NCBI GenBank assembly: GCA_021498125.1
Contig: JAIZWL010000001.1
Coordinates: 961,434 to 1,025,433, forward strand
Length of the DNA stretch: 64,000 nucleotides
Source: Candidatus Thorarchaeota archaeon
Lineage (GTDB): Archaea > Asgardarchaeota > Thorarchaeia > Thorarchaeales > Thorarchaeaceae
Direction: 5' to 3'
Position 1 is the stretch's first letter; each line of letters begins with the position of its first letter. The notes under the pieces were generated by a model. That model searched no databases, was not told the origin of the DNA, and saw nothing but the letters and a program-made list of their open reading frames with translations. Of this stretch, positions 1-64,000 are shown piece by piece. The translations under genes and the position numbers were made by a program.

Positions 1-12
1 ATCGGGATAATT

Positions 13-900
13 GTGGCATCTCTATCTGGTCGTGTGTACGATCTTACAAAAGCCCCCCTCCGAGACTGGGTGCGCGTCTTCAATGAGGGAAGTGATTACG
101 ACTCCCTCCCCTTCACCGAACATGATCTTCATACTCTTGTAAAGAAGGGAGTCATTAGACGTGATCATCTTCTTGTAGGATATGATGGTCCTGTGCCAAC
201 CTCTGTCGCGCGTATCATCGATGACCCTGTGAGAAACTCTCTTGGTATCGGTGACTTTGTTGTCTCTCATGGACGGGACTCTGCTGGTCATAATTTGGTA
301 TATTCCATTCTACGATGTGCACGTCGGAGAGGGTATCATCATGTTATTGCCTGGCCACGTTCGGGTGAGACCCGTGCTTCCGATGTCTTGGGCCGCTTCA
401 TCTTCGAGCTGCGACAGGTTCGCATTAATCTTGGACTGAGCATCTCCCGTCGAGACGGACGATTCCGTAAGGTCACCGGATTGAGCAAGGTCCTACTCTC
501 TTCGAAATCAAAACTACCCTCCTTTGGATCTCTAGTTCATGAGGGATATCTCTCTGTCACAGAGGTACGCGACATACTCTCACAACGCTGGTATCCCTGT
601 GCTGGCCTCAAGTTATCTTCACACACGGATGCCTCTCTGATCGGATACTGTTCTAAGACTTCACGAAATGTTGGGTGGATTCTGGTAGGCTCCCCTTTGG
701 CCTTTGGGCCTCTCTCTCCTACAGTCACGGCTGATGAATTGCGTACAATTATCAGTGCGCTCTATTCTAAGGGTGTGCGATCTGTTTTTGCTGAGATCCC
801 AGCAGACCGCGACATCCGTGAGACCTTTGAAACTTCCGGGTTTATCGTGGATCATACACTCTATCGTCTCGAATTTAATCTGGCATATCCTGAAAAATGA
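13..900 (+). CDS. Tandem GNAT-like acetyltransferase-fold protein
   Basis: This 295-residue soluble protein is not firmly recognised. Two halves each look like a degenerate GNAT acetyltransferase fold. Around residues 77-135 a strand (GDFVV) is followed by an R/G-containing turn and helix, then RRGYHHVIAW. Around residues 200-290 strands ending in GWILVGSPLAFGP are followed by a helix, a strand (VRSVFAEIP) and an ETSGF segment. The GTG at 13 is used as start, but the frame is open to the window edge, so the true start may lie upstream. It is followed by about 230 bp without a gene. Substrate is unknown. The GNAT assignment is inference from secondary-structure pattern. Confidence 0.55.
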   Translation: MASLSGRVYDLTKAPLRDWVRVFNEGSDYDSLPFTEHDLHTLVKKGVIRRDHLLVGYDGPVPTSVARIIDDPVRNSLGIGDFVVSHGRDSAGHNLVYSILRCARRRGYHHVIAWPRSGETRASDVLGRFIFELRQVRINLGLSISRRDGRFRKVTGLSKVLLSSKSKLPSFGSLVHEGYLSVTEVRDILSQRWYPCAGLKLSSHTDASLIGYCSKTSRNVGWILVGSPLAFGPLSPTVTADELRTIISALYSKGVRSVFAEIPADRDIRETFETSGFIVDHTLYRLEFNLAYPEK

Positions 901-1104
901 AATTTGGCGCGTTATGAAATATGCATAGGCATTTTCTAGAATCAATATATACTAGTTTTCCCCGTAATTATACGTTATTCAAGCCGGGAGGACTGAACTT
1001 TTCAAGTGCGGGAATTGGGAAAGTTGCAGTTGAGGCAAACCTTTGATTCCATCCGTCCTTCTGATGCGGGTGTTGGAAACGTAGTTCGGCGACAGAAATT
1101 CCCC

Positions 1105-1126
1105 GTGGGCGCCACTGGGCGCTCAC
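1105..1126 (-). terminator. Hairpin downstream of ABC ATPase gene
   Basis: GTGGGCGCC and GGGCGCTCAC form a stem with a very short loop and one G-T pair, lying just past the stop codon of the minus-strand ABC gene. There is no clear T-run on the minus strand, so the terminator role is a guess. Confidence 0.35.
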
Positions 1127-1129
1127 ACC

Positions 1130-2227
1130 TTATTTTGTTGGGAACTCTCCATAGTGATGACATCTGATCCAGTGGTCGGTCTCGACCTCTCTATACTCTG
1201 GGATCTCTTGCTTGCAGATGTCAGTCGCAAATTGGCAACGCGGATGGAACGGGCAGCCTGATGGTACATTAGTCAGGTCTGGAGGATCTCCAGGAATTCC
1301 CCTCAGGACAGGACGCTTTCCACCTGCCCGCATTCGCATCATTGCAATGGTTGGGAACGAGCTCATGAGACCCATTGTGTATGGATGGCTGGGGTCTAGA
1401 AAGATCTGTTTTGCATCACCATATTCCATGATCTTGCCTGCATACATGACTGCAACTCTGTCGGCAAGCTCTGCGATGACCCCCGCGTCATGGCTGATGA
1501 GCAGAAGCGACACTTCGAACTCATCTCTGATCATGGCAAGCACATTCAGGATCTGCCGCTGGATGGTCACATCTAATGCCGTTGTGGGCTCGTCGGCTAT
1601 GACCAGATCTGGCCCCTGAATGAGTGACATTGCAATGAGAATTCGCTGTGCTTCTCCACCACTGAAGCTGTTAGGGTCAAGCACAAAACGTTGATCGGCA
1701 TCGGCGAGACTCACGAGACCTAAATACTCAAGCACCTTACGACGCAGTTCTATAAGCCGCACATTCTCCGAGTGTATTTCCACTGTTTCCCCGGTCTGAT
1801 AGCCAACGCTATATTGTGGGTTAAGCGAACGTTGCAGTCCCTGAGGGATCATTGATATCTGATCGCCTCGAATCTTTACCAGTTCTTCTTCTGGCAACTG
1901 TGTGAGGTCCATTCCCTTGAAGATGATCTGTCCCTGTACTCCCGGGCGCTCTTCGGCAGCTACGCCGTCCCCATAATATTTTTTCATTATACCCGGTTCG
2001 TTCTGGACGCCAGCTCGAAACTTGGCGATGCGATCGAATAGTCCCATCAGTGCGAGGGCCAAGGAACTCTTACCACATCCACTCTCTCCGAGTAGCCCAA
2101 CACATTCTCCTTTTCGGATCTCTATTGAGACATCATCAACGGCCTTAACAAGGCCTTTCTTTGATGGGTAGTATGCGGATAGATGCTTAGTCTCGAGTAG
2201 AGGGTCTCCCTTTGCCATGGCAATCAC
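1130..2227 (-). CDS. Oligopeptide ABC transporter ATP-binding protein (canonical site)
   Basis: ATPase subunit of a DppD/OppD-type peptide importer. It would hydrolyse ATP at the inner membrane face to drive solute uptake. Visible motifs are Walker [11 protein letters not shown]-loop region SMIPQG, signature FSGGEAQR, Walker [13 protein letters not shown] and an intact switch histidine in LLISHD. The C-terminal oligopeptide_HPY tail has GCPFHPRC with paired cysteines, typical of Dpp/Opp ATPases. There is an insert of about 45 residues between Walker A and the Q-loop. It lies 174 bp downstream of a paralogue on the same strand. No permease or binding-protein gene is in the window, so partner subunits must be elsewhere. 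Confidence 0.9.
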
Positions 2228-2401
2228 GACTCTTTCACACTATCAAGTCCAATATAAGTCGTGCCGACATCGCATCTACCCATTTTTTATTTTCCGCGCA
2301 TCTCTTTCTCCCCAATTTTATTAGAACACGTGTTCCAAAAAATTCTACATGGGCGAGAAAACGGAGGGAAATTTATTTCTATTTATCGAGCGCGAACTTT
2401 T

Positions 2402-3529
2402 TTACCACTCCGGGAGTTCTTCATACCTGTGGCAGAAGATCCAATGATCATCTTCGACCTCACGGTATTCAGGTACTTTCTCTCTGCATATGTCCGTTGC
2501 ATACTCACAACGCGGATGGAATGGACAGCCTGATGGTGGATTGACAAGATCGGGCGGCTTGCCAGGAATCCCCCTAATTCGAAGGCCCTTCTCTCTGATG
2601 CGGCGTATGATCTCCATGGAAGGATTGCTCATTATGAACGCGCGAGTAAATGGGTGTCCCGGAGAGGTCAGAACTCTCTTGGTGCTTCCAAATTCCATTA
2701 TTCTTCCACTTGACATGACCGCGACGCGATCCGATGTCTGCGCCGCGACTGATTGATCGTTGCTGATCAGAAGCATTGCGAGATTCAGTTCACGACGGGC
2801 CACTTCAAGAGCGTCAAGGATCTTGCGCCGAACACCAGCATCTACAGCAGTGGTCGGTTCATCGGCAATCAACAGTGCAGGGTTGGAGATCATGGCCATG
2901 GCAATCAGGACACGTTGGTCCTCACCCATACTGAATTGCCCCGGTTTCTGGTAGCGTCTTATGTCAGCATCTCCAAGATCAACGATGTCCAGAACTTTGA
3001 GGACTCGCCTTAGGACTTGGCGTTCAGTGAGCATGTCGTCTTCATCGTGTGCCCAGAGCGATTCCGCAGTCTGATATCCAATTGTCATATATGGGTTGAG
3101 AGAGAGCTTGGTTCCTTGTGGAACGTATGTGATTCGATCGCCTCTGAGTTTACGATATTTCTCTTCGTCTAACGTGAGGAGATCCTTTCCTTCGAACCAG
3201 ATGTGCCCTTCGAGCCCCGGTAATGCCATCCCCATCTCCTTTGATGATAGTCCCTTCTTCCTAGCCTCATCTCGAAGTTGCCAAAGGCGTTTGTTTTCCT
3301 CATTGCCTGAAGATGAAGCGTAGAATCTTGAGACCTGATCAAAGATGCCCATGATCGATAATGCTATCGAAGTCTTCCCAGCTCCAGACTCTCCGAAGAG
3401 GCCCACTACTTCTCCGCGTCTGATGTCAAAGGACACATCCTCTACAGCATGCACGAGACCTCTCTTGGATGTATAGTAGGCACTGAGATGCTCGACCTTG
3501 AGAACAGGGTCGTCGATGAACGAAGGCAT
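2402..3529 (-). CDS. Oligopeptide ABC transporter ATP-binding protein (degenerate site)
   Basis: Second peptide-type ABC ATPase, 375 residues, paralogous to its downstream neighbour and likely to pair with it as a heterodimer. Walker A GESGAGKTS, Walker [13 protein letters not shown] and the C-terminal GCPFHPRC cluster are present. Two catalytic motifs are altered: the signature reads FSMGEDQR instead of an SGGQ-like form, and the switch histidine is replaced by asparagine (LLISND). This predicts one weak ATP site in the pair. The ATG at 3529 abuts the ORF of the divergent MFS gene, so its promoter must lie within or near the start of that gene. Confidence 0.88.
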   Translation of the reverse strand: MPSFIDDPVLKVEHLSAYYTSKRGLVHAVEDVSFDIRRGEVVGLFGESGAGKTSIALSIMGIFDQVSRFYASSSGNEENKRLWQLRDEARKKGLSSKEMGMALPGLEGHIWFEGKDLLTLDEEKYRKLRGDRITYVPQGTKLSLNPYMTIGYQTAESLWAHDEDDMLTERQVLRRVLKVLDIVDLGDADIRRYQKPGQFSMGEDQRVLIAMAMISNPALLIADEPTTAVDAGVRRKILDALEVARRELNLAMLLISNDQSVAAQTSDRVAVMSSGRIMEFGSTKRVLTSPGHPFTRAFIMSNPSMEIIRRIREKGLRIRGIPGKPPDLVNPPSGCPFHPRCEYATDICREKVPEYREVEDDHWIFCHRYEELPEW

Positions 3530-3608
3530 GGATTATCATTCATCTTCAATCACAAAAGGTCATCGACTGACGCATACGTTCGAAGCCTCCATCGACAGCA
3601 ATATTACT

Positions 3609-4871
3609 ATGGTCGCCGTGGATTGGTTGGTGCCGGAAACCATGGAGTCGAAGAAGGCCAGTGCGATTGGTATCTATGTCGCATTCTCGATTCAGGCAAT
3701 TGCAATGGCTATCGGCTGGCAGTTCATCTCCTACTTTCTCAAACATGAACTTGGAGTCACTTCCTATCTGGTCATGACCACGCTCTTTGCAATCCCCGCA
3801 CTAATCACGATTGGTGCAGTTGGTTTCTGGGGGTTTGTCTCTGACAAGCTAGGCCGGCGTAAGCCCGTCATGATCCTTGGTTTTGTGGGCTATTTTGCGA
3901 CTTACTTGTTTTACTCGTTCGTCACAAATGAGATCGAGTATTTCATTATTGCAGTCATTGGGACCTTTTTTTCAGCAGGGGCAATTCCCGCTGGTCAGGC
4001 ACTTTTGACCACTGATACGCACACCAAAGGTGAACGCCTTAGCCTCCTTCTTGTCGCACAATCAGCTGGTTGGTTCTTGGGTGCACTCAGTAGTGGGTTC
4101 CTGTACGATCTCATAGGCATGTATACGCTCTATCGTATTGCTGCATTGTTGAGCATATTTGCTGCGGTCTCGTGTATAATCATTGTTCATGATGTTCCCA
4201 TTAGAGAACATGTTGAGCATGATACTCTAGGGTTCATCCATCTACTTGGTCGTCCGGGAATGCCACAGTTACTTCTAGCAATCGCCCTCAGTTCTTTGGG
4301 CGTTAATGCAATCACGTCAGTCGTACCGATTATAATCCCTGACGAACTCGGTGGTCAGATCTCATATGTTGGTCTGGGTAATTCTGCGGCAACCGCTCTT
4401 GCAGTACTGATCACTGCTTACGTGGGTCGAATCATTGACAGGAAGGGCCCAGTTGGTGTAATCATCATCGGCTATGCAACATACGCTATGTTCGCCTTTG
4501 GATTCGCACTTGTCACTGATCCTATCTCCGCTACTATTCTCTATGCACTTCCATTATATCCCTTGGCGAGTACAGCCTCGTTTACATTTGGATCCCTTAT
4601 CTCTGGGGAAAAAGAGCGTGGCCGCGCGATGGGCTTGGTCAGTGGTGCTCAAAATGCTGGGGCTGCTTTGGGCCCAATTATTGGTGGAGTCTTTGCAGAC
4701 CAGATCTTTCATCGAGCGCAACCGATTGCTTGGATTACATTGATGTTTAACATAGTTGCACTTGTTCTCTCCATCAGTCTAATAGGTGTGGGCCGGAGGC
4801 TTCAGGCTGAGACCGTTGCAAAACGAGTTGCTTCGGAATCGGTGGGCCCCGATGGAGATGGTACTCTCTAA
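3609..4871 (+). CDS. Major facilitator superfamily transporter
   Basis: Twelve-helix secondary carrier of the inner membrane. The loop between helices 2 and 3 carries the MFS motif A form GFVSDKLGRRKPVMILG, and a related DRKGP segment appears in the second half. An LAFxxG-like stretch GALSSGFLYDLIG supports the fold. Substrate cannot be told. The frame is open from 3498, but helix 1 begins at SAIGIYVAFSIQ, so ATG 3609 or ATG 3642 is a more natural start than the overlapping upstream ones. It is divergent from the ABC ATPase operon, suggesting uptake and efflux genes under nearby control, though no operator is evident. Confidence 0.85.
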   Translation: MVAVDWLVPETMESKKASAIGIYVAFSIQAIAMAIGWQFISYFLKHELGVTSYLVMTTLFAIPALITIGAVGFWGFVSDKLGRRKPVMILGFVGYFATYLFYSFVTNEIEYFIIAVIGTFFSAGAIPAGQALLTTDTHTKGERLSLLLVAQSAGWFLGALSSGFLYDLIGMYTLYRIAALLSIFAAVSCIIIVHDVPIREHVEHDTLGFIHLLGRPGMPQLLLAIALSSLGVNAITSVVPIIIPDELGGQISYVGLGNSAATALAVLITAYVGRIIDRKGPVGVIIIGYATYAMFAFGFALVTDPISATILYALPLYPLASTASFTFGSLISGEKERGRAMGLVSGAQNAGAALGPIIGGVFADQIFHRAQPIAWITLMFNIVALVLSISLIGVGRRLQAETVAKRVASESVGPDGDGTL

Positions 4872-4895
4872 GCGGAGTTTTCATCCAGATGGTTA

Positions 4896-5342
4896 TTACC
4901 ATTTAATCCGCGATATCATCGAGTTTGCATCAACTCTTAGTGAAACCTTCATTCCCTCTTGAAGATGTTGGCTTAAGTTGCCTTGCTCAATCATTCGATA
5001 GGTGCCTTCACCTACTGTAATGTTGATCCATTTAGCAACAAAGAACACAGTCGGTACTCGTTTTATTTTGATCAGTTCTATCGGACCTTGTATGGTATTT
5101 TTGGAGAGCATACAAATCCACACTCGAAGAAGATATCCTGATACGAACCATAGGACACTCATGAATGCAATTATTGCAACTAGCTCGTACCATGAGAACG
5201 ATAGCAGATATTCCCGTAACCTTGGAATTAACATATAGAGGACCGGAAATGCAATAATGATGCAAAGTGTAGGCACAAGTAAGGTCAATGCAATCAGTGC
5301 GATCCAGTACATACGCGAGGTGATAGTGTGCGCAAATGGCAT
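4896..5342 (-). CDS. Two-helix membrane protein of unknown function
   Basis: A 148-residue protein that I do not recognise. Two hydrophobic segments lie around residues 12-36 and 51-77. A C-terminal soluble domain of about 65 residues begins with IELIKIKRVPTVFFV and looks like a small beta-rich domain. It is convergent with the MFS gene (24 bp gap) and on the same strand as the histidine kinase upstream, 158 bp away. No catalytic residues are obvious. A real gene is likely because the hydrophobic pattern is regular and the opposite strand has no competing long frame. Confidence 0.6.
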   Translation of the reverse strand: MPFAHTITSRMYWIALIALTLLVPTLCIIIAFPVLYMLIPRLREYLLSFSWYELVAIIAFMSVLWFVSGYLLRVWICMLSKNTIQGPIELIKIKRVPTVFFVAKWINITVGEGTYRMIEQGNLSQHLQEGMKVSLRVDANSMISRIKW

Positions 5343-5500
5343 ACGTACTATCTGTCTGTAATGGGATAAATGATTTTGCTATTACCGCGTCACTAGAACT
5401 TGGATCTTTGTGGAGGCAGTTTTAATCATTTTCTTTAATTATCATGTCTGTCTGAGTATCGTCAAAGGTCACAGCGTCAGAGATACACATCTAAGATCCG

Positions 5501-7711
5501 TTAGAGTGGGGGTGTGACATATTTTGGAATTAATATTTGGACCTTGGCACCCGACCCTTGAGTGTTGGGTATCCTATCTTGAATGCTCAGGCTTCCACCG
5601 TATTTCTTTGCTATTAATTGGGCCTGAATCAGGCCGACTCCTGCAGAACGCTTTTTGGGATCCAAGATGCTCTCTTTTATCGCATGTGGAATTCCCGGCC
5701 CATTATCTTCAATAGTCACACAATAATAGATGTCCTCCTCTTTGATGGTGACCCACACTTGCTTACGGTCTTTGTCATTATGAACGATCGCGTTCTCAAT
5801 GATAGTTGAAAAGAGGCGTTCCAAGTGTTCGTCAGCCATCACAATCGGATTGAGGGTCCGATATTCGACTTCTATATTGGCATCTTGATATCTTGTTGAT
5901 AGTTGTTGAAGTGCGTTGTCCAGTGCCTTTTGAAGAGACTCTACAACCATAGGTGTTGAAATAAGATTCTGCGTCATGGCCATATCAGATATGATCTGTT
6001 GCGCAGACTCGACAGAATCCAGTATCATTTCGATGGAGTTTGCTTGTTCCTTTGTCATGGATTGACGCTTCAGGAGTTCTCCTGCTAACTCTATCCGCTG
6101 GAGAAAGTTTCGTAGATCGTGAGCCATGATGTCTGATGTGACAAAGGCAAGTTCTGCAGCTGTTACTGCTCTCTTTTCAGCTAGCATCTGTCTTGTGATG
6201 TCAACTATCTGTACGATATATCCTTCAATATGCTCTTCCTCCCCCATTCTCAGCGGAGCAATACCAACCTTCAGGTATGCAGTGTCCCTGCGTTTAGTCG
6301 GATAGATATTTGCTTGGGCTAACCTATTGAAGTCTAGAGTCAGATCGAAGATTAGGGTCTTTCCTTCCTTGACCTTTCTCTTTATCTCCTCCGGAAGATC
6401 GGGTGCCTCTAAGAGATTAAAATTCCGTAATTCTTCAGGTGAGTCAATTCCTGCCAGTTCTATTCCTGCCTGAGTTATTTCTACTACATGACCTGATAAA
6501 TCAAAGATCACAATCGCAATTGGGGTGGTTTCAAATATTGCACGTAGACGGCTCTCACTTTGTTCTAGTTCCCGGATAGTATGTACATAATCAGTGATAT
6601 CGTTCTGATATAGTAAGTTCGCGGATTTTCCCGCAAGCTTGATCTTCTTGACAAATGAATCCACCCAACAGACTGTCCCATCTGGGTGAAGATACCGAAA
6701 ACGAAGACTTGGTAATTTGAAGAGGCCTTGGTTCAGTTCGCCATTTCTCGCTCTCAGTATGGGCACATCATCCGGATGAACTCTGGCCCATATTTCTTCA
6801 TTACTTAATTCTAATGCTTCTTGACGTGAACATCCAATTTGTGAAGCAAATGATTCATTGATATAGACATATCTTCCATTCTGCATAATCGCAATGCCCT
6901 CAAATGCTTCTTCAACCAATAGCTGATAGCTGGGCCCTCTCTTCTGGAGTTCACGCTCAATCTCTTTTTTCTCTGTGATGTCGTGGATTTCAACAACAGT
7001 AAATATATTATTTTCGTTACCTAGATGGAATCGCCTGCTGGTGAAGGCAAGATCTCTTATTCCAATGACTGGAAACTTAATGGTGGACTCGACCTTCTCT
7101 AGAATGCTGTCGCCACGTGATATTTGTTCCATAAGACTCTGTAATTCCGTTGTCTTGAAGCAACCCTCCTTTAGCTCATCGAAGCGCATTCCAATCGTGT
7201 TGTTTTTTACAAGTTTGAAGGTTTCATAGAATGAACTATTTGCAATAATTATGCACAAGTCCGAATCGAGAATCAACAATGGTACGCTAATCGTATCAAA
7301 TAACATCTCTCTAATTCTATCCGGTGCGGGAGAGACCAGTGAAGAATCGAGATCAGTGTCAACATCAAATGCGATAATTACAAATTCTTGCGGGTTGCCT
7401 GCGATTTTTAGGGGGAAATGAATGACAATCTGATCGGTGTCTAGGACTGGTACATCTATCTTTACTGCGGCCCGTTTGTGGTGTGAGAGCACTGAGGTGA
7501 ATGGACAATAATCTGGTGCTGTCTTTTCTTCATGGAACACATCCCAACATTTCTTTCCCTTGATCTCCTCCAATGGCACTCCCAGTAATGCGAGTAAAGG
7601 TGGGCTGGCCTCGTGAATGACATGATTCTTGTCTACGAGTATTGCTGGTGTATTCATATAAACAAGCAGACCTGTTTCGTTACTGTTGACATTTGGCACG
7701 TGGTACCACAC
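5501..7711 (-). CDS. Multi-PAS sensor histidine kinase
   Basis: Soluble sensor kinase of 736 residues without membrane segments. Four PAS-type sensor domains occur in order: roughly 15-95, 130-245, 258-375 and 385-505. The third is linked to a PAC-like segment with FRYLHPDGTVCWVDSF. A dimerisation and phosphoacceptor helix carries IMAHDLRNFLQR, with His as the predicted phosphorylation site. The ATPase domain shows the N-box IENAIVHND, G1 EDNGPGIP and a G2-like GVGLIQAQLIA. No receiver domain and no response regulator gene is next to it, which is common for archaeal kinases. The signal is unknown; intracellular redox or small-molecule sensing by PAS is inference. Confidence 0.88.
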   Translation of the reverse strand: MWYHVPNVNSNETGLLVYMNTPAILVDKNHVIHEASPPLLALLGVPLEEIKGKKCWDVFHEEKTAPDYCPFTSVLSHHKRAAVKIDVPVLDTDQIVIHFPLKIAGNPQEFVIIAFDVDTDLDSSLVSPAPDRIREMLFDTISVPLLILDSDLCIIIANSSFYETFKLVKNNTIGMRFDELKEGCFKTTELQSLMEQISRGDSILEKVESTIKFPVIGIRDLAFTSRRFHLGNENNIFTVVEIHDITEKKEIERELQKRGPSYQLLVEEAFEGIAIMQNGRYVYINESFASQIGCSRQEALELSNEEIWARVHPDDVPILRARNGELNQGLFKLPSLRFRYLHPDGTVCWVDSFVKKIKLAGKSANLLYQNDITDYVHTIRELEQSESRLRAIFETTPIAIVIFDLSGHVVEITQAGIELAGIDSPEELRNFNLLEAPDLPEEIKRKVKEGKTLIFDLTLDFNRLAQANIYPTKRRDTAYLKVGIAPLRMGEEEHIEGYIVQIVDITRQMLAEKRAVTAAELAFVTSDIMAHDLRNFLQRIELAGELLKRQSMTKEQANSIEMILDSVESAQQIISDMAMTQNLISTPMVVESLQKALDNALQQLSTRYQDANIEVEYRTLNPIVMADEHLERLFSTIIENAIVHNDKDRKQVWVTIKEEDIYYCVTIEDNGPGIPHAIKESILDPKKRSAGVGLIQAQLIAKKYGGSLSIQDRIPNTQGSGAKVQILIPKYVTPPL

Positions 7712-7812
7712 CTAGTTGTTGGGTCGCATCTCGATTGTCCGATTCTCAAAATCTTAATCATTAATGATTATTCCATGGGCGAGTCAGATAAGGTTAGTGT
7801 TGTTACGTTTTG

Positions 7813-9003
7813 TTAATCATCAATATTGACCGGCATCCCATTAATGAAGACCTGTTCGGGGCGACTATAGAAGTCAAAGGGATCGCCTGACCAGACAACG
7901 ATGTCCGCATCTTTTCCTCTTTCAAGCGAGCCGACTCGATCTTCTATCCCCAGAATCTCAGCCGGATTCATTGTCACACATCGAAATGCCTCCTCGCGTG
8001 TGAGACCGTGTTTGATGACGTACATTGGCAATAACTGGAAGTGTAGCATAGGTGTCAGCGAGTCTGTCTGCAAGGCCACTTTTACTCCGGCCTTCACAAG
8101 TTTGACTGCGGTCTCAAATGATCGCTCCCGGGTCTCGGGCTTGCTCACCCAGTACATGGTTGGACCGACTACTGCTGGAACATCCGCCTCTGCGATAAAG
8201 TCCGCAATCTTGTGTCCCTCGGTGCAATGAATGATTACGATTCTGATGTTGAACTCTTTTGCAATTCGAATGATGGTCACGATGTCATCTGCTCTATGAG
8301 CGTGTGCATGAAGCGGGATCTCTCGCTTGAGGACCTTTGCAATGACCTCCATGGCAATATTCTTTTTCGGGGGTGTTGGTGGGGCCTCTCCCTTTTTCTT
8401 GGCCTCGCGGGCCTTCTCTCCGTATGCTGTCCACTCGTTGAGATAGTTCTGGCCTTCAGTGAAGGTCTTACGCAGGAGTGCAGCCACTGCCATTCTTGTT
8501 GCTGGTGATCTCTTGTCGTTCCCATGAACACGTTTCGGATTCTCACCCAGTGCAACCTTCAGACCGGACGGTGCAAGGACTACCATTTCATCGACTACAC
8601 CTGAGCCTGTTGGTTTTATGACAAAGGCCTGACCACCGATCACGTTTGCAGAACCCGGACCAGTGTTGAAACAGGTGACACCTCCCTGAACGACCTCTTT
8701 TAGGGATGGCTCAAAAGGATTGAATGAGTCGAGGCCACGAAGCTCCGGTGTAATGGGATTTACAGATTCGTTGCCATCTGCTCCGGCCCAACCGATCGAT
8801 CCATCAAATATCCCTTGATGCGTGTGCGCGTCAATGTAACCGGGTGTGACGAACTTACCAGCCGCATCAATGATCTCCGCGTCTTTGGGAATCTCGATAT
8901 TCTTCCCGACAGCCTTGATCCCATTCTCATCAAACAGAATGGTTCCTTCTTCAATTGTCCCTTGGACCGGACACATAATCGTTGCACCAGTGATCGCTTT
9001 CAT
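7813..9003 (-). CDS. Amidohydrolase (imidazolonepropionase/dihydroorotase-like)
   Basis: Metal-dependent hydrolase of the amidohydrolase superfamily, about 396 residues. After an N-terminal beta segment the metal-binding HxH occurs in YIDAHTHQG. Further ligand candidates follow in PLHAHAHRAD and IVIIHCTEGH, and an aspartate in ALQTDSLTP. The C-terminal VGSLERGKDADIVVW segment is typical of the family, where it forms the beta domain. The likely substrate is a cyclic amide or imide, but its identity cannot be fixed. The frame is open to 9309; ATG 9003 is chosen because family similarity begins at MKAITGATI and the longer version would run through the palindromic intergenic region. Confidence 0.85.
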   Translation of the reverse strand: MKAITGATIMCPVQGTIEEGTILFDENGIKAVGKNIEIPKDAEIIDAAGKFVTPGYIDAHTHQGIFDGSIGWAGADGNESVNPITPELRGLDSFNPFEPSLKEVVQGGVTCFNTGPGSANVIGGQAFVIKPTGSGVVDEMVVLAPSGLKVALGENPKRVHGNDKRSPATRMAVAALLRKTFTEGQNYLNEWTAYGEKAREAKKKGEAPPTPPKKNIAMEVIAKVLKREIPLHAHAHRADDIVTIIRIAKEFNIRIVIIHCTEGHKIADFIAEADVPAVVGPTMYWVSKPETRERSFETAVKLVKAGVKVALQTDSLTPMLHFQLLPMYVIKHGLTREEAFRCVTMNPAEILGIEDRVGSLERGKDADIVVWSGDPFDFYSRPEQVFINGMPVNIDD

Positions 9004-9149
9004 TGTTGTTCCCAGTGTATTGTGTTGTTTCTTGATTATGAGTCTTCGCTCACAGGTAATGGATCTAGGTCGTTCGTGAAGAGTGATAGTGCTTCGGTGT
9101 GTTTTGAGGTACGTTGTTTTACTATCTCTTTTCTCGAAATGAAAAAATG

Positions 9150-9173
9150 AAAATATTTGCGCGCAAATATTTT
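9150..9173. promoter_or_regulatory. 24-bp perfect palindrome, likely operator
   Basis: The half-site AAAATATTTGCG is followed at once by its exact reverse complement, giving a 24-bp perfect palindrome. A second GCAAATATT occurs at 9188-9196, exactly 25 bp after the one at 9163-9171, so related sites are spaced by about two and a half helical turns. The block lies between the divergent amidohydrolase gene (start 9003) and the small HicB-like gene (start 9232). It is well placed to be an operator or promoter element for one or both. Confidence 0.6.
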
Positions 9174-9231
9174 TATCGCAATTTATTGCAAATATTAATA
9201 TCGAATTAAGTAGAGTTATGATGAGAAGAAA

Positions 9232-9399
9232 ATGCAGCTGCCCGTAATAGTGACCAAGGAGCGTCAATACTTTGTGGCTCTCGCACCGGATGTGGATATT
9301 GCGAGCCAAGGTCTAACGATGGATGAGGCTCTAGCAAACTTGGAAGAAGCGCTTGATTTCTATTTTGAGGATGAAGATGTTATTCGTCCCACAGTGTAA
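9232..9399 (+). CDS. Orphan HicB-like antitoxin domain protein
   Basis: A 55-residue protein that matches the short HicB/UPF0150 fold. A strand QYFVALAPDVDIASQG is followed by LTMDEALANLEEALDFYFED, close to the family consensus in which a beta hairpin is followed by an EALANLxEAL helix. HicB proteins neutralise the RNase HicA; here no HicA gene (about 60-80 residues) is seen on either side, and the protein lacks a C-terminal DNA-binding domain. The gene overlaps an open frame on the other strand, which hides it. The nearby palindrome may control it. Confidence 0.75.
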   Translation: MQLPVIVTKERQYFVALAPDVDIASQGLTMDEALANLEEALDFYFEDEDVIRPTV

Positions 9400-9463
9400 C
9401 TAAGAAAATGCTCTTGTACTAGTTCCTTTATCTCAAACCTTGTACAGTGAGGCTCTTACATTG

Positions 9464-9952
9464 ATGCAGATGAATCCAATTACCATCAAACCAATCGGTG
9501 TGATCCGTACTCCATTTGAAAAGAGCAAGGGACTCCCCATTCAGGCGTCTATGACTGATGTTGAGGGCCATGTGGAACTCGACCCGGAATATGTGGATGG
9601 TCTTGCTACACTTGACTTGTTCTCTCATGCTATTCTTGTTTACTGGTTCCATAAGGTGAAGCCGGTGGAGTTGACAGTTGTTCCGTATATGGATTCAAAT
9701 CCACATGGGGTGTTTGCCACTCGTTCTCCTTCACGACCAAATTGTATTGGTCTGTCCACTGTTGAAATAGTAGAGATCAATGGTCCAATCATCCGCTTTC
9801 GAGGCGCTGACATGTTGGACTGGACTCCGCTTCTCGACATCAAGCCTTTTGTTCCCGAATTTGATAATCGGGAGAACGCCACATCCGGCTGGCTAACAGA
9901 GTATCTTAAGAAGACACCACGCAAATTTTCCGATGATCGCTTTGAGGCATAG
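9464..9952 (+). CDS. trmO: tRNA (adenine-N6)-methyltransferase TrmO family
   Basis: SAM-dependent enzyme of the TrmO (TsaA/YaeB/VirR) family, which N6-methylates t6A37 in threonine tRNA. The protein is about 162 residues. It begins with ITIKPIGVIRTPF, has the hallmark GVFATRSPSRPNCIGLS, and ends the domain with LLDIKPFVPEFD, all diagnostic. It is a single barrel domain without the C-terminal extension seen in E. coli. The usual proline in RPNPIG is cysteine here. The frame opens at 9440; ATG 9464 or 9470 precedes the conserved core. A strong hairpin follows between it and the convergent GAPDH gene. Confidence 0.88.
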   Translation: MQMNPITIKPIGVIRTPFEKSKGLPIQASMTDVEGHVELDPEYVDGLATLDLFSHAILVYWFHKVKPVELTVVPYMDSNPHGVFATRSPSRPNCIGLSTVEIVEINGPIIRFRGADMLDWTPLLDIKPFVPEFDNRENATSGWLTEYLKKTPRKFSDDRFEA

Positions 9953-9995
9953 CAGAATTCGTCAACATTGTTCGTGTAGACAGAAGAAATAAAAT

Positions 9996-10022
9996 TATCG
10001 AGCCCGGATCATGGGCTCGATA
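9996..10022. terminator. Bidirectional hairpin terminator
   Basis: TATCGAGCCC and GGGCTCGATA form a 10-bp perfect stem with a 7-base loop, between the convergent trmO and gap stop codons. T-rich stretches lie on both sides (TTTTTT on the plus strand about 12 bases later), fitting termination from both directions. Confidence 0.65.
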
Positions 10023-10039
10023 TTGTAAAATTATCTTTT

Positions 10040-11041
10040 TTAGAGCCGTTTTGCAACAAGTGCGGTCAGATCTGCAAGCCTGTTCGAGTACCCGGCCTCG
10101 TTGTCATACCAGCCAAGAACCTTCACAAGATTGCCAGTCACCGCAGTGGTCAATGAGTCAAAGATACAAGAATGGGTGTCTCCAATGTAATCTGATGAGA
10201 CCAATGGTTCCTCAGAGTAGGCCATAATTCCCTTGAGCTTGCCCTCGGCCGCCTTCTTGAATGCAGCATTGACCTCCTCGACCGTCACCTCTCGTGGGAG
10301 CGTGACGACAAGATCGACAAGTGATGCGTCCATTGTGGGAACACGAATGGCCATGCCGTCGAGTTTTCCTTGCATCTTCGGATAGACCAGACCGATCGCT
10401 TTTGCTGCGCCAGTGGTCGTGGGTACAATGTTCCAGCAGGCTGCACGGGCACGACGCAGGTCGCTGTGTTGCATGTCCAAGATTCTCTGATCGTTAGTGA
10501 CAGAGTGGACTGTTGTCATGAGACCGTGTACTATGCCAAAGGCCTCATCAAGGGTCTTGACCATGGGTGCGAGGCAGTTGGTTGTGCATGAGGCGTTTGA
10601 GATGATGTGATGCTTTGCAGGATCGTATTCCTCATCGTTGACTCCGAGAACTACTGTGAACATGTCACCCTTTCCCGGTGCGCTGACGATGACCTTCTTG
10701 GCACCAGCAGTGAGATGTTTTGAGGCATCCTCCGGTTTGCGGAAGAATCCGGTTGACTCGACCACAATGTCAACACCAAGTTCTTTCCATGGAAGCTTTG
10801 CAGGATCCCGTTCAGACAGGACCTTAATCTCGTGGCCATCGATCGTGATCACTCCATCACCCGAAGTGACCTCGCCGGGATATTTTCCCATGACCGTATC
10901 ATGTTTGAAGAGATGTGCCAGCGTACGCGCGTCCGTAAGATCGTTGAGTGCAACAACTTCGAACTCGCTCTTTTTCAGAGCTGCCCGAAGATAGATGCGT
11001 CCAATCCGCCCGAATCCATTAATTGCGACTTTTACCGTCAA
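10040..11041 (-). CDS. gap: Glyceraldehyde-3-phosphate dehydrogenase, bacterial (class I) type
   Basis: Phosphorylating GAPDH, 333 residues, converting glyceraldehyde 3-phosphate to 1,3-bisphosphoglycerate in glycolysis or the reverse. The Rossmann start [12 protein letters not shown] and ALNDLTD, whose aspartate favours NAD, are followed by the catalytic [12 protein letters not shown] with the active-site cysteine, then [11 protein letters not shown] with the catalytic histidine region shifted from the usual HSYT. The C-terminal [11 protein letters not shown] is canonical. Most archaea use a distinct class II enzyme, so a class I form suggests bacterial origin or a lineage in which both coexist. 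It stands alone without other glycolytic genes nearby. Confidence 0.95.
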
Positions 11042-11286
11042 TTTCTTACACCGAGCCTGTCGTATTGATGTGTGTGGGCGTAATCGCCTCGGCTATATGG
11101 TTTACTGTAGGTCGGTATCTTCATTGTGTGATCTGTCTTATCGGTGTTGGTGCATTCCTATAGCGTTCGTTGGTTGTATTATTCGAGTATGCGTGCCGTA
11201 GACCGCATAGATCCATTTAATCATTCATCATCGAATTATTCATATACCTTTCATTACAAATAGATAATGATGCAGAAGGTTTTGCC

Positions 11287-12168
11287 GTGTCCGTTGTAAT
11301 TGTCCGATATCGCCACCGGGGACGTATACGTAAGAACATACACTTGTTATTGATCGCTGGTCTCTTGCTTACAACAATGTTGTTCTTTGTCACGTCCGGA
11401 ATGACTGAAGTACTGCTCCCGAATTATGAATCGAATACGACGATCGAGTCGCAATATTCCGGGGTGCCGCCGCCCATCCCTTTCACTCTGATGCTTCATG
11501 ATGTGCCTCTGGGCTCATTGATAAATGCCACAGTACAGGTGGGCTTTTTCCAGATGCCCGATTCCGGTGAGTATGCACTTGGATTCGAAACAGACTATCT
11601 CACGATTACAAAGACTCCTGTCTATTCTTCTGCGCATGGCTTAGGATATGACGAGATCCGCAACTACTACTATACAAAGGTGCTGGGTGATACTGCCGAT
11701 ACGGTCGAAAGTTTTGTCCATACCCCTGTGAACCGGCTCTCAGCCGACAGTCCTGTTTGGACACCTTATTCGGCCTTTGGACTCTACTCGAATCATTTTT
11801 CCGATTCCGATTTCAGACAGATAACCCATGCTGGGTGTGCTATCGAGTTTGTCAATCTCTCTATCTACTATCCTAATAATCCAGCCTCGTTATGTGGTCC
11901 TAGTGTGATTCGCCTCGAAGTGTCTTATACAAAGACCACCACAGGATGGACTGTGGACTACATCATGTCGTCATCGAATGAGAATGGCGTTGAATACCAT
12001 GAGACCATTCTGGTGATACAGCATCAGGCAAGCAGTCCGATCTCGCTGTTGTTCCTCGGTCTGATCGGGGCTTGGGGTATTGCGCTGGGGTCTACTCTTC
12101 TCAAGACTCTTCTCAAGAAACGGATGCGACGACGTGAAGGGCCAGAGATTGTCCTCTGTCTAAATTAA
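11287..12168 (+). CDS. Surface-exposed membrane protein, unknown
   Basis: A 293-residue protein that I do not recognise. An N-terminal hydrophobic helix (about residues 19-38) acts as signal or anchor. A long extracytoplasmic region contains many Asn/Ser/Thr and aromatic residues typical of beta-sandwich surface domains. A second hydrophobic helix (about 252-272) is followed by a basic KKRMRRREG tail, giving a type I topology after cleavage or a hairpin topology if not. GTG at 11287 is the only start that includes the hydrophobic segment. The 245-bp gap to the divergent gap gene holds the promoters. Two further membrane proteins of unknown function follow on the same strand. Confidence 0.65.
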   Translation: MSVVIVRYRHRGRIRKNIHLLLIAGLLLTTMLFFVTSGMTEVLLPNYESNTTIESQYSGVPPPIPFTLMLHDVPLGSLINATVQVGFFQMPDSGEYALGFETDYLTITKTPVYSSAHGLGYDEIRNYYYTKVLGDTADTVESFVHTPVNRLSADSPVWTPYSAFGLYSNHFSDSDFRQITHAGCAIEFVNLSIYYPNNPASLCGPSVIRLEVSYTKTTTGWTVDYIMSSSNENGVEYHETILVIQHQASSPISLLFLGLIGAWGIALGSTLLKTLLKKRMRRREGPEIVLCLN

Positions 12169-12319
12169 GTCGGCACAATCCGGATCTTCCAATAGCCTCT
12201 GTTTTCATGTTTATGTTCAAATAGGTCTCTATCAGCCACTGATCACACCTGCCTCTGTCCAATTGTGTGAGACAATGCGTACATGATATTTTTTTAACGG
12301 TCTTTTACTTGGTCTTGGC

Positions 12320-13402
12320 ATGGCCCTTAATATTACGATAGGCGTTGCAATACTTCTTGTAGCAACAATTCCCCAGATAATGGCCGCATACATAAGCATA
12401 CGCGGTTATCTTCGGACCCGGTATCGACAATATGCATTCATGGCTTTCACATGGTTAGTGATGTGGATGGGGACTCTGCTGATCGGTCTTGCGTATTTGA
12501 CCCTTAACACATTGATCTATCGTATGGGTTTTGTTATTCAGGGCCTTGTCACGTTTGGTATCATGGGTCTCGTAGATTCTGTCGCTCTTGATCACGTAGA
12601 CTCACGTAAGCTGATTGCAGTCACTGCTGCTCAGACCGCACTTGTGATCTATGGGGCCTCTGAGGTCTATGTGACTCAACATACCTCTGTTCTTGGTGAA
12701 GTGGGTCTAGAAATGACAGGTCCTCTTGCAGCAGCGGGTTCTATTGTGTTCATTTTGAGCGGTGCCTTCTGGCTGTACTATATGGCATTGATTGATAGGG
12801 CCGTGCCTCAGACGCTCAAGAAGTATTCTAGAACCACATTGATCGGTGCGATCATTGCTGGACCTGGCTCAATTATCGCCTTTGCCTCAGGTTTTGTCTG
12901 GATCTTTCCGGGGACCGATTATCTCATGATCGGAATTGGGGCCTTCCTGACAGCTTACGCTTTCACAAGACAGCCCAAGCTGGGCTACGTGTTGAGGTTC
13001 AAAGTCTTTAGGCTGATGGTCTTCGATTCGGAGTCAGGGATACCGATCTATACCTATACGTGGGATCAACGCGGACTTGTGGACAGCACGCTCTTTTCGG
13101 GGGCGCTCACGGGCATCACAAATCTGCTCAACGAGTCACTCAGTCGTGGTGCGATGCGTGACATCATCTTCGAGAGAGGCGTGTTACTAATTCGTAAGAC
13201 TCAGTTCGAAAATGTTGCATTGACCCTACTATCGACTAAATCGACTCCGATTCTTCGTGAGGGTCTCGACTCATTTGCTGAAGCCTTTGTGAGAGAGTTC
13301 GAAGATGCACTTGCCACGAGCCTCTCTATGCCCTCCAAGTTCCAAGCTGCCGATCATCTGATTGATGATGCATTTCCGTTCGTTGTTGCTTACGAGGAGT
13401 GA
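12320..13402 (+). CDS. Seven-helix membrane protein with longin-like cytosolic domain
   Basis: The first about 220 residues hold about seven hydrophobic helices, starting with ITIGVAILLVATIPQIMAAY. The last about 135 residues are soluble. They show a strand FRLMVFDSESGIPIYTYTW, a helix LFSGALTGITNLLNESL, paired strands DIIFERGVLLIRKT and FENVALTLLSTK, and a final helix DSFAEAFVREFEDAL. The order beta-beta-alpha-beta-beta-alpha is the longin/profilin-like pattern known from eukaryotic trafficking proteins and from expanded Asgard families. The protein could be a membrane sensor with a cytosolic docking domain. The fold call is inference from pattern; no homologue was searched. Start ATG 12320 directly precedes helix 1. 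Confidence 0.65.
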   Translation: MALNITIGVAILLVATIPQIMAAYISIRGYLRTRYRQYAFMAFTWLVMWMGTLLIGLAYLTLNTLIYRMGFVIQGLVTFGIMGLVDSVALDHVDSRKLIAVTAAQTALVIYGASEVYVTQHTSVLGEVGLEMTGPLAAAGSIVFILSGAFWLYYMALIDRAVPQTLKKYSRTTLIGAIIAGPGSIIAFASGFVWIFPGTDYLMIGIGAFLTAYAFTRQPKLGYVLRFKVFRLMVFDSESGIPIYTYTWDQRGLVDSTLFSGALTGITNLLNESLSRGAMRDIIFERGVLLIRKTQFENVALTLLSTKSTPILREGLDSFAEAFVREFEDALATSLSMPSKFQAADHLIDDAFPFVVAYEE

Positions 13403-13546
13403 TTCTTAATCATCTCTTCATGTGAAATACTGGTGGTTCCCAACTTGTCATAGAAACCGATGGCTTTCAGTGATGTGTGGCTCATACTGCAAACAAGATT
13501 CTTCGGATTTATGAGAATTGTTAAAATGTTTCATGGTCATTAGAAA

Positions 13547-14161
13547 GTGAGGATGATCTATGATTTAGATGGTGCTGGTGAAAGATTGTTATCCGCTTTC
13601 GGTGCACTTGGCTTGGATTCGGTCGTTGGTGACACGCCCAGTTCTTGTACTGTGACATTCAGTCCTGTGCGTCGCAAGAGTGCTCGGTACTGTACGTGGG
13701 GGGTCGTCGATGGAACGCTTGATGTGGAAATCGTGGACATGGATCTCGACTCGGGAACGGATATGGTGATTGCGCACTTTGGGCGGACCTCTGCACTTGC
13801 TGACCCGCGCATCACTGTGCGATATGGTTTCATACCATATCTTCTTCTCATCCTCTTCTTGATGGTCGGCCCTCTTGCCGTTTTGTCGTTAATCTCTCTC
13901 GGCAAGGTCTTCGCCATTGCGCTTGGGGTGTTGGAGATGGTCTTGTCGCCGCTCTTGGTTCGCTGGATGCGGAAGGTAGGTATTGCAGGAGACGAATTCT
14001 TTGTACGAAGTCTGTCGCGTCTGACATCGGGGGACGAATCAGTAGCTCGTGATCGCTTCTCTGACTTCTTGAGGGCACCATCTCGAATGACGGTGGTGTC
14101 TCTCATACTAGTCATGGAATGCATTTTCGTTATTGTGACTGCTCTATCCCTATTTTCCTGA
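13547..14161 (+). CDS. Membrane protein, unknown, three helices
   Basis: A 204-residue protein without a recognised family. An N-terminal soluble domain of about 95 residues contains a strand-rich pattern with VEIVDMDLDSGTDM. Two adjacent hydrophobic helices follow (about 97-115 and 118-140), then a short soluble loop and a final helix (about 183-202). GTG at 13547 or ATG at 13553 may be the start. It follows the longin-like membrane gene by 144 bp on the same strand. A 234-codon frame on the opposite strand is a shadow with biased composition and was not preferred. Function unknown. Confidence 0.6.
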   Translation: MRMIYDLDGAGERLLSAFGALGLDSVVGDTPSSCTVTFSPVRRKSARYCTWGVVDGTLDVEIVDMDLDSGTDMVIAHFGRTSALADPRITVRYGFIPYLLLILFLMVGPLAVLSLISLGKVFAIALGVLEMVLSPLLVRWMRKVGIAGDEFFVRSLSRLTSGDESVARDRFSDFLRAPSRMTVVSLILVMECIFVIVTALSLFS

Positions 14162-14233
14162 AGGTGGACTCTCCTCATATGGCTGACTACGATTGATGCA
14201 GTCGTCACGACCTGTGATAATGAATGCGTTCCG

Positions 14234-14875
14234 CTAAGGATAACAAAGATCCCAGTCCGCATGGAATGAATGGATCATCGTCATGATTTCGGTATATGCC
14301 TCGTCAGAGTAGAATGGTCTAGGGCAGTACCACTGACCATTGTTGCCAACCCCAAAATGGATGTGCGCCCCACTTCCCGCTTTCAGGAACGTTGCAATCC
14401 TATCACCAATGCCGACCCAGTCGCCGACCTGTACGTTCAGGAGCGCCAGCTGCTGGTCTTTTTCGGTACTGTTCTGTGTCCATGGTTCAAAGTTGTAGAG
14501 CGCGATCAATGACGTATTGAACCTGATGACGATGGAAACGTGGAATCTGTTTGTCACATTTTCACCATTATCTCTGACCTCTATGCTCTCCACCTGTCCC
14601 GGTGCTGCTGCGATTACAGCGGAGCCGTTCTTGAAAAAGAAGTCAATGCCGTTATGAGGAAAGCCCCACGGGCAATTGTCGCTCTCACTATAGCCTTCAT
14701 TGAATGCGATAATATCCGACCTGTTCGCGTAGATCACGTCCATGTTGTCTAGGCGGGTCGAGTCGTATCTGGTCCCGGGATCGAATCCGATGTCGTTCTT
14801 GTTGCGGTAATACATGAATCCGCCAGCCACTATCATTATGATGGCAATGATCGCCACAACAATCTTTCTTCGCAT
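14234..14875 (-). CDS. Membrane-anchored M23-family metallopeptidase
   Basis: Extracytoplasmic LytM/M23-type zinc peptidase, about 213 residues from ATG 14875. An N-terminal helix (KIVVAIIAIIMIVAGG) anchors it. The zinc motif HxxxD occurs as PHNGIDFFF and the second HxH as GAHIHFGVG, so all expected metal ligands are intact. VGDWVGIGDRIATF is the usual biotin-like turn of this fold. In bacteria these enzymes cut peptidoglycan cross-bridges; an archaeon without murein must use it on another substrate such as a surface glycoprotein or foreign cell wall, which is inference. The gene is convergent with the membrane gene at 13547-14161. Confidence 0.8.
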   Translation of the reverse strand: MRRKIVVAIIAIIMIVAGGFMYYRNKNDIGFDPGTRYDSTRLDNMDVIYANRSDIIAFNEGYSESDNCPWGFPHNGIDFFFKNGSAVIAAAPGQVESIEVRDNGENVTNRFHVSIVIRFNTSLIALYNFEPWTQNSTEKDQQLALLNVQVGDWVGIGDRIATFLKAGSGAHIHFGVGNNGQWYCPRPFYSDEAYTEIMTMIHSFHADWDLCYP

Positions 14876-15044
14876 AGTAATAATATCTCTCTCGTCCCTC
14901 AAAAGAGTTTGGAATTTTTACGGTTCCCCGCTCTCACGAATGTCGCGGTTCCATGAGTGACTGCTGGCATGGCCTGTGCCTTGAACGGACCTCGCGTGAA
15001 ATAGCATAACTCTTGGACGATAATAGTGGTGGTCACCGCCAGCC

Positions 15045-15578
15045 TTACTGTTCCTTGAGCAGGTCTTGAAATGTTTCTCTGACCTTGTCGAGGCTGGGCG
15101 TGATCTCGGTCATGCAGTACGGGTCTTCAGGATGTTTGTGATAGTAGTCTCTGAACTCTTCTTCAGCAGGATAAAAGTCCATGTACGGAAGAATCTCTGT
15201 CACGATCAGTCGGCGAAACATTCCTCCTGCATCCATGCGCGACTTCATCTGCTCGGCCATCATTTTCTGTTCCTTGTTGTGATAAAAGATCACTGACCTG
15301 TATTGCGTGCCCACGACTGACCCTTGCCGATTTGCTGTCGTGGGGTCATGGATCGCAAAAAAGACCTTCAGAATCGTCACGTATGTGATCTCTTCCGGGT
15401 CGAACTCGATCTGGACAACCTCTGCATGTCCTGTCTTTCCGGTCTCTACTTCCTCGAACGTTGGATTCTCGACATGGCTTCCGGCATATCCCGGAGTCAC
15501 GTTCTTTATTCCCTTGAGTAATTGGTAGACCGCCTCAGTCAGCCAAAAGCGGCCCGCGCCTAATGTTGCTAGTTCCAT
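15045..15578 (-). CDS. MsrA paralogue lacking the catalytic cysteine
   Basis: A full-length (177-residue) member of the peptide methionine sulfoxide reductase A family. The conserved framework is present: TPGYAGSH, TGHAEVVQIEFDPEEITY, HDPTTANRQG, GTQYRSVIFY and FYPAEEEFRDY. The active-site motif GCFWC is changed to GRFWL: Cys10 is Arg (CGC, one transition from TGC) and Cys13 is Leu, while the following Glu is kept. It should therefore be unable to reduce methionine sulfoxide by the thiol route. No frameshift or stop is seen, so it is under some constraint, perhaps binding oxidised methionine. It sits 194 bp downstream of the intact copy on the same strand. Confidence 0.88.
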   Translation of the reverse strand: MELATLGAGRFWLTEAVYQLLKGIKNVTPGYAGSHVENPTFEEVETGKTGHAEVVQIEFDPEEITYVTILKVFFAIHDPTTANRQGSVVGTQYRSVIFYHNKEQKMMAEQMKSRMDAGGMFRRLIVTEILPYMDFYPAEEEFRDYYHKHPEDPYCMTEITPSLDKVRETFQDLLKEQ

Positions 15579-15771
15579 ATTGTCCCCTTAGCCTTAGTTA
15601 AATACAAATCTGGGTCATGTGCCCATCTGTTATAACTTTAAGCCAATGGCACTTTGCTTATGGTGTCCGCACGCGCACTCCTCCATTTTAGATTGATGTT
15701 GCTCTTCCGGTCTGCTGAATATTTGCTGTATCTCTCCTCTTTTTCTCTTCACTCACAGAACTCTTACGATT

Positions 15772-16302
15772 CTATTCTTGTACGAGATGTTTAAACTCTC
15801 GCGCGATCTTTGTCACCTTCGGGTCGATGACGAAACGGCAGTACGGCTGTCTGGAATTGCGCGTGAAATAGTCGTGATGATACTTCTCTGCTGGATAGAA
15901 TCTTTTGCATGGCTCGATCTCGGTCACGATCGGCTCGGAGTATCTCCTGCTCTCTGTTAATCTATGCACGGTCCGTTTGGCAATCTCCCTCTGTCGGTCA
16001 TCGCAATAGAAGATCACCGACCTATACTGTGGGCCAATGTCGTTCCCCTGGCGGTTGGGTGTTGTCGGGTCGTGTATGACAAAGAACACTTCGAGTATCT
16101 CTTCAAAGGTGATCTCTTCCGGGTCGAACTCGATCTTGCAGACCTCTGCGTGGCCTGTGGTGCCAGTCGAGACCTCTTCATAGGTCGGCTCGTCAATGTG
16201 GCCTCCGGCATATCCTGGTGTGACGCGCTTGACTCCTCTCAGCCTCCGGTACACTGCCTCGACACACCAGAAGCAACCGGCACCAAGTATTGCGATCTCC
16301 AT
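15772..16302 (-). CDS. msrA: Peptide methionine sulfoxide reductase MsrA
   Basis: Cytoplasmic repair enzyme that reduces methionine-S-sulfoxide in proteins. The catalytic GCFWC is intact (Cys10 and Cys13 counted from ATG 16302) with Glu two residues later. TPGYAGGH, TGHAEVCKIEFDPEEI, HDPTTPNRQG and GPQYRSVIFY follow in the normal order. Length from ATG 16302 is 176 residues, equal to the neighbouring inactive paralogue, which supports this start over the longer frame from 16329. The two genes are a tandem duplication. The thiamine-binding-like gene lies divergently upstream. Confidence 0.92.
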   Translation of the reverse strand: MEIAILGAGCFWCVEAVYRRLRGVKRVTPGYAGGHIDEPTYEEVSTGTTGHAEVCKIEFDPEEITFEEILEVFFVIHDPTTPNRQGNDIGPQYRSVIFYCDDRQREIAKRTVHRLTESRRYSEPIVTEIEPCKRFYPAEKYHHDYFTRNSRQPYCRFVIDPKVTKIAREFKHLVQE

Positions 16303-16429
16303 GACCTCTCTGCTCTCGTGGCATCTCATTAGTCGATTGGTGTGGTGCCTGTTTTCTCACCATGATGCCAATCGATGAGTTTCTAAGCTCCTACGCCTGT
16401 CTTGGTGCCGAGATGAACCTGTCTGAGGG

Positions 16430-16747
16430 ATGAATGTGTCCGAAGAGAAGTCTATCAAGATCGTTGCAGAACTTGTCATTGCTCCTTTTGGTGTGGGAAC
16501 GAGCCTTAGCGACTATGTCCGTGCGTCGGTCAGGGTGATCGATGAGTTTCCGGGGATTCGCGTACAGCACACGCCGATGAGCTCTATTGTGGAGGCTGAC
16601 TCTATAGACCAAATTCTTGAGGTCACCAAGGCCGCCCATGAGGCCATGTTCAAAGCTGGTGCTCAGCGGGTCTCCACATTGCTTCGCATTGATGATCGTC
16701 GTGACAAACCTAGAACTATGGAAGATAAAGTCAAGGCAATATCTTGA
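16430..16747 (+). CDS. MTH1187/YkoF-like thiamine-binding family protein
   Basis: A 105-residue protein of the UPF0045/MTH1187 family. It begins IVAELVIAPFGVGTSLSDYV and continues with IRVQHTPMSSIVEA and an EVTKAAHEAMFKAGAQRV helix ending in TLLRIDDRRDKP, all characteristic. Members form ferredoxin-like tetramers and some bind thiamine or related ligands, so a vitamin-binding or homeostasis role is possible. It is a cytosolic single-domain protein, divergent from msrA by about 130 bp and followed by the convergent AbiE pair. Confidence 0.85.
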   Translation: MNVSEEKSIKIVAELVIAPFGVGTSLSDYVRASVRVIDEFPGIRVQHTPMSSIVEADSIDQILEVTKAAHEAMFKAGAQRVSTLLRIDDRRDKPRTMEDKVKAIS

Positions 16748-16825
16748 TTCGTTTCACCGATATTAAAAATATCTGTTAATAGAAGCAGTTCAAGATACTG
16801 GGAGCCATTTTATTTATTTTACCCA

Positions 16826-17611
16826 TTACATCTCAAAGAGTTCAGTAATCTCCGTTCTTAATGTACTGATCAGTTCTTTCCAGTTCGGTCGGAGTCGTAC
16901 AGGAATAAAATGATTTGTCGAGTCGCCTATGTATTTTGCACGTATCTCAATCTCTGTCAGCTTTTTGATCAGGTCTTGATGAAACTCACCTTGAACTCTG
17001 TAGAACTTCAGCGCCAGTGCTAAGGCCTTCTGAAAAGCCGTGTTATCTAAATCAAAACGTAATATGTGAAATATATCATACATGTCCTTGCCTTCTGTGC
17101 GATCATAAAGCGCTACTATTTTTCTAGCAAGCATGTCCTCTAGTGAGTAAACCGAGAAGATCGTGGGATAAGCGTCTACAAAAGGCGATTTTACCAGCAC
17201 GTCCTCGCGGATGAGGAATGGTGGGTTACTTAGATAGATCTCTATCATCACTCTATCTCTGTTTCCGAGTTCGTTTACATAATGGCAATCGAAACGTAGC
17301 GTTCTATGCTGGATCCATGGCCCGCTCACATCGAAATCCCGTAAGCCTCTCATCTTTTCTTTAATAGTATCTATTTTATCTTTCAGAGCCTCTTCACTAA
17401 AATAATCTATATCAATATCTTCTGAAAACCTGTTCGCATCGATTTTTGAAAGGTATACTCTGTTGAGCGCAGTCCCCCCTTTCAGTATCATCTCTTCTCC
17501 GAAGATACTCCTTATCTGCATGAGTAAATACGATATTTTTTCTTCCTTTGATATGTAACTCAGTCCAAGGCCTGTCTTCATAGAAATGTACCTAAGCATC
17601 TCAAGATCCAT
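16826..17611 (-). CDS. AbiEii-type nucleotidyltransferase toxin
   Basis: Putative toxin of a type IV (AbiE) toxin-antitoxin or abortive infection pair, 261 residues. The nucleotidyltransferase core shows MILKGGTALNRVYL followed by RFSEDIDIDYF, the GGT…RxSxDxD signature, and later ARKIVALYDRTEGKDMYDIFHI, the K…RxKxxD(x)YD element. These match the AbiEii/DUF1814 family, thought to transfer nucleotides to an RNA or protein target. It overlaps the upstream partner by 11 bp (17601-17611), the usual coupled arrangement. Base composition is more AT-rich than the neighbours, fitting a transferable module. Confidence 0.88.
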   Translation of the reverse strand: MDLEMLRYISMKTGLGLSYISKEEKISYLLMQIRSIFGEEMILKGGTALNRVYLSKIDANRFSEDIDIDYFSEEALKDKIDTIKEKMRGLRDFDVSGPWIQHRTLRFDCHYVNELGNRDRVMIEIYLSNPPFLIREDVLVKSPFVDAYPTIFSVYSLEDMLARKIVALYDRTEGKDMYDIFHILRFDLDNTAFQKALALALKFYRVQGEFHQDLIKKLTEIEIRAKYIGDSTNHFIPVRLRPNWKELISTLRTEITELFEM

Positions 17612-18398
17612 GGTGCCACCTCAAGATTTTCTCACCAAGATTATCTAGGACTTTCCATTTCCCAGAGAATTTCCCTCTTGATGGTGATGTGGGACTGAGT
17701 CTTGTTTTGTTTCTAATTCGATCCTTGAAGAATCCTATCACATTCTCGGGAATCGCAAAATCGATCTCTCTGACCATCATGTCAAGTACATACCCTGTTC
17801 TTTGACAGAGTGAAGGAGATGCGAACATCACAAAATATTTTAAAAACCTGTCCCAGTTGATCGCCTTCTTTTCGTAGAGTGCTCTTGTGATAGTTTCGTA
17901 TCCTCCACAATATTGGGGTTTGAAAAAGCAATCAAAGAATGTCTTCTCGATATTCGAGACATAGACTTCCTTGTAGACAGTCATTCCCGTTGCTCTTCTC
18001 CCCATGGCAACTGCCTTGATGATGTAATCTCCTATATGCAAGAGATCCGACTTTTTGGGTGTGACCACAAAAAGAGTAAACGGTTCATATTGTATGAGTT
18101 CGTACAGTCTAAGCGCGGATGAGAAGCCGATATACCCCTTGTAGAGCGCAAGAGCGATCCTATATGGGTTCTCAATTATTGGATTCGCTCCCGGTTTCTG
18201 TTGTACTAGATACAAATCTCGTTTTATCCTGTAGAGGTATCCCTTTTGATTAAGTGAGAACAAGATCTTGTATAGCATTCCTGTACTGAGTTCTGGAAAG
18301 AGGTTCCTGATCTCTGCTGATGTTATCATCTCTCCGTGTCTGATCAAATTGTATACGATCTGTTCGCTGCCTGTCAAGTAGTAGTTTTTTTCCATCAT
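17601..18398 (-). CDS. AbiEi-like antitoxin / transcriptional regulator
   Basis: Partner of the AbiEii-like protein, about 265 residues. An N-terminal winged helix (SEQIVYNLIRHGEMITSAEI … YKILFSLNQKGYLYRIKRDLY) precedes an AbiEi C-terminal domain with NPYRIALALYKGYIGFSSAL, a classic segment of this family where antitoxins bind their own promoter. The frame is open to 18467, but ATG 18398 gives the normal spacing to the winged helix. Self-repression is expected from the family; no operator was identified by eye. A purine-rich A-run lies about 200 bp upstream, near 18600. Confidence 0.83.
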   Translation of the reverse strand: MMEKNYYLTGSEQIVYNLIRHGEMITSAEIRNLFPELSTGMLYKILFSLNQKGYLYRIKRDLYLVQQKPGANPIIENPYRIALALYKGYIGFSSALRLYELIQYEPFTLFVVTPKKSDLLHIGDYIIKAVAMGRRATGMTVYKEVYVSNIEKTFFDCFFKPQYCGGYETITRALYEKKAINWDRFLKYFVMFASPSLCQRTGYVLDMMVREIDFAIPENVIGFFKDRIRNKTRLSPTSPSRGKFSGKWKVLDNLGEKILRWHHGS

Positions 18399-18467
18399 TT
18401 GTTTACCGTAGTGGTAAGTAAGTTGATAAATTTTACTCCCATCTTGGCGACGAAACTGAAAATACAC

Positions 18468-18715
18468 AATGTGTTTTATCCGGGGATGTCCTCGTATTAG
18501 TCCACAGCCTTGTTGATAATTGACTAGTCCGAAACACAGGGAAGAATATTTGTTGTTTATTTGCTATTCCTTTGGTCTAACAACGGAAAGACGCAAACAA
18601 AAAAAAAAAGAAATTTTGATATATTTTTGTGTCACTGGTTCATGGTGGTCTAAGAATTGCACTTGAAATACGCAGACCAGAGATTATTTGGCTCAGGAGT
18701 TCAAATAGTCAACTG
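18468..18715. other. Divergent intergenic region with A-tract
   Basis: This stretch lies between the AbiE operon and the M20 peptidase gene. It holds a run of twelve A at about 18598-18610 followed by AAATTTTGATATATTTTTG, which would serve as an AT-rich promoter (TATA-like) for the plus-strand gene. No other gene is apparent. Confidence 0.4.
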
Positions 18716-20071
18716 ATGATAAACATGGTCCTAAATAATATAGTTGATTTTCTTGAAGGTCATAAGGATAAAGCAATTGAGGATCTTAAACAGTTGGTGA
18801 GAATTCCTTCGGTGGCAGCAAAGGGCGAGCACATGGAAGAAACGGCGGAGCTTGTTGCGAAGATGCTCGAGTCCGCGGGGATGAAAGCGGAGATCCATCC
18901 CACTTCGGGGGTATCGGTGGTGACGGCCGAATGGGATGTTGGAGCGGCCAAGACACTCCTCTTCTATGATCACTATGATGTGCAGCCCGCGGAGCCGTTT
19001 GATCTGTGGGACAGTCCTCCCTTTGAGCCAGAGATCCGAGAGGGGCGCATCTATGGTCGTGGGGTCTCCGATAACAAGGGCGATCTCGTCACGCGGATCT
19101 GGGCAGTTCGTGCGTACCACGAGACCGGGAACACGCCGCCTGTCAATGTACGTTTTGTAGTTGAGGGCGAAGAGGAGATCAGCAGTCCCAGTCTTCCGGA
19201 GTTTGTGAAAAAGAACCGCGATTTTCTCAAGGCTGATGGAGGGATATGGGAATTTGGTGGGTCGGATCAGCAAGGTGTGCAAGAGGCTTGGTTAGGTCTC
19301 AAGGGGATCCTCTATGTCCAGCTTGAGGTTGAGACCCTCAGTCACGATGCTCACTCATCACTCGCCTGTGTATTGCCATCTGCTGCTTTCACACTGGTAC
19401 GCGCTCTTGATTCGCTCAAGGACGTTGAGGGTCGAATTCTCATTGATGGATTCTATGATGGTGCGCGCCCGCTGAGCGAGGCTGAACGGAGACTGGTCGC
19501 GGAGATCGATGTTCACGAGGAAATGATGAGGGAATTCTATGGTATTCCCGAGTTCTATCATGGACTCTCAGGGGATGCATTGAAAGAGGCCTTCTACGGT
19601 GAGCCCTCGTGTAACATCTGTGGCATTACCACTGGCTATCAAGGGGAGGGATCGATGACCGTGTTGCCCGCAAAGGCCTCGGCAAAGGTGGACTTTCGTC
19701 TAGTGGAGGGGCAGAATGACCAGATGATCGTGAAGCAACTGCGTACACATCTCGACAAGCACGGGTTCTCTGATGTGAAGATCGCATGGTATAAAGGTTA
19801 TCCCGCAGCCAAGACGCCCCCTGATCATCCCTTTGTGGAGGCCGTTGCACGGGCGACTGAGCGAGCCTTTGGACATCGACCGACTATTCATCCGACGAAC
19901 CCCGGATCCGGTCCTCTCTATCTCTTCAAGGACTTGGTGCCGATGGTCTCAGTTGGCTGTGGCGATTTCGATTCGCGTGCGCATTCCCCGAACGAGAGTA
20001 TCATCTTGGAGAACTTTCTGAACTCCATGAAGCGGGCCGCTTTCATTATTGACGAGCTGGCAAAAACATGA
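18716..20071 (+). CDS. M20 family dipeptidase / acetylornithine deacetylase-like hydrolase
   Basis: Cytosolic two-metal hydrolase of the M20 family, about 451 residues. Metal ligands are seen in YDHYDVQP (His and Asp), GRGVSDNKGD (Asp), VVEGEEEISS (Glu pair with the catalytic Glu) and near the C-terminus RAHSPNE (His). It carries the inserted dimerisation domain (about residues 190-310). Similarity fits the DapE/CPG2-like dipeptidases that cleave dipeptides or N-acyl amino acids. ATG 18716 or 18725 is preferred over the upstream TTG/GTG options because the family starts near the LEGHKDKAIEDLKQLVRIP helix. It ends at a strong hairpin with T-run. Confidence 0.9.
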   Translation: MINMVLNNIVDFLEGHKDKAIEDLKQLVRIPSVAAKGEHMEETAELVAKMLESAGMKAEIHPTSGVSVVTAEWDVGAAKTLLFYDHYDVQPAEPFDLWDSPPFEPEIREGRIYGRGVSDNKGDLVTRIWAVRAYHETGNTPPVNVRFVVEGEEEISSPSLPEFVKKNRDFLKADGGIWEFGGSDQQGVQEAWLGLKGILYVQLEVETLSHDAHSSLACVLPSAAFTLVRALDSLKDVEGRILIDGFYDGARPLSEAERRLVAEIDVHEEMMREFYGIPEFYHGLSGDALKEAFYGEPSCNICGITTGYQGEGSMTVLPAKASAKVDFRLVEGQNDQMIVKQLRTHLDKHGFSDVKIAWYKGYPAAKTPPDHPFVEAVARATERAFGHRPTIHPTNPGSGPLYLFKDLVPMVSVGCGDFDSRAHSPNESIILENFLNSMKRAAFIIDELAKT

Positions 20072-20108
20072 TTCACGGACCACGCTCTTAGTCCGAATAA
20101 GTAGAGTT

Positions 20109-20164
20109 GCAGGCGGTGGCACTCGCTCTTTGGCGAGACCGTCTATGGCCGCCTGCTTTTTTTT
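20109..20164 (+). terminator. Two-level hairpin with T-run
   Basis: GCAGGCGG (20109-20116) pairs with CCGCCTGC (20149-20156). The loop holds an inner CTCGC/GCGAG stem, and the outer stem is followed by eight T. It stands between the convergent M20 peptidase and ribonucleotide reductase genes and reads as a terminator for the plus strand. A small structured RNA is an alternative. Confidence 0.65.
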
Positions 20165-20216
20165 CCACAACCGGAAGTAGTGCAGAATTAATATGATCAT
20201 CCACTTAACTTCAAGT

Positions 20217-21992
20217 TCACCCGACAGCGCACAGAGACATTCCACAGTCAAGGCATCTGATACAGCCCTCACTATGTTCTACGTTCGAAGAGCCGCAGCT
20301 CGGGCACTTGAACTCTGAGAGGAACGCCTCTCGATCGCATCCATCACGAAAGATGGTGAGACCCTTGCATCCTGTCTTGTGAGCGAGGTCTATGATCTCC
20401 ATGACATCATCAACGGTTGCCTCGTTTGGCAGGTTGATGGTCTTGCTGATAGCGAGATCGACATGTTTCTGAAACACCGCCTGCATCAAGACATGCTCTT
20501 TAGGTGAGACCTCTCCGGCCGTCACATAGTGCGAGAACTGTTCCGGTAACAAGCCCTTCTCAATGAGCTGGAGCGGTGTGAGATCATACTTGACCAGTTC
20601 GGAGAGTACGCCCTCATAGTCGTATTTTTTCAAGTCTTCCAAGAAGCTTTTGGCAACGACAAAGATGGGGTCGGCATTCTCTCTGTTCATCATGTAGCCC
20701 ATCTTGAAGAATGGTTCAATACCGCTGCTGACTCCGGCAATGAAACTGATGGACCCGGTTGGAGCGATCGATGTGAGTGCGCCATTACGAAGTCGCGGTG
20801 CTGTGCCGTTGCTCTCCTCCCATGCAGGGTAGGGACCATAGATGTCGGCCAAGCGTGCGCTCTCTTCACGTGCGGCATCTGCGATAGTGGATATGATCTT
20901 CTCCGCGAGATCGATGCTCTTTTGGCTTCCGTACCTCACACCAAGGGCCCCGAACACGTCTGCGAGACCCATAACACCTATGCCGATCTTCCGAGTCCTC
21001 AGTGCTGCCTCTCGCATCTGAGGGAGTGGATACCTGTTCTTATCGATGACGGAGTTGAGCAGGCGCACCATGATCTTGGCAGTGTTGCGAAGCTTGTCGT
21101 AGTCCATGCTTCCAGAACCATTCTCTCGTATAACATGATTATAGAGGTTGATGGATCCAAGGACGCAGCTCTCCCAGTTATAGAGGGGGCTCTCGCCGCA
21201 TGGATTGAGACCATCAATGTCCCCTAGGAACGGAGTGGAGTTCCCTTTCTGAAGCGTTGACCAGAAGATGACACCAGGTTCGCCATCTTTCCACATGGAC
21301 TTGGCTATCCGTCCAAGCATCTCCTGTGCAGGAATCGAAGTGCGCTCCTTCATTATGAGGGGGTCATATGCCGGAAATGGCTTGCCATCACGTGGATTGA
21401 TGAAAGTGATCTCCTCATTCTTGGCTGCCTTCTCGAACAGCTCGTCCGTTGCTGCAATGCTGATGTTGAACGCAGTGAGCTCTCCCTGCTGGTCCTTTGC
21501 ATGGATCCAGCGAAGGATGTCGGGGTGATCATGTCGTAGCAGGCCCAAGTTCGCACTGCGTCGCTTGCCACCTTGTTTGATCACCTGACCCACTGTGTCC
21601 AAGAGTTTCATGAAACTGATGACGCCACTCGATGTCCCTCCTGTTCCGCGGATCCGATCGTTTGTCGGTCGCAGTTGTGAGAAGTTGAATCCCACGCCTC
21701 CGCCGCTTCTCTGGATCATGGCTGATGACTTAGCCGCATCCATGATTCCCTCCAGATCATCTGGGACGGGAACTAGGTTACAGGCCGACAGATAGCCAAG
21801 ATCGGTGCCGCTATTCATCAAGGTGGGGCTATTCGGAATTGCGTCACAATTGTAAATCATCTGAAAGAATTCTTCAGACTCGGTATCATCTGTGCCTAGG
21901 TGACGGGCGACTCGTCTACATAGTCCCTCCCAGTCCTCTCCAGGCTGGAAATACCGTTCTTTGAGAAAGTCCTCTGCTGCTGGGTTGACCAT
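20217..21992 (-). CDS. nrdJ: Adenosylcobalamin-dependent (class II) ribonucleotide reductase
   Basis: Reduces ribonucleotides to deoxyribonucleotides using B12. From ATG 21992 it has about 591 residues. Seen in order: PNSPTLMNSGT with LSACNLVPV (first redox cysteine), RSGGGVGFNFSQLRP, GGKRRSANLGLL, INPRDGKPF, then LNPCGESPLYNWESC with the catalytic NxCxE, GIGVMGLADVFGALG and LTSIAPTGSISFIAG. The C-terminal CPSCGS…GCIRCLDCG is the cysteine-rich tail that regenerates the active site. There is no N-terminal ATP cone, so it should lack that allosteric activity switch. The frame is open to 22058, but that region does not look like the family. Confidence 0.93.
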   Translation of the reverse strand: MVNPAAEDFLKERYFQPGEDWEGLCRRVARHLGTDDTESEEFFQMIYNCDAIPNSPTLMNSGTDLGYLSACNLVPVPDDLEGIMDAAKSSAMIQRSGGGVGFNFSQLRPTNDRIRGTGGTSSGVISFMKLLDTVGQVIKQGGKRRSANLGLLRHDHPDILRWIHAKDQQGELTAFNISIAATDELFEKAAKNEEITFINPRDGKPFPAYDPLIMKERTSIPAQEMLGRIAKSMWKDGEPGVIFWSTLQKGNSTPFLGDIDGLNPCGESPLYNWESCVLGSINLYNHVIRENGSGSMDYDKLRNTAKIMVRLLNSVIDKNRYPLPQMREAALRTRKIGIGVMGLADVFGALGVRYGSQKSIDLAEKIISTIADAAREESARLADIYGPYPAWEESNGTAPRLRNGALTSIAPTGSISFIAGVSSGIEPFFKMGYMMNRENADPIFVVAKSFLEDLKKYDYEGVLSELVKYDLTPLQLIEKGLLPEQFSHYVTAGEVSPKEHVLMQAVFQKHVDLAISKTINLPNEATVDDVMEIIDLAHKTGCKGLTIFRDGCDREAFLSEFKCPSCGSSNVEHSEGCIRCLDCGMSLCAVG

Positions 21993-22386
21993 TGTGAATG
22001 CGTTCCTCCCGGTGGAACTAAACCGATTTTTTGCAAGTGCCCTCAAAAATATTTTCATACGAGTTTATCTATACAAATTGTAAAAAACTCCCCCAAATTC
22101 TCAATAGAATCTAACTTTTGGCGGTCACTTGGTGTTGTGTACATGTGTCCTTCCGCTCTTTTATCGTAAGGGCCCTTTGATCACAGGTTACTGTTGCCAC
22201 GTTTCGATCATAGGCTGCCCGAGAAACGACGAACATACGGACGTGGCTAGAAGCAATCGTACTACTTACAGTGACCGTTGCGCCGTTTCCTCTCGACGGA
22301 AGCTTCAACAGGTAGAATTGTGTGATATAAGGCTCAGGGTCTTGTGAGGCCTGATGCTACAACAGGGGAACGAAGGTTGATCATGG

Positions 22387-23028
22387 ATGAGTACTACAGA
22401 GGAAGGAACACAGCGGGTCTTTTACGGGATTGTTGCAGATTATACATGGCATGACGCACGATGGTTTGCGTTCTTTGGTTTCGCCCCCATGTTCGTGGGA
22501 ACCATTGGTATGTTCTTCTCAGGAGTGAGCTATCTCAATTGGAGCTTCGATATTGGCGCACTGCTTGGACTCGGTTCGCTGGTGCTTACAGAGAACATAT
22601 TGATGATTCCCGTTTACTTTTTGATCAGTATGCTCTTCTTTGCTGGCGGAGTGGAGTGGTGGGTGCTGTGCAGGCACTGTCCTTGCTACGAACACTCAGG
22701 AGCGAGACATGGTAATGAGAAGAAGTTCTACTGTCTTGGAAATTGGGGAAGTCCGAAACTGTTCAAGTACAGACCCGGGCGGATCAGCAAAGCAGGACAT
22801 GCCGTGTTCCTACTCTGGGTTGGTTTCTATCTCTTCTTTCCAATTCTCTACATGCTCTATAGATGGGATCTCGTGCTCATTCAGATCATCATTGCAGCAT
22901 CCTTCTACCGGACGCTTAGGCATTGGGCCTGCTCTCGCTGTCCTAATTTCGGATGCGTACTGAACTGCGTGCCTGAACATGACAAGGAACTGTTCTTGCA
23001 GGCCGTCGCAAGAGGCGAGGTCTACTGA
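22387..23028 (+). CDS. Multi-helix membrane protein with two cysteine clusters
   Basis: A 213-residue membrane protein, family not firmly named. About four hydrophobic helices are seen (near 27-48, 57-87, 136-157 and 158-172). Two loops carry clustered cysteines: CRHCPCYEHSG with FYCLGNWGSPKLFKYRPG, and WACSRCPNFGCVLNCVPEHD. Such paired CxxC loops could bind a metal or a disulfide relay and recall a widespread small archaeal/bacterial membrane family with the same CHxCP…NWG…KYRPG layout. It lies divergent from nrdJ. Electron or metal handling is inference. Confidence 0.7.
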   Translation: MSTTEEGTQRVFYGIVADYTWHDARWFAFFGFAPMFVGTIGMFFSGVSYLNWSFDIGALLGLGSLVLTENILMIPVYFLISMLFFAGGVEWWVLCRHCPCYEHSGARHGNEKKFYCLGNWGSPKLFKYRPGRISKAGHAVFLLWVGFYLFFPILYMLYRWDLVLIQIIIAASFYRTLRHWACSRCPNFGCVLNCVPEHDKELFLQAVARGEVY

Positions 23029-23051
23029 TCTCTATGGGCTCATAAATGAGG

Positions 23052-23753
23052 CTATCTCACGTGACCGAGTTTGAGCGATCCCTCTCGGCGGACAAGTCTT
23101 GTCATCTTGTCGGTATTGGATTCAATAAACGACCTAACAAGTTCGGGGTCTCTCTTGCTCAGCTCTCTGAGAACCCATCCTGCAGCCTTGCCTACAAAGA
23201 ACTCGTTATCCGATATATGCGGCTCGACTGCCCTGATGATTCTCGGGCCAAAGTCCGGTCTGTAGTTGGCCTTCAGACAGAGGTAGAGGTATGGCAGCAC
23301 AGAGCATCTCCTTCTCCAGAAATCTGTGGATGTTCTCCATCTTTCGAAAGAGGTTTCCACGCTGGGATCTCTCAAGAGAAGAATCCCAAGGCATGGTTGA
23401 CAGAGCGGATCCGCAAGTCCCCATGTGTCCAAGTCGTCAATCCATCGGTCTGCAATTTCCAATGCGGAACTCACAGGGCCTTTTCGTGCATATACTTTCA
23501 TCACATCAATGGCTGCAACGCGAGTTTCGAAGGTCTTCACCGACCACAGGCCAGACATTAGCTCGGGCAGTTCCTCAATCTTGAGAGGCTTGATGTGGTC
23601 CCTCACGATCTGGTGTATTGTTGGTAATTCGACACCGATGAACCGGAGTGAAGATGTCTTCATATACTCGGCGATCTTCTCCTTGCGAACCGGATTGCTC
23701 ATTGCCTGCAAGTGCGAATAGATCGACATGACAATGGAATCGGTTCCGCTCAT
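23052..23753 (-). CDS. DNA alkylation repair protein, AlkD-like HEAT repeat
   Basis: A 233-residue all-helical protein of the AlkC/AlkD family, which excises N3- and N7-alkylated purines from DNA. Visible family features are WIDDLDTWGLADPLC, the block STDFWRRRCSVLPYLYL and FVGKAAGWVLRELSKRDPELV, which supply the tryptophans and the basic groove. HEAT-like helix pairs cover the whole length. In AlkD the catalytic Asp and Trp lie in WxxxxDxWxxxD, matched here. It ends 24 bp from the convergent membrane gene and lies upstream of the DUF4139 pair on the same strand. Confidence 0.85.
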   Translation of the reverse strand: MSGTDSIVMSIYSHLQAMSNPVRKEKIAEYMKTSSLRFIGVELPTIHQIVRDHIKPLKIEELPELMSGLWSVKTFETRVAAIDVMKVYARKGPVSSALEIADRWIDDLDTWGLADPLCQPCLGILLLRDPSVETSFERWRTSTDFWRRRCSVLPYLYLCLKANYRPDFGPRIIRAVEPHISDNEFFVGKAAGWVLRELSKRDPELVRSFIESNTDKMTRLVRREGSLKLGHVR

Positions 23754-23808
23754 CTACATTCACCTTATTCCTTGATGCTTTTGTCTCGAAGACTACTTCG
23801 CTTCAGGT

Positions 23809-25386
23809 CTAGGGCAAAGGTGGACTGATCCTCACATCACGTTCCCACTCGACTGTATACTCATACTTGATCTGTGTTTCTTGCTGGGCAGGAACTTTGA
23901 TCTCCCATCGCAGCACACCTACCTCGAACGACTTGGGTTCAACTGACACATCGGTCAGCTCGACCTTGATCCGCTCGGAGGAGCTACTGGGAATCCGGTC
24001 CGTGACCTCTATCTCGATCTCGCTCTTTGCAAAGTTCTTGATGATGAGTGCATAGGAATACTCCCGGCGGTTCTTGCCGCGGATCCCGGCTTTTTCGGTG
24101 TCCTTGTGAAGGAGCTTCTTTTCGGTCCGAACATCAAATGCCTCACGTGTGCCAATCTTAAACTTCTCACTAGGCGCGACTTTCTCCATAGCCGACTCGC
24201 CAACATAGTCGCCGTCGGCATACACCTTTGCCTCACCCGGAAGGATTGTAGACTCTCCGTTCGTGATTTCTTCGAGGACGACCGGTCCCGGCATAGCGTA
24301 GGCATTCCAATAGTAGAGTCTTCTTGACTCGAAGGACTCCTCAGTAAGGGTCACTGGTTTGGGATCTCCGCCCGAGGTGATAGTTGTCTTGCCCGGTACC
24401 TTGTACGTGATTACCCCACCTACGGCTTGTTCGACCTCGGCGTATTCTTCTTCTAATTCCGCTTCTGGCGCAGGTGGTGCCGCCTCAGCCACCAGATCGA
24501 ATGCCTCTGTTCTGGACTCTGGGGCAGGTGCTGCTTTTTTCATCATTCGCTTCGGTGATCTTGCCATGGGTGGAGGGCGTGGTCTCCAGACCCCTACATA
24601 GTACGGGTTTGGCTCGGTTGCCTCAATGGGGCGAGAGGATGCTGTTGAGACTGTGAGTTCAACATCATTCCAGTCTTCCAGTGTTCTGTTGGCAATCATT
24701 GCAAGTCTTTTGATCTTGGTGCCATCAGTCCGAAGATCCACATCGTACTTTGGAGTCCACGAGGCTGACATCACCTGATATATGACCTGCAGCGGAATTT
24801 TTTCAGCCTGCTTTGCATCGAGCCGCACAATGACCTTAAATCGGATGTCATAACTCGAATTGTCAAGGCTGTAGATCTTCTCTTGCACTTTGGTGATCTC
24901 AAGATCCAGTTTCTCGATCTTTTTATGATCCTCACGGATTGACTTTCTTTTATCGGCAATCAGTTCGAAAAGCTCGTCATCCCCCTCGATAGATTTGGGT
25001 TCGACCTTTCCCATTGCAATCTGGTGTGCTCTCTCCGTTGATATAATTTGAGTCAGGCGAACAAGTTGAGCGATGGCCTTTTGTGTCCGGTCAATTCGAT
25101 CATTGATACTTTGGCGTTTACGTTTTAATTTACGGAGCTCGTCTTGTAGTTTCTTTAGTTCGCTTTGATCTGTACGGAGTTGAGCATCCTGTTCAACCGT
25201 GATATTCAGAAGATCTGCCGTTCCGAGTCCAGCAAGACGGACACTGTCAGTCTTGGTAAATCTGCTGAGGCCTCTTATGACAATCTCCTGCTCTCCCTTT
25301 TGTAGAGCAACTTCTCCCTCGCGGGTGACTCTTGCGCCATCGGTAAACACGGTCACTTCTTTGGTCTTTGTCGGAATTTCTATCAT
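23809..25386 (-). CDS. DUF4139/MuiA-family protein, copy 1
   Basis: A 525-residue protein with an N-terminal DUF4140-like beta segment (VTVFTDGARVTREGEVAL), a long coiled coil (about residues 75-165), and a DUF4139 C-terminal domain starting VIYQVMSASWTPKYDVDLRT and ending with RVEWERDV-type strands. These proteins (mucoidy inhibitor MuiA relatives) have no settled biochemical function. A linker of about 70 residues rich in Pro, Ala and Glu (about 270-340) is inserted in the DUF4139 domain. It is the second gene of a two-gene operon, with a strong GGGAGGAG site before its ATG and 13 bp from the paralogue. Confidence 0.88.
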   Translation of the reverse strand: MIEIPTKTKEVTVFTDGARVTREGEVALQKGEQEIVIRGLSRFTKTDSVRLAGLGTADLLNITVEQDAQLRTDQSELKKLQDELRKLKRKRQSINDRIDRTQKAIAQLVRLTQIISTERAHQIAMGKVEPKSIEGDDELFELIADKRKSIREDHKKIEKLDLEITKVQEKIYSLDNSSYDIRFKVIVRLDAKQAEKIPLQVIYQVMSASWTPKYDVDLRTDGTKIKRLAMIANRTLEDWNDVELTVSTASSRPIEATEPNPYYVGVWRPRPPPMARSPKRMMKKAAPAPESRTEAFDLVAEAAPPAPEAELEEEYAEVEQAVGGVITYKVPGKTTITSGGDPKPVTLTEESFESRRLYYWNAYAMPGPVVLEEITNGESTILPGEAKVYADGDYVGESAMEKVAPSEKFKIGTREAFDVRTEKKLLHKDTEKAGIRGKNRREYSYALIIKNFAKSEIEIEVTDRIPSSSSERIKVELTDVSVEPKSFEVGVLRWEIKVPAQQETQIKYEYTVEWERDVRISPPLP

Positions 25387-25399
25387 ACTTATCTCCTCC

Positions 25400-26944
25400 C
25401 TATGGCAACGGCGGCTCTATGGTGATGTCGCGCTTCCAGACCACCTCGAACTCGTAGGTGATGATCTTTTTCTGCTTGGGCGCAATCTTCTTCTTCCATC
25501 GCATTATTCCCAGTCTGAACTCTTCAAGGCCTAGTTCATCTTCCTTCTCTAACTTGACCTCGATCTCTCCTGCTGTACTGTGAGGAATCCTATCCACTAT
25601 CTCTATCTCAATCTCGTCGTCCGAAAAATTCTCAATCTTCAGTTCATACTGATACTCTCTGCGTGCCTTGCCACGAGTGATTCCTGCTTTTTCGACCTCG
25701 CGCTTGAGCATCTTCTTTTCAGCACGTACATCATGCGCGGCACGTGTACCGAGCTTCATGGTCTCTCGTGGGGCAACCATCGGAATATATGACTCTCCAA
25801 TGTACTCGCCCTTTCGAAAGACTCTTGCTCTCCCCTCTAGGAGAACAAGGTCCCCATTGGTTATCTCATTCCGGGCGACGACCTCCGGCATCTCATCTGC
25901 GTACCAATAGTGTAATGTCTTTGAGTCCATGTCTTCCTCTACAAGAAGAACCGGATGCTCGCGGATATCACTCGGGATCGTAAACTTTTGTGGGAGCTCG
26001 TAAATTGCGACTCCTGCGTATGTTTCTCTTCCAGTTTCCATTGCGACAGGAGCGAAGGCTCCAGAATATCCAATCCGGCCTCCCGACGTTTTATCGCGTT
26101 CTTCACCACGAGTGCTGACCTCCTCACTTACAATGAGTGGGCTCGGCTGAATGACTTCCACCGGTGCAGTTGAGGCGGTAGATATGATGAGTTGGATGTC
26201 TTCCCAGTCTTCCATTGTCTGGTTTGACACCATGGCAAGGCGCTTAATGTGTGCCTGTTTTTCTGAGAGGTCAATATCGTACGTGGGCTCCCATGAAGCA
26301 TTATACACCTGATATTCGAGAGCGATCTCAACCTCAGCCTGCTCTTTCATCGTGAGCTGAATACTGACATTATAGACACTAATTGATTTATCTTCATCCA
26401 TCAATTCTTCGAGGTTCTGTTTGACAGTCTCGATCTCTGTGTTGAGGTCTTCAAGTTCCTCTTCATGTGTTCTCAGCTGCTCTTGGAGTACTGCATATGC
26501 ATTATCTGAAGTGTCGTAGAACTCGACGAGTTGGTGTGATCCATCACCCGCGGAAAGTGTGGTACCTACTGTTGTAATAAACTCGTCGACTGTTGTTTCT
26601 ATCCCGCCCATCTTGACCTTCAAGAGATCTATCTCGTCCTCAAGTTCCTTTTTCTTTTTCTGGAGGCTCTCGAGTTTTTTCTTTAATGGATTCACTTTGG
26701 GATCAGGTTCAAGTATCACCCTGTCTTGTTCAACATCTATGGACGTGAGAACAGCTGGTCCTTTTCCACTAATCCGAAAACTGTCCGTTTCTGCAAATTG
26801 TGTGATCTCTTTGACAATGATTGTCTGAGAACCAGCAGGGAGTGATATCTTACCGACTCGCGTCACACGAGCACCATTACGAAGAAGTGTGACTCTCCTA
26901 ATTGTAGTGTCTAACTTAACCAATAGTGGTACCTCCTGCGCCAT
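25400..26944 (-). CDS. DUF4139/MuiA-family protein, copy 2
   Basis: A 514-residue paralogue of the downstream gene, first in the operon. It has the same order: N-terminal beta domain (VTLLRNGARVTRVGKISL), a predicted coiled coil at about 80-205 rich in Lys/Glu, then VYNASWEPTYDIDLSE and RLAMVSNQTMEDWEDIQLIISTA, which match copy 1 (RLAMIANRTLEDWNDVELTVSTA). The Pro/Ala linker of copy 1 is shorter and different here. The pair probably acts as a hetero-oligomer, since tandem duplicates with diverged linkers are kept. No membrane segment or signal peptide is seen in either. Function unknown. Confidence 0.88.
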   Translation of the reverse strand: MAQEVPLLVKLDTTIRRVTLLRNGARVTRVGKISLPAGSQTIIVKEITQFAETDSFRISGKGPAVLTSIDVEQDRVILEPDPKVNPLKKKLESLQKKKKELEDEIDLLKVKMGGIETTVDEFITTVGTTLSAGDGSHQLVEFYDTSDNAYAVLQEQLRTHEEELEDLNTEIETVKQNLEELMDEDKSISVYNVSIQLTMKEQAEVEIALEYQVYNASWEPTYDIDLSEKQAHIKRLAMVSNQTMEDWEDIQLIISTASTAPVEVIQPSPLIVSEEVSTRGEERDKTSGGRIGYSGAFAPVAMETGRETYAGVAIYELPQKFTIPSDIREHPVLLVEEDMDSKTLHYWYADEMPEVVARNEITNGDLVLLEGRARVFRKGEYIGESYIPMVAPRETMKLGTRAAHDVRAEKKMLKREVEKAGITRGKARREYQYELKIENFSDDEIEIEIVDRIPHSTAGEIEVKLEKEDELGLEEFRLGIMRWKKKIAPKQKKIITYEFEVVWKRDITIEPPLP

Positions 26945-27018
26945 TTGTTAGGTATGTATTTATTCTTTGGCCTTTACCTATACTGGGCAGCAGGAGGTTT
27001 CGGTTGAATGAGACTATG

Positions 27019-28755
27019 TTACTTCAAATCCTGAGATCGCGACTCAATTATGCGGAGTACCATGCTCTTGAAAGCATCGATATCCATTGGGCCGAGATTC
27101 TCATTGGTGCGCAATCGGACAGCGACCTGCTTGTTCTCGGTTTCTTTCTGACCGACCACAAGCTGGTACGGAATCTTCTGCATCTGTGCATTACGGATTT
27201 TCTTCTGCATTCTGTCCGGACTATCATCGACCTCAACACGGATACCTGCTTGTTTGAAGTCCCTTGCCAGTTCATAGCAGAAATCAAGCTGCTCGTCTGT
27301 GATTGGGATTAGTACTGCCTGCACCGGACTCAACCAGACCGGAAAGGCTCCCTTGTAATGCTCGATGAGTACACCAAAGAACCGTTCGAGCGATCCCATC
27401 AGGGCCCTATGGATCATGATGGGGCGATGTTCCTTTCCATCTTCTGCAATGTAGGTCATATCGAACCGCTCAGGCAGATTGAAGTCAACTTGGACCGTTG
27501 TGCATTGCCAAGACCTTCCAAGTGCATCACGGATCTTGATGTCAATCTTGGGGCCGTAGAAGACTCCCTCGCCGGGGTCGATCTCATACTTGAGACCCAT
27601 ATGTTCAAGGGCTGACCGCAGAGCCTCCGTTGCGCGTTCCCAGTTCTCATCGGTTCCGACATACTTCTCCGGTTTTGTGCTGAGATAGATGTCGTATTCT
27701 GAGAAGCCGCAGGTCCGCAGTATCTCAAGGTTGAGATTCAAGATATTGATGATCTCCTCGTTCAATTGGTCCGGTCGTGCGAAGATGTGAGCATCGTCCT
27801 GAGTGAATCCTCTCACACGGAGGAGTCCATGGAGAACGCCTGATCTCTCGTATCGATAGACAGTGCCAAGCTCAGCCCAGCGTAGTGGGAACTCTCGATA
27901 GGAACGTTTTCGCATCTTGAACATCTGCACGTGGAACGGGCAATTCATCGGTTTGAGTTCGTATTCCTGTTCATCGACCAGCATTGGAGAGTACATGTTC
28001 TCTGAATAGAAATCGAGGTGGCCACTCGTCTTCCACAGGTCGATCTTTGCAATGTGTGGACTGAAGACGATATCGTAGCCAGCCTTGAAGTGTGCCTCTC
28101 GCCAGTAGTCCTCGAGGGCCACTCTGACCGCACCACCCTTTGGTAGCCAGAGCACAAGGCCAGTACCTATTGCATCACTCATGTGATAGAGTTCGAGTTC
28201 CTTACCCAACCTGCGATGGTCGCGCTGGCGGATTTCCTCTAATCTGTCAAGGTGTTCTTTCAGTTGCTTGGGGGTCTCGAATGCCGCTCCGTAAATCCTC
28301 TGAAGCTGGGGGTTCTTCTCATCGCCTCGCCAGTAGGCTCCCGACACCTCAAGTAATTTGAACGCCTTGATGGGAAGCTCCTTTGTATTGGCAACATGTG
28401 GTCCGCGACAGAGATCAGTGAACGTGCTCTGTGTGTATGTCGAGATTGGTTCATTGTCCGGCAGTTCCTCGATCAGTTCGATCTTGAACGGCTGGTCCTT
28501 GAACAGCTCAAGGGCCTCTTCACGAGTGATCTCTTTTCTGATGAAGTCGTGGTTGCCCTTGATGATCTTCTTCATTCTCTTCTGTATTGCCGTGAGGTCC
28601 TCGGGAGTCAATGGCCGCGGAAGAAGGAAGTCGTAATAGAATCCGTCTTCTATTGCAGGGCCGATCCCCAGTTTGGCATCGGGGAACATCTCGAGAACCG
28701 CCTGTGCCATTACATGCGCTAATGAATGACGCAGTCTGAGGAGTTTCTCATCCAT
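27019..28755 (-). CDS. thrS: Threonyl-tRNA synthetase, bacterial type without TGS domain
   Basis: Charges tRNA-Thr. It has about 578 residues from ATG 28755. The editing domain begins at once with RLRHSLAHVMAQAV and has the C-x-G-x-H element LCRGPHV. The class II catalytic core has motif 2 RYERSGVLHGLLRVRGF, zinc ligands in MNCPFHVQMF, FTQDDAH and MIHRALMGS, and motif 3 GSLERFFGVLIEHY. The anticodon domain ends with VGQKETENKQVAVR. Archaeal ThrRS normally has a different, D-aminoacyl deacylase-like editing domain, so this is the bacterial form; the bacterial N-terminal TGS domain is missing. The frame is open to 28989, but that extension has no TGS features. Confidence 0.95.
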   Translation of the reverse strand: MDEKLLRLRHSLAHVMAQAVLEMFPDAKLGIGPAIEDGFYYDFLLPRPLTPEDLTAIQKRMKKIIKGNHDFIRKEITREEALELFKDQPFKIELIEELPDNEPISTYTQSTFTDLCRGPHVANTKELPIKAFKLLEVSGAYWRGDEKNPQLQRIYGAAFETPKQLKEHLDRLEEIRQRDHRRLGKELELYHMSDAIGTGLVLWLPKGGAVRVALEDYWREAHFKAGYDIVFSPHIAKIDLWKTSGHLDFYSENMYSPMLVDEQEYELKPMNCPFHVQMFKMRKRSYREFPLRWAELGTVYRYERSGVLHGLLRVRGFTQDDAHIFARPDQLNEEIINILNLNLEILRTCGFSEYDIYLSTKPEKYVGTDENWERATEALRSALEHMGLKYEIDPGEGVFYGPKIDIKIRDALGRSWQCTTVQVDFNLPERFDMTYIAEDGKEHRPIMIHRALMGSLERFFGVLIEHYKGAFPVWLSPVQAVLIPITDEQLDFCYELARDFKQAGIRVEVDDSPDRMQKKIRNAQMQKIPYQLVVGQKETENKQVAVRLRTNENLGPMDIDAFKSMVLRIIESRSQDLK

Positions 28756-28814
28756 TATATTCAGTCCTCTCGTAAGACTGGGGCCAGTGCTCACAAAACA
28801 GTTTCGCTCTGCAC

Positions 28815-28845
28815 GGCTCTGCGTGAAAAGCCCACAGCCATGAAC
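28815..28845. repeat. 31-bp imperfect repeat, copy A
   Basis: GGCTCTGCGTGAAAAGCCCA continues to ATGAAC. It matches copy B at 28951-28981 at about 26 of 31 positions, in the same orientation and 136 bp apart. Both lie in the leader of thrS, so they may belong to a control region. Confidence 0.5.
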
Positions 28846-28950
28846 CAATCTATGTAAAACAGTATGCAGTGTTTTGGATTGGAGCACACCCTGAACTACA
28901 AATTGGTCTGATACATTCACGCTCATCTTATTTTCGGAACTACTGGTGGC

Positions 28951-28981
28951 GGCTCTGTGTGGAAAGTCCACAGGTATGAAC
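28951..28981. repeat. 31-bp imperfect repeat, copy B
   Basis: Second copy, containing TGTGGA-AAG-TCCACA, a 6-bp stem hairpin. An inverted relative of its first 18 bases is found at 29065-29082 (three mismatches). All three copies lie between thrS and the divergent gene at 29147, a 391-bp stretch otherwise without a gene. Confidence 0.5.
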
Positions 28982-29146
28982 AGAATCAATCAAGACCGGA
29001 GACAAATGTGATTTGAATATGGCAGCATGTTGAGGTGATCTGATCTCTTACAATCTTGTTTATTGACTTTTCACACAGCTCCACTGGTGGCAATATGGCT
29101 ATAAGAACCTAGTAGTCCTGTAGACTAAACCAAGAGAGGTACCCAG

Positions 29147-30139
29147 TTGACTGACGAACGTGACCAGCATGACTCGGCCTTCAAGGGCATTATGGAGTTA
29201 ATTTTATCGCGTAACTGTGTCCGATCAATTGCCGGATCCGAAGTGGCAAAGTTTCCACTTCGAGTGGACTTTATCACCCAACGTGTCTGTCCCTTGCATC
29301 AGGACATGGGCGTTGTTGCCTGGCTCATCAACCAGCTTCCACCATTTGTCGTTTACGAGTTCAAGGGCCCTACCGATCCACTAAGTGAGTCGCACATCTG
29401 GCGATTAATCGGGTATTGCGGTCTATTCGCCATGGAGAAGCAGCTTTCCTTTTTTGAGCAGGGGATCGCTGCCATGGTGGTCTATGTCGGGGCGTCTGAT
29501 ACTCTCCGGCATCTGATCACCTCACACACCGAGACTATGGCTCCGGGTATAAGCAGATATCCGTTGTCTCCGGAAGCGGTCGGTGGTCTTCAAGTATATT
29601 TCGTGGACGTGAACGGTCTCGCGCTGACCCCTGAAAACCTGCCGTTTCTACTCTTTCGAGAGGCAGATATCGAACAGGTGCTGGACATGATCCTTACAAG
29701 TCCTGAGACTAAGAGGTTATATGGATATACACTCTATAAGATTAGACGGAAGACAATTCAACGCCTGTTAAGAAAAAAGGGGATCACCATGACCGAAGTA
29801 GCCACACTGAAAGAGCTCATCGAGGATTTTGGCGTAAAGGCCGTCATTGACGAGGTTGGCGTAAAGGCCGTCATTGACGAGGTTGGCGTAAAGGCTGTCA
29901 TTGACGAGGTTGGCGTAAAGGCTGTCATTGACGAGGTTGGCGTAAAGGCTGTCATTGACGAGGTTGGCGTAAAGGCTGTCATTGACGAGGTGGGGCTTGA
30001 CATCTTGTTGAGAGAAGCCGGCTTGAAACAGACATTGCAATACATTCAGAATCTTATAGATGCAAAGCAGTTAACCCGTGACGAGAAGCAACAGCTGTTG
30101 GAGATTGTAGATGCCATACGTGAGAAGATTGGCAAATAG
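29147..30139 (+). CDS. Rpn/PD-(D/E)XK-like nuclease with nine-residue repeat array
   Basis: A 330-residue protein. The N-terminus (QHDSAFKGIMELI) resembles the Rpn/PDDEXK_2 family start HDxxFK. A nuclease-like core shows PLRVDFI (candidate Asp) and VVYEFKGP, the ExK element. Family members act as DNA endonucleases that promote recombination. From residue 229 to 282, GVKAVIDEV is repeated six times, encoded by six 27-bp units. A C-terminal helical region (LDILLREAGL … LEIVDAIREKIG) follows. TTG 29147 is the start, supported by GAGAGGT seven bases upstream. It stands at the start of the accessory region. Confidence 0.72.
   Translation: MTDERDQHDSAFKGIMELILSRNCVRSIAGSEVAKFPLRVDFITQRVCPLHQDMGVVAWLINQLPPFVVYEFKGPTDPLSESHIWRLIGYCGLFAMEKQLSFFEQGIAAMVVYVGASDTLRHLITSHTETMAPGISRYPLSPEAVGGLQVYFVDVNGLALTPENLPFLLFREADIEQVLDMILTSPETKRLYGYTLYKIRRKTIQRLLRKKGITMTEVATLKELIEDFGVKAVIDEVGVKAVIDEVGVKAVIDEVGVKAVIDEVGVKAVIDEVGVKAVIDEVGLDILLREAGLKQTLQYIQNLIDAKQLTRDEKQQLLEIVDAIREKIGK
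29831..29992 (+). repeat. Six 27-bp in-frame tandem repeats
   Basis: Each unit starts GGCGTAAAGGC and ends GACGAGGT(T/G), encoding GVKAVIDEV. The first two units read GGCCGTC and the other four GGCTGTC, and otherwise the copies are identical except at the last base. The lack of synonymous drift points to recent expansion by slippage or unequal recombination. Confidence 0.95.
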
Positions 30140-30484
30140 AGATTAGAATTCATTGTGGATGTTTGGATTTGCCGAGACCGCGTTATGAATTTGCTAAAAG
30201 ATGGGCTTTTTACTTATTATTTTTCTTTCTTGTGCCCCCTCTAATCCAGTTAATAATCATAATGTGATATTTGGGAACTGCCGTGGAAATGAATCAGTGT
30301 GGGCAGTCCACTTGTATCGGTCAAACAAGTCCGCATAGGTCTTGAAGAGTCTTGAATCCGAAGATATATGGTGCCCATACTTTTCATAACCACAAATGTT
30401 ACTGTCTTTTCAGAGCCCCTTTTCAGGATAGATTATTATAATACTTTGATTGAGAATGTATCGTGACGGTTGGGGATATGCATC
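30140..30484. other. Intergenic region, no gene seen
   Basis: About 345 bp of AT-rich sequence between the nuclease-like gene and the next membrane gene. It contains a weak ACTGCC/GGCAGT pairing (30278-30307) with a long loop and AT-rich promoter-like stretches near 30425-30450. No convincing reading frame was found. Confidence 0.4.
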
Positions 30485-30967
30485 ATGGAATTGCACGTGT
30501 TTAGTTTTATCGTGATGGACATTATTCTTGCAGTTGTTATTGTGGGCGTTGCTGAACTCCCCTACAGGAAACTACGGAGCCTGACAGCAGTACTTGAGGA
30601 ACTGGTCGATAATTCATTCACGGACATCCCTCGATATAATGAGGTGTTGCAATCTCGAGCATATCGGTTCTTTACCTCACGAGTCGGGAGCGCATGCGGT
30701 CCCATTATTTATGCGGTACTCTGCGGGACCATGATTGGTGCACTTCTTAATCAGATCGTACTTGTGAGCTTGACGATAGATCTTCATATATTGCTCTCAG
30801 GAATAGTGATGATCTGTTTTCTTTATCGCGCAGAGTATGAGCAGGGGAACTTTTGGAGCGTGTACCGATCTACGCCTGATGGTCGCCCTCTCTATGAGAA
30901 CTTGAACCCTTTAGAACACCGCGACGTACCGAGTGAGAGTGAAGGCTCTCTGCAAGAAGAGATCTGA
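30485..30967 (+). CDS. Small membrane protein, unknown
   Basis: About 160 residues from ATG 30485. A hydrophobic N-terminal helix (FSFIVMDIILAVVIVGVA) is followed by a soluble segment of about 50 residues. Two close helices follow (about 76-95 and 100-118 of the ORF), then a charged C-terminal tail ending with EGSLQEEI. No family is recognised. It lies in the accessory region, followed 60 bp later by a broken membrane-protein gene. Confidence 0.5.
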   Translation: MELHVFSFIVMDIILAVVIVGVAELPYRKLRSLTAVLEELVDNSFTDIPRYNEVLQSRAYRFFTSRVGSACGPIIYAVLCGTMIGALLNQIVLVSLTIDLHILLSGIVMICFLYRAEYEQGNFWSVYRSTPDGRPLYENLNPLEHRDVPSESEGSLQEEI

Positions 30968-31030
30968 TAACTTGGACAAAGTTTGACAAGAATGCTGTGA
31001 TGTGCACTATATGATTGGGAGGACCAAAAA

Positions 31031-31624
31031 ATGAATGCTCTACTATTTCTGGTGGTCTTCTCAACAGAGCTGTTCTTTTTGGCGGTCGTCATTTGGATTG
31101 AGCGAGCGCTGTTGGCTGACTGGAAAATGAAACAGAGAACTGATCGCTCCTATACTTCAAATGGAATTTCTATGGCATATCATCAGACAAGCACGCATTT
31201 GAGTTATTCTACCGACTCCTCGTGGTATGTATCACGCTGGTCATTCCTCTTGTTCTCTGGAGTTTTTCAGGATATCACCTGATGGGGATTGTTCTGATCA
31301 TCTTTCTGCTCATTGCTTTTAGGAACCGATTGTGGAAAAATATAGGCGACCTACTTTTTTCATTTAATAAACGGCAACAGCACGGAAAAATTCTGGTTTT
31401 ATTATCAGACAATCAAGACGCTCTCAAGTCAAACGGACAGTAAAGAGGCAGAAGAGCGAACTATCCGTGACCTTCTAGACCAATTTCTACCTGGTGATTC
31501 CGTGGGAAAACCACTCTCAAAAGAGGAGCGCAAGGTCTTTCTTGAATTTGTTTCGGAGAAAAATGATATGATTGGTGCGATTGCGCTTGAACTCATTGAA
31601 AGCATGCAACATGCAAGCGATTGA
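31031..31624 (+). pseudogene. Membrane protein gene with two compensating frameshifts
   Basis: Three frames read in order give one plausible protein. The first (from ATG 31031) encodes a helix LLFLVVFSTELFFLAVVIWI. It must shift near 31144-31160 into a second frame encoding FEFYRLL, a helical hairpin (VCITLVIPLVLWSF … IVLIIFLLIAF) and GDLLFSFNK. It then shifts back near 31385-31395, at GGAAAAATT, into the first frame encoding a soluble tail with EERTIRDLLDQFLPG and KEERKVFLEFVSEK before TGA 31622. The total span is a multiple of three (198 codons). Without frame changes only short peptides result. Either the gene is decayed or two single-base sequence errors are present. Confidence 0.55.
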
Positions 31625-31684
31625 TGTCCAATCGCAAGTACCGTTGATCTGATCGACGACATACTGGTCTTAAACAGGTTACAG

Positions 31685-32026
31685 ATGGCATACGTTTTTT
31701 ATATTACTCTCTTCTTTTTTCCTTGGGGCGATTGGTTATTGCAGAATTATGACTATCAAGATGGTATGATGAATAAGCAACCATCAAAGGCCAAGAAGAT
31801 CGTAGTTATTATCATTTATTTTCTGATCTCACTCATTGTCACTGGAATTGGGGAGGCATACTTTTCTGATGATTATTGGATGTATCTTGGTATTTCCTCC
31901 ATTGAAGTTGTCGCATATCTTTATTGTTTCAGAACTGTATGCTGCTCCGGCGACTCTTCTGATGAGGAGTCAGAATCAGATGCTGATCCGGATGCATTTA
32001 TTGATCGTTTTCCCTCCAACTGCTAA
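31685..32026 (+). CDS. Small membrane protein with acidic tail
   Basis: A 113-residue ORF with hydrophobic segments at about 1-12, 38-56 and 65-80. It ends in a Ser/Asp/Glu-rich stretch (SGDSSDEESESDADPD) that may bind cations or a partner. No family is recognised. It follows the frameshifted gene by 60 bp on the same strand. Its reality is uncertain because composition is AT-rich and no ribosome site is evident. Confidence 0.4.
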   Translation: MAYVFYITLFFFPWGDWLLQNYDYQDGMMNKQPSKAKKIVVIIIYFLISLIVTGIGEAYFSDDYWMYLGISSIEVVAYLYCFRTVCCSGDSSDEESESDADPDAFIDRFPSNC

Positions 32027-32202
32027 GAGCCAGTGATGTGTCATTTCGTACTCTGATTGAGGTGATCACTATTGGCACATCGACTACCTTGCAGGTATTG
32101 GACCTGCTCAAGATGCATGCAATTTTATTTATGTAAATAAAACTGGCCGTCTGATTATGTATAGGCTTAAAAGTAATAATTGACAATTGATGATGAAGTT
32201 AG

Positions 32203-33162
32203 ATGACAGTCGATCAAGTGGACAAAAGTCTTGTTGAGCAACTCATCAAGACATTAGAGCAAAATCCCTCATTACGAGCAAAGATGGCTCGGCTCTTTAG
32301 TCCATTTGAGTTTGTTAAACGAGATGAATTGGCTGAGGTTATCAAGGAGATTCGGGAGTTACGAGTAGAACATTCCCAGCGTTTTGAGGCCATGGATCGA
32401 CGTTTCGAGGCCGTGCAGAAGCAGATGGATGAACGCTTTGAGGCCGCGCAGAAGCAGATGGATAAACGCTTCGATGCCATGGATCGCCGCTTTGAGGCCA
32501 TGCAAAAACAGATTGATGCGAATATGCAAGAGAGCAGAGAGCGTTTCGAGGCATCTGAACGCCGTTTCGAGGCCATGCAAAAACAGATCGATGCGAACAT
32601 GCGGAAGAGCGATGAGCGTTTCGAGGTCATGCAGAAGCAGATCGATGAGCATATGCAAGAGAGCAGAGAACGCTTTGAGGCCATGCAAAAACAGATCGAT
32701 CGGCGTTTTGAGGATGTGACTTCAATATTAGTTGCGATGCAAGCGGATATTGCTGACATCTCTGGAAAATATGGTAAACGTGCAGAGGATGCAGTTCGAA
32801 AGATTCTGACCAAGGTGCTCGAAGCAGAGGGAATCGAGACTGCACGAATCAGCCAGATTCAGGTCCGAGATGTGGATGGCTCGATCTTTGGGAAGGACTA
32901 TGCGACCGACATTGACATCTACTACGAGGGGAAGCAGACTTGGATCATTGAGTACAAGGGGCGGGCGAAACGCGAGGACATTATCCATCTCAACTTGGTT
33001 GCACGCCTGTTAAGAAAGCAGTACAAGATTGATCCCAATCGAGTGATCATGGTTGCCTTGAATATCAATGATGATGCAGTAGTATTGGCGAAGGACATGA
33101 ATATCGAAGTAATTCATGGGATCAGTGCGAATCCGACTCCTCTTACACCACCATCACCATAA
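32203..33162 (+). CDS. Coiled-coil protein with PD-(D/E)XK nuclease-like C-terminus
   Basis: A 319-residue protein of the DUF3782-like type. After an N-terminal helical segment with SPFEFVKRDELAEVIKEI, residues about 60-185 form a long coiled coil. It is built from recurrent RFEAMQKQID, RFEAMDR and NMQESRE blocks. The C-terminal domain begins GKYGKRAEDAVRKIL and holds ATDIDIYYEG followed by WIIEYKGR, the D…ExK signature of PD-(D/E)XK nucleases, then RVIMVALNINDD. A DNA-cleaving or DNA-bridging role is inference. It shares the nuclease-plus-repeat design with the gene at 29147 but is not an obvious paralogue. Confidence 0.75.
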   Translation: MTVDQVDKSLVEQLIKTLEQNPSLRAKMARLFSPFEFVKRDELAEVIKEIRELRVEHSQRFEAMDRRFEAVQKQMDERFEAAQKQMDKRFDAMDRRFEAMQKQIDANMQESRERFEASERRFEAMQKQIDANMRKSDERFEVMQKQIDEHMQESRERFEAMQKQIDRRFEDVTSILVAMQADIADISGKYGKRAEDAVRKILTKVLEAEGIETARISQIQVRDVDGSIFGKDYATDIDIYYEGKQTWIIEYKGRAKREDIIHLNLVARLLRKQYKIDPNRVIMVALNINDDAVVLAKDMNIEVIHGISANPTPLTPPSP

Positions 33163-33394
33163 TGACGAGATATATTCGTATTTTGAAGACCAACTGGTGA
33201 AGGACGGAGTTTCATATTCATGGTGTTGACGATAACGGTTCTTTTAGATGAGCTTGGGCCGACTTAGCAAGATCCTCAGCGAACCTTTGAGGGAAACTCA
33301 CAGCCGATTCTTATCCTATTCATTTTACGGTGTCCCACATCTTCATAAATGTGGACGTTATTGATATCCTGTATATCGGGAAGGCAAAAGAAAG

Positions 33395-33622
33395 ATGGAT
33401 CAAGACGATGTGATTGAGACCGGGCGCTACGAGCACGACGGCGAGTTCTGGAGCGCGCAAGTAAAAGGCAGATTTCTGACGATCTATTCTGGGAAGATTG
33501 GAACACGCGGCTATCACGCATCCCGCGAGTTTAGATCACATGAAGCGGCAAGGCAGTTTATGGAGCAGAAGCTCGAAAAGAGAATATCTGAGGGATATGT
33601 GCGGCGTGATGAGTCTGACTAA
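33395..33622 (+). CDS. Stand-alone WGR domain protein
   Basis: A 75-residue protein consisting of one WGR domain. The pattern shows FWSAQVKGRFLTIYSGKIGTRG, where the WGR motif region is represented by SGKIGTRG, then FRSHEAARQFMEQKLEKRISEGY, a very typical end. WGR domains occur in PARPs and in bacterial and archaeal stand-alone forms and bind nucleic acid ends or PARylation partners. ATG 33395 has no strong ribosome site. A decayed copy of its end is found at 35607-35694, on the other side of the three-gene cassette. Confidence 0.8.
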   Translation: MDQDDVIETGRYEHDGEFWSAQVKGRFLTIYSGKIGTRGYHASREFRSHEAARQFMEQKLEKRISEGYVRRDESD

Positions 33623-33844
33623 GTGTATACTTGAACAGAATATACTATATGCAGATTTGAAATCAAGCGTTGAATGATTGTCGTACCATAACGGTAATTC
33701 TCCATGAACTTGGAAGAACCATTGTCCATTTGTGGATGAACTCTTTATGCATGGCATCGAAGTTTTTTTTGATGTGGTGCAATTGTTTATAGTAGCAGTA
33801 TGAAGGCGAAATTTTAAATTTAACCGATCACAGATTTCATTTGA

Positions 33845-34081
33845 TTAACGCCGTCGGATTTCTTGAATGATTGACTTGGCATCTTCTAAACAATCGCTTG
33901 CTCTCTTTCGGGTGAATTTCTCTTCTGGTGTATAATCGGCTTTCACTCTTTCATATCGCAGCTGTTTGAGATCGTCCATCAATTCACTATTACCTGTGAC
34001 GACCAACACTTTTTTTTCAAGTTCGCTATAAAACCCATTGATCCTTTGGAAGCGATCCCACATGACTGCGAATGCTCTCAT
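33845..34081 (-). CDS. Small helical protein of the three-gene cassette
   Basis: A 78-residue charged, mostly helical protein with no family recognised. It has LEKKVLVVTGNSELMDDLKQL as a strand-helix element and a C-terminal helix RKRASDCLEDAKSIIQEIRRR. It lies 117 bp after the upstream gene of the cassette on the same strand. The lack of an HEPN RxxxxxH motif argues against a simple toxin. Function unknown. Confidence 0.45.
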   Translation of the reverse strand: MRAFAVMWDRFQRINGFYSELEKKVLVVTGNSELMDDLKQLRYERVKADYTPEEKFTRKRASDCLEDAKSIIQEIRRR

Positions 34082-34198
34082 AGACTATCATTGCAGCCGA
34101 CAAATAACTTCGGTTAACTACCGTTCGAAATGCCGCTTCTGAGTCCATTTTCAATAGTTGCTCACTCAGGTCAAGATGTGTGTGATATGAAAATTCCG

Positions 34199-34840
34199 TC
34201 ATGTTGATGGGCCTTCAATAATTACTCCGAAGACGACCCTGAGTTGAACGAATGCTTGAGACTTCGTATCACGGCTCTTCACGAATTCCTGAACAACTTC
34301 ATCGATGGTTCTAGTTATATGGTTTCTTAGGGCTCGTCTACCTTTCCGTGATAGTATATTTGTAGTAATAACAAAATAAATTCTGAGTTCCTCTCCCTCT
34401 GGATCGTTCAAGTCTTCGACTCGAAGACTTGTGGTTTCTGGGTGCCAGAGGAGTTCTCTCTTGATGGCATTCAAGATTCTTTCAAAACAATCTCCTATTT
34501 TTCTCTCTCTCTCAAGTTTTTCCAACAATTGAGGCGAAATCTCTGGAAATTGAATAGAGCGTTTCCACACTATTTGCCACAGATTGTATCTTGAGGTAAT
34601 TTTTGTTGATTCAGGCTGGGAGCTGATCCTTTGGTCGTTTTCATAAATTTGCTCAGTTATGGGCGTAAGTGGGGCAAGTAATATTCCTAGGGGCATTTCT
34701 GTCTGGCCACTTGATTCTTCACAGGACCAACTCATTTCGTTTTGGAAATATGGCTCGGTTTCTATCATTACGACTGCTTGACTACCTTCTTCTTCATTAT
34801 CTGACCTTTCCTCATGGCGGAGTGTGTCGATGAGTGCCAT
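34199..34840 (-). CDS. Unknown protein of the three-gene cassette, middle gene
   Basis: A 213-residue soluble protein without a known family. The N-terminal about 90 residues are acidic and low in complexity. The C-terminal half is ordered, with LEKLERERKIGDCFERILNAIK, ELRIYFVITTNI and a basic helix SRKGRRALRNHITRTIDEVVQEF, then an end strand (FVQLRVVFGVIIEG). It begins 5 bp after the stop of the upstream gene, so the two are surely co-translated and may form a complex. Confidence 0.6.
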   Translation of the reverse strand: MALIDTLRHEERSDNEEEGSQAVVMIETEPYFQNEMSWSCEESSGQTEMPLGILLAPLTPITEQIYENDQRISSQPESTKITSRYNLWQIVWKRSIQFPEISPQLLEKLERERKIGDCFERILNAIKRELLWHPETTSLRVEDLNDPEGEELRIYFVITTNILSRKGRRALRNHITRTIDEVVQEFVKSRDTKSQAFVQLRVVFGVIIEGPST

Positions 34841-34845
34841 TCACT

Positions 34846-35502
34846 TCACATCTCGTTTAATAGAGTCGTAACTATTTCGGGAATACGTTGGGAGAATTCG
34901 ATTACTTTTTCTAGACTTTCCCGACGATATACAAAGTTTGTGGTGGAGTAACGTGGATTAGGAACAAATGGGCCGATTGATATGTGTAACCATGCTGGAA
35001 TGATGTTTAATGGTACCGTTGGAGGTTCGCCTTGATACGCGCAAATCGTCTTTGTATATGGTCGTGTTTCGAGACCTGTGATCTCATCAAGAAGGATATT
35101 CGTACTCGTTTTTTCTTTCCATAAAGTGCTCATTGGATGTTTGTCGGTCAAAATGCGTGAGTTGTAAACCAGTTCGAACCATTTGAGATCTTCTGGGAAG
35201 TCTGGTGTGTCCTTGATTATCTTCATGAATTTGTTTGCGACTTCAATTAACTTTGCAAGTTCTTGGGATTCAATCTTGATGTGGCCTCTGGCCTCATCGA
35301 ATGAAATTTCTGATTCAGCATTAACAAATCGCCGAATAATATGACGGGCGCCCTCTGAATCAATGACCATAACGGTGTCATTTCCTTCTGGTGGGCTGAA
35401 GTCGATTTTGGACAGAGCTGTCTTGAGAGCTTGGTAACTAAATGGAAATGGGGTTCTAAACGCAAACAATATCGAAATCCGATCAATTATTTCCTTATAC
35501 AT
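34846..35502 (-). CDS. Unknown protein of the three-gene cassette, first gene
   Basis: A 218-residue protein, family not recognised. It looks soluble and alpha/beta: MYKEIIDRISILFAF, DTVMVIDSEGARHIIRRFV, IKIESQELAKLIEVANKFMKI and a final helix EKVIEFSQRIPEIVTTLLNEM. Two loops have PTVPLNIIPAWLHISIGPF, rich in hydrophobics. It heads the minus-strand cassette. The cassette is AT-rich compared with housekeeping genes around it. Confidence 0.6.
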   Translation of the reverse strand: MYKEIIDRISILFAFRTPFPFSYQALKTALSKIDFSPPEGNDTVMVIDSEGARHIIRRFVNAESEISFDEARGHIKIESQELAKLIEVANKFMKIIKDTPDFPEDLKWFELVYNSRILTDKHPMSTLWKEKTSTNILLDEITGLETRPYTKTICAYQGEPPTVPLNIIPAWLHISIGPFVPNPRYSTTNFVYRRESLEKVIEFSQRIPEIVTTLLNEM

Positions 35503-35606
35503 ATCCGAACCTCAAATACCTCTATGTATGGTGAGGTTTCTATTACTCATTTATCTTTCTACACTGAGGAAGAAATATGTGCATAACACAAGTACTGCAA
35601 AATTCA

Positions 35607-35694
35607 ATCATATGAAGCGGTAAAACAGTTTCTGGAGCAGCAGGTTAGGACTGAATAGAAAATGGATGCGTGCAGTGTGCTGAGTCTGACTAAG
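35607..35694 (+). pseudogene. Decayed C-terminal fragment of a WGR gene
   Basis: This stretch matches positions 33535-33622 of the WGR gene. The first 34 bases differ at about five sites, translating to SYEAVKQFLEQQVRTE-stop against SHEAARQFMEQKLEKR. The ends share GAGTCTGACTAAGT. The rest of the reading frame is gone. The two copies are direct and bracket the minus-strand cassette of three genes. It may be the scar of an insertion or of an unequal duplication. Confidence 0.7.
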
Positions 35695-35847
35695 TATAGG
35701 TACTATCATGTTTCATTGTTCATCAGTTTCTCATGATGAACGATATTCATTCTTCTGTTGGATATACAGTGTTCGTGCCATTTGGACGTTTTTTGATGAA
35801 TCTCCTAGAGGGGAAGATTAAACAGTAAACAATGTAATACCAGATGT

Positions 35848-36855
35848 ATGAGTGTTTTGAGTCCCTATCCGCTCGAACGTGATACCCCCAGATATGAGGC
35901 TGTTGTCAATGCAGCCAGATCGTATCTTCGTCGTCGCGATTTTCTGACATACGCAACCCAACTTGTTCCAGAGCCAATAGGTTCAGAGTCATGGTCTCTT
36001 GCTTGGGGTTATATGCGTAGATTTGATGACATGCTTGATTCTGGTGCGATCAATAAGACTCAAGCGATGAACCTTCTCGAGTCTGAGAAGGTCATAGTTG
36101 ACAGGTTCTTTTCGGGTGATCACGCGGTCAGAGTGGATGCTGCACCACGTCACAAGTGGCTGGCGCAGTTCTTTGCAAATGAAGAGAAGTACTATGAGGG
36201 TAGGGCGCTAAAGGTCGTCAAAGATCTCTACGAGAGCGCATGGGGTGATGTTTTACGGAGAGGAGTGATCCTGACCTCAAAAGAGATGAACGAGCTACTC
36301 TACAAGAAAGCACGTAGCTTCTTCAAGCTCTACTTTATCCTCTCAGGGTTCGATCTCGGTGGATACATTGATGACTTCTCCTATCTATTTGGAATGGGAC
36401 TTGGAATGCTGGATGATATTCTTGATCTTGCAGAGGACTATGAGGCCAACTATGTCAATATCACCCGTGAGGAGATGGAGGCACTTGGACTTGATCTTGA
36501 GCCTGACGACCAAGATTTCCTGAAGCGTATTGTTGACGCCGGTTATCTCACTTACAAATCGAAGAAGATTCTCTCATTACTGATCAAGGCCCGACAGTTG
36601 AGCCGGCAAGTGCGGTCTCGTTATGTTCGATCTTTCTTACTTCGACTGAGCGAAGTGTTTGCGGGACCGATTCTGGAAGAACGATTTATCCCTGGGCAGA
36701 AGTACTTCTTCCGAGGTGGGAGTCTTGCCAATATGATTCTCCCGAAGAACGAATCGCTAGCGTACAAGATCGGTCACAGACTCATGAGCGTGTTCCTGCG
36801 CTATCCGCAGCTCTCGTCTTATCTGTTTGAGAGCGTTAGTAGTAAGCGGCTCTAG
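35848..36855 (+). CDS. Squalene/phytoene synthase-like head-to-head prenyl transferase
   Basis: A 335-residue all-helical protein of the isoprenoid synthase fold. The first aspartate motif is RRFDDMLDSG and the second MLDDILDLAEDYEANYVNI, the DDxxD…ED arrangement of the SQS/PSY group in which Mg-diphosphate binds. The sequence around is diverged, so substrate (geranylgeranyl or farnesyl diphosphate, or none) cannot be told. It could feed carotenoid or squalene-type lipids; a CruF-like membrane gene is found at 51.5 kb. It starts at ATG 35848 behind an AT-rich region. Confidence 0.72.
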   Translation: MSVLSPYPLERDTPRYEAVVNAARSYLRRRDFLTYATQLVPEPIGSESWSLAWGYMRRFDDMLDSGAINKTQAMNLLESEKVIVDRFFSGDHAVRVDAAPRHKWLAQFFANEEKYYEGRALKVVKDLYESAWGDVLRRGVILTSKEMNELLYKKARSFFKLYFILSGFDLGGYIDDFSYLFGMGLGMLDDILDLAEDYEANYVNITREEMEALGLDLEPDDQDFLKRIVDAGYLTYKSKKILSLLIKARQLSRQVRSRYVRSFLLRLSEVFAGPILEERFIPGQKYFFRGGSLANMILPKNESLAYKIGHRLMSVFLRYPQLSSYLFESVSSKRL

Positions 36856-36996
36856 ACCGATCTTCTAAACACACTGTGATGAACATGTAGTAACTGTCCC
36901 GACTAGTCCTTGAACGATTTGAGATCTGTTATGATCTGTTCTAAATTGACTATGTGTAGACTTGTATCCTCCCTTGGTCGATTCCTTTCTCAATCA

Positions 36997-37104
36997 ATGA
37001 ATTTTAGGATGGCAATTCTTATGATTTGTATCCTAATACTCTTGATTCTTCTTCGAAAAGTCTTGGACTTCGGCGTTCAGGTTATCGTGACCGTCATCTT
37101 GTGA
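36997..37104 (+). CDS. Possible 35-residue membrane peptide
   Basis: A short frame from ATG 36997 encodes MNFRMAILMICILILLILLR followed by KVLDFGVQVIVTVIL. It is one strongly hydrophobic helix with a basic break. It lies in the 290-bp space between the prenyl synthase-like gene and the next membrane gene. AT-rich sequence can produce such frames by chance, so the call is weak. Confidence 0.3.
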   Translation: MNFRMAILMICILILLILLRKVLDFGVQVIVTVIL

Positions 37105-37162
37105 GAAAAGATTAATCTTGATTCTTGTCTGATAATGATTAGGATTTGTGAGAGGTACGAGG

Positions 37163-37720
37163 ATGTCGCTTGGACACATAGATACAGTCTATGACCAGTC
37201 GTATCCCGTTATTGATAGTATCATTCATCGATACACTGGTCGTTCAGATATACTGTTCAGATCACGCCGGATTAACGACACGGTTGAATACGCTCTGGTC
37301 AAGAGCAATGGGCCGAGTATCACTACTTATGAGGAGTTATCCACGCCTGAAATGGATGCGCTTGATACAGAGGGTCGAGCAACCTATGCGATTTACCCCA
37401 TACTGTCCAGAACTCTTATGAAAAAATGGGCCCTCAAGGTCTTCGTCGCATTTTTAATAATAAATACGGCCATTATCTTCTCTGTAATCATTTGGTTCAG
37501 TGACGGTGTAGGCGATCTTTCCTCGCTTCTAAAAGCAATTGAAACAATTGTAGTCTTAATATTCCTCCCCTTCCTGTGTGTCTATGGTACCCGAAAGGAG
37601 GCGCAGAACGAACGCATAATATATCGGCTGCGCCCCGACCTGCCTGAGGTCCTTCGGACCATTGCTACTGTACGAGGCGATGAGGCTATGAAGCAGAAAT
37701 GGCTTGAACAGTACTTGTAG
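37163..37720 (+). CDS. Two-helix membrane protein, unknown
   Basis: About 185 residues from ATG 37163 (GTG 37148 is possible). An N-terminal soluble domain of about 90 residues is followed by two helices, WALKVFVAFLIINTAIIFSVIIWF and IETIVVLIFLPFLCVYG. A short basic C-terminus ends with RGDEAMKQKWLEQYL. No family recognised. Inside the accessory region, 257 bp before the MNT/HEPN pair; that space has no further gene. Confidence 0.55.
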   Translation: MSLGHIDTVYDQSYPVIDSIIHRYTGRSDILFRSRRINDTVEYALVKSNGPSITTYEELSTPEMDALDTEGRATYAIYPILSRTLMKKWALKVFVAFLIINTAIIFSVIIWFSDGVGDLSSLLKAIETIVVLIFLPFLCVYGTRKEAQNERIIYRLRPDLPEVLRTIATVRGDEAMKQKWLEQYL

Positions 37721-37977
37721 CGTTGATTGTTTGGTGGCCAAACGTGGTCACCAGACCGAGCAGTCCCCCAGCAACGGCACGGATCATGTACAATATTACC
37801 AGTGGCATTCACTTTCGAATGAATTTGTGTTCATAGTGCCTGTGATCTCCGCATCTCTTTTTCCAGCAGCTCGAGGTTGCTTGCTGAGAATAACAACGTG
37901 AAGTTTCGTGTAAATGCGCTCTAAGGTCAAATATGACACTTTTATATCCGACAAGACATATTGATAGATGAAGGGCA

Positions 37978-38424
37978 ATGACTACACAACAGTTCACGGT
38001 TGAAACGGTCCGGGAAGCGGTTGCACAGGTTGCTGAGGAACTACATCAGAGATTTGGTGTAAGGTTCATACTTCTTTTCGGATCCGTAGCTGCTGGTGAG
38101 AGTGGCCCACTTAGTGATGTGGATCTTGCAGTCTATATGGATCCGCAAAGACCCCGACATTTTGATGTTGAACTCACAATTGGTTCATTATTGACCAAGG
38201 CACTTCAGACCGATGATGTGGATGTCATTTTTTTAAATGATGTGATCCCCCCTGTGAAATTCAATGCGATTCAGAGAGGCGTTCTTCTTTTCTGTGTTGA
38301 CAAAGGCGAGTACGAGGACTTCTGCGTGAGAGCTGCCTCGGAATTCTATGACTATCAAGAGTTTCTAGATAAACAGTATGAGAGCGCGAAGGAATTTCTT
38401 GGAGGTGGGGCTCAAAATGAGTGA
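37978..38424 (+). CDS. MNT-type nucleotidyltransferase antitoxin (minimal)
   Basis: A 148-residue protein of the minimal nucleotidyltransferase (MNT/MntA) family. The core is FILLFGSVAAGESGPLSDVDLAVY, the GSxxxG…SDxDL signature, with a third acidic residue in DDVDVIFLND. Such proteins transfer AMP onto the partner HEPN toxin and silence it. The stop codon overlaps the start of the HEPN gene by 8 bp. With its toxin gene carrying a stop codon (see next feature), its present role is uncertain. Confidence 0.85.
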   Translation: MTTQQFTVETVREAVAQVAEELHQRFGVRFILLFGSVAAGESGPLSDVDLAVYMDPQRPRHFDVELTIGSLLTKALQTDDVDVIFLNDVIPPVKFNAIQRGVLLFCVDKGEYEDFCVRAASEFYDYQEFLDKQYESAKEFLGGGAQNE

Positions 38425-38854
38425 TGTGGAATTACAAGCGAGGATAGTGCATCTGACAGAGGCCTTGACACGTCTTGAGAAATTACAACAGTATTCTAAA
38501 GAGGAATTCTTAAGCGATTTCAGAACAAGTGATGCAGCTTTACGAAACTTTCAGATTGCGATTGAGGCACTAACTGATATTGCGAACTATTTATTGAAGT
38601 GATCCGTCCAAGAAATACCTGCAACGAGAGCTATGATATTTGAGAGGCTGTGTGATTTGGGGGTGCTTGACGGCTCTTTGCGAAACAAGCTTGTCCAAAT
38701 GACACGTTTCAGAAATTTAATTGTCCATGGATACGTTTCAGTCGATCTTTATAGGATTTATGAAATCCTCCAGACCGATGTGGAAACACTCAAAACAGTT
38801 ACCACCCATTTGATTCAATCTTTAACTAATTTAGATGAACCATCCAGCTCTTGA
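38417..38854 (+). pseudogene. HEPN toxin (HepT-like) gene with an in-frame stop
   Basis: The frame starts at ATG 38417 and encodes VELQARIVHLTEALTRLE and RNFQIAIEALTDIANYLLK. It meets TGA at 38600-38602, then continues in the same frame with MIFERLCDLGVLD, RNKLVQMTRFRNLIVHGYV and YEILQTDVETLKTV to a stop at 38852. The RNLIVH part contains the RxxxxH-type active site of HEPN RNases. So one substitution splits a gene of 145 codons, typical of HepT in length. TGA probably arose from a sense codon such as CGA or TGG. Two separate short peptides cannot form the active dimer. Confidence 0.83.
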
Positions 38855-38968
38855 TTGTAATCGCAAAATTAGTGCAGTGATTTCCATCTCCATTACTTGC
38901 TGATGACGCATACAGCTCTCTTATGTGCTTTCGTGCAGTTATAATAGCAATTGATTGGAGGCAATCCG

Positions 38969-39670
38969 TTGGATTATCTTAATGATTTGAGATTGGCCGA
39001 GAAATATTTGGAAGACGCAGAGCGTGAATTTCTGACCGGGACAGATGGTGTGGCTGAGTCGCTGCTGGCCCGACTGGCCGGAGGAACTTTTGCCTCAGAT
39101 GTAGAAGTCGCGCGAGAGATAATGCAGAATCTGGACGAGTCGCATTACATCAAATGGGATCGATGGGAGCGGAGATACGAATTTTCTGTATCGAGCTGGA
39201 AGGATGCTGGTTATCCCAATATTGACGCCACGACGCTTCATGCAGGCAATCCTGATTGGTATTCGGAGAGAGTAGGTACGACCACATTTGTGAAGGATCT
39301 GATGGTCCATCGCAGTATTGTGGCACCTACAATTGATGGTGATCGAAAGGGACCGCCCACTCCAAAGGGCGCACCTGCCAACAAATGGTTGCTTGACTTT
39401 GTTGTTCTCTCCAGTCTACGTTTCTCTTTCAAGCATCATTGGGAGAAGCTTGTGCGGGATATTGTGTGGAAACGTGCCACGACCGATCTGAATCTTGTAG
39501 CTGCGAAATTGGGCCTGACTGTCAAAGAGGTTCTTGCTATATCTCATAAAATCAGAGATTTAGACGATCGTGTGATAGAGTTTGATGTGACAGACGACAG
39601 TAACAATCTGACATATCATTGCAAGAATCCACAGCATGACCTGGCACCTCTGGTAGACATAGATGATTGA
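38969..39670 (+). CDS. Unknown soluble protein
   Basis: A 233-residue protein from TTG 38969, which has GGAGG eight bases upstream (TTG 38951 would be an alternative). An acidic N-terminal helix (DLRLAEKYLEDAEREFL) is followed by a middle region with WDRWERRYEFSVSSWKDAGY. A C-terminal winged-helix-like segment follows (WKRATTDLNLVAAKLGLTVKEVLAISHKIRDLD), then DVTDDSNNLTYHC. A DNA-binding role through that helix-turn-helix is possible but not shown. No family recognised. Confidence 0.6.
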   Translation: MDYLNDLRLAEKYLEDAEREFLTGTDGVAESLLARLAGGTFASDVEVAREIMQNLDESHYIKWDRWERRYEFSVSSWKDAGYPNIDATTLHAGNPDWYSERVGTTTFVKDLMVHRSIVAPTIDGDRKGPPTPKGAPANKWLLDFVVLSSLRFSFKHHWEKLVRDIVWKRATTDLNLVAAKLGLTVKEVLAISHKIRDLDDRVIEFDVTDDSNNLTYHCKNPQHDLAPLVDIDD

Positions 39671-39876
39671 ACGATTCGATGGCGATGTCCGAAAAAGAAT
39701 CTGATCGGGGCTCTTGTAGCGAGTGACGTATCTCCGGTATTGTTAGAAGGAACTATATTCGGGTTTGATATTAATATTCTAGAGTCTTGACTGTTACTTA
39801 GTACTGACGCGCTACTGCCTGATTAATCGTTTCTGTAAGAGATGCGAAGAGGTGTCAATCTCATGGAGGACGACCG

Positions 39877-40365
39877 ATGACGAAACACAAGGAACAAAGT
39901 AAAGACGATGAAATGATTGATATACTCTCTGATTTCTCTCAGTTTTACATAATATTGATGCTCAGTGAGGGACCAAATCACGGCTACGGACTAATCAAGG
40001 CCTTCAAGGAGCGGACTGGTAAGAATCTTAGTGCAGGTACGCTCTATCCGTTTTTGCACAAGCTACAAGAGAAAGGACTTGTTTCGCAGGTTGATAAGCC
40101 TGTCGGCAAAAAGCCCCGGACTATCTACAATCTGACAAAGATGGGGAAAAAATTCTGTGAGCGGCTCTTCTCTCGGTTCGCAGCGATCACCGCCTCTGCC
40201 ATAGAGCCACGTCTTGAGACCTGCGCCAGTTGTGGTGTTCGTATCTATGAGGGCGGTTACTATGAGGAGATAGATGGTCAGAAGATGGCGTTCTGTTGTG
40301 TGCATTGTGCTGCTGCTTATAAGAACGAGAGTGGTTCGCATGATCACTCTTCCCATGTTCACTGA
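39877..40365 (+). CDS. PadR-type regulator fused to TRASH-like metal domain
   Basis: A 162-residue transcription factor. Residues about 15-110 are a PadR winged helix (FYIILMLSEGPNHGYGLIKAF … SAGTLYPFLHKLQEKGLV). A short linker leads to ETCASCGVRIYEGGYYEEID and then FCCVHCAAAYKN. This is two cysteine pairs about 20 residues apart like the metal-sensing TRASH domain, plus a tail HDHSSHVH rich in histidine. It could sense copper, zinc or a similar metal and control a nearby gene, possibly the UPF0182 gene downstream. A hairpin follows the stop. Fusion of the two domains is unusual. Confidence 0.85.
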   Translation: MTKHKEQSKDDEMIDILSDFSQFYIILMLSEGPNHGYGLIKAFKERTGKNLSAGTLYPFLHKLQEKGLVSQVDKPVGKKPRTIYNLTKMGKKFCERLFSRFAAITASAIEPRLETCASCGVRIYEGGYYEEIDGQKMAFCCVHCAAAYKNESGSHDHSSHVH

Positions 40366-40493
40366 GATTACGGTATTCATTATCCTGCTGTAACACCAGC
40401 CACTACTAGACCTCTATTGATGGATTGCAGAAGGCGAGTAATAGTATTCTCAGCAGCAGTACTACCTACAGACTTCCCCCGTTTGTGAACGAT

Positions 40494-40510
40494 CTGGTTC
40501 CTTGAACCAG
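40494..40510 (+). terminator. Hairpin after the PadR–TRASH gene
   Basis: CTGGTTC and GAACCAG form a 7-bp perfect stem with a 3-base loop, about 130 bp past the PadR–TRASH stop codon. No strong T-run follows, so it could also be an operator half-site pair. It sits in the 283-bp gap before the UPF0182 gene. Confidence 0.4.
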
Positions 40511-40648
40511 AGCTTTCAATCTTGTTGTAATCAATTACGTGCTGACACTTCAGCGTCTGAAATCATCATTGATTAATAAGAGTGATTCGGAACTCTCATA
40601 AGAAGATAGTACAAGATAGGAGCTTGGTTGCCTCTAAGGTGGAACAAT

Positions 40649-43600
40649 GTGAAAGCAGTCCGACTTTTATTCGTGTTACTCGTGGTCAGTCTGGTGGCCC
40701 TGTCCATTGGGGTCACAGTCTATGGCTGGTGGCTCTCTCAGACGATTTATCAGACCACATATGCCAATAAGGCGGGTGTAGATTATTGGGCGACTTGGAG
40801 CCTACGCAACAACCTATTCTCCGCCGCGATTCTTTTGACATTGCTCAGCATGATCACACTTCCTCAGCGATCGACGTTCATCACATTCATATCCGCCCTC
40901 TCCAATTCATCAACATCGTCCTCGACCACCCGTCTTGATTTTCGCGGTGCCGTCATCTGGCGGCTCTTCGAGGCTGTTGCATTCTTTGGATTTTATCTGT
41001 CGATTGGGGGATATTCCCTGACTGGTCAGAACGTTGCGTTTTTGATGATGCTCATGGGTGATGGTTCGATCTCGGTGAGTGCTTCTCAGATCTCTACGAT
41101 GTTTACACTCCCTTTCATTCCAAATGTGGCCGCTCAGACAGTTGTTGATCTTGTTCCTGCTATGGAGGCCTACCAGCTCTATCTGGGGCTTATTAGTACA
41201 TTCATCGTCACGACTGGTGGTCGCTTTGCTCTCACCTTTGCGGCTGAGATGATGAAGCCGCGACGTGACTTTTACGTGGTCATTTCAAAGGGTCTGATTG
41301 TAGGTGCGTTCCTGATCATTTTGGAGATTCTCTCCGTGCCCATGTGGACGGTTAACGCTGGAACGTGGATGACCTATCTCTCTCTGATCATTGCATTGGC
41401 TGGTTGTGTCATCGGCTCTATCCTCTTTACAGCCATGCGTGTTCGTGCGGGACCGATTGCTCAACGACTACGGAGCAAGATCTCCAGTCTGGAGGAGGAC
41501 TATGCGCGTCTGCAGGGCGAACTGATCTCGGTACGGCAGGAATATGAAACCGGCGCGATGGACGCTGAGGACTATACTCATCGAGTGAATCTTCTGATGC
41601 AGGATCGTCGATTCATTGCTGACGAGCTTCGGCGTCTGAAGATGGAACAGTTGATGCCTCTCAGAGGTTATCCCCGACGGTACACGGTTGTTGTAGTTGC
41701 TCTTATCGTGATGGTGACATTGTTACCAGTTATTCAGGCAACATATTATGGGATTCAGATGTCCGGCGATAAATACATCGACTGGAAATTCAACTATGAG
41801 ACCAAGAAGGAGATTGCCATCACAAACTGGGCTGCTGGTCTCCAAGGTATGGATGAACTTACTCTTGAGGATCTGACCTCAAATGCAACACCAAAGAGCG
41901 AAGTCGAATTTTTGACCACTGTGCGACAATGGGATCAGACCGCAAGTTATCTCCGGATGAAGAATCAGATCGGAACGAACTGGATGCAGTTGGCCGACTC
42001 GGATATAGTCTATCTTGGCGGTCATGAATATTGGATGGCCCCTCTGACTTTCGACTATGACACTATCTCTACGAACTTCATCAACCAGCATCTCTACTAT
42101 ACACACACCGAGGGCCTCGTAGTCCTTGATGCGTATAGTGGGGACATTATCGAGCACACGGATCTGGTGGCGCTTCTCAATCGTAGCGCCCCCATCAATT
42201 TCTACTACGGTGAGGGTCACGGATTCGATGATGTGGCCTTTGTCAACGTCCCCGGGTTCGAAGAGGTGGGCAATTACTCTTTCACTGGTGTTCCTGATTA
42301 TACCCTCCGTGGATTCGAGTCCACCTTCTATATCATGTCCATGGGGCTGGAGGCTTGGTCGTTCATGGGGCGCGACATGGATATGTTGGTCTCGCGGAAT
42401 ATTCAGGATCGTGTGCAGTCCATACTCCTTCAGGGGCTTAAGACCGACTCGGATCCGTATATTGTCGTTGATACCACTGGTGGCATCTACTATGCGGTCT
42501 CGGTATACATTGATTATCCCCTTGCAACAGGCTATGCTCACGAGAGCTATCTTCGTTTTCTCGGGGTTGTCCTCGTTGGTATCGAGGATGGGGAATTGAG
42601 CTTTTACAAGGCTCCAAGCGAAAACGAGACCTCTTTCTTCATAGATCAGACCTACATGAGCTACTATCCTTGGAAGGAGGCCCCACAGTGGCTCAAATCT
42701 CAGATGAAATGGCCCGAGGACCTGTATGAGCGTCAGCTTGATGTTGCATATACTTATCACGTGACAGATGGATTTGACTTCAAGAGTGGAGTTGACTTTC
42801 ATGAGGCCCCCTCTGGTTCAGACACCCGATACATCATCATGCGGATAGCGGGACAGGATCGTTTTGTTGCGATGCATAATGCAGAGTTCCGTGACTCAGC
42901 AGGGCGAAACCTTGCAGGTCTCTATGTGATGGGCTGTGGTGCGAAAGAGTTCGGACAGTTAGCGTTCTATGGATCCGGTCATGTTGGTATGTCCACTCTA
43001 CTGGGTCCATCCGCAGCGGTGCAAGCGTTCGAGACCAATGATGAAGTGCGTACTCAGCTTCAGTTATGGGGTGCTCATCGGTACGGTAACCGTCTTCTCT
43101 ATCATCTTGGTGGGGATCTCTTCTACGTCATCCCCGTGTTTCTTGAGGTTGAGACCTCGGCGAACCGTGTCATTGAGAAGCTGGGTGGTGTGGGCCTCGT
43201 TGATGCTGAGACTGGCGAGCGCGTGCAGCTTGGGGCCAATGTGGTTGAGGCCTACTACAAGATGTTCGGGCTGCTCAATCAGACCACTGTTGAGACTGGT
43301 GAGGTTGGAATCGAGAGCCTTCAGTTCAATCCTGTGACCATCAACTCTGGCGAGTTCTCAAGTCTGGATATGATGTTGAGAAACAATGACAATGTCAGTC
43401 ATCATCTCTATGTTGATATCACCGTGGCGACTGGAAACTTCTCGATCTTCTGGCATGGAAGTTCGATTACCCCGACCGTGACTGCTCAGAACACGACTTT
43501 TGTTCTTGACATAGGTACCGTCGGTGTGGGTGATGTGTATGGTACTTCTCCACAAGTCACTGCGCTGCTACATCCCGGTCTGGTCCTTGCCACGTACTTG

Positions 43601-43669
43601 GTTGTTGTGACGCTTCGAACTGAGAACGGTATTGTGGATCAACAGACGCTTCTGCTGACGGTCACTTAG
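40649..43669 (+). CDS. UPF0182 family large membrane protein
   Basis: A protein of about 1006 residues of the UPF0182 (COG1615) family. About six to eight N-terminal helices occupy the first about 280 residues, a coiled segment (about 285-345) follows, then one more helix (TVVVVALIVMVTLLPVIQ). The rest is a long extracytoplasmic domain with family hallmarks such as APINFYYGEGHGFDD, SDPYIVVDTTGGIYYAVS, MKWPEDLYERQLDVAYTYH and GAHRYGNRLLYHL. Its function is unknown. GTG 40649, preceded by AAGGTGG, is preferred; the frame opens at TTG 40628. The PadR–TRASH gene upstream may regulate it. Confidence 0.85.
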   Translation: MKAVRLLFVLLVVSLVALSIGVTVYGWWLSQTIYQTTYANKAGVDYWATWSLRNNLFSAAILLTLLSMITLPQRSTFITFISALSNSSTSSSTTRLDFRGAVIWRLFEAVAFFGFYLSIGGYSLTGQNVAFLMMLMGDGSISVSASQISTMFTLPFIPNVAAQTVVDLVPAMEAYQLYLGLISTFIVTTGGRFALTFAAEMMKPRRDFYVVISKGLIVGAFLIILEILSVPMWTVNAGTWMTYLSLIIALAGCVIGSILFTAMRVRAGPIAQRLRSKISSLEEDYARLQGELISVRQEYETGAMDAEDYTHRVNLLMQDRRFIADELRRLKMEQLMPLRGYPRRYTVVVVALIVMVTLLPVIQATYYGIQMSGDKYIDWKFNYETKKEIAITNWAAGLQGMDELTLEDLTSNATPKSEVEFLTTVRQWDQTASYLRMKNQIGTNWMQLADSDIVYLGGHEYWMAPLTFDYDTISTNFINQHLYYTHTEGLVVLDAYSGDIIEHTDLVALLNRSAPINFYYGEGHGFDDVAFVNVPGFEEVGNYSFTGVPDYTLRGFESTFYIMSMGLEAWSFMGRDMDMLVSRNIQDRVQSILLQGLKTDSDPYIVVDTTGGIYYAVSVYIDYPLATGYAHESYLRFLGVVLVGIEDGELSFYKAPSENETSFFIDQTYMSYYPWKEAPQWLKSQMKWPEDLYERQLDVAYTYHVTDGFDFKSGVDFHEAPSGSDTRYIIMRIAGQDRFVAMHNAEFRDSAGRNLAGLYVMGCGAKEFGQLAFYGSGHVGMSTLLGPSAAVQAFETNDEVRTQLQLWGAHRYGNRLLYHLGGDLFYVIPVFLEVETSANRVIEKLGGVGLVDAETGERVQLGANVVEAYYKMFGLLNQTTVETGEVGIESLQFNPVTINSGEFSSLDMMLRNNDNVSHHLYVDITVATGNFSIFWHGSSITPTVTAQNTTFVLDIGTVGVGDVYGTSPQVTALLHPGLVLATYLVVVTLRTENGIVDQQTLLLTVT

Positions 43670-43730
43670 CAGGTGATCTATAGGACTCTAGTGTAGACGG
43701 TCCGGGCGGTCTCTCCTCCCATCTCCCATA

Positions 43731-44174
43731 TTATGCATACACAATGTCAAGCTCGGGGACTATCTTGACCCGTGAACCTAAGAGCGTATTTCCTATAGGG
43801 CAACCGTTCAGAGCGATCTCGAACAGTTTTCTAATTCGCTCTTCCTTCATCTCTTCAGGCACGATCACTCTTGTCTTGACTCGGATTTCTGTAAAATAGC
43901 TCTTCCGTGTCGTATCATTGGTCTCATACGTTCCCTCGACCTCAGAGGTGAGATCGATCACATCGATACGTCCTCTATCCAGCGCGACTTCAAAGACGAG
44001 ATTGATGCATGTCCCCAGTGCTGCGAGGAACAGATGATGAGGGCTTGTCGTCCCCGGGTATTCAGGGACCATATCGGGAGGCGTGACTGTGACCGTGTGA
44101 TAAGGTCCAACTGTGGCCTGATGGATTGATGATACTCCTGTCTGTCCGAGTTCGATCTTGTACGTCTTGCTCAC
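43731..44174 (-). CDS. OsmC-family peroxide-reducing protein
   Basis: A 147-residue OsmC/Ohr superfamily protein. The core SPHHLFLAALGTCINLVFEV contains the first active cysteine and the later NGCPIGNTLL the second, matching the two-cysteine thiol peroxidase site. DRGRIDVIDLTSEVEGTYE is the usual strand region. Such proteins reduce organic hydroperoxides using a dithiol partner. It is convergent with the UPF0182 gene and sits downstream of the epimerase gene on the same strand. Confidence 0.85.
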   Translation of the reverse strand: MSKTYKIELGQTGVSSIHQATVGPYHTVTVTPPDMVPEYPGTTSPHHLFLAALGTCINLVFEVALDRGRIDVIDLTSEVEGTYETNDTTRKSYFTEIRVKTRVIVPEEMKEERIRKLFEIALNGCPIGNTLLGSRVKIVPELDIVYA

Positions 44175-44282
44175 TATGGCGCATCTCCAATATTGTTCGA
44201 ACTTGCCACGATGCCAGGAATTTGAATAATAAGTAATGGGAAGGTGGCAAGTGATCCTCGAGCGTCATATTCTCCACATGAA

Positions 44283-45224
44283 TCACTGATGTTTCCTGTA
44301 CCAGTCGATAGTCATCTGTAGCCCCTTGTCAAATGAAACCTTGGGTGAGTATCCCAAGATAGACTTTGCATGTTTGATCGAACCGAGGCTCTTTCTGACA
44401 TCGCCGACTCGTGGAGGGCCATGTCTGATCTTGCAGTCTGCTCTCACTGTGGTAAGTACTCTGTCAGCAATGTCGACTACGCGGATGTCCTTGTTTCCTG
44501 CAATATTGAAGGTATGTCCATTTGCCTTAGCAATCTCTGCGGCTCTCTTTGTGTACTCGACCACATCACCCACATAGATCAGCGACCTTGTCTGGAGACC
44601 ATCACCATCAATAATGAGGTTATCGTTGGCGAGTGCTCTGTTGACAAAGACGGAGATCACGCCGCTGTAGGCGGAATACGCCTGTCGTGGGCCGAACACG
44701 TTAAAGTACCGAAGGACGACGGTCTCAAGACCGAATGCCTCTCTGAATGCATGCATGTATTGTTCGCCTGAGATCTTAGAGGCGCCGTAGGGACTGAGCG
44801 CTTGGACTGGCGTGTCTTCTGTCACCGGCAGTTTGTGCGGATCACCATAGACGGCAGCACTGGAACTAAAGACCACACGTTGTGCATCTATTTGACGTGC
44901 GAGGTTGAGAATGTTCACAGTCCCCGTCGCATTGACCCTGTGGACATATGCGGGATCCTCGACACTGATTTTTACGGATGAGATTGCAGCGAGATGAAAG
45001 ATGTAGTCTATGTCAGTCGTAATCTTTTCTTTGAGTCCCGGTTCTGTGATGTCCGCCTTAATGAACTTGAACGAATTATTTGCAACAGCATGTTCCAGGT
45101 TTTCCATTCTTCCGGTGTCAAGGTTGTCAATACCTGTGACCTCGTATCCATTCTCGAGGAGCAGATCAACAAGATGACTCCCGATAAAACCTGCCGCCCC
45201 AGTGACCAGCGCGCTCTTGCTCAT
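44283..45224 (-). CDS. NAD-dependent sugar nucleotide epimerase (GalE-like)
   Basis: A 313-residue extended short-chain dehydrogenase/reductase that interconverts UDP-sugars, probably UDP-glucose/galactose. It has SALVTGAAGFIGSHLVDLL with the GxxGxxG nucleotide site, GIDNLDTGRMENL, VVFSSSAAVYGDP, YGASKISGEQY with the catalytic YxxxK, YFNVFGPRQ and RSLIYVGDVVEY. Loss of about 20 residues against GalE at the C-terminus is normal for archaeal forms. It is divergent from the respiratory operon. Confidence 0.9.
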   Translation of the reverse strand: MSKSALVTGAAGFIGSHLVDLLLENGYEVTGIDNLDTGRMENLEHAVANNSFKFIKADITEPGLKEKITTDIDYIFHLAAISSVKISVEDPAYVHRVNATGTVNILNLARQIDAQRVVFSSSAAVYGDPHKLPVTEDTPVQALSPYGASKISGEQYMHAFREAFGLETVVLRYFNVFGPRQAYSAYSGVISVFVNRALANDNLIIDGDGLQTRSLIYVGDVVEYTKRAAEIAKANGHTFNIAGNKDIRVVDIADRVLTTVRADCKIRHGPPRVGDVRKSLGSIKHAKSILGYSPKVSFDKGLQMTIDWYRKHQ

Positions 45225-45386
45225 AATGAGTTCCTCAACGTTTCGAAATGTATCTTCCTCTTAATGGTTCCTCTTGGTGCTCTTATCAGCGGTTGTGCGT
45301 AAAGTGCCATGCCGTTAACCTTATAGAGTCGCTCCGTTGGCTCGGGCCTGTCCCTTAGCGGAACACAGCACTGGCAGGAGTCACAG

Positions 45387-45683
45387 ATGATATCAGAACC
45401 ATTCGAGTTCATCCAATTGATGATTCTCATTCTGACAGTGGTATTCCTGATTGTGGCAATTGAGTATCGCAGACTCTCTTTTGCGATCATCTCCTTTGCT
45501 ACAGGCAATGGTTTTCTCTCCCTTGCGTTCTTTGCTCTTGGGGCTCCTTACGCAGCGGTCTTTAACTTCAGCGTCTTTTCAGGTGCTGTAGCTATTCTCT
45601 TTCTGGCCGCTATGAATTTGGGGGCACCAGAGGAAGAGTCTGGAAATACCACTAGCGAAACGAGTGAAGAGGTGATGGCGTAA
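45387..45683 (+). CDS. Membrane-arm subunit, NuoJ/MbhD-like N-terminal half
   Basis: A 98-residue protein with three hydrophobic helices (ILILTVVFLIVAIEY, LSFAIISFATGNGFLSLAFFAL and FSVFSGAVAILFLAAMNL). The last helix region (AAVFNFSVFSGAVAILFL) corresponds to the NuoJ/MbhD segment. AGGAG lies 8 bases before ATG. The stop codon overlaps the next start (TAATG). The gene opens a six-gene operon for an ion-translocating membrane arm. Its split from the next gene resembles Mbh and Mrp systems more than bacterial NuoJ. Confidence 0.75.
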   Translation: MISEPFEFIQLMILILTVVFLIVAIEYRRLSFAIISFATGNGFLSLAFFALGAPYAAVFNFSVFSGAVAILFLAAMNLGAPEEESGNTTSETSEEVMA

Positions 45684-45949
45684 TGAAGTACAAGATCGTC
45701 GCCGGACTACTCTCACTCATAATGATCACCTTGATTGGCATCAAGCTTGTTGATTTCACGGCCTTCACCATTGGTGCCCCGACTGGTACACTGTATGCGC
45801 CCACTTTATGGGAACAGATCGGAAATGCCGTGGGGTCCACGCTCTGGTCATTCAGGGTCATTGATGTTCTTATTCAGGCCATACTGCTTGTAGCAGCAGT
45901 GATTGGGGCCTCGGCCATGTTTAGGTCGCTGAAGAAGGAGGAGGCATAG
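45683..45949 (+). CDS. Membrane-arm subunit, MbhE/MrpB-like
   Basis: An 88-residue protein with an N-terminal helix (IVAGLLSLIMITLIGIKLV), a loop with GNAVGSTLWSFRVIDVL and a final helix (AILLVAAVIGASAMF). The loop–helix SFRVIDVLIQAILLVAAVIG matches the YRGLDTxxEIxVLxxAxxG region shared by MbhE and the C-terminal half of MrpA/MrpB-like proteins. The next gene starts 2 bp after the stop. Confidence 0.7.
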   Translation: MKYKIVAGLLSLIMITLIGIKLVDFTAFTIGAPTGTLYAPTLWEQIGNAVGSTLWSFRVIDVLIQAILLVAAVIGASAMFRSLKKEEA

Positions 45950-45951
45950 GC

Positions 45952-46281
45952 ATGCTTGATATGCTTGATATCTATCTCATCTTTGCGCTGATCCTCTATG
46001 TGCTTGGCATCTATACCTTGGCCAGCGCACGAAACATGATCAAGCTGGTCATTGGTATTGAGATTCTCGTAGCAGCGGCCAACTTGAACTTCTTGGCCCT
46101 TGGCGCATTCACGAGCAGTGCATCCATCCTTGGCCCCGTTGATCCTCTTGTGCAAGACTTTGTGATCTTGTCTATATGCATAGGTGGGGCGGTCGCAGCT
46201 ATTGCCATGAGCCTGATCGTGAATGCATACCGACACTATGGGACCTTAGATGTCCGTGAGCTTCGGAGGTTGAAGGGATGA
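45952..46281 (+). CDS. nuoK: NuoK/MrpC-like membrane subunit
   Basis: A 109-residue, three-helix subunit. LVIGIEILVAAANLNFLALG carries the conserved glutamate and the NLN element of NuoK/MrpC, which takes part in proton or Na+ transfer. A following helix has ILSICIGGAVAAIAMSLIV. It ends with the stop overlapping NuoL by ATGA, so translation is coupled. The call to NuoK over MrpC rests on the overall operon and is not exclusive. Confidence 0.88.
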   Translation: MLDMLDIYLIFALILYVLGIYTLASARNMIKLVIGIEILVAAANLNFLALGAFTSSASILGPVDPLVQDFVILSICIGGAVAAIAMSLIVNAYRHYGTLDVRELRRLKG

Positions 46282-48299
46282 TCTTTCCGATTGAACTTGC
46301 TGCTTGGCTTGTCTTTACAGTACCGCTTGTTGGTGCTGTTCTGACACCTCTCTTCGCAAAGATCAATGGCCAGCTTCGTGATGCCATGGCAGTCCTTGTC
46401 GGATTCATGACAGCCGTTCTGGCTATCGATATGGTCTTCAGTATGGTCTTGGCCCCTGAGTCACATGACTATACACTGGTCACTTGGGTGATCGCAGGCT
46501 CTTACACGATTGACTTTGGAGTCTTGGTCGATCCGCTCAGCGTACTTCTTGCAGTGATAGCTGGTGGAATTGGTTCACTCATTATCCTCTTCAGTGTAGG
46601 GTACATGACTGGCCATGATGAACAGGGCAATCTTGTCAAGGATCCCAGTCTCACACGCTATTACTTCTTCATGCAGATGTTCGTGGGCGGCATGACCCTC
46701 TTGGTGATGTCGGACAATCTCTTGATGACCTTCATCGGTTGGGAGGTTGTAGGGATGTGTTCATACGCTCTCATCGGATTCTGGCATAATGCTAAGGCTC
46801 CGAGCCCCGTTCCCGAATACAAGACTGAGGGCGAGTACAACTCTGCCTGTGGTATGAAGGCCTTCATGGTGACACGAGTCGGTGACATCGGCCTTCTCGC
46901 AGGAATCGTCCTTCTGTTCACCATCACCGGGACGTTCAACTATACCCAACTTCAACACATTGCCGGAGATGCAGCTTGGGCTGCTGGCCTCAGTACTCTC
47001 ATGATCGACCTTCTTCCGGTAGTTGCACTTCTCATCTTTGCCGGACCGATCGGTAAGAGTGCTCAATTCCCACTACACACTTGGCTCCCAGAGGCAATGG
47101 CCGGTCCGACCACTGTGAGCGCGCTCATTCATGCGGCTGCAATGGTCAAGGCTGGAGTCTTTCTGGTTGCCCGAATGGCTCCCATCTTCATTGACATGGT
47201 GGTCAATGTCGTGGGGCTGACGGTGTTCTTTGAGACCGTCGCATGGATCGGTGCCTTTACGGCCTTCATGGCTGCAACAATGGCCCTCGTGCAGGACGAG
47301 ATCAAGAAGGTGCTTGCCTACTCGACCATCTCTCAGCTTGGCTATATGTTCACAGCACTTGGTGCATCTGGTCTGATCGCCGAGAGTGTTACAGCCTACA
47401 GCGCTGGAACGTTCCATCTATTGGCACATGCACTCTTCAAGGCTCTCCTGTTCCTTGCAGCAGGAGCTGTGCTTCATGCTGTTGAGAGCAAGTCCATGCG
47501 CGACATGGGTGGGCTCTGGAAGGACATGAAGGTGACCGCGGGCACGTTCCTTGTAGGTGCACTAGCACTGGCTGGTGTCTTTCCGACCATCGGTTTCTGG
47601 TCCAAGGAGATGATCTTTGACGCGCTCCTACATGGTGGTCAGACTGGTCTCTTCGTGATGGCCTTTGTAACAGCTATCCTGACGGCATTCTATACATTCA
47701 GAATGGTCTTCATGACGTTCTTTGGTAAGAAGTCGCACCATGTCATCGAGCTCGAATCGCATGGTCATCATGTCCACGAGGCGCCATGGAGCATGAGGAT
47801 ACCACTGATCATTCTTGCAACACTGGCTCTCTGTGGTGGGCTCTTTGAGTTGGTCTTCTTCAACACCTTTGCACCTGTTGGCGAGGCGCTGGCTCATCCG
47901 TTCGAGTGGTCCCATATTCAGCTGTTTGCTCTTGGTCCGCTCACTCTTCTCACCGTTGGTATCTGGATAGTCGGTATCACTCCTGCCTACTTCATCTATT
48001 ACAAGGGTAAGGGTGACTTCACAAATCTGCGTAACGGGCCACTTGGCAGGTTCCTCGAGAACCGCTGGTACTTCAACACGATCTTCAACCGGATCTTTGT
48101 TGATGGCTACCTGTGGCTCAGTAATGGCCTTCGAACACGTGTTGAGTCTGCATTGCTCTCATTCAGTGAGACCACTAGCAAGGGACTGGACTCGGTGTCG
48201 AAGGGTTGGAGACGCACCATGACTGGTGTGCTCAACACAAACGTGCTGGGCATGATGATTGGAATCATCGCGTTTCTGCTTGTGATACTCTTCCTATAG
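46278..48299 (+). CDS. nuoL: NuoL-like antiporter subunit
   Basis: A 673-residue pump subunit with about 16 helices. It holds the essential Glu in TFIGWEVVGMCSYALIGFW and the Lys in IFAGPIGKSAQFPLHTWLPEAM, followed by VSALIHAAAMVKAGVFLVARM. The C-terminal amphipathic segment and final helix fit the lateral HL element that spans the other antiporter subunits. This protein should translocate H+ or Na+ across the membrane when driven by an electron-transfer arm. It is one of three homologous antiporters in the operon and is the longest. Confidence 0.93.
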   Translation: MIFPIELAAWLVFTVPLVGAVLTPLFAKINGQLRDAMAVLVGFMTAVLAIDMVFSMVLAPESHDYTLVTWVIAGSYTIDFGVLVDPLSVLLAVIAGGIGSLIILFSVGYMTGHDEQGNLVKDPSLTRYYFFMQMFVGGMTLLVMSDNLLMTFIGWEVVGMCSYALIGFWHNAKAPSPVPEYKTEGEYNSACGMKAFMVTRVGDIGLLAGIVLLFTITGTFNYTQLQHIAGDAAWAAGLSTLMIDLLPVVALLIFAGPIGKSAQFPLHTWLPEAMAGPTTVSALIHAAAMVKAGVFLVARMAPIFIDMVVNVVGLTVFFETVAWIGAFTAFMAATMALVQDEIKKVLAYSTISQLGYMFTALGASGLIAESVTAYSAGTFHLLAHALFKALLFLAAGAVLHAVESKSMRDMGGLWKDMKVTAGTFLVGALALAGVFPTIGFWSKEMIFDALLHGGQTGLFVMAFVTAILTAFYTFRMVFMTFFGKKSHHVIELESHGHHVHEAPWSMRIPLIILATLALCGGLFELVFFNTFAPVGEALAHPFEWSHIQLFALGPLTLLTVGIWIVGITPAYFIYYKGKGDFTNLRNGPLGRFLENRWYFNTIFNRIFVDGYLWLSNGLRTRVESALLSFSETTSKGLDSVSKGWRRTMTGVLNTNVLGMMIGIIAFLLVILFL

Positions 48300-48314
48300 G
48301 AGGCTGATGGTACA

Positions 48315-49826
48315 ATGCAGACACTATACATTCCATTCCTCTCGGACTATCCCATGATATTGACACTCCTCGGCCTCATCTTCGGTGGCCTCCTGACACT
48401 ACTGGTAGGCACCAAGTCGGAGAAGGGCGCACGAGCACTGGCAGCACTCTCGCTCCTTGGAGGGCTTGTACTCAATGTCCTGCTTCTCCTGCGTGTGGGC
48501 GTGACTACCGTGTTCCACGATATTGTCTGGCTCGGCGACGAGACCGATCCGATCATGACCCTTGGGTTCCTTGGTGATGGTCTCAGCGCACCAGTTGCAC
48601 TTCTCATCTTGGGACTGGGTCTCTTCTCAGTGGTCTACTCGTTCTACTACATGGAGAACCTGAAGCATCCGGGCCTCTACTACTCGCTGATGGTGTGGTT
48701 TGTCGCGTCAATGGTGGGTGTGGTCTATGCTACCAATCTGATGCAGTTCTTTATCTTCTATGAACTCATGCTCATCCCCGCCTTCGTACTGGTCTACGTC
48801 TACGGAGTCTCGGAGGATCCCGAGCAGCGCTCAAAGAACGCCCTCCAGTTCTGGGTGTGGACTGCGATCGGTGGTATGATCTCGCTCTTTGCGACATTCT
48901 TCCTCTTTGGAGCCACCGGAACTATGGATATCCAAGCGCTCTATTCAGCGTCCATTGCAACAAGTGTGGCAAAGCTCATTGGTGTGATGTTCCTTCTGGG
49001 ATTTGGCATCAAGCTTGGTCTTGTGCCTCTGCATGTCTGGGCACCTCCAGTCTACGGTGAGGCACCTATCCCTGTGCTTGTACTTCTCAGTGGTGCAATG
49101 ACCAAGACCGCAGCCTATGGTGTGATCCGGATCGTTATCCCGATCTTCAGGGCAGTCCTTGCAGACTACTCTCTTGGGCTCATGGTGATCTCGGTCGTCA
49201 CAATGTTCTATGGTGCGATGTTGGCGATCGCTCAAAAGGACCTGAAGATGATGCTGGCCTATTCGAGCATCAGTCAGTTGGGGTATCTCATGTTCGGATA
49301 CTCGACGATGACCCTCGTTGGCGTGAATGGTGCAGCCTTCCAGCTCATCAATCATGGAATCCTTGCTAGCCTGATGTTCTTCTGTGCTGGCGCGATCAAG
49401 ATGAAGGCAGGAACCATGGAGTTCGACAAGCTTGGTGGTCTTGCACCAAAGATGCCCGCTCTTGCTACAGTGTTCGTTCTTGGTGGGATTGCTCTCGCTG
49501 GGACCCCGCCGATGTCTGCCTTTGTCGGTGAGTTCATGATCTTCATGGGCGCCGCATCTCTTGCCAGTAATGGTTGGGCATATGTTGCTGTGCTTGTAGT
49601 TGGCGTCATTGCTACCGGGTTGACGGCGGCCTATTATCTCTGGGCCATTCGTCGAACGATGTACGGGCCGATCCCTGAGGGTCTTGAACAGGTGAATGAT
49701 CCACCACTGGCCATTATCGCAATTGTAGGTATCATGGCCTTCTTTGTGGTGGTTCTTGGTATCTGGCCGTCGCTCCTCTGGAGCTACGTGCAGCCGGTCC
49801 TACTTGCTATTGTTGGAGGAGGTTGA
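48315..49826 (+). CDS. nuoM: NuoM-like antiporter subunit
   Basis: A 503-residue antiporter subunit with about 14 helices. The pump residues are seen in FIFYELMLIPAFVLVYVYG (Glu), GFGIKLGLVPLHVWAPPVYG and SGAMTKTAAYGVIRI (Lys), and LAIAQKDLKMMLAYSSISQ. GGAGG precedes it just after the NuoL stop. The last bases overlap the region in front of the next gene, so it is translated with its neighbours. Confidence 0.92.
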   Translation: MQTLYIPFLSDYPMILTLLGLIFGGLLTLLVGTKSEKGARALAALSLLGGLVLNVLLLLRVGVTTVFHDIVWLGDETDPIMTLGFLGDGLSAPVALLILGLGLFSVVYSFYYMENLKHPGLYYSLMVWFVASMVGVVYATNLMQFFIFYELMLIPAFVLVYVYGVSEDPEQRSKNALQFWVWTAIGGMISLFATFFLFGATGTMDIQALYSASIATSVAKLIGVMFLLGFGIKLGLVPLHVWAPPVYGEAPIPVLVLLSGAMTKTAAYGVIRIVIPIFRAVLADYSLGLMVISVVTMFYGAMLAIAQKDLKMMLAYSSISQLGYLMFGYSTMTLVGVNGAAFQLINHGILASLMFFCAGAIKMKAGTMEFDKLGGLAPKMPALATVFVLGGIALAGTPPMSAFVGEFMIFMGAASLASNGWAYVAVLVVGVIATGLTAAYYLWAIRRTMYGPIPEGLEQVNDPPLAIIAIVGIMAFFVVVLGIWPSLLWSYVQPVLLAIVGGG

Positions 49827-49831
49827 TCTCG

Positions 49832-51403
49832 ATGCAGCTAGACATCTTCTATCTACCCACTTATGGCGCTGTCATGCCAGTGGTGCTTCCAATCCTCTTC
49901 GCACTGCTGGTGGCGGTCCTCTCCGAATTCACAATACTGATCAAGAAGCGAGTGCCAAAGGGTCTCCCTGACGGGCTGGCTATCATCGGTTTCAGCCTCT
50001 CTCTCTTCTATACCTACTTGCTAGGTGTTGATGTGTGGACCAATGGGGTCAAGGGCTTCATCTGGTCTTGGGCTGGTACCGACTATGGTCCCCCCCAAGG
50101 TGTCGTGATGGGTGCCGATCAGTTATCGGTTCTTCTGATGGGCCTCTTCTCATTCATGGGCTTGGTGGTATCGATCTATTCTATTGGCTACATGAAAGAG
50201 GACACGGGCCTCCGTCACTACTATACCCTGTTGCTCATCATGGTTGGAGCGATGAATGGTGTGGTCATCTCTGGTGATCTGTTCACTCTCTTCATCTTCT
50301 ACGAGACCATGGGCTTGAGTAGCTTCATCCTTGTTGCCTTCAGACGCAATTGGGAGGGTATTGAGGCGGCCATCAAGTACCTCATGATGGAGGCTATTGG
50401 CTCAACACTCATCCTCTACTCAGCAAGCTTTCTCTACGGTCTGACTGGGACACTGAACCTCGGACGCATGTCAACACTGTTGCAGGCGCATCCCGAGAAT
50501 CCATTGATTCCCATCCTGATAGCGATGATGATTGCCGGGTTTGGTGTGAAGGGCGCAGTAGTTCCCTTTGCAGCATGGTTGGCAGATGCTCATCCTGCTG
50601 CGCCAAGTGGCATTAGTGCAATGCTCTCAGGTGTAGTCATCAAGGTGGGTATCTACGGTATCATCCGGATGAACACACTTCTGTTCCCGATCGCAACTAT
50701 CCACTTTGACTGGCCTCTGTTGATCGCTATCTTTGCAGTTGTCACCATGACGGCTGGCAACTTCTGGGCGCTCACACAGAAGGATCTGAAGCGGATGCTG
50801 GCATATTCCTCCATCACGCAGATTGGGTTCATCTTGTTCGCCTTTGGTACTGGTACTCTCTTTGGCTACCAAACGGGAACCTTCTACATAGTTACACACG
50901 CATTCACGAAGGGGCTCTTGTTCCTCTGCGCAGGGGCATTCCTCCACGCAATAGGCTCCCGCAATCTGGACGACCTTCGTGGCATTGGTAAGAAGATGCC
51001 TGTTGTTGGTGCCTTCTTTGCTATCGGTGTTCTCTCACTGATGGGCATGCCGCCCCTTGCAGGCTTCTGGGCCAAGTTTCTCGTCTTAGCCGCAGGTGTC
51101 CAGGCCGGTCTGACTGCGAGTCCGTACTATCTCCTGTTCAGCCTCGTGGCGATCTTCAATGCGCTGCTGGCTCTCGGCTACTATCTGAGGATGCTCACGA
51201 CCATCTGGTCACATGAAACCTCTGAGAAGGCCGCTACGGCACACAGTCCAAGTCTGAGCATGTTGGTGGGCATGGGCATTCTTGCTCTTGCTCTGATTGT
51301 CATCGGTATCTATCCCGAACTACTCTTTAACATCGCTCAGGCAGCAGGTGATGCTCTGTACCACTTTGGAGATCTTGTACACGTTCTTAGCGGGACACCA
51401 TAA
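49832..51403 (+). CDS. nuoN: NuoN/MrpD/MbhH-like antiporter subunit
   Basis: A third antiporter homologue of about 523 residues. Pump residues lie in FIFYETMGLSSFILVAFRR (Glu), GFGVKGAVVPFAAWLADAHP and SGVVIKVGIYGIIRM (Lys), and ALTQKDLKRMLAYSSITQIG. ATG 49832 has GGAGGAGG about 8 bases upstream, better than TTG 49823, and the stop is followed at once by a hairpin and T-run. The AWLADAHPAAPSG wording is closer to MrpD/MbhH than to classical NuoN, so the complex may be an Mbh- or Fpo-like hybrid. Confidence 0.9.
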   Translation: MQLDIFYLPTYGAVMPVVLPILFALLVAVLSEFTILIKKRVPKGLPDGLAIIGFSLSLFYTYLLGVDVWTNGVKGFIWSWAGTDYGPPQGVVMGADQLSVLLMGLFSFMGLVVSIYSIGYMKEDTGLRHYYTLLLIMVGAMNGVVISGDLFTLFIFYETMGLSSFILVAFRRNWEGIEAAIKYLMMEAIGSTLILYSASFLYGLTGTLNLGRMSTLLQAHPENPLIPILIAMMIAGFGVKGAVVPFAAWLADAHPAAPSGISAMLSGVVIKVGIYGIIRMNTLLFPIATIHFDWPLLIAIFAVVTMTAGNFWALTQKDLKRMLAYSSITQIGFILFAFGTGTLFGYQTGTFYIVTHAFTKGLLFLCAGAFLHAIGSRNLDDLRGIGKKMPVVGAFFAIGVLSLMGMPPLAGFWAKFLVLAAGVQAGLTASPYYLLFSLVAIFNALLALGYYLRMLTTIWSHETSEKAATAHSPSLSMLVGMGILALALIVIGIYPELLFNIAQAAGDALYHFGDLVHVLSGTP

Positions 51404-51404
51404 T

Positions 51405-51434
51405 AGAGGGCGTCCCGCCCCTCCCTCTTTTTTT
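51405..51434 (+). terminator. Terminator of the respiratory membrane-arm operon
   Basis: AGAGGG (51405-51410) pairs with CCCTCT (51423-51428), with an alternative inner GGGCG/CGCCC stem, followed by a run of seven T. It starts 2 bp after the NuoN-like stop codon and ends the six-gene operon. Confidence 0.75.
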
Positions 51435-51530
51435 CCTCTTTCAGACACAAGCTATGTTCTTTACTCCTCATAGTCTTGTACAGGCTTGGTTAACTGGCTC
51501 GACTATAACGGAAACTTTCTTGGGATGTTG

Positions 51531-52160
51531 TCAGGTCCCTGTGAGAAGTACCACGATCGTTCTGACCACAAGCACATAGACCAGATGAATGATGATGATC
51601 AGGAGTGTGGCAAGTATGAAGAATAGAGTCTTCTTCTCAGGAGTGTCCTCTCGCCTCATGATCTTCTGGAAGAATATGATGAACAGGAACGCTGCCCCTG
51701 CCCAACCAAAGGGGACGATTACTGGCATCTCCCAGAGAATGGTCACAGCATTTGCAGGCCAGATCCACCACTGAGTCTGTGGTGCTCCGGCAGCAACCTC
51801 TACAGGAATCGAGAGAATTCCCGTATTGATTGCTGCAATGAGGGGAATGCCCCACCAGCGTTCGCCAAGTGATGGAGCAAACGCCGCAACAAGCCGTTCC
51901 GAGATGATCCAGCAGGCATAAAATGACGCCGACCAACCAAAGCCCATCATCAATGGGGCCGCACCAATGTACAGCGGATGGTTCGGATAGACATAGAGCT
52001 GTGGCATCAATGCAACAATATTCTCTCGCACGATGCCAAACACAAAGCCGCCTACAAAGAACGCGATGGTCTCCCAGTGGTCTCTATAGAGCCAGCTGTG
52101 AATGATGCACAGAAGGCAGCCAAGCATGACCGTCAGTGTCACGATCTCAGCGTACATCAT
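51531..52160 (-). CDS. Integral membrane protein, CruF/DUF422-like layout
   Basis: A 209-residue protein with about six helices. FFVGGFVFGIVRENIVALM and PLMMGFGWSASFYACWIISERLV recall the glutamate-bearing repeat of carotenoid-hydratase (CruF/bisanhydrobacterioruberin hydratase, DUF422) proteins. The match is only suggestive and residues differ. GGAGG lies five bases before its ATG, and the start overlaps the upstream 62-residue gene by 14 bp. A head-to-head prenyl synthase is present at 35.8 kb, which would make a carotenoid-type role consistent but not shown. Confidence 0.5.
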   Translation of the reverse strand: MMYAEIVTLTVMLGCLLCIIHSWLYRDHWETIAFFVGGFVFGIVRENIVALMPQLYVYPNHPLYIGAAPLMMGFGWSASFYACWIISERLVAAFAPSLGERWWGIPLIAAINTGILSIPVEVAAGAPQTQWWIWPANAVTILWEMPVIVPFGWAGAAFLFIIFFQKIMRREDTPEKKTLFFILATLLIIIIHLVYVLVVRTIVVLLTGT

Positions 52161-52335
52161 CTTGCCTCCTCACTCTGACGGTAGCTACTGACCACAATAA
52201 CAAGACCACGATCATAGGCACTATCGTGAGAGCACGTAGTGTATCTGCAATGATGATCATATCTACAAGTGCCATCGAAACAAGCACGACCAAGATGGCC
52301 GTGACCGGGAGCACCTCCTTTGCAAGATTCATCAA
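52147..52335 (-). CDS. Small two-helix membrane protein
   Basis: A 62-residue protein with two helices (VLPVTAILVVLVSMALVDMIIIA and TIVPMIVVLLLWSVATV) ending VRVRRQDDVR. Its 3' end overlaps the downstream gene by 14 bp and contains that gene's GGAGG site, which strongly suggests a real, translation-coupled gene. Family unknown; it may be an accessory subunit of the neighbour. Confidence 0.6.
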   Translation of the reverse strand: MMNLAKEVLPVTAILVVLVSMALVDMIIIADTLRALTIVPMIVVLLLWSVATVRVRRQDDVR

Positions 52336-52411
52336 GAATCACCGTAGCCATGAGTGCTCGGCGAGTCTAAAGTGTTCTCCCAGCATGTTCGTTCGACCTA
52401 TACGCCACAGA

Positions 52412-53440
52412 CTATTCTGTTGTCATTGAGGCTTTTCCAAGTCGTCTTAATCTCACAAGTGCGATGAGGAATAGTGCTGGTCCGACTATTAGCATCCCAT
52501 ATACTTCAGTGGCAAATAGAAGAAAGTCTAATGGTGGAACGAGCGCCATGATCGCCGCCATGATGATGAACAATCCCATGATGCGGAAGAACCAACTCTC
52601 CCCGACTATGGTACTGTTATTGGCGGTCTCAAAGACGGTCTCGATCTTCGGAGATGCGCGTAATATGAGAACTATGACAATGTAAAAGAGAAGCGTGACA
52701 ATTATTCCGTCAGCCCCCGGAATTCTCTCTGGAAGCCATGTTGGAAACGTTAACGCATAATATGCAGCGATGAACAGGCCGACAAGCATGAGTCCTTTGG
52801 AACCGAGAATAATGCTCTCGATTGAGTGGGAACTCTCTCCCCTGCTGGCAAGCTTGTATACGATTAAGATAAGGAGTGTACAGGCTATCGCTACTGGTAC
52901 TACACTTACAACATCATATCCTGCACCTCCTGCTAATCCTGCCCCTCCCATGATCGCAATTACTATCCCAATGGTCTTGTTCCGGCGACTGGGTGTCAGC
53001 CATTTCGAATGTCCTGTCAGGCATGACGAGTCTGTCTCATTAGTGCGCATCAGCATTTGATATGCCAAAATCGGAATGATGAATGAAAACAGTGGATGCC
53101 AGAAGAAGATGATCATGACGGTCTCAACGACTGCAATTCCAAGGATTTGTATTGCTGGAGGTGCAGTCTGTACCATGAATCCGCCCCAAACGACCTTGGT
53201 CATCCAACTCTCATAGAGTCCAAAAAGAATTCCCCACAGGTAGAGATGCGGGATCGAGAACCTGTGATATCTCACGGCCAGTCCAAGAAAGAAGAGGATG
53301 TGTGACCAATACAGCGGAAATGCGATGAGCCATATTATGAGATCGAATGGCCACAATGGTGATGAACCTGAGAAGACCTCTGCAAAAGTCATTGATAAAA
53401 GGCCCAGAAGAAAAAGTGGTAAAAATCGATGTTCACTCAT
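52412..53440 (-). CDS. Polytopic membrane protein, unknown
   Basis: A protein of about 342 residues from ATG 53440, with about nine helices. N-terminal SEHRFLPLFLLGLLSMTFAEVFSGSSPLWPFD is followed by RFSIPHLYLWGILFGLYESWMTKVVW, a charged re-entrant-like segment. Later helices are spaced evenly with loops containing ERIPGADG. No transporter or enzyme family is recognised. The frame opens at 53527, but the added part is not hydrophobic. It is separated by 76 bp from the two-gene unit downstream on the same strand. Confidence 0.65.
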   Translation of the reverse strand: MSEHRFLPLFLLGLLSMTFAEVFSGSSPLWPFDLIIWLIAFPLYWSHILFFLGLAVRYHRFSIPHLYLWGILFGLYESWMTKVVWGGFMVQTAPPAIQILGIAVVETVMIIFFWHPLFSFIIPILAYQMLMRTNETDSSCLTGHSKWLTPSRRNKTIGIVIAIMGGAGLAGGAGYDVVSVVPVAIACTLLILIVYKLASRGESSHSIESIILGSKGLMLVGLFIAAYYALTFPTWLPERIPGADGIIVTLLFYIVIVLILRASPKIETVFETANNSTIVGESWFFRIMGLFIIMAAIMALVPPLDFLLFATEVYGMLIVGPALFLIALVRLRRLGKASMTTE

Positions 53441-54060
53441 TGTTCGCTCATCCGACGCTAGTTTTACAACCGTTGTTTTATATTTTATAAGTCTATGAAA
53501 ACAGTTCTCAGTTCTGACTTGAATCAATCCGATTAAATGATGATGCGATTAAATTCAAATAGGGTGTGATTCACATAGTCCAAGTGAGATTATGATCATT
53601 GACTTTTCTATTATATGGTTTCATTCACTTAAAACTTGATGTTCCAGCTCCATTCTGTTCATCAGTTTTGCTATAATTTATTTGGTATTGCTCCCCCTCT
53701 TGTGTTTTATACACACATTTCTTTGTTCGTTCTATTTTACTTTTCTTACTTGACTTGTTGTGAGAGATGTTCTGCTGTCACGAATCAGTTTAAGTTGGAT
53801 AGATGCTTCTGATTTTCAGATCTGTAGATAATAGATAACTCGTCCTAATGCTTGTTCTCTCATTGACTTTTCACATAAAGCCATCTTTTTCCACTCTATT
53901 TATAATCATGCTCCGGCTTCGGAAGAGCACATTGTTATGGTGACACAACAATTGTCCCATTTTAGTAAAGTATGTTTCAAAGTTTTTCAGATATCATGAC
54001 TAACTTGTAAGCAAAGTTTATACGCATTTAGTCTATTGATTGGTTGAGGAAGGAATTCTC
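53441..54060. other. 620-bp AT-rich region without genes
   Basis: No convincing reading frame was found on either strand. The sequence is AT-rich with several T-runs and would hold the promoters of the membrane protein gene on the left and of the protease gene on the right (AAAGTTTATACGC near 54014). A GAGGAAGG purine block at 54046-54053 is the ribosome site of the short frame starting at 54061. Confidence 0.5.
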
Positions 54061-55847
54061 ATGGGATATATGGGGATAGTGGGTCGTGCAATGAGTGCAC
54101 GAGTAAATCTAGGTCGGTCGGTCGTCATAGACGTAATTTCTTGAAACTGAGGACTGCACTGCTTGTGATCGCTGTGTTGTCGCCATTGTGGGTCATGCCG
54201 CTCTCAGCACCAGAGATATTTAACGTGCCAAAAGGGGATACTAATAGTGCTACACATCGGGCTTTCCGTAGCAGTAAGGAAACTGTTCCCTCTGAGAACT
54301 ATGTTCCAATAAATGAAATCTTGGCATGTCCTGTTTCTGATTCTGTAGACGCACATGCCGAGAACAAAAGAAAATTTTACAACATGATGGATGATAATTC
54401 CGCAATTCTTTTCCTCCAGACTGATTGGAAGTCACAAATTGAAACATATTCTAAAGAATGGATGTCAAACGGAACAAAGAACGATGCGAGCCAACAGAAT
54501 ATTCCGACCCGGGTTCCTTCCTATAGACAGGTTAGAAGCATTTGGAACGAATCTCATTCCCCCTCTTCCATAAATGTTCAGGACACAAGATTGTCCAAGA
54601 GTAAGACTGCTGGCTATTTTAGCGGGCATACGTGGTCGTGGGAATATGGTCCAAATGACCGCCATGTAGAAGCACCAGAAGTAGTACGACCACTAGAGGG
54701 TAACTGGTTCCCCCAGTCATCCTACTCTAGAATTACGTACCAAGCAGTCATATCCCCAATTTCCAAAATCTCGTTCCGTATCGAACGTGGTGCTGATACT
54801 TATGCCAGAAGGATACGACTCTATTGTGGCAATTACTTGCTTCTTGACGATGTAATCTCATCATCGGAGCAATACTATGAGGCCTCAATACTGACGACTA
54901 ATATTCCTTTGGGTATCTATTTTGTCATGATGGAGATTAATTATGGCGGTTACAAATTTCGTGGCTGGAATCTACGATACTGGCAGGTATTCTATTGTGA
55001 TAGTGAAGGTTATTATCAACCAACCAGAACTGCTTATCAGCAGTTTCAAAAAGAGCGATCGTCCACGCTCGAATTTTGTGTTCCAATGGGGCCTCACACA
55101 ATATTGAACCTAGAAACACAGAATTGCCACGATATTTACACGAGATTGTTGTACGTGTATGTGGACGATGTTCTCAAGCAGACCTTGTATGCCCCTGGTG
55201 CATATGAAGTTGAAATTGCGAATTTTGTTTCACCGGGACTACACGATTTGAAATTTGTGCTTTACTATGGTGATCACTTTTGGGGGTATTACTCAAAGTC
55301 AATCAGGCAACTATGTGTGACATACGAATACAAGCAAATTGAAGTAGATTCAATGGCGACTCATGTACAACCGTCCACAGTTTTTGAGAGGGTCGAAACA
55401 TATTACCGAACCCATGGCTATAGACGTATAGTATTTCATGTAGATGAAACTAATATCCCCTATGATTATGAACTCACATACAATGAGGTTAATAGTCTAT
55501 ATTGGTCACATTGTAATCACATAGGACAAGATAGATGGGTATGGGGACTTTACGGACATACTGTTAAAGATGCATGGGGCTGGGCACAATTTTCAGAACA
55601 GCGTTTTGTCATAGGAGATCAAGTATCAATTGATTTTATGAGTGGCTCCGTTTCTACGGAGGATAAACGGGTATGGATTCTTACTCATGAATTTGGTCAC
55701 ACAGAAAAAATGTTAGACTTTACAGGCTACAAGACTGATGTGTATACAGAAAAACAGTATGGGTTCACGTATGTGGATTGGTACACTCCACATTATCCAT
55801 CAAACAGTTGGCGTGATCGACTTGAATGGGTATGTAGTTATTGGTAA
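54061..55847 (+). CDS. Secreted HEFGH metalloprotease, start split from signal peptide by a tetranucleotide repeat
   Basis: A continuous frame runs from TTG 54141 (568 residues) with an N-terminal helix TALLVIAVLSPLWVMPLSA, a beta-rich middle and the zinc motif WILTHEFGHTEKML near residue 515. Read farther upstream in the same frame it gives RHRRNFLKL, the Tat signal consensus RRxFLK, but no start codon. The natural ATG with AGGAAGG before it is at 54061, in another frame, ending after 27 codons. Between the two lies GGTCGGTCGGTC (54112-54123). One more GGTC copy, or two fewer, would join ATG 54061 to the Tat signal. As read, the full protein needs TTG 54141 or a change in repeat number. Confidence 0.7.
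54112..54123 (+). repeat. (GGTC)3 tandem tetranucleotide
   Basis: Three GGTC units follow each other in the 5' end of the metalloprotease gene. Unit number is 3n+0 here, leaving the 54061 start out of frame with the Tat signal and protease. Short tetranucleotide arrays in such places act as phase-variation switches in bacteria; three units is short for this, so the role is inference. Confidence 0.6.
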
Positions 55848-55883
55848 TTGTATAGAACCGAACGGTATAGGAGATGATTACAA

Positions 55884-56492
55884 TTGAGAAATTCTCGGAG
55901 AACGTTAGTCTTAACATGCGTCATATTTTGCTTTGTGTTAAGTTATGGAATCTCTCCCACAGATGCCAGTACATTTAACAACACTCGGCTGCACTCGAAA
56001 TCGGATATTCAGGGGCCAATCATAATCCCCAAGATGCCCGAGTTCATTGATGCAATTGGTTCAGGCGAGAACGATACCTATGCATTAATACTAAGGGCAA
56101 GTGTAACCGATCCAGATGGAGTTGATGAAGTAATCGGAAGCTATTGTAATCGCTCCGAGAATGTGTGGCACAACGTTACCATGCAGTTAGACCTAGAACA
56201 GAGTGCTGAAGATATCAGCGTACCAGTCTATGTAGCTGTTGCACTTAACTATACACTAACCAATACGAATAGTGGTGTCATTTGGGATGTCAAAATTTAT
56301 GCACGGGATAGTTTAGGTCATTGGAGCGTTAATACCACATTTCAAAGTGTAAACCGACTGTGGTCATCAAATCCTACTTCAATAACCATATCTGCTACAG
56401 ATTGGATCGTTGGTATTTGTGTTATAATATCAGTAGTTGTAATCATTGGTGTGATTATCAAAAGTAAGACTTTCCCGGCGGAATACAGATAA
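55884..56492 (+). CDS. Secreted or surface-anchored protein, unknown
   Basis: A 202-residue protein following the protease gene by 36 bp. An N-terminal signal (RRTLVLTCVIFCFVLSYGI), an extracytoplasmic region rich in Asn and Thr (several NxT/S sites, e.g. NVTM, NYTL, NTTF) and a C-terminal helix (WIVGICVIISVVVIIGVIIK) with a basic end make a type I surface protein. A beta-sandwich of about 100 residues with VTDPDGVDEVIGSY resembles Big/PKD-like surface folds. TTG 55884 is the start, with GGAGATGA 8 bases upstream. The pair is likely co-transcribed. Confidence 0.65.
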   Translation: MRNSRRTLVLTCVIFCFVLSYGISPTDASTFNNTRLHSKSDIQGPIIIPKMPEFIDAIGSGENDTYALILRASVTDPDGVDEVIGSYCNRSENVWHNVTMQLDLEQSAEDISVPVYVAVALNYTLTNTNSGVIWDVKIYARDSLGHWSVNTTFQSVNRLWSSNPTSITISATDWIVGICVIISVVVIIGVIIKSKTFPAEYR

Positions 56493-56592
56493 CAGGACTT
56501 GAAATAATAAAGTACCGGGCCAGTCATCAGTGACTACAATGATGTCTAAATACAATTCATCATATACAACCTTTGATTCAAGGAGCCATTGT

Positions 56593-56641
56593 TGATTGTA
56601 AGTTGGACTATCTAGGGCAATAGGTCCGGAGTCCGCTCACC
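56593..56641 (+). repeat. Left arm of 49-bp inverted repeat
   Basis: This 49-bp arm, starting TGATTGTAAGTTGGACTATC, is the near-perfect reverse complement of 56971-57019 (three mismatches). It bounds a 329-bp interior. No direct target duplication is evident outside. Confidence 0.85.
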
Positions 56642-56767
56642 AACGGCAGTGGGCAACAACTACCTCACTGTCAAGGTGAAGGTCATACGTGAACTGTGGT
56701 CTGGAGTATTTAAGTGCCTATACACAATGTCCAAGTTTTATGAAGCTGTCCGCGAGCCACTTTCCTT

Positions 56768-56971
56768 TTGGTCACAGCTGCCTACATCTCTGTGGCTGCA
56801 TTATTGTTCCAGCGGCTTGACCTGTTAGCAACATCTGTATCTGCGGATTACTCCCTATACCTGTCCGGAGTTGTAGCTGGTGTCCTCGTTTTAGTGGTCA
56901 CTCTTGTTATCTCCGGCTATCTCTGGAAGACTGGCTGGAATCGTCTTCAGTCAGTTTCTCGTGATGCTTAG
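56768..56971 (+). CDS. Small two-helix membrane ORF inside the inverted repeat
   Basis: A 67-residue frame from TTG 56768 with two helices (VTAAYISVAALLF and YLSGVVAGVLVLVVTLVISGYLW). Its stop codon TAG lies at the very edge of the right arm. In another frame ATG 56727 starts with SKFYEAVREPLSF and would join this frame by adding one T to the TTTT at 56766-56769. The gene may therefore be longer and frameshifted. Alternatively it is a chance frame; membrane character and the flanking repeats argue for a real or decayed gene. Confidence 0.4.
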   Translation: MVTAAYISVAALLFQRLDLLATSVSADYSLYLSGVVAGVLVLVVTLVISGYLWKTGWNRLQSVSRDA

Positions 56972-57019
56972 GTGGGCGGACTCTGGACCTATTGCCCTAG
57001 ATAGCCCAACTTACAATCA
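56971..57019 (-). repeat. Right arm of 49-bp inverted repeat
   Basis: Reverse complement partner of 56593-56641, reading GGTGGGCGGACTCTGGACCT at its inner end. Total element is 427 bp. A GIY-YIG nuclease gene begins 195 bp beyond it. Confidence 0.85.
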
Positions 57020-57213
57020 GCGTCAGTATAATTCGTTTACCGTATCTGGCGCGGCCCCCCTGTGGCTCTAATGAGGACGGTAATCACGATGCGTGTACAA
57101 GTTCTAATGCATAAATTATTATCCTCTGCTTCTTTGAGTTTTCTGATTCTATTGTTTGTTTTTGTGAACGGTAGTCTAAACTTCTATATTCTAATGGCCC
57201 TACTTATTTCTCA

Positions 57214-57504
57214 ATGATGTACTTCGTTTATATAATCGAGACCGAGGACGGGACCTACTATACTGGTCAGACAAATGATCTCTCCCGCCGTATAACCGAG
57301 CATCTCTCTGGGACGACCAAGTCCGCACGATACCTGAGAATGCACAAACCGCGTTATCTCGTCTATCTCGAAGAGTGTGAAACTCGTGGGCAGGCAATGC
57401 GTCGAGAACGTCAGATTCAGAAGAATCGCCGTCTAAAGTTGAGCCTGATCGGCCCGCGACGAGATCTTCTGGAGTTTATTGAGACCCCGGATGATGGCTC
57501 GTGA
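57214..57504 (+). CDS. GIY-YIG endonuclease-like protein
   Basis: A 96-residue stand-alone GIY-YIG domain of the URI/YhbQ type. MMYFVYIIETEDGTYYTGQTNDLSRRITEHLSG has the family YVYIL…YTGxTxDLxRRxxEH form, with the tyrosines and arginine of the active site. An ELL(E) end with QAMRRERQIQKNRRL includes the catalytic glutamate region. These small nucleases cut DNA structures or take part in repair. It overlaps the FGGY kinase frame by 4 bp (57501-57504) but that gene's likely start is at 57570. Confidence 0.88.
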   Translation: MMYFVYIIETEDGTYYTGQTNDLSRRITEHLSGTTKSARYLRMHKPRYLVYLEECETRGQAMRRERQIQKNRRLKLSLIGPRRDLLEFIETPDDGS

Positions 57505-57569
57505 GGGATGACCTTCTGCAAAGGCTCATATCATCGATTGCCATACGTTCTCTATCAGGTGCGGCCAAG

Positions 57570-59084
57570 ATGACACAGTTGATCATTGCTATTGATGTTG
57601 GAACCTCCGGTGTGCGTGCTATGCTCTTTGATGCGACAGGCGCAGTTCTGTCAAAAGCATACGAGGAATTTGATAGCATCTTTCCGAGCCCGTCGTGGGT
57701 GGAACAGGAGGCTCCGAACTGGTGGACTACGACATGTAAGGTCCTCACTAGGGTGATCAAGAGCGGGCCGTATGATCCTGCGGACATTGCAGGTGTTAGT
57801 GTGACCAATCAACGTGAGACCGTCGTTCCCATTGACGAGTCCGGAAAGCCCCTTCGTCGAGCCATTGTCTGGCAGGACCGGCGCACGGTCTCCGAGTGCG
57901 ATTGGATTCGTACTGCCCTGCCCCCCGAGGAGATCTATAACATTACAGGTCTCACGATCGACCCGTACTTTACCGCACCTAAGATACTGTGGATAAAGAC
58001 GCACGAGCCTGATCTCTTCAAGGCCACGCACAAATTTCTACTCGTTCATGACTTTGTAATCTTCAAACTCACTGAGCGTTCTGTCACAGACTATTCCAAT
58101 GCAAGTCGTACTATGCTCTTTGATATCACTCAAGCCCGATGGTCTGACAAAATTCTTGATGAATTTGGGATTCCCCGTGAGAAACTCCCTGAACTGGTCA
58201 AGTCTGGCAATGTGGTGGGTGAGGTCTCGACAGCGGCCTCGGAACTCACAGGACTGGCTGCTGGAACACCTGTGGTGGCTGGTGGGGGCGATCAACAGTG
58301 TGCAGCCCTTGGTGTCGGTGTGGTCCGTGAGGGAATGACCAAGGCGACCACGGGGACTGGTACCTTCATGCTGACCTATTCGAATAGTCCGCGGCTGGAT
58401 CCTAAGAGGCGGTTGCTATGCAGTCGCCATGTCGTAGATGGTGCCTTCGTGGTCGAGGCAAGTATGTTCACTACTGGTTCAGCCCTGCGTTGGTTCAGGG
58501 ACAATCTCGGCGTTGAGGAGCGTGCAACTGCTGAGAAGCACGGGATAGATCCGTATGAGGTTCTTGCCAGAGAGGCCGGTTCGATTCCTCCCGGTTCAGA
58601 GGGTGTCATTCATATTCCACACTTTGTCGGGGCAGGGGCTCCCTACTGGAACCCACATGCGCGCGGAGTGTTCGCCGGACTCGCCCTTGGTCACACTCGT
58701 CCGCATCTTATACGTGCAATTCTTGAAGGGGTCTCCTATGAGTTACGGACTAATCTTGAGGTTGTCCGAAGTCTGGGTCTTGAGGTCTCAGAGATGCGGG
58801 TGACTGGCGGAGCTGCACGGAGCGAAATCTGGATGCAGATTCAGGCCGATGTTCTCGGTGTCCCCGTGATCCGGACACAGATCGAGGAGGCCACTGCACT
58901 TGGTGCTGCCATCCTCGCCAGCGTGGGCGTGGGCATCTTCAAGTCGATGAACGAGGCTGCGGAAGAGATGGTACGCACCCGCCCACCACTTCTCCCAACT
59001 CCTAAGAATCGGGCCATTTATGACACAGGGTTTGAGCGGTACCGACGTGTCTACGCGGGGATTGCTGATATCCACTGGGACTGA
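57570..59084 (+). CDS. FGGY-family carbohydrate kinase (xylulokinase-like)
   Basis: A 504-residue sugar kinase. It begins with IIAIDVGTSGVRAMLFDATG, the phosphate-1 loop, then VSVTNQRETVVPIDESGKP and AIVWQDRRT. GGGDQQCAALGVGVV is the second phosphate loop, and LALGHTRPHLIRAILEGVSYELR plus RVTGGAARSEIWMQIQADVLG are the FGGY signature regions. Substrate may be D-xylulose or another pentulose or hexulose; specificity cannot be fixed. ATG 57570 is chosen over the overlapping upstream frame from 57501. It is convergent with LarA, with stop codons 10 bp apart. Confidence 0.9.
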   Translation: MTQLIIAIDVGTSGVRAMLFDATGAVLSKAYEEFDSIFPSPSWVEQEAPNWWTTTCKVLTRVIKSGPYDPADIAGVSVTNQRETVVPIDESGKPLRRAIVWQDRRTVSECDWIRTALPPEEIYNITGLTIDPYFTAPKILWIKTHEPDLFKATHKFLLVHDFVIFKLTERSVTDYSNASRTMLFDITQARWSDKILDEFGIPREKLPELVKSGNVVGEVSTAASELTGLAAGTPVVAGGGDQQCAALGVGVVREGMTKATTGTGTFMLTYSNSPRLDPKRRLLCSRHVVDGAFVVEASMFTTGSALRWFRDNLGVEERATAEKHGIDPYEVLAREAGSIPPGSEGVIHIPHFVGAGAPYWNPHARGVFAGLALGHTRPHLIRAILEGVSYELRTNLEVVRSLGLEVSEMRVTGGAARSEIWMQIQADVLGVPVIRTQIEEATALGAAILASVGVGIFKSMNEAAEEMVRTRPPLLPTPKNRAIYDTGFERYRRVYAGIADIHWD

Positions 59085-59093
59085 GTGCAGTCC

Positions 59094-60377
59094 CTACTTG
59101 GCGTAGACGGCCATCTTGTTCCCCTTGTCAAGCACCATGATCTTGACCTTTGGGTCTTCATGAATCCACTCATCGATGACCTTCTGTGGGTCCTCAACCT
59201 TTTCCAGATGGACCCGTTCAACGGTCTCCCTATCAAGGTCTGTAAACATCCTGACTCGGACACGTCTTAATAGATCCGCAAACTTGTATGCCTTGTGTTC
59301 ATAGAGATGGTACTTGCCTTTGATCGACTCAAGGACTTCCTCAATAGGTGCAGTCAGTTTATTATAGAAATTCTCAATTGCATTCTCTGGGGCCACGCCG
59401 TCTTTGCACCTAGCTAGGAAGAGCACCTCTCCACCGTTGGCGACAGCATTCTTTGTCAGCTCCAGTGCGCGTTGTGCATGATAAAGACTCTTGTCCTGTG
59501 GATATCCCCCCGGCGATACTACGATTCTCGGGACGGTCTCAACAGTGAAGGCTGCAATCTCATCCAGTACCTCGATGCCCCCTGCGGTCACAGGCTCGGG
59601 TTTTCCTGCATCGGCCCACACCAATTTCTTTTCAGCCGTCACGACAGAGAGTGTGAAGATCTGAGCATCCTTTGCGATCATCTCCATTGCCTCTCTCATA
59701 TCATCGGCTAATGGGTTATCTCTCCGCTTCGGATCTGGATGATAGGGATGCACGCCAAATGTCGATTTCGGGTCCAGTGCCATTGAGTGATTTGCCTCAA
59801 TGGTCGCAAAGGCACAGACTCCCGGGAGAAAGTCCTTTACAACATTGGAATATCCTGCAAAATAGTGCGCCTTCATGTCTGCAAGTGCCACATAGACATC
59901 ATGCCCATACGCATCCTTGCTGATGATGACTGGTGTACCCCTGCTCGTCTTTCCCAGATCGACCATGTCTGGTTCAAAACAGTCGTGGATCTTGACGCGG
60001 TAATTGTGTAGGCCTGCGTCTTTGGCCGCCCGCTTGATCATATCCACGATTTCATGGTTCAGCGGATGGTCCACAACATGTGAGCCTGTAGTGACAATGA
60101 ACTGAACATGGTTTGCATGGCGCAGCAACGGTGTGACTGCACTGATTAGTTCCCAATGCGGTTCGTCACGGGTGTGATCCTCTACTAGCACACAGACGCT
60201 CTTGCTCTTGACCATGTCTTCTAGATGTGGGCCATGCGGATTCTGTAACACCCGTTCCAGTTCTGCCATTGTGTCGCTAAGGGTCTTCACGGCTTTTGGA
60301 GTCACAACTCCGGCCAAGTTCTCGTCGGGAATGTTCAATTCTACTTTGCCATCACCATACGTGATCTTCACTTGCAT
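59094..60377 (-). CDS. LarA-type nickel-dependent lactate racemase family
   Basis: A 427-residue protein of the LarA (DUF2088) family. An N-terminal strand MQVKITYGDGKVELNIPDE is followed by VLVEDHTRDEPHWELI, FIVTTGSHVVDHPLNHEIVD (histidines at the Ni-pincer cofactor site), RVKIHDCFEPDMVDLG, VISKDAYGHDVYVALADMKAHYFAG, and VSPGGYPQDKSLYHAQRALEL. LarA racemises lactate or related 2-hydroxyacids using a nickel-pincer nucleotide; LarB, C and E maturation genes are not in the window. ATG 60377 precedes the conserved part. It lies convergent to the sugar kinase. Confidence 0.88.
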   Translation of the reverse strand: MQVKITYGDGKVELNIPDENLAGVVTPKAVKTLSDTMAELERVLQNPHGPHLEDMVKSKSVCVLVEDHTRDEPHWELISAVTPLLRHANHVQFIVTTGSHVVDHPLNHEIVDMIKRAAKDAGLHNYRVKIHDCFEPDMVDLGKTSRGTPVIISKDAYGHDVYVALADMKAHYFAGYSNVVKDFLPGVCAFATIEANHSMALDPKSTFGVHPYHPDPKRRDNPLADDMREAMEMIAKDAQIFTLSVVTAEKKLVWADAGKPEPVTAGGIEVLDEIAAFTVETVPRIVVSPGGYPQDKSLYHAQRALELTKNAVANGGEVLFLARCKDGVAPENAIENFYNKLTAPIEEVLESIKGKYHLYEHKAYKFADLLRRVRVRMFTDLDRETVERVHLEKVEDPQKVIDEWIHEDPKVKIMVLDKGNKMAVYAK

Positions 60378-60735
60378 TGTCAGGCCTCGCATGTAATTAT
60401 TCTCCGCCTTAGAAAAGCCTTCGGCCTTCTGCACTTTTTGAAGATTCTTGCGACTGTCAACATTATTCTTCCTTATACTTGATATTTCAGCAAAACGATG
60501 AACTTGATCTTGCTGTTTGTTAGAAATGCAAAAATATCCCGTTAAAATAAATTAATTTGCTTGTTTTATTACCTTCAAACTTTCTTACCCGAGAGGTTAA
60601 TTCTCATACCTAGGAGGTAATCAAAGTTAGGTGGGATCCAGCATATAACTAGTATTTCACTAGCGAATTTTCAATGGGTGTTGAACTTCACGAATACGAT
60701 TTCACATGAGCATCTAATGCGCAGCACAAGTAAGT
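60378..60735. other. AT-rich divergent spacer
   Basis: About 358 bp between larA and a small membrane ORF on the other strand. It has an AT-rich stretch near 60540-60590 (promoter-like for either side) and two close GAGGT(T)AAT repeats near 60593-60628 that could be regulator sites. No gene was found. Confidence 0.4.
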
Positions 60736-60819
60736 ATGATCGCTGCTCTCGTGATAGGTCTCGGAGTCTCTTTTCTATTAGTCGTTAGAGCTTCGATGTC
60801 GTCTATCAATTACAAATGA
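60736..60819 (+). CDS. Possible 27-residue membrane peptide
   Basis: A frame from ATG 60736 to TGA 60817 encodes MIAALVIGLGVSFLLVV followed by RASMSSINYK, one membrane helix. It overlaps the next start as ATGA, a typical coupling arrangement. Too short to be sure; it could be a leader peptide or a subunit partner of the small downstream protein. Confidence 0.35.
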   Translation: MIAALVIGLGVSFLLVVRASMSSINYK

Positions 60820-61202
60820 CAAATTATATTGCTATTTCCACATACGCACTCTGTATGAGTCGCAATGGCGAAGTGACAAGGCCGGGTGCAGATCTCTCAG
60901 GTGCGGGCCGTTGGTGTGCGATTGCTACGGAATTGCCCTGTGTAGTGATCTCGCTCATGCTGGTTGGTCAAGTGATTGGTTCATCAGTGGGAGGTGTTCG
61001 GGGAGGGACTACTGGTGCACTGATTGGTGTTATTGCAGGAGTGATCTTTGGCACATACAGCGTATATTTGACAGTTCAGCACTTTGAGGCGGTGGAACGA
61101 GCCGAGTCAGTTCGCCGGACATACATGCCGCCACTGGAAGAGATCTTGGAGGAACCGGAGTTCCTCCGCGATTACGATCCTGATGAGCGACCGCATGACT
61201 GA
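60816..61202 (+). CDS. AtpZ-like small membrane protein beside ATPase genes
   Basis: A 128-residue protein from ATG 60816 (ATG 60855 is an alternative). Two helices (LPCVVISLMLVGQVIGSSVGG and GALIGVIAGVIFGTYSVYLTV) joined by a glycine-rich turn resemble AtpZ/AtpI-type proteins that assist ATP synthase assembly or Mg transport, then an acidic C-terminus. Nearness to A-type ATPase genes supports such a role, but the similarity is only of layout. Upstream peptide coupling is described separately. Confidence 0.5.
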   Translation: MTNYIAISTYALCMSRNGEVTRPGADLSGAGRWCAIATELPCVVISLMLVGQVIGSSVGGVRGGTTGALIGVIAGVIFGTYSVYLTVQHFEAVERAESVRRTYMPPLEEILEEPEFLRDYDPDERPHD

Positions 61203-61225
61203 ATACACGGACGAGTGCGATTCAT

Positions 61226-61810
61226 TCACTTGAGGAATTCTTCGTCGTCCATGTCAAGGACTTCGACAACAACCTTCGTGGCGCTTCTGCCAACTGCTGC
61301 AATAATTATCTGAATGAGAAGACAGATGACAAATGCACCTAGTGCAAGCCCGAAGATCCGTAGCGAGATCGAATTAAGGGACGTCGCCCAAGGGCCAAGG
61401 AAGTTCTTGTCAATGAGGTACCATGAGTAGAGGCCAGTGATCGCCATCATCGTGACAAGGATTCCGTACGTATAGATAACGGTCTTGACCTTTGGAGTGT
61501 CCATTCGCACCTCTTGAAGGCCGGGGCCGACAACTGCGTCACCGATGCGTCTAGAGAACCTGACAAAGAGACCAAAGGCTGCCAAGAATACAACAATTGT
61601 GACGACAATGCCGATGAGGATCAGTAAGGTCTGGATGTCGGGGTCTATTGTTGGAAGGAATCCTCCAATGAGATATGCTGCGACCGAACCGACCATGACT
61701 ATGACTGATATGATCTGAATGACGAAGGTCATTCGTGCTGATGTGCGAAATATGCTTCCGAGATCAAAAGTATCGGGTCTTCCCGAAGAAGTCCGTGCGT
61801 CTTCAACCAT
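61226..61810 (-). CDS. Membrane protein with four to five helices, unknown
   Basis: A 194-residue protein with helices near 35-55, 63-85, 110-130 and 145-170. It ends in a short cytosolic tail with VLDMDDEEFLK. No family recognised. It is convergent with the AtpZ-like gene and divergent from the ATPase subunit C gene, with about 200 bp between. Loose guess: a regulator or channel near the ATPase, without evidence. Confidence 0.6.
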   Translation of the reverse strand: MVEDARTSSGRPDTFDLGSIFRTSARMTFVIQIISVIVMVGSVAAYLIGGFLPTIDPDIQTLLILIGIVVTIVVFLAAFGLFVRFSRRIGDAVVGPGLQEVRMDTPKVKTVIYTYGILVTMMAITGLYSWYLIDKNFLGPWATSLNSISLRIFGLALGAFVICLLIQIIIAAVGRSATKVVVEVLDMDDEEFLK

Positions 61811-62018
61811 AATTCATCCACTCGGACTAATCGATTGGTGTGCGCTCTTTTGAATTCTTCGACCACATACTCTCTCGCTCCCGACTGCTGGAAAGCTCTG
61901 CCTGATGGCATCTGCACTGCCTGACTCATACATTAGGTCGTGTCGTCAACCTTATAACAAGGCACCAGTCCTCGTGCGATATCACCGATGGACCATGATA
62001 ATGGTAGGTTACGCGGAC

Positions 62019-63083
62019 ATGTCCTTCAGATCGGCAAACGAATACGCTTTCATAAATGCACGAATTCGAGGATTGAAGTCTCGATTATTGACTGTTGGTG
62101 ACTATGAACGGATGCTGCAGGCTGGAGGATATTCGGAGTTCCTGAAGTTGCTCATGGGGACTTCCTACGGGCCAATCATCAGTAGAGAACATATTCCGGG
62201 TGAGATCTATCCTGATGAGCTATCACTGATTCTCTCCAAGTATTTTGCAGAGGTCAGTCATGCTATTGCCAGTTCTCTCTCTGGTAAGATTCGTGAGTTC
62301 TCAGAGACCTACATGAATATGTTTCTGGCTGAGAGTATCAAGTCCATACTTCGTGGGCTTCATGTCAATCTTGACAAGGACGAGATCCTACGATTTGCAG
62401 TACCAACAACACCAGAGGAGGCCGCACTGTTCGAGCGTCTTGTGGACATGGGTACTGTTGACCGGATGATTGACGAGCTCCCCTTTGCCGACATGAAATT
62501 GGCTCTTCTGACACGTCTCCCGGCATATGACAAGTATAATTCTACCGCTCCTTTGGAGGTGGCTCTGGAGGAATGGTATCTGCATACGATGCATCATGTG
62601 CTGAGCGAGTTCTCGCTCTCTGAACACCGCAAGGTGATCTTGGCCCTTGAGACCCGGGTCGCTATGAGAAATCTTCTCACGGCAGTTCGTGCATTGCACT
62701 TTGGCCTCTCTGAAGATATTCTGGAGGTCTCGCTCATTCGCTTCACACCGGCCGTGAATCGATTGAATGACTCGATCAAGACAAAGACCAACTGGAAGGA
62801 TGTCTTTGCACTGTTTGACGGTACGAAGTACGCCACATTGGTTGGACACTTATCGAGGATATACACAGAGGGTGAAGACCTCTCGGAAGTTGAACTGGCA
62901 GTCGAGGACTATCTGGCCCAGGACATACGGAAACAGATGGTGGGGTATCCATTTCATCTTGGAGTGATCTTTGGGTTCCTGACTCTGAAATATTATGAGG
63001 TTCGAAATATTCGGTCCATCGCTGTAGGGATTGAGAGAGGCGAACCAGCCGAAACAATAAGACGGATGATCAACATATTCTAA
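62019..63083 (+). CDS. atpC: A/V-type ATPase subunit C
   Basis: A subunit of about 354 residues forming the central stalk cap between the rotor and the membrane ring (V-ATPase subunit d type). It is all-helical. ANEYAFINARIRGLKSRLLTV matches the family start YAYxNARVRxMKSxLL, and the end KYYEVRNIRSIAVGIERGEPAETIRRMI is the typical LKxxEVRNLRxIxxG close. The frame is open to 61905; ATG 62019, after GGTAGG, fits the family start, with 61995 as an alternative. The K subunit gene starts 12 bp downstream. Confidence 0.93.
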   Translation: MSFRSANEYAFINARIRGLKSRLLTVGDYERMLQAGGYSEFLKLLMGTSYGPIISREHIPGEIYPDELSLILSKYFAEVSHAIASSLSGKIREFSETYMNMFLAESIKSILRGLHVNLDKDEILRFAVPTTPEEAALFERLVDMGTVDRMIDELPFADMKLALLTRLPAYDKYNSTAPLEVALEEWYLHTMHHVLSEFSLSEHRKVILALETRVAMRNLLTAVRALHFGLSEDILEVSLIRFTPAVNRLNDSIKTKTNWKDVFALFDGTKYATLVGHLSRIYTEGEDLSEVELAVEDYLAQDIRKQMVGYPFHLGVIFGFLTLKYYEVRNIRSIAVGIERGEPAETIRRMINIF

Positions 63084-63095
63084 CGGAGGAATTGA

Positions 63096-63482
63096 ATGAT
63101 GAAATTGAACAAACGGACAAGCAGCCTGTTGATGTTCATTTTGGGCGTTGTCGTATTTGCGCTCATATTCGCCACGTTCATACTGCCAATCTCTGCTTTG
63201 GAAGTCCCCGGCCAGGGGTTCATGCCATTGCAGACTGGAACTGATGTAGGTGGGGCCATCGGTGGTATCGCCATTGGTGCTGGCCTTGCTGTTGGTCTGG
63301 CAGGTGTTGGCGCAGGCATTGGTATGGGCACTGCATCAGCAGCAGCACTTGGAGCAATCACAGAAAAACCTGAGACCTTTGGTAAATCCATCCTCTATGT
63401 TGTATTCATTGAGGTCATTGCCATCTACGGATTTGTGATCGCATACATGTTGATGGGTTATCTTCCAGGACTGATGTCCTAG
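63096..63482 (+). CDS. atpK: A/V-type ATPase proteolipid subunit K
   Basis: A 128-residue c-ring subunit. An N-terminal hydrophobic signal-like helix (LLMFILGVVVFALIFATFILPISA) precedes the two-helix hairpin: GAIGGIAIGAGLAVGLAGVGAGIGMG and ILYVVFIEVIAIYGFVIAYML. The second helix carries the ion-binding glutamate in FIEVIAIYG. The presence of a leader-like helix makes it longer than many c subunits, known for archaeal K. It is translated closely behind subunit C. Confidence 0.93.
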   Translation: MMKLNKRTSSLLMFILGVVVFALIFATFILPISALEVPGQGFMPLQTGTDVGGAIGGIAIGAGLAVGLAGVGAGIGMGTASAAALGAITEKPETFGKSILYVVFIEVIAIYGFVIAYMLMGYLPGLMS

Positions 63483-63509
63483 TTAACATCATACAAAAAG
63501 AGCTTAGAG

Positions 63510-63526
63510 GAGAGGCATTGCCTCTC
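63510..63526. terminator. Hairpin between convergent ATPase genes
   Basis: GAGAGGC and GCCTCTC form a 7-bp perfect stem around ATT. It stands between the stops of atpK and the minus-strand E subunit gene and would work for both directions. Confidence 0.55.
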
Positions 63527-63542
63527 TCTCCATATTTTATTT

Positions 63543-64000
63543 TCATTCTCTTTCCGTGAACAAGATCGAGGCGATCTTATCTCTGATGGCTGACTGAAGG
63601 CGTTCGTAGCGTGCCTCAATCGTATTGTCCACCCACATGTCCCCATCCGTTGTGCGTATGATGGCTCCACCAGATGCCTGAGTGTGTTCCTTTGCAATGC
63701 TCAGTTTGGTCTTCTTACCAGTCGTCTTCTCGATCTCCTTGACCAGTTCCGTGAGATCAAGTGTCATCTTACTGCTCTCTGGAACAACAAGTTCTAGTTC
63801 CGGTGATGCAAGAGCAATTCCCGCTTCGATTATCAGCCTTTTCAGAATTGGCTCAAACTCCTTCTTCCCTGCGAGATCAGTAGCCTGTGCAAGAACCTCG
63901 TTCATAATCGAAGTGATGAATTCATCTTTTGCACGAAGGATCTGTTGTTTGGCCTTGAGCTTTGCATTCGCCTCATATCTCTTAATGACCGTCTGAGCCT
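63543..64000 (-). CDS. atpE: A/V-type ATPase subunit E, partial at window edge
   Basis: The peripheral stalk subunit E that links the catalytic head to the membrane. About 152 residues are inside the window; the start lies beyond base 64000. The N-terminal part reads as a charged helix (KRYEANAKLKAKQQILRAKD), followed by the globular C-terminal domain LIIEAGIALASPELELVVP and HTQASGGAIIRTTDGDMWVDNTIEARYERL, which is strongly typical of NtpE/AtpE. It is convergent with atpK, an arrangement unlike the usual single atp operon. Confidence 0.9.
   Translation of the reverse strand, partial: AQTVIKRYEANAKLKAKQQILRAKDEFITSIMNEVLAQATDLAGKKEFEPILKRLIIEAGIALASPELELVVPESSKMTLDLTELVKEIEKTTGKKTKLSIAKEHTQASGGAIIRTTDGDMWVDNTIEARYERLQSAIRDKIASILFTERE

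Follow-up and report, generated by a model that had tools for sequence, protein, structure and literature searches.

Phase variation by simple sequence repeats is known from bacteria, mainly from host-associated species. At the tetranucleotide contingency loci of Haemophilus influenzae a four-base unit is repeated inside the coding sequence, near its 5' end, giving access to three frames. The opa genes of Neisseria are present in up to 11 unlinked copies with CTCTT repeats in the leader region; slippage in these repeats causes frameshifts, and recombination takes place among the copies (PMC3960869). A 2025 review places the archaeal distribution of phase variation as future work (PMC11868660). 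In the literature that we searched, with most subscription journals outside its coverage, no case of phase variation by simple sequence repeats was found in an archaeon.

We analyzed a stretch of 64,000 nucleotides of a Candidatus Thorarchaeota genome (the window) which contains a metalloprotease-like gene preceded by a short GGTC array. As in Neisseria opa, many unlinked genes for presumably exported proteins carry a repeat near the signal peptide, the number of units sets the frame, and the copies are found in mixed states, probably with recombination between them. Unlike opa, the unit is a tetranucleotide present in few repeats (2-7), the organism is an Asgard archaeon, the TTG at the leader/body boundary may permit a second start, and the cassette is also found on a different gene, the protease. 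No homology to the Opa beta-barrel was observed: the bodies are either of mixed alpha/beta type with a hydrophobic C-terminus or metalloprotease-like, without Pfam or NCBIfam match. With a four-base unit repeated inside the 5' part of the coding sequence, the cassette genes recall the H. influenzae loci, whose arrays are however typically much longer and whose genes differ.

Leader and repeat at the window locus

The features of the locus are listed in Table 1. The ATG at 54061-54063 lies downstream of GAGGAAGG, and its frame, which translates as MGYMGIVGRAMSARVNLGRSVVIDVIS, closes at the TGA at 54142-54144. The protease frame has no ATG, GTG or TTG between the preceding stop and TTG 54141, and encodes RSVGRHRRNF directly ahead of that TTG. 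The two frames become joined if one GGTC unit is gained or two are lost. All this agrees with the original prediction, which had described an upstream start closing after 27 codons, a protease frame lacking any start before TTG 54141, and a three-unit repeat able to fuse the two. The TTTATA element lies some 40 nt ahead of the ATG, a position that makes a TATA role probable, with a presumed transcript start near 54046.

Table 1. Features of the cassette and of its passenger gene (positions in the window)
Feature	Position	Strand	Remarks
TATA-box-like TTTATA	54017..54022	+	starts the shared cassette; (T/C)TTAT kept in 12/12 copies
Ribosome-binding-like GAGGAAGG	54046..54053	+	GAGGA kept in 11/12 copies
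Leader frame from ATG	54061..54144	+	27 codons; TGA shares bases with the following frame's TTG (TTGA)
Palindrome CGTGCA-N5-TGCACG	54085..54101	+	hairpin capable; pairing in 14 leaders
GGTC x3 array GGTCGGTCGGTC	54112..54123	+	frame-setting repeat; 2-7 units in paralogues
Arg-rich RHRRNF stretch	54123..54140	+	translated only in the joined frame; no Tat signal
Signal peptide LKLRTALLVIAVLSPLWVMPLSA	54141..54209	+	end of the cassette; common to 10 other copies
Alternative start TTG 54141	54141	+	first codon of signal peptide LKLRTALLVIAVLSPLWVMPLSA
Metalloprotease-like body	54141..55847	+	568 codons; HEFGH motif at 55686-55700

Taken alone, the GGTC site is unremarkable, since about 0.93 perfect threefold tetramers of any motif are expected by chance in 64 kb and one was seen; GGTC x3 specifically occurred in 0 of 100 shuffles. 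The site rises above chance because the genome holds a family of 12 cassette copies. A chance repeat, permitted by single-site statistics, was rejected on account of this family.

The palindrome of the leader is kept in 12 of 12 cassette leaders and also in two relatives; paired changes occur in it, as do wobble pairs. Across 14 leaders 84 of 84 cells pair, three of them changed on both sides, and the covariation expected of a hairpin is suggestive, 31 of 500 shuffles being as good.

The cassette family

A search of the whole genome with the protease returned the protease itself, two contig C7 genes with weak similarity to its body, and ten N-terminal matches, the latter covering only its first 30-50 residues and fused to other proteins. 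Searching with the leader pattern gave 12 cassette copies, on contigs C1, C2, C10, C11 and C14. They form a multilocus family whose members share the leader repeat and are in different frame states; most are unlinked, and three are neighbors on C2. The aligned copies share the TATA-like box, the ribosome-like site, the start codon, the palindrome, the GGTC array, the Arg-rich stretch and the signal peptide. Similarity drops ahead of the TATA-like box; in the protease gene it drops again past the signal peptide, the identity of the window gene to its paralogues collapsing beyond about +69. Ten copies carry members of a family with the signature SHGS...AC.S (C11_1 being truncated), one carries the protease, and from one the body has been lost; the truncated copies are C2_6 and C11_1. 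In the 3.1 Mb genome all nine (GGTC)3+ sites fall inside the cassette; most of those in the other genomes of the family lie in unrelated sequence.

Two copies or groups of copies have particular arrangements. At L028 (G000 C2:5000-18000) a stretch of less than 7 kb holds three cassette copies, one now devoid of its body, suggesting local duplication and recombination. In the cassette of L031 (C1:619k) a further tetramer repeat, ATTG/GATT, is longer by one unit; it lies between the TATA-like box and the ribosome site, within the presumed promoter-to-start spacing.

The genome is probably metagenome-assembled, and one may ask whether the unit numbers reflect assembly or sequencing errors in the GGTC repeat. 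We consider this extremely unlikely: arrays of 8-28 bases are far below read length, differences by whole GGTC units occur at 12 separate loci, and both 3-unit and 4-unit states are found in independently assembled genomes.

Unit number, frame and choice of start

The number of uninterrupted GGTC units per cassette copy is 2, 3, 4, 5 or 7. Three of the 12 copies are in frame, through arrays of four units, of seven units, and of three units with a preceding AGTC. In the nine out-of-frame copies the leader closes either at a stop overlapping the boundary codon (six copies) or at a TAG just past the array (three copies). The in-frame fraction is close to the one third expected under free slippage, and the frame classes (6/3/3) show no departure from uniform, counts that also fit neutrality. 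Switching by repeat length, proposed in the original prediction from the window gene, is made credible by this comparison of 12 paralogous cassettes with 2-7 units, three in and nine out of frame. Two pairs of copies bear on the pace of these changes. In the closest pair, C11 and C14, a single mismatch is found over 127 aligned bases of leader and signal, but the arrays are one unit apart (the bodies diverge past +69). C2_11 and C2_6 have identical 40-base leaders with arrays of five versus two units. On this comparative evidence, unit number changes faster than the flanks.

We favor, as the somewhat probable explanation, an Opa-like variation of frame driven by slippage, in which GGTC number controls the cassette genes. 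Slipped-strand mispairing would add or remove units. With 1, 4 or 7 units the upstream start would be in frame with the signal peptide and body and a long protein would be made; with other numbers, ribosomes coming from the upstream start would stop inside the leader. Since its own unit number sets the frame between start and body, each cassette gene would behave as an independent contingency locus, the three units of the window copy representing the out-of-frame state. Recombination would exchange the cassette between genes, and we propose that the metalloprotease-like gene has the cassette because of such movement. Against slippage at a high rate speaks the shortness of the arrays (2-7 units), a range where bacterial slippage is slow. 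If true, the presence of such an Opa-like multilocus system in an Asgard archaeon would point to bet-hedging by sediment archaea with exported, presumably surface-located, proteins, perhaps against viruses or predators. Gene callers would label such genes as TTG-started or broken.

Untruncated out-of-frame bodies (n=8 including the window gene) measure 245-568 codons. For the seven out-of-frame bodies of the SHGS family, dN/dS computed between copies over codons 24-110 is about 0.06-0.24, compared to 0.12-0.13 for the in-frame copies. These out-of-frame bodies are under purifying selection, and must therefore be used at times, or be translated from another start. This bears on the view that out-of-frame copies are recently broken genes and the array only a mutational weak spot. 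C2_6 and C11_1 are indeed truncated and the body of a cassette gene in another genus (G015) has frame breaks, but most out-of-frame bodies are long, open and as strongly constrained as in-frame ones, and the breaks sit at the array instead of being scattered; recent decay is in our opinion very unlikely as a general explanation.

Another start is provided by the boundary TTG, and initiation at TTG 54141 is a serious rival to frame switching, although on balance we rate it as rather unlikely. The body would always start there, its signal peptide being short and ordinary; the leader would be an untranslated region or a short upstream frame, which in copies of the window gene's frame class has a TTGA overlap that may couple translation; and repeat length would be neutral or tune expression. 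Read from the TTG, MKLRTALLVIAVLSPLW is a good signal peptide. Eleven of the 12 copies have TTG or GTG as boundary codon, and most relatives have TTG there; as TTG makes up only 18% of Leu codons, it is kept above what codon use predicts. Distant relatives begin near the same point, two of them (L055 and L056) at a TTG after a ribosome-like site. Protein-level constraint also sets in at about the TTG: in this genome the leader shows none (pN 0.235, pS 0.18; for RHRRNF, pN 0.134 and pS 0.157), which weakens the view that the amino acids of the leader matter. The leader may only have to be in frame, or it may act as nucleic acid. In archaea, reinitiation after termination is an established process where stop and start codons overlap (PMC6728339), and the TTGA of the window copy, a 4-nt overlap, belongs to this coupled type; unlike in the described cases, the overlap with the leader stop exists here in only one of three repeat-length classes.

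Several observations argue against an exclusive TTG start. TTG 54141 has no ribosome-like site ahead of it, and a ribosome-like site, a TATA-like box and an ATG are conserved 80 nt upstream. The boundary codon is TTA in C10_21, CTG in L086 (genome G002) and CTT in L071 (genome G001). Because of its TTA, the out-of-frame C10_21 lacks any start ahead of the signal core, and its body of 378 codons is intact; as a simple alternative, this copy could be losing expression.

The relatives provide a further argument. We compared one genome per species; the named relatives are mostly Thorarchaeota, Heimdallarchaeota being more distant. In G002, of the same genus, two 3-unit cassettes with long bodies are both out of frame, one with boundary CTG and the other with TTG. 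G015, from another genus, has a 4-unit leader in frame with its damaged body, and in G012 the array is degenerate and the leader fused in frame. The comparison of frames and the count of GGTC units in relatives, both suggested with the original prediction, recovered the off state with three units in the sister species and the on state with four units in the other genus. The related leaders devoid of array (about ten) are all open in frame, some over more than 60 codons, and the apparent indels between them, read by eye, are of 3, 6, 9 and 18 nt, as if the leader were held in frame, which speaks against a constant TTG start. An open frame is found in 10 of 10 array-free relatives versus 4 of 15 leaders carrying arrays (p 0.0005 in a Fisher test that disregards relatedness).

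Frame switching and the TTG start could also combine into a switch with three states, a possibility that we consider unlikely. Arrays of 1, 4 or 7 units would give the long form; 3 or 6 units would lead to reinitiation at TTGA and to a form with the short signal; 2, 5 or 8 units would close the leader at the TAG just past the array and silence the gene. Spreading by recombination, the cassette would bring new genes, such as the protease, under the switch.

Export and passenger proteins

The RHRRNF stretch was originally read as a Tat consensus. The letters are present, but Tat export of the window protein was rejected. TatC was found in none of 47 family genomes, this one included (11 of 14 controls were positive, including three archaea). 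The twin-arginine pair is not conserved either, reading RHGRNL and RHRGDF in paralogues and GRYRSS, GRQHSL and GRGRMG in relatives. The most fitting interpretation is that of a conventional Sec-type signal, or of a membrane anchor, that is Arg-rich at its front.

The annotation of the window body as an HExxH metalloprotease, also part of the original prediction, is plausible from its motif, which relatives keep as HEFGH or HEYGH; among cassette genes, however, a protease is the exceptional passenger. These relatives, at the 51, 50 and 42% identity level, have different signal peptides. As the signal peptides of orthologues from other genera are unrelated, the window gene must have acquired the cassette. 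Searches of Pfam and NCBIfam gave no match for this protein, a PDB profile search gave nothing relevant, and the single-sequence structure model was poor (pLDDT 31) and unusable.

The Asgard SHGS family (L028-L035 for the copies of this genome; L107-L121) combines a signal peptide, a conserved SHGS...D..LAC.S domain and a highly variable membrane C-terminus; its bodies consist of a mixed alpha/beta domain followed by this variable hydrophobic part. It corresponds to no Pfam or NCBIfam family and has no PDB sequence match. The N-terminal domain was modeled with medium confidence, and a PDB fold search with it gave no significant match, procaspase-7 being among the weak ones. The succession of strand-HG and strand-AC.S in a mixed alpha/beta domain resembles clan CD peptidases (caspase/CHAT type), from which the family differs by the lack of a Pfam or PDB sequence match and of a significant fold match; it is possibly caspase/CHAT-like.

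Two further genes of G000, L002 and L003 on contig C7, match the window protease weakly; in them the beta-rich middle domains of the protease are joined to a seemingly caspase-like (C14) domain. A small gene of GIY-YIG endonuclease type is present at 57214-57504 of the window (Pfam E 7e-17).
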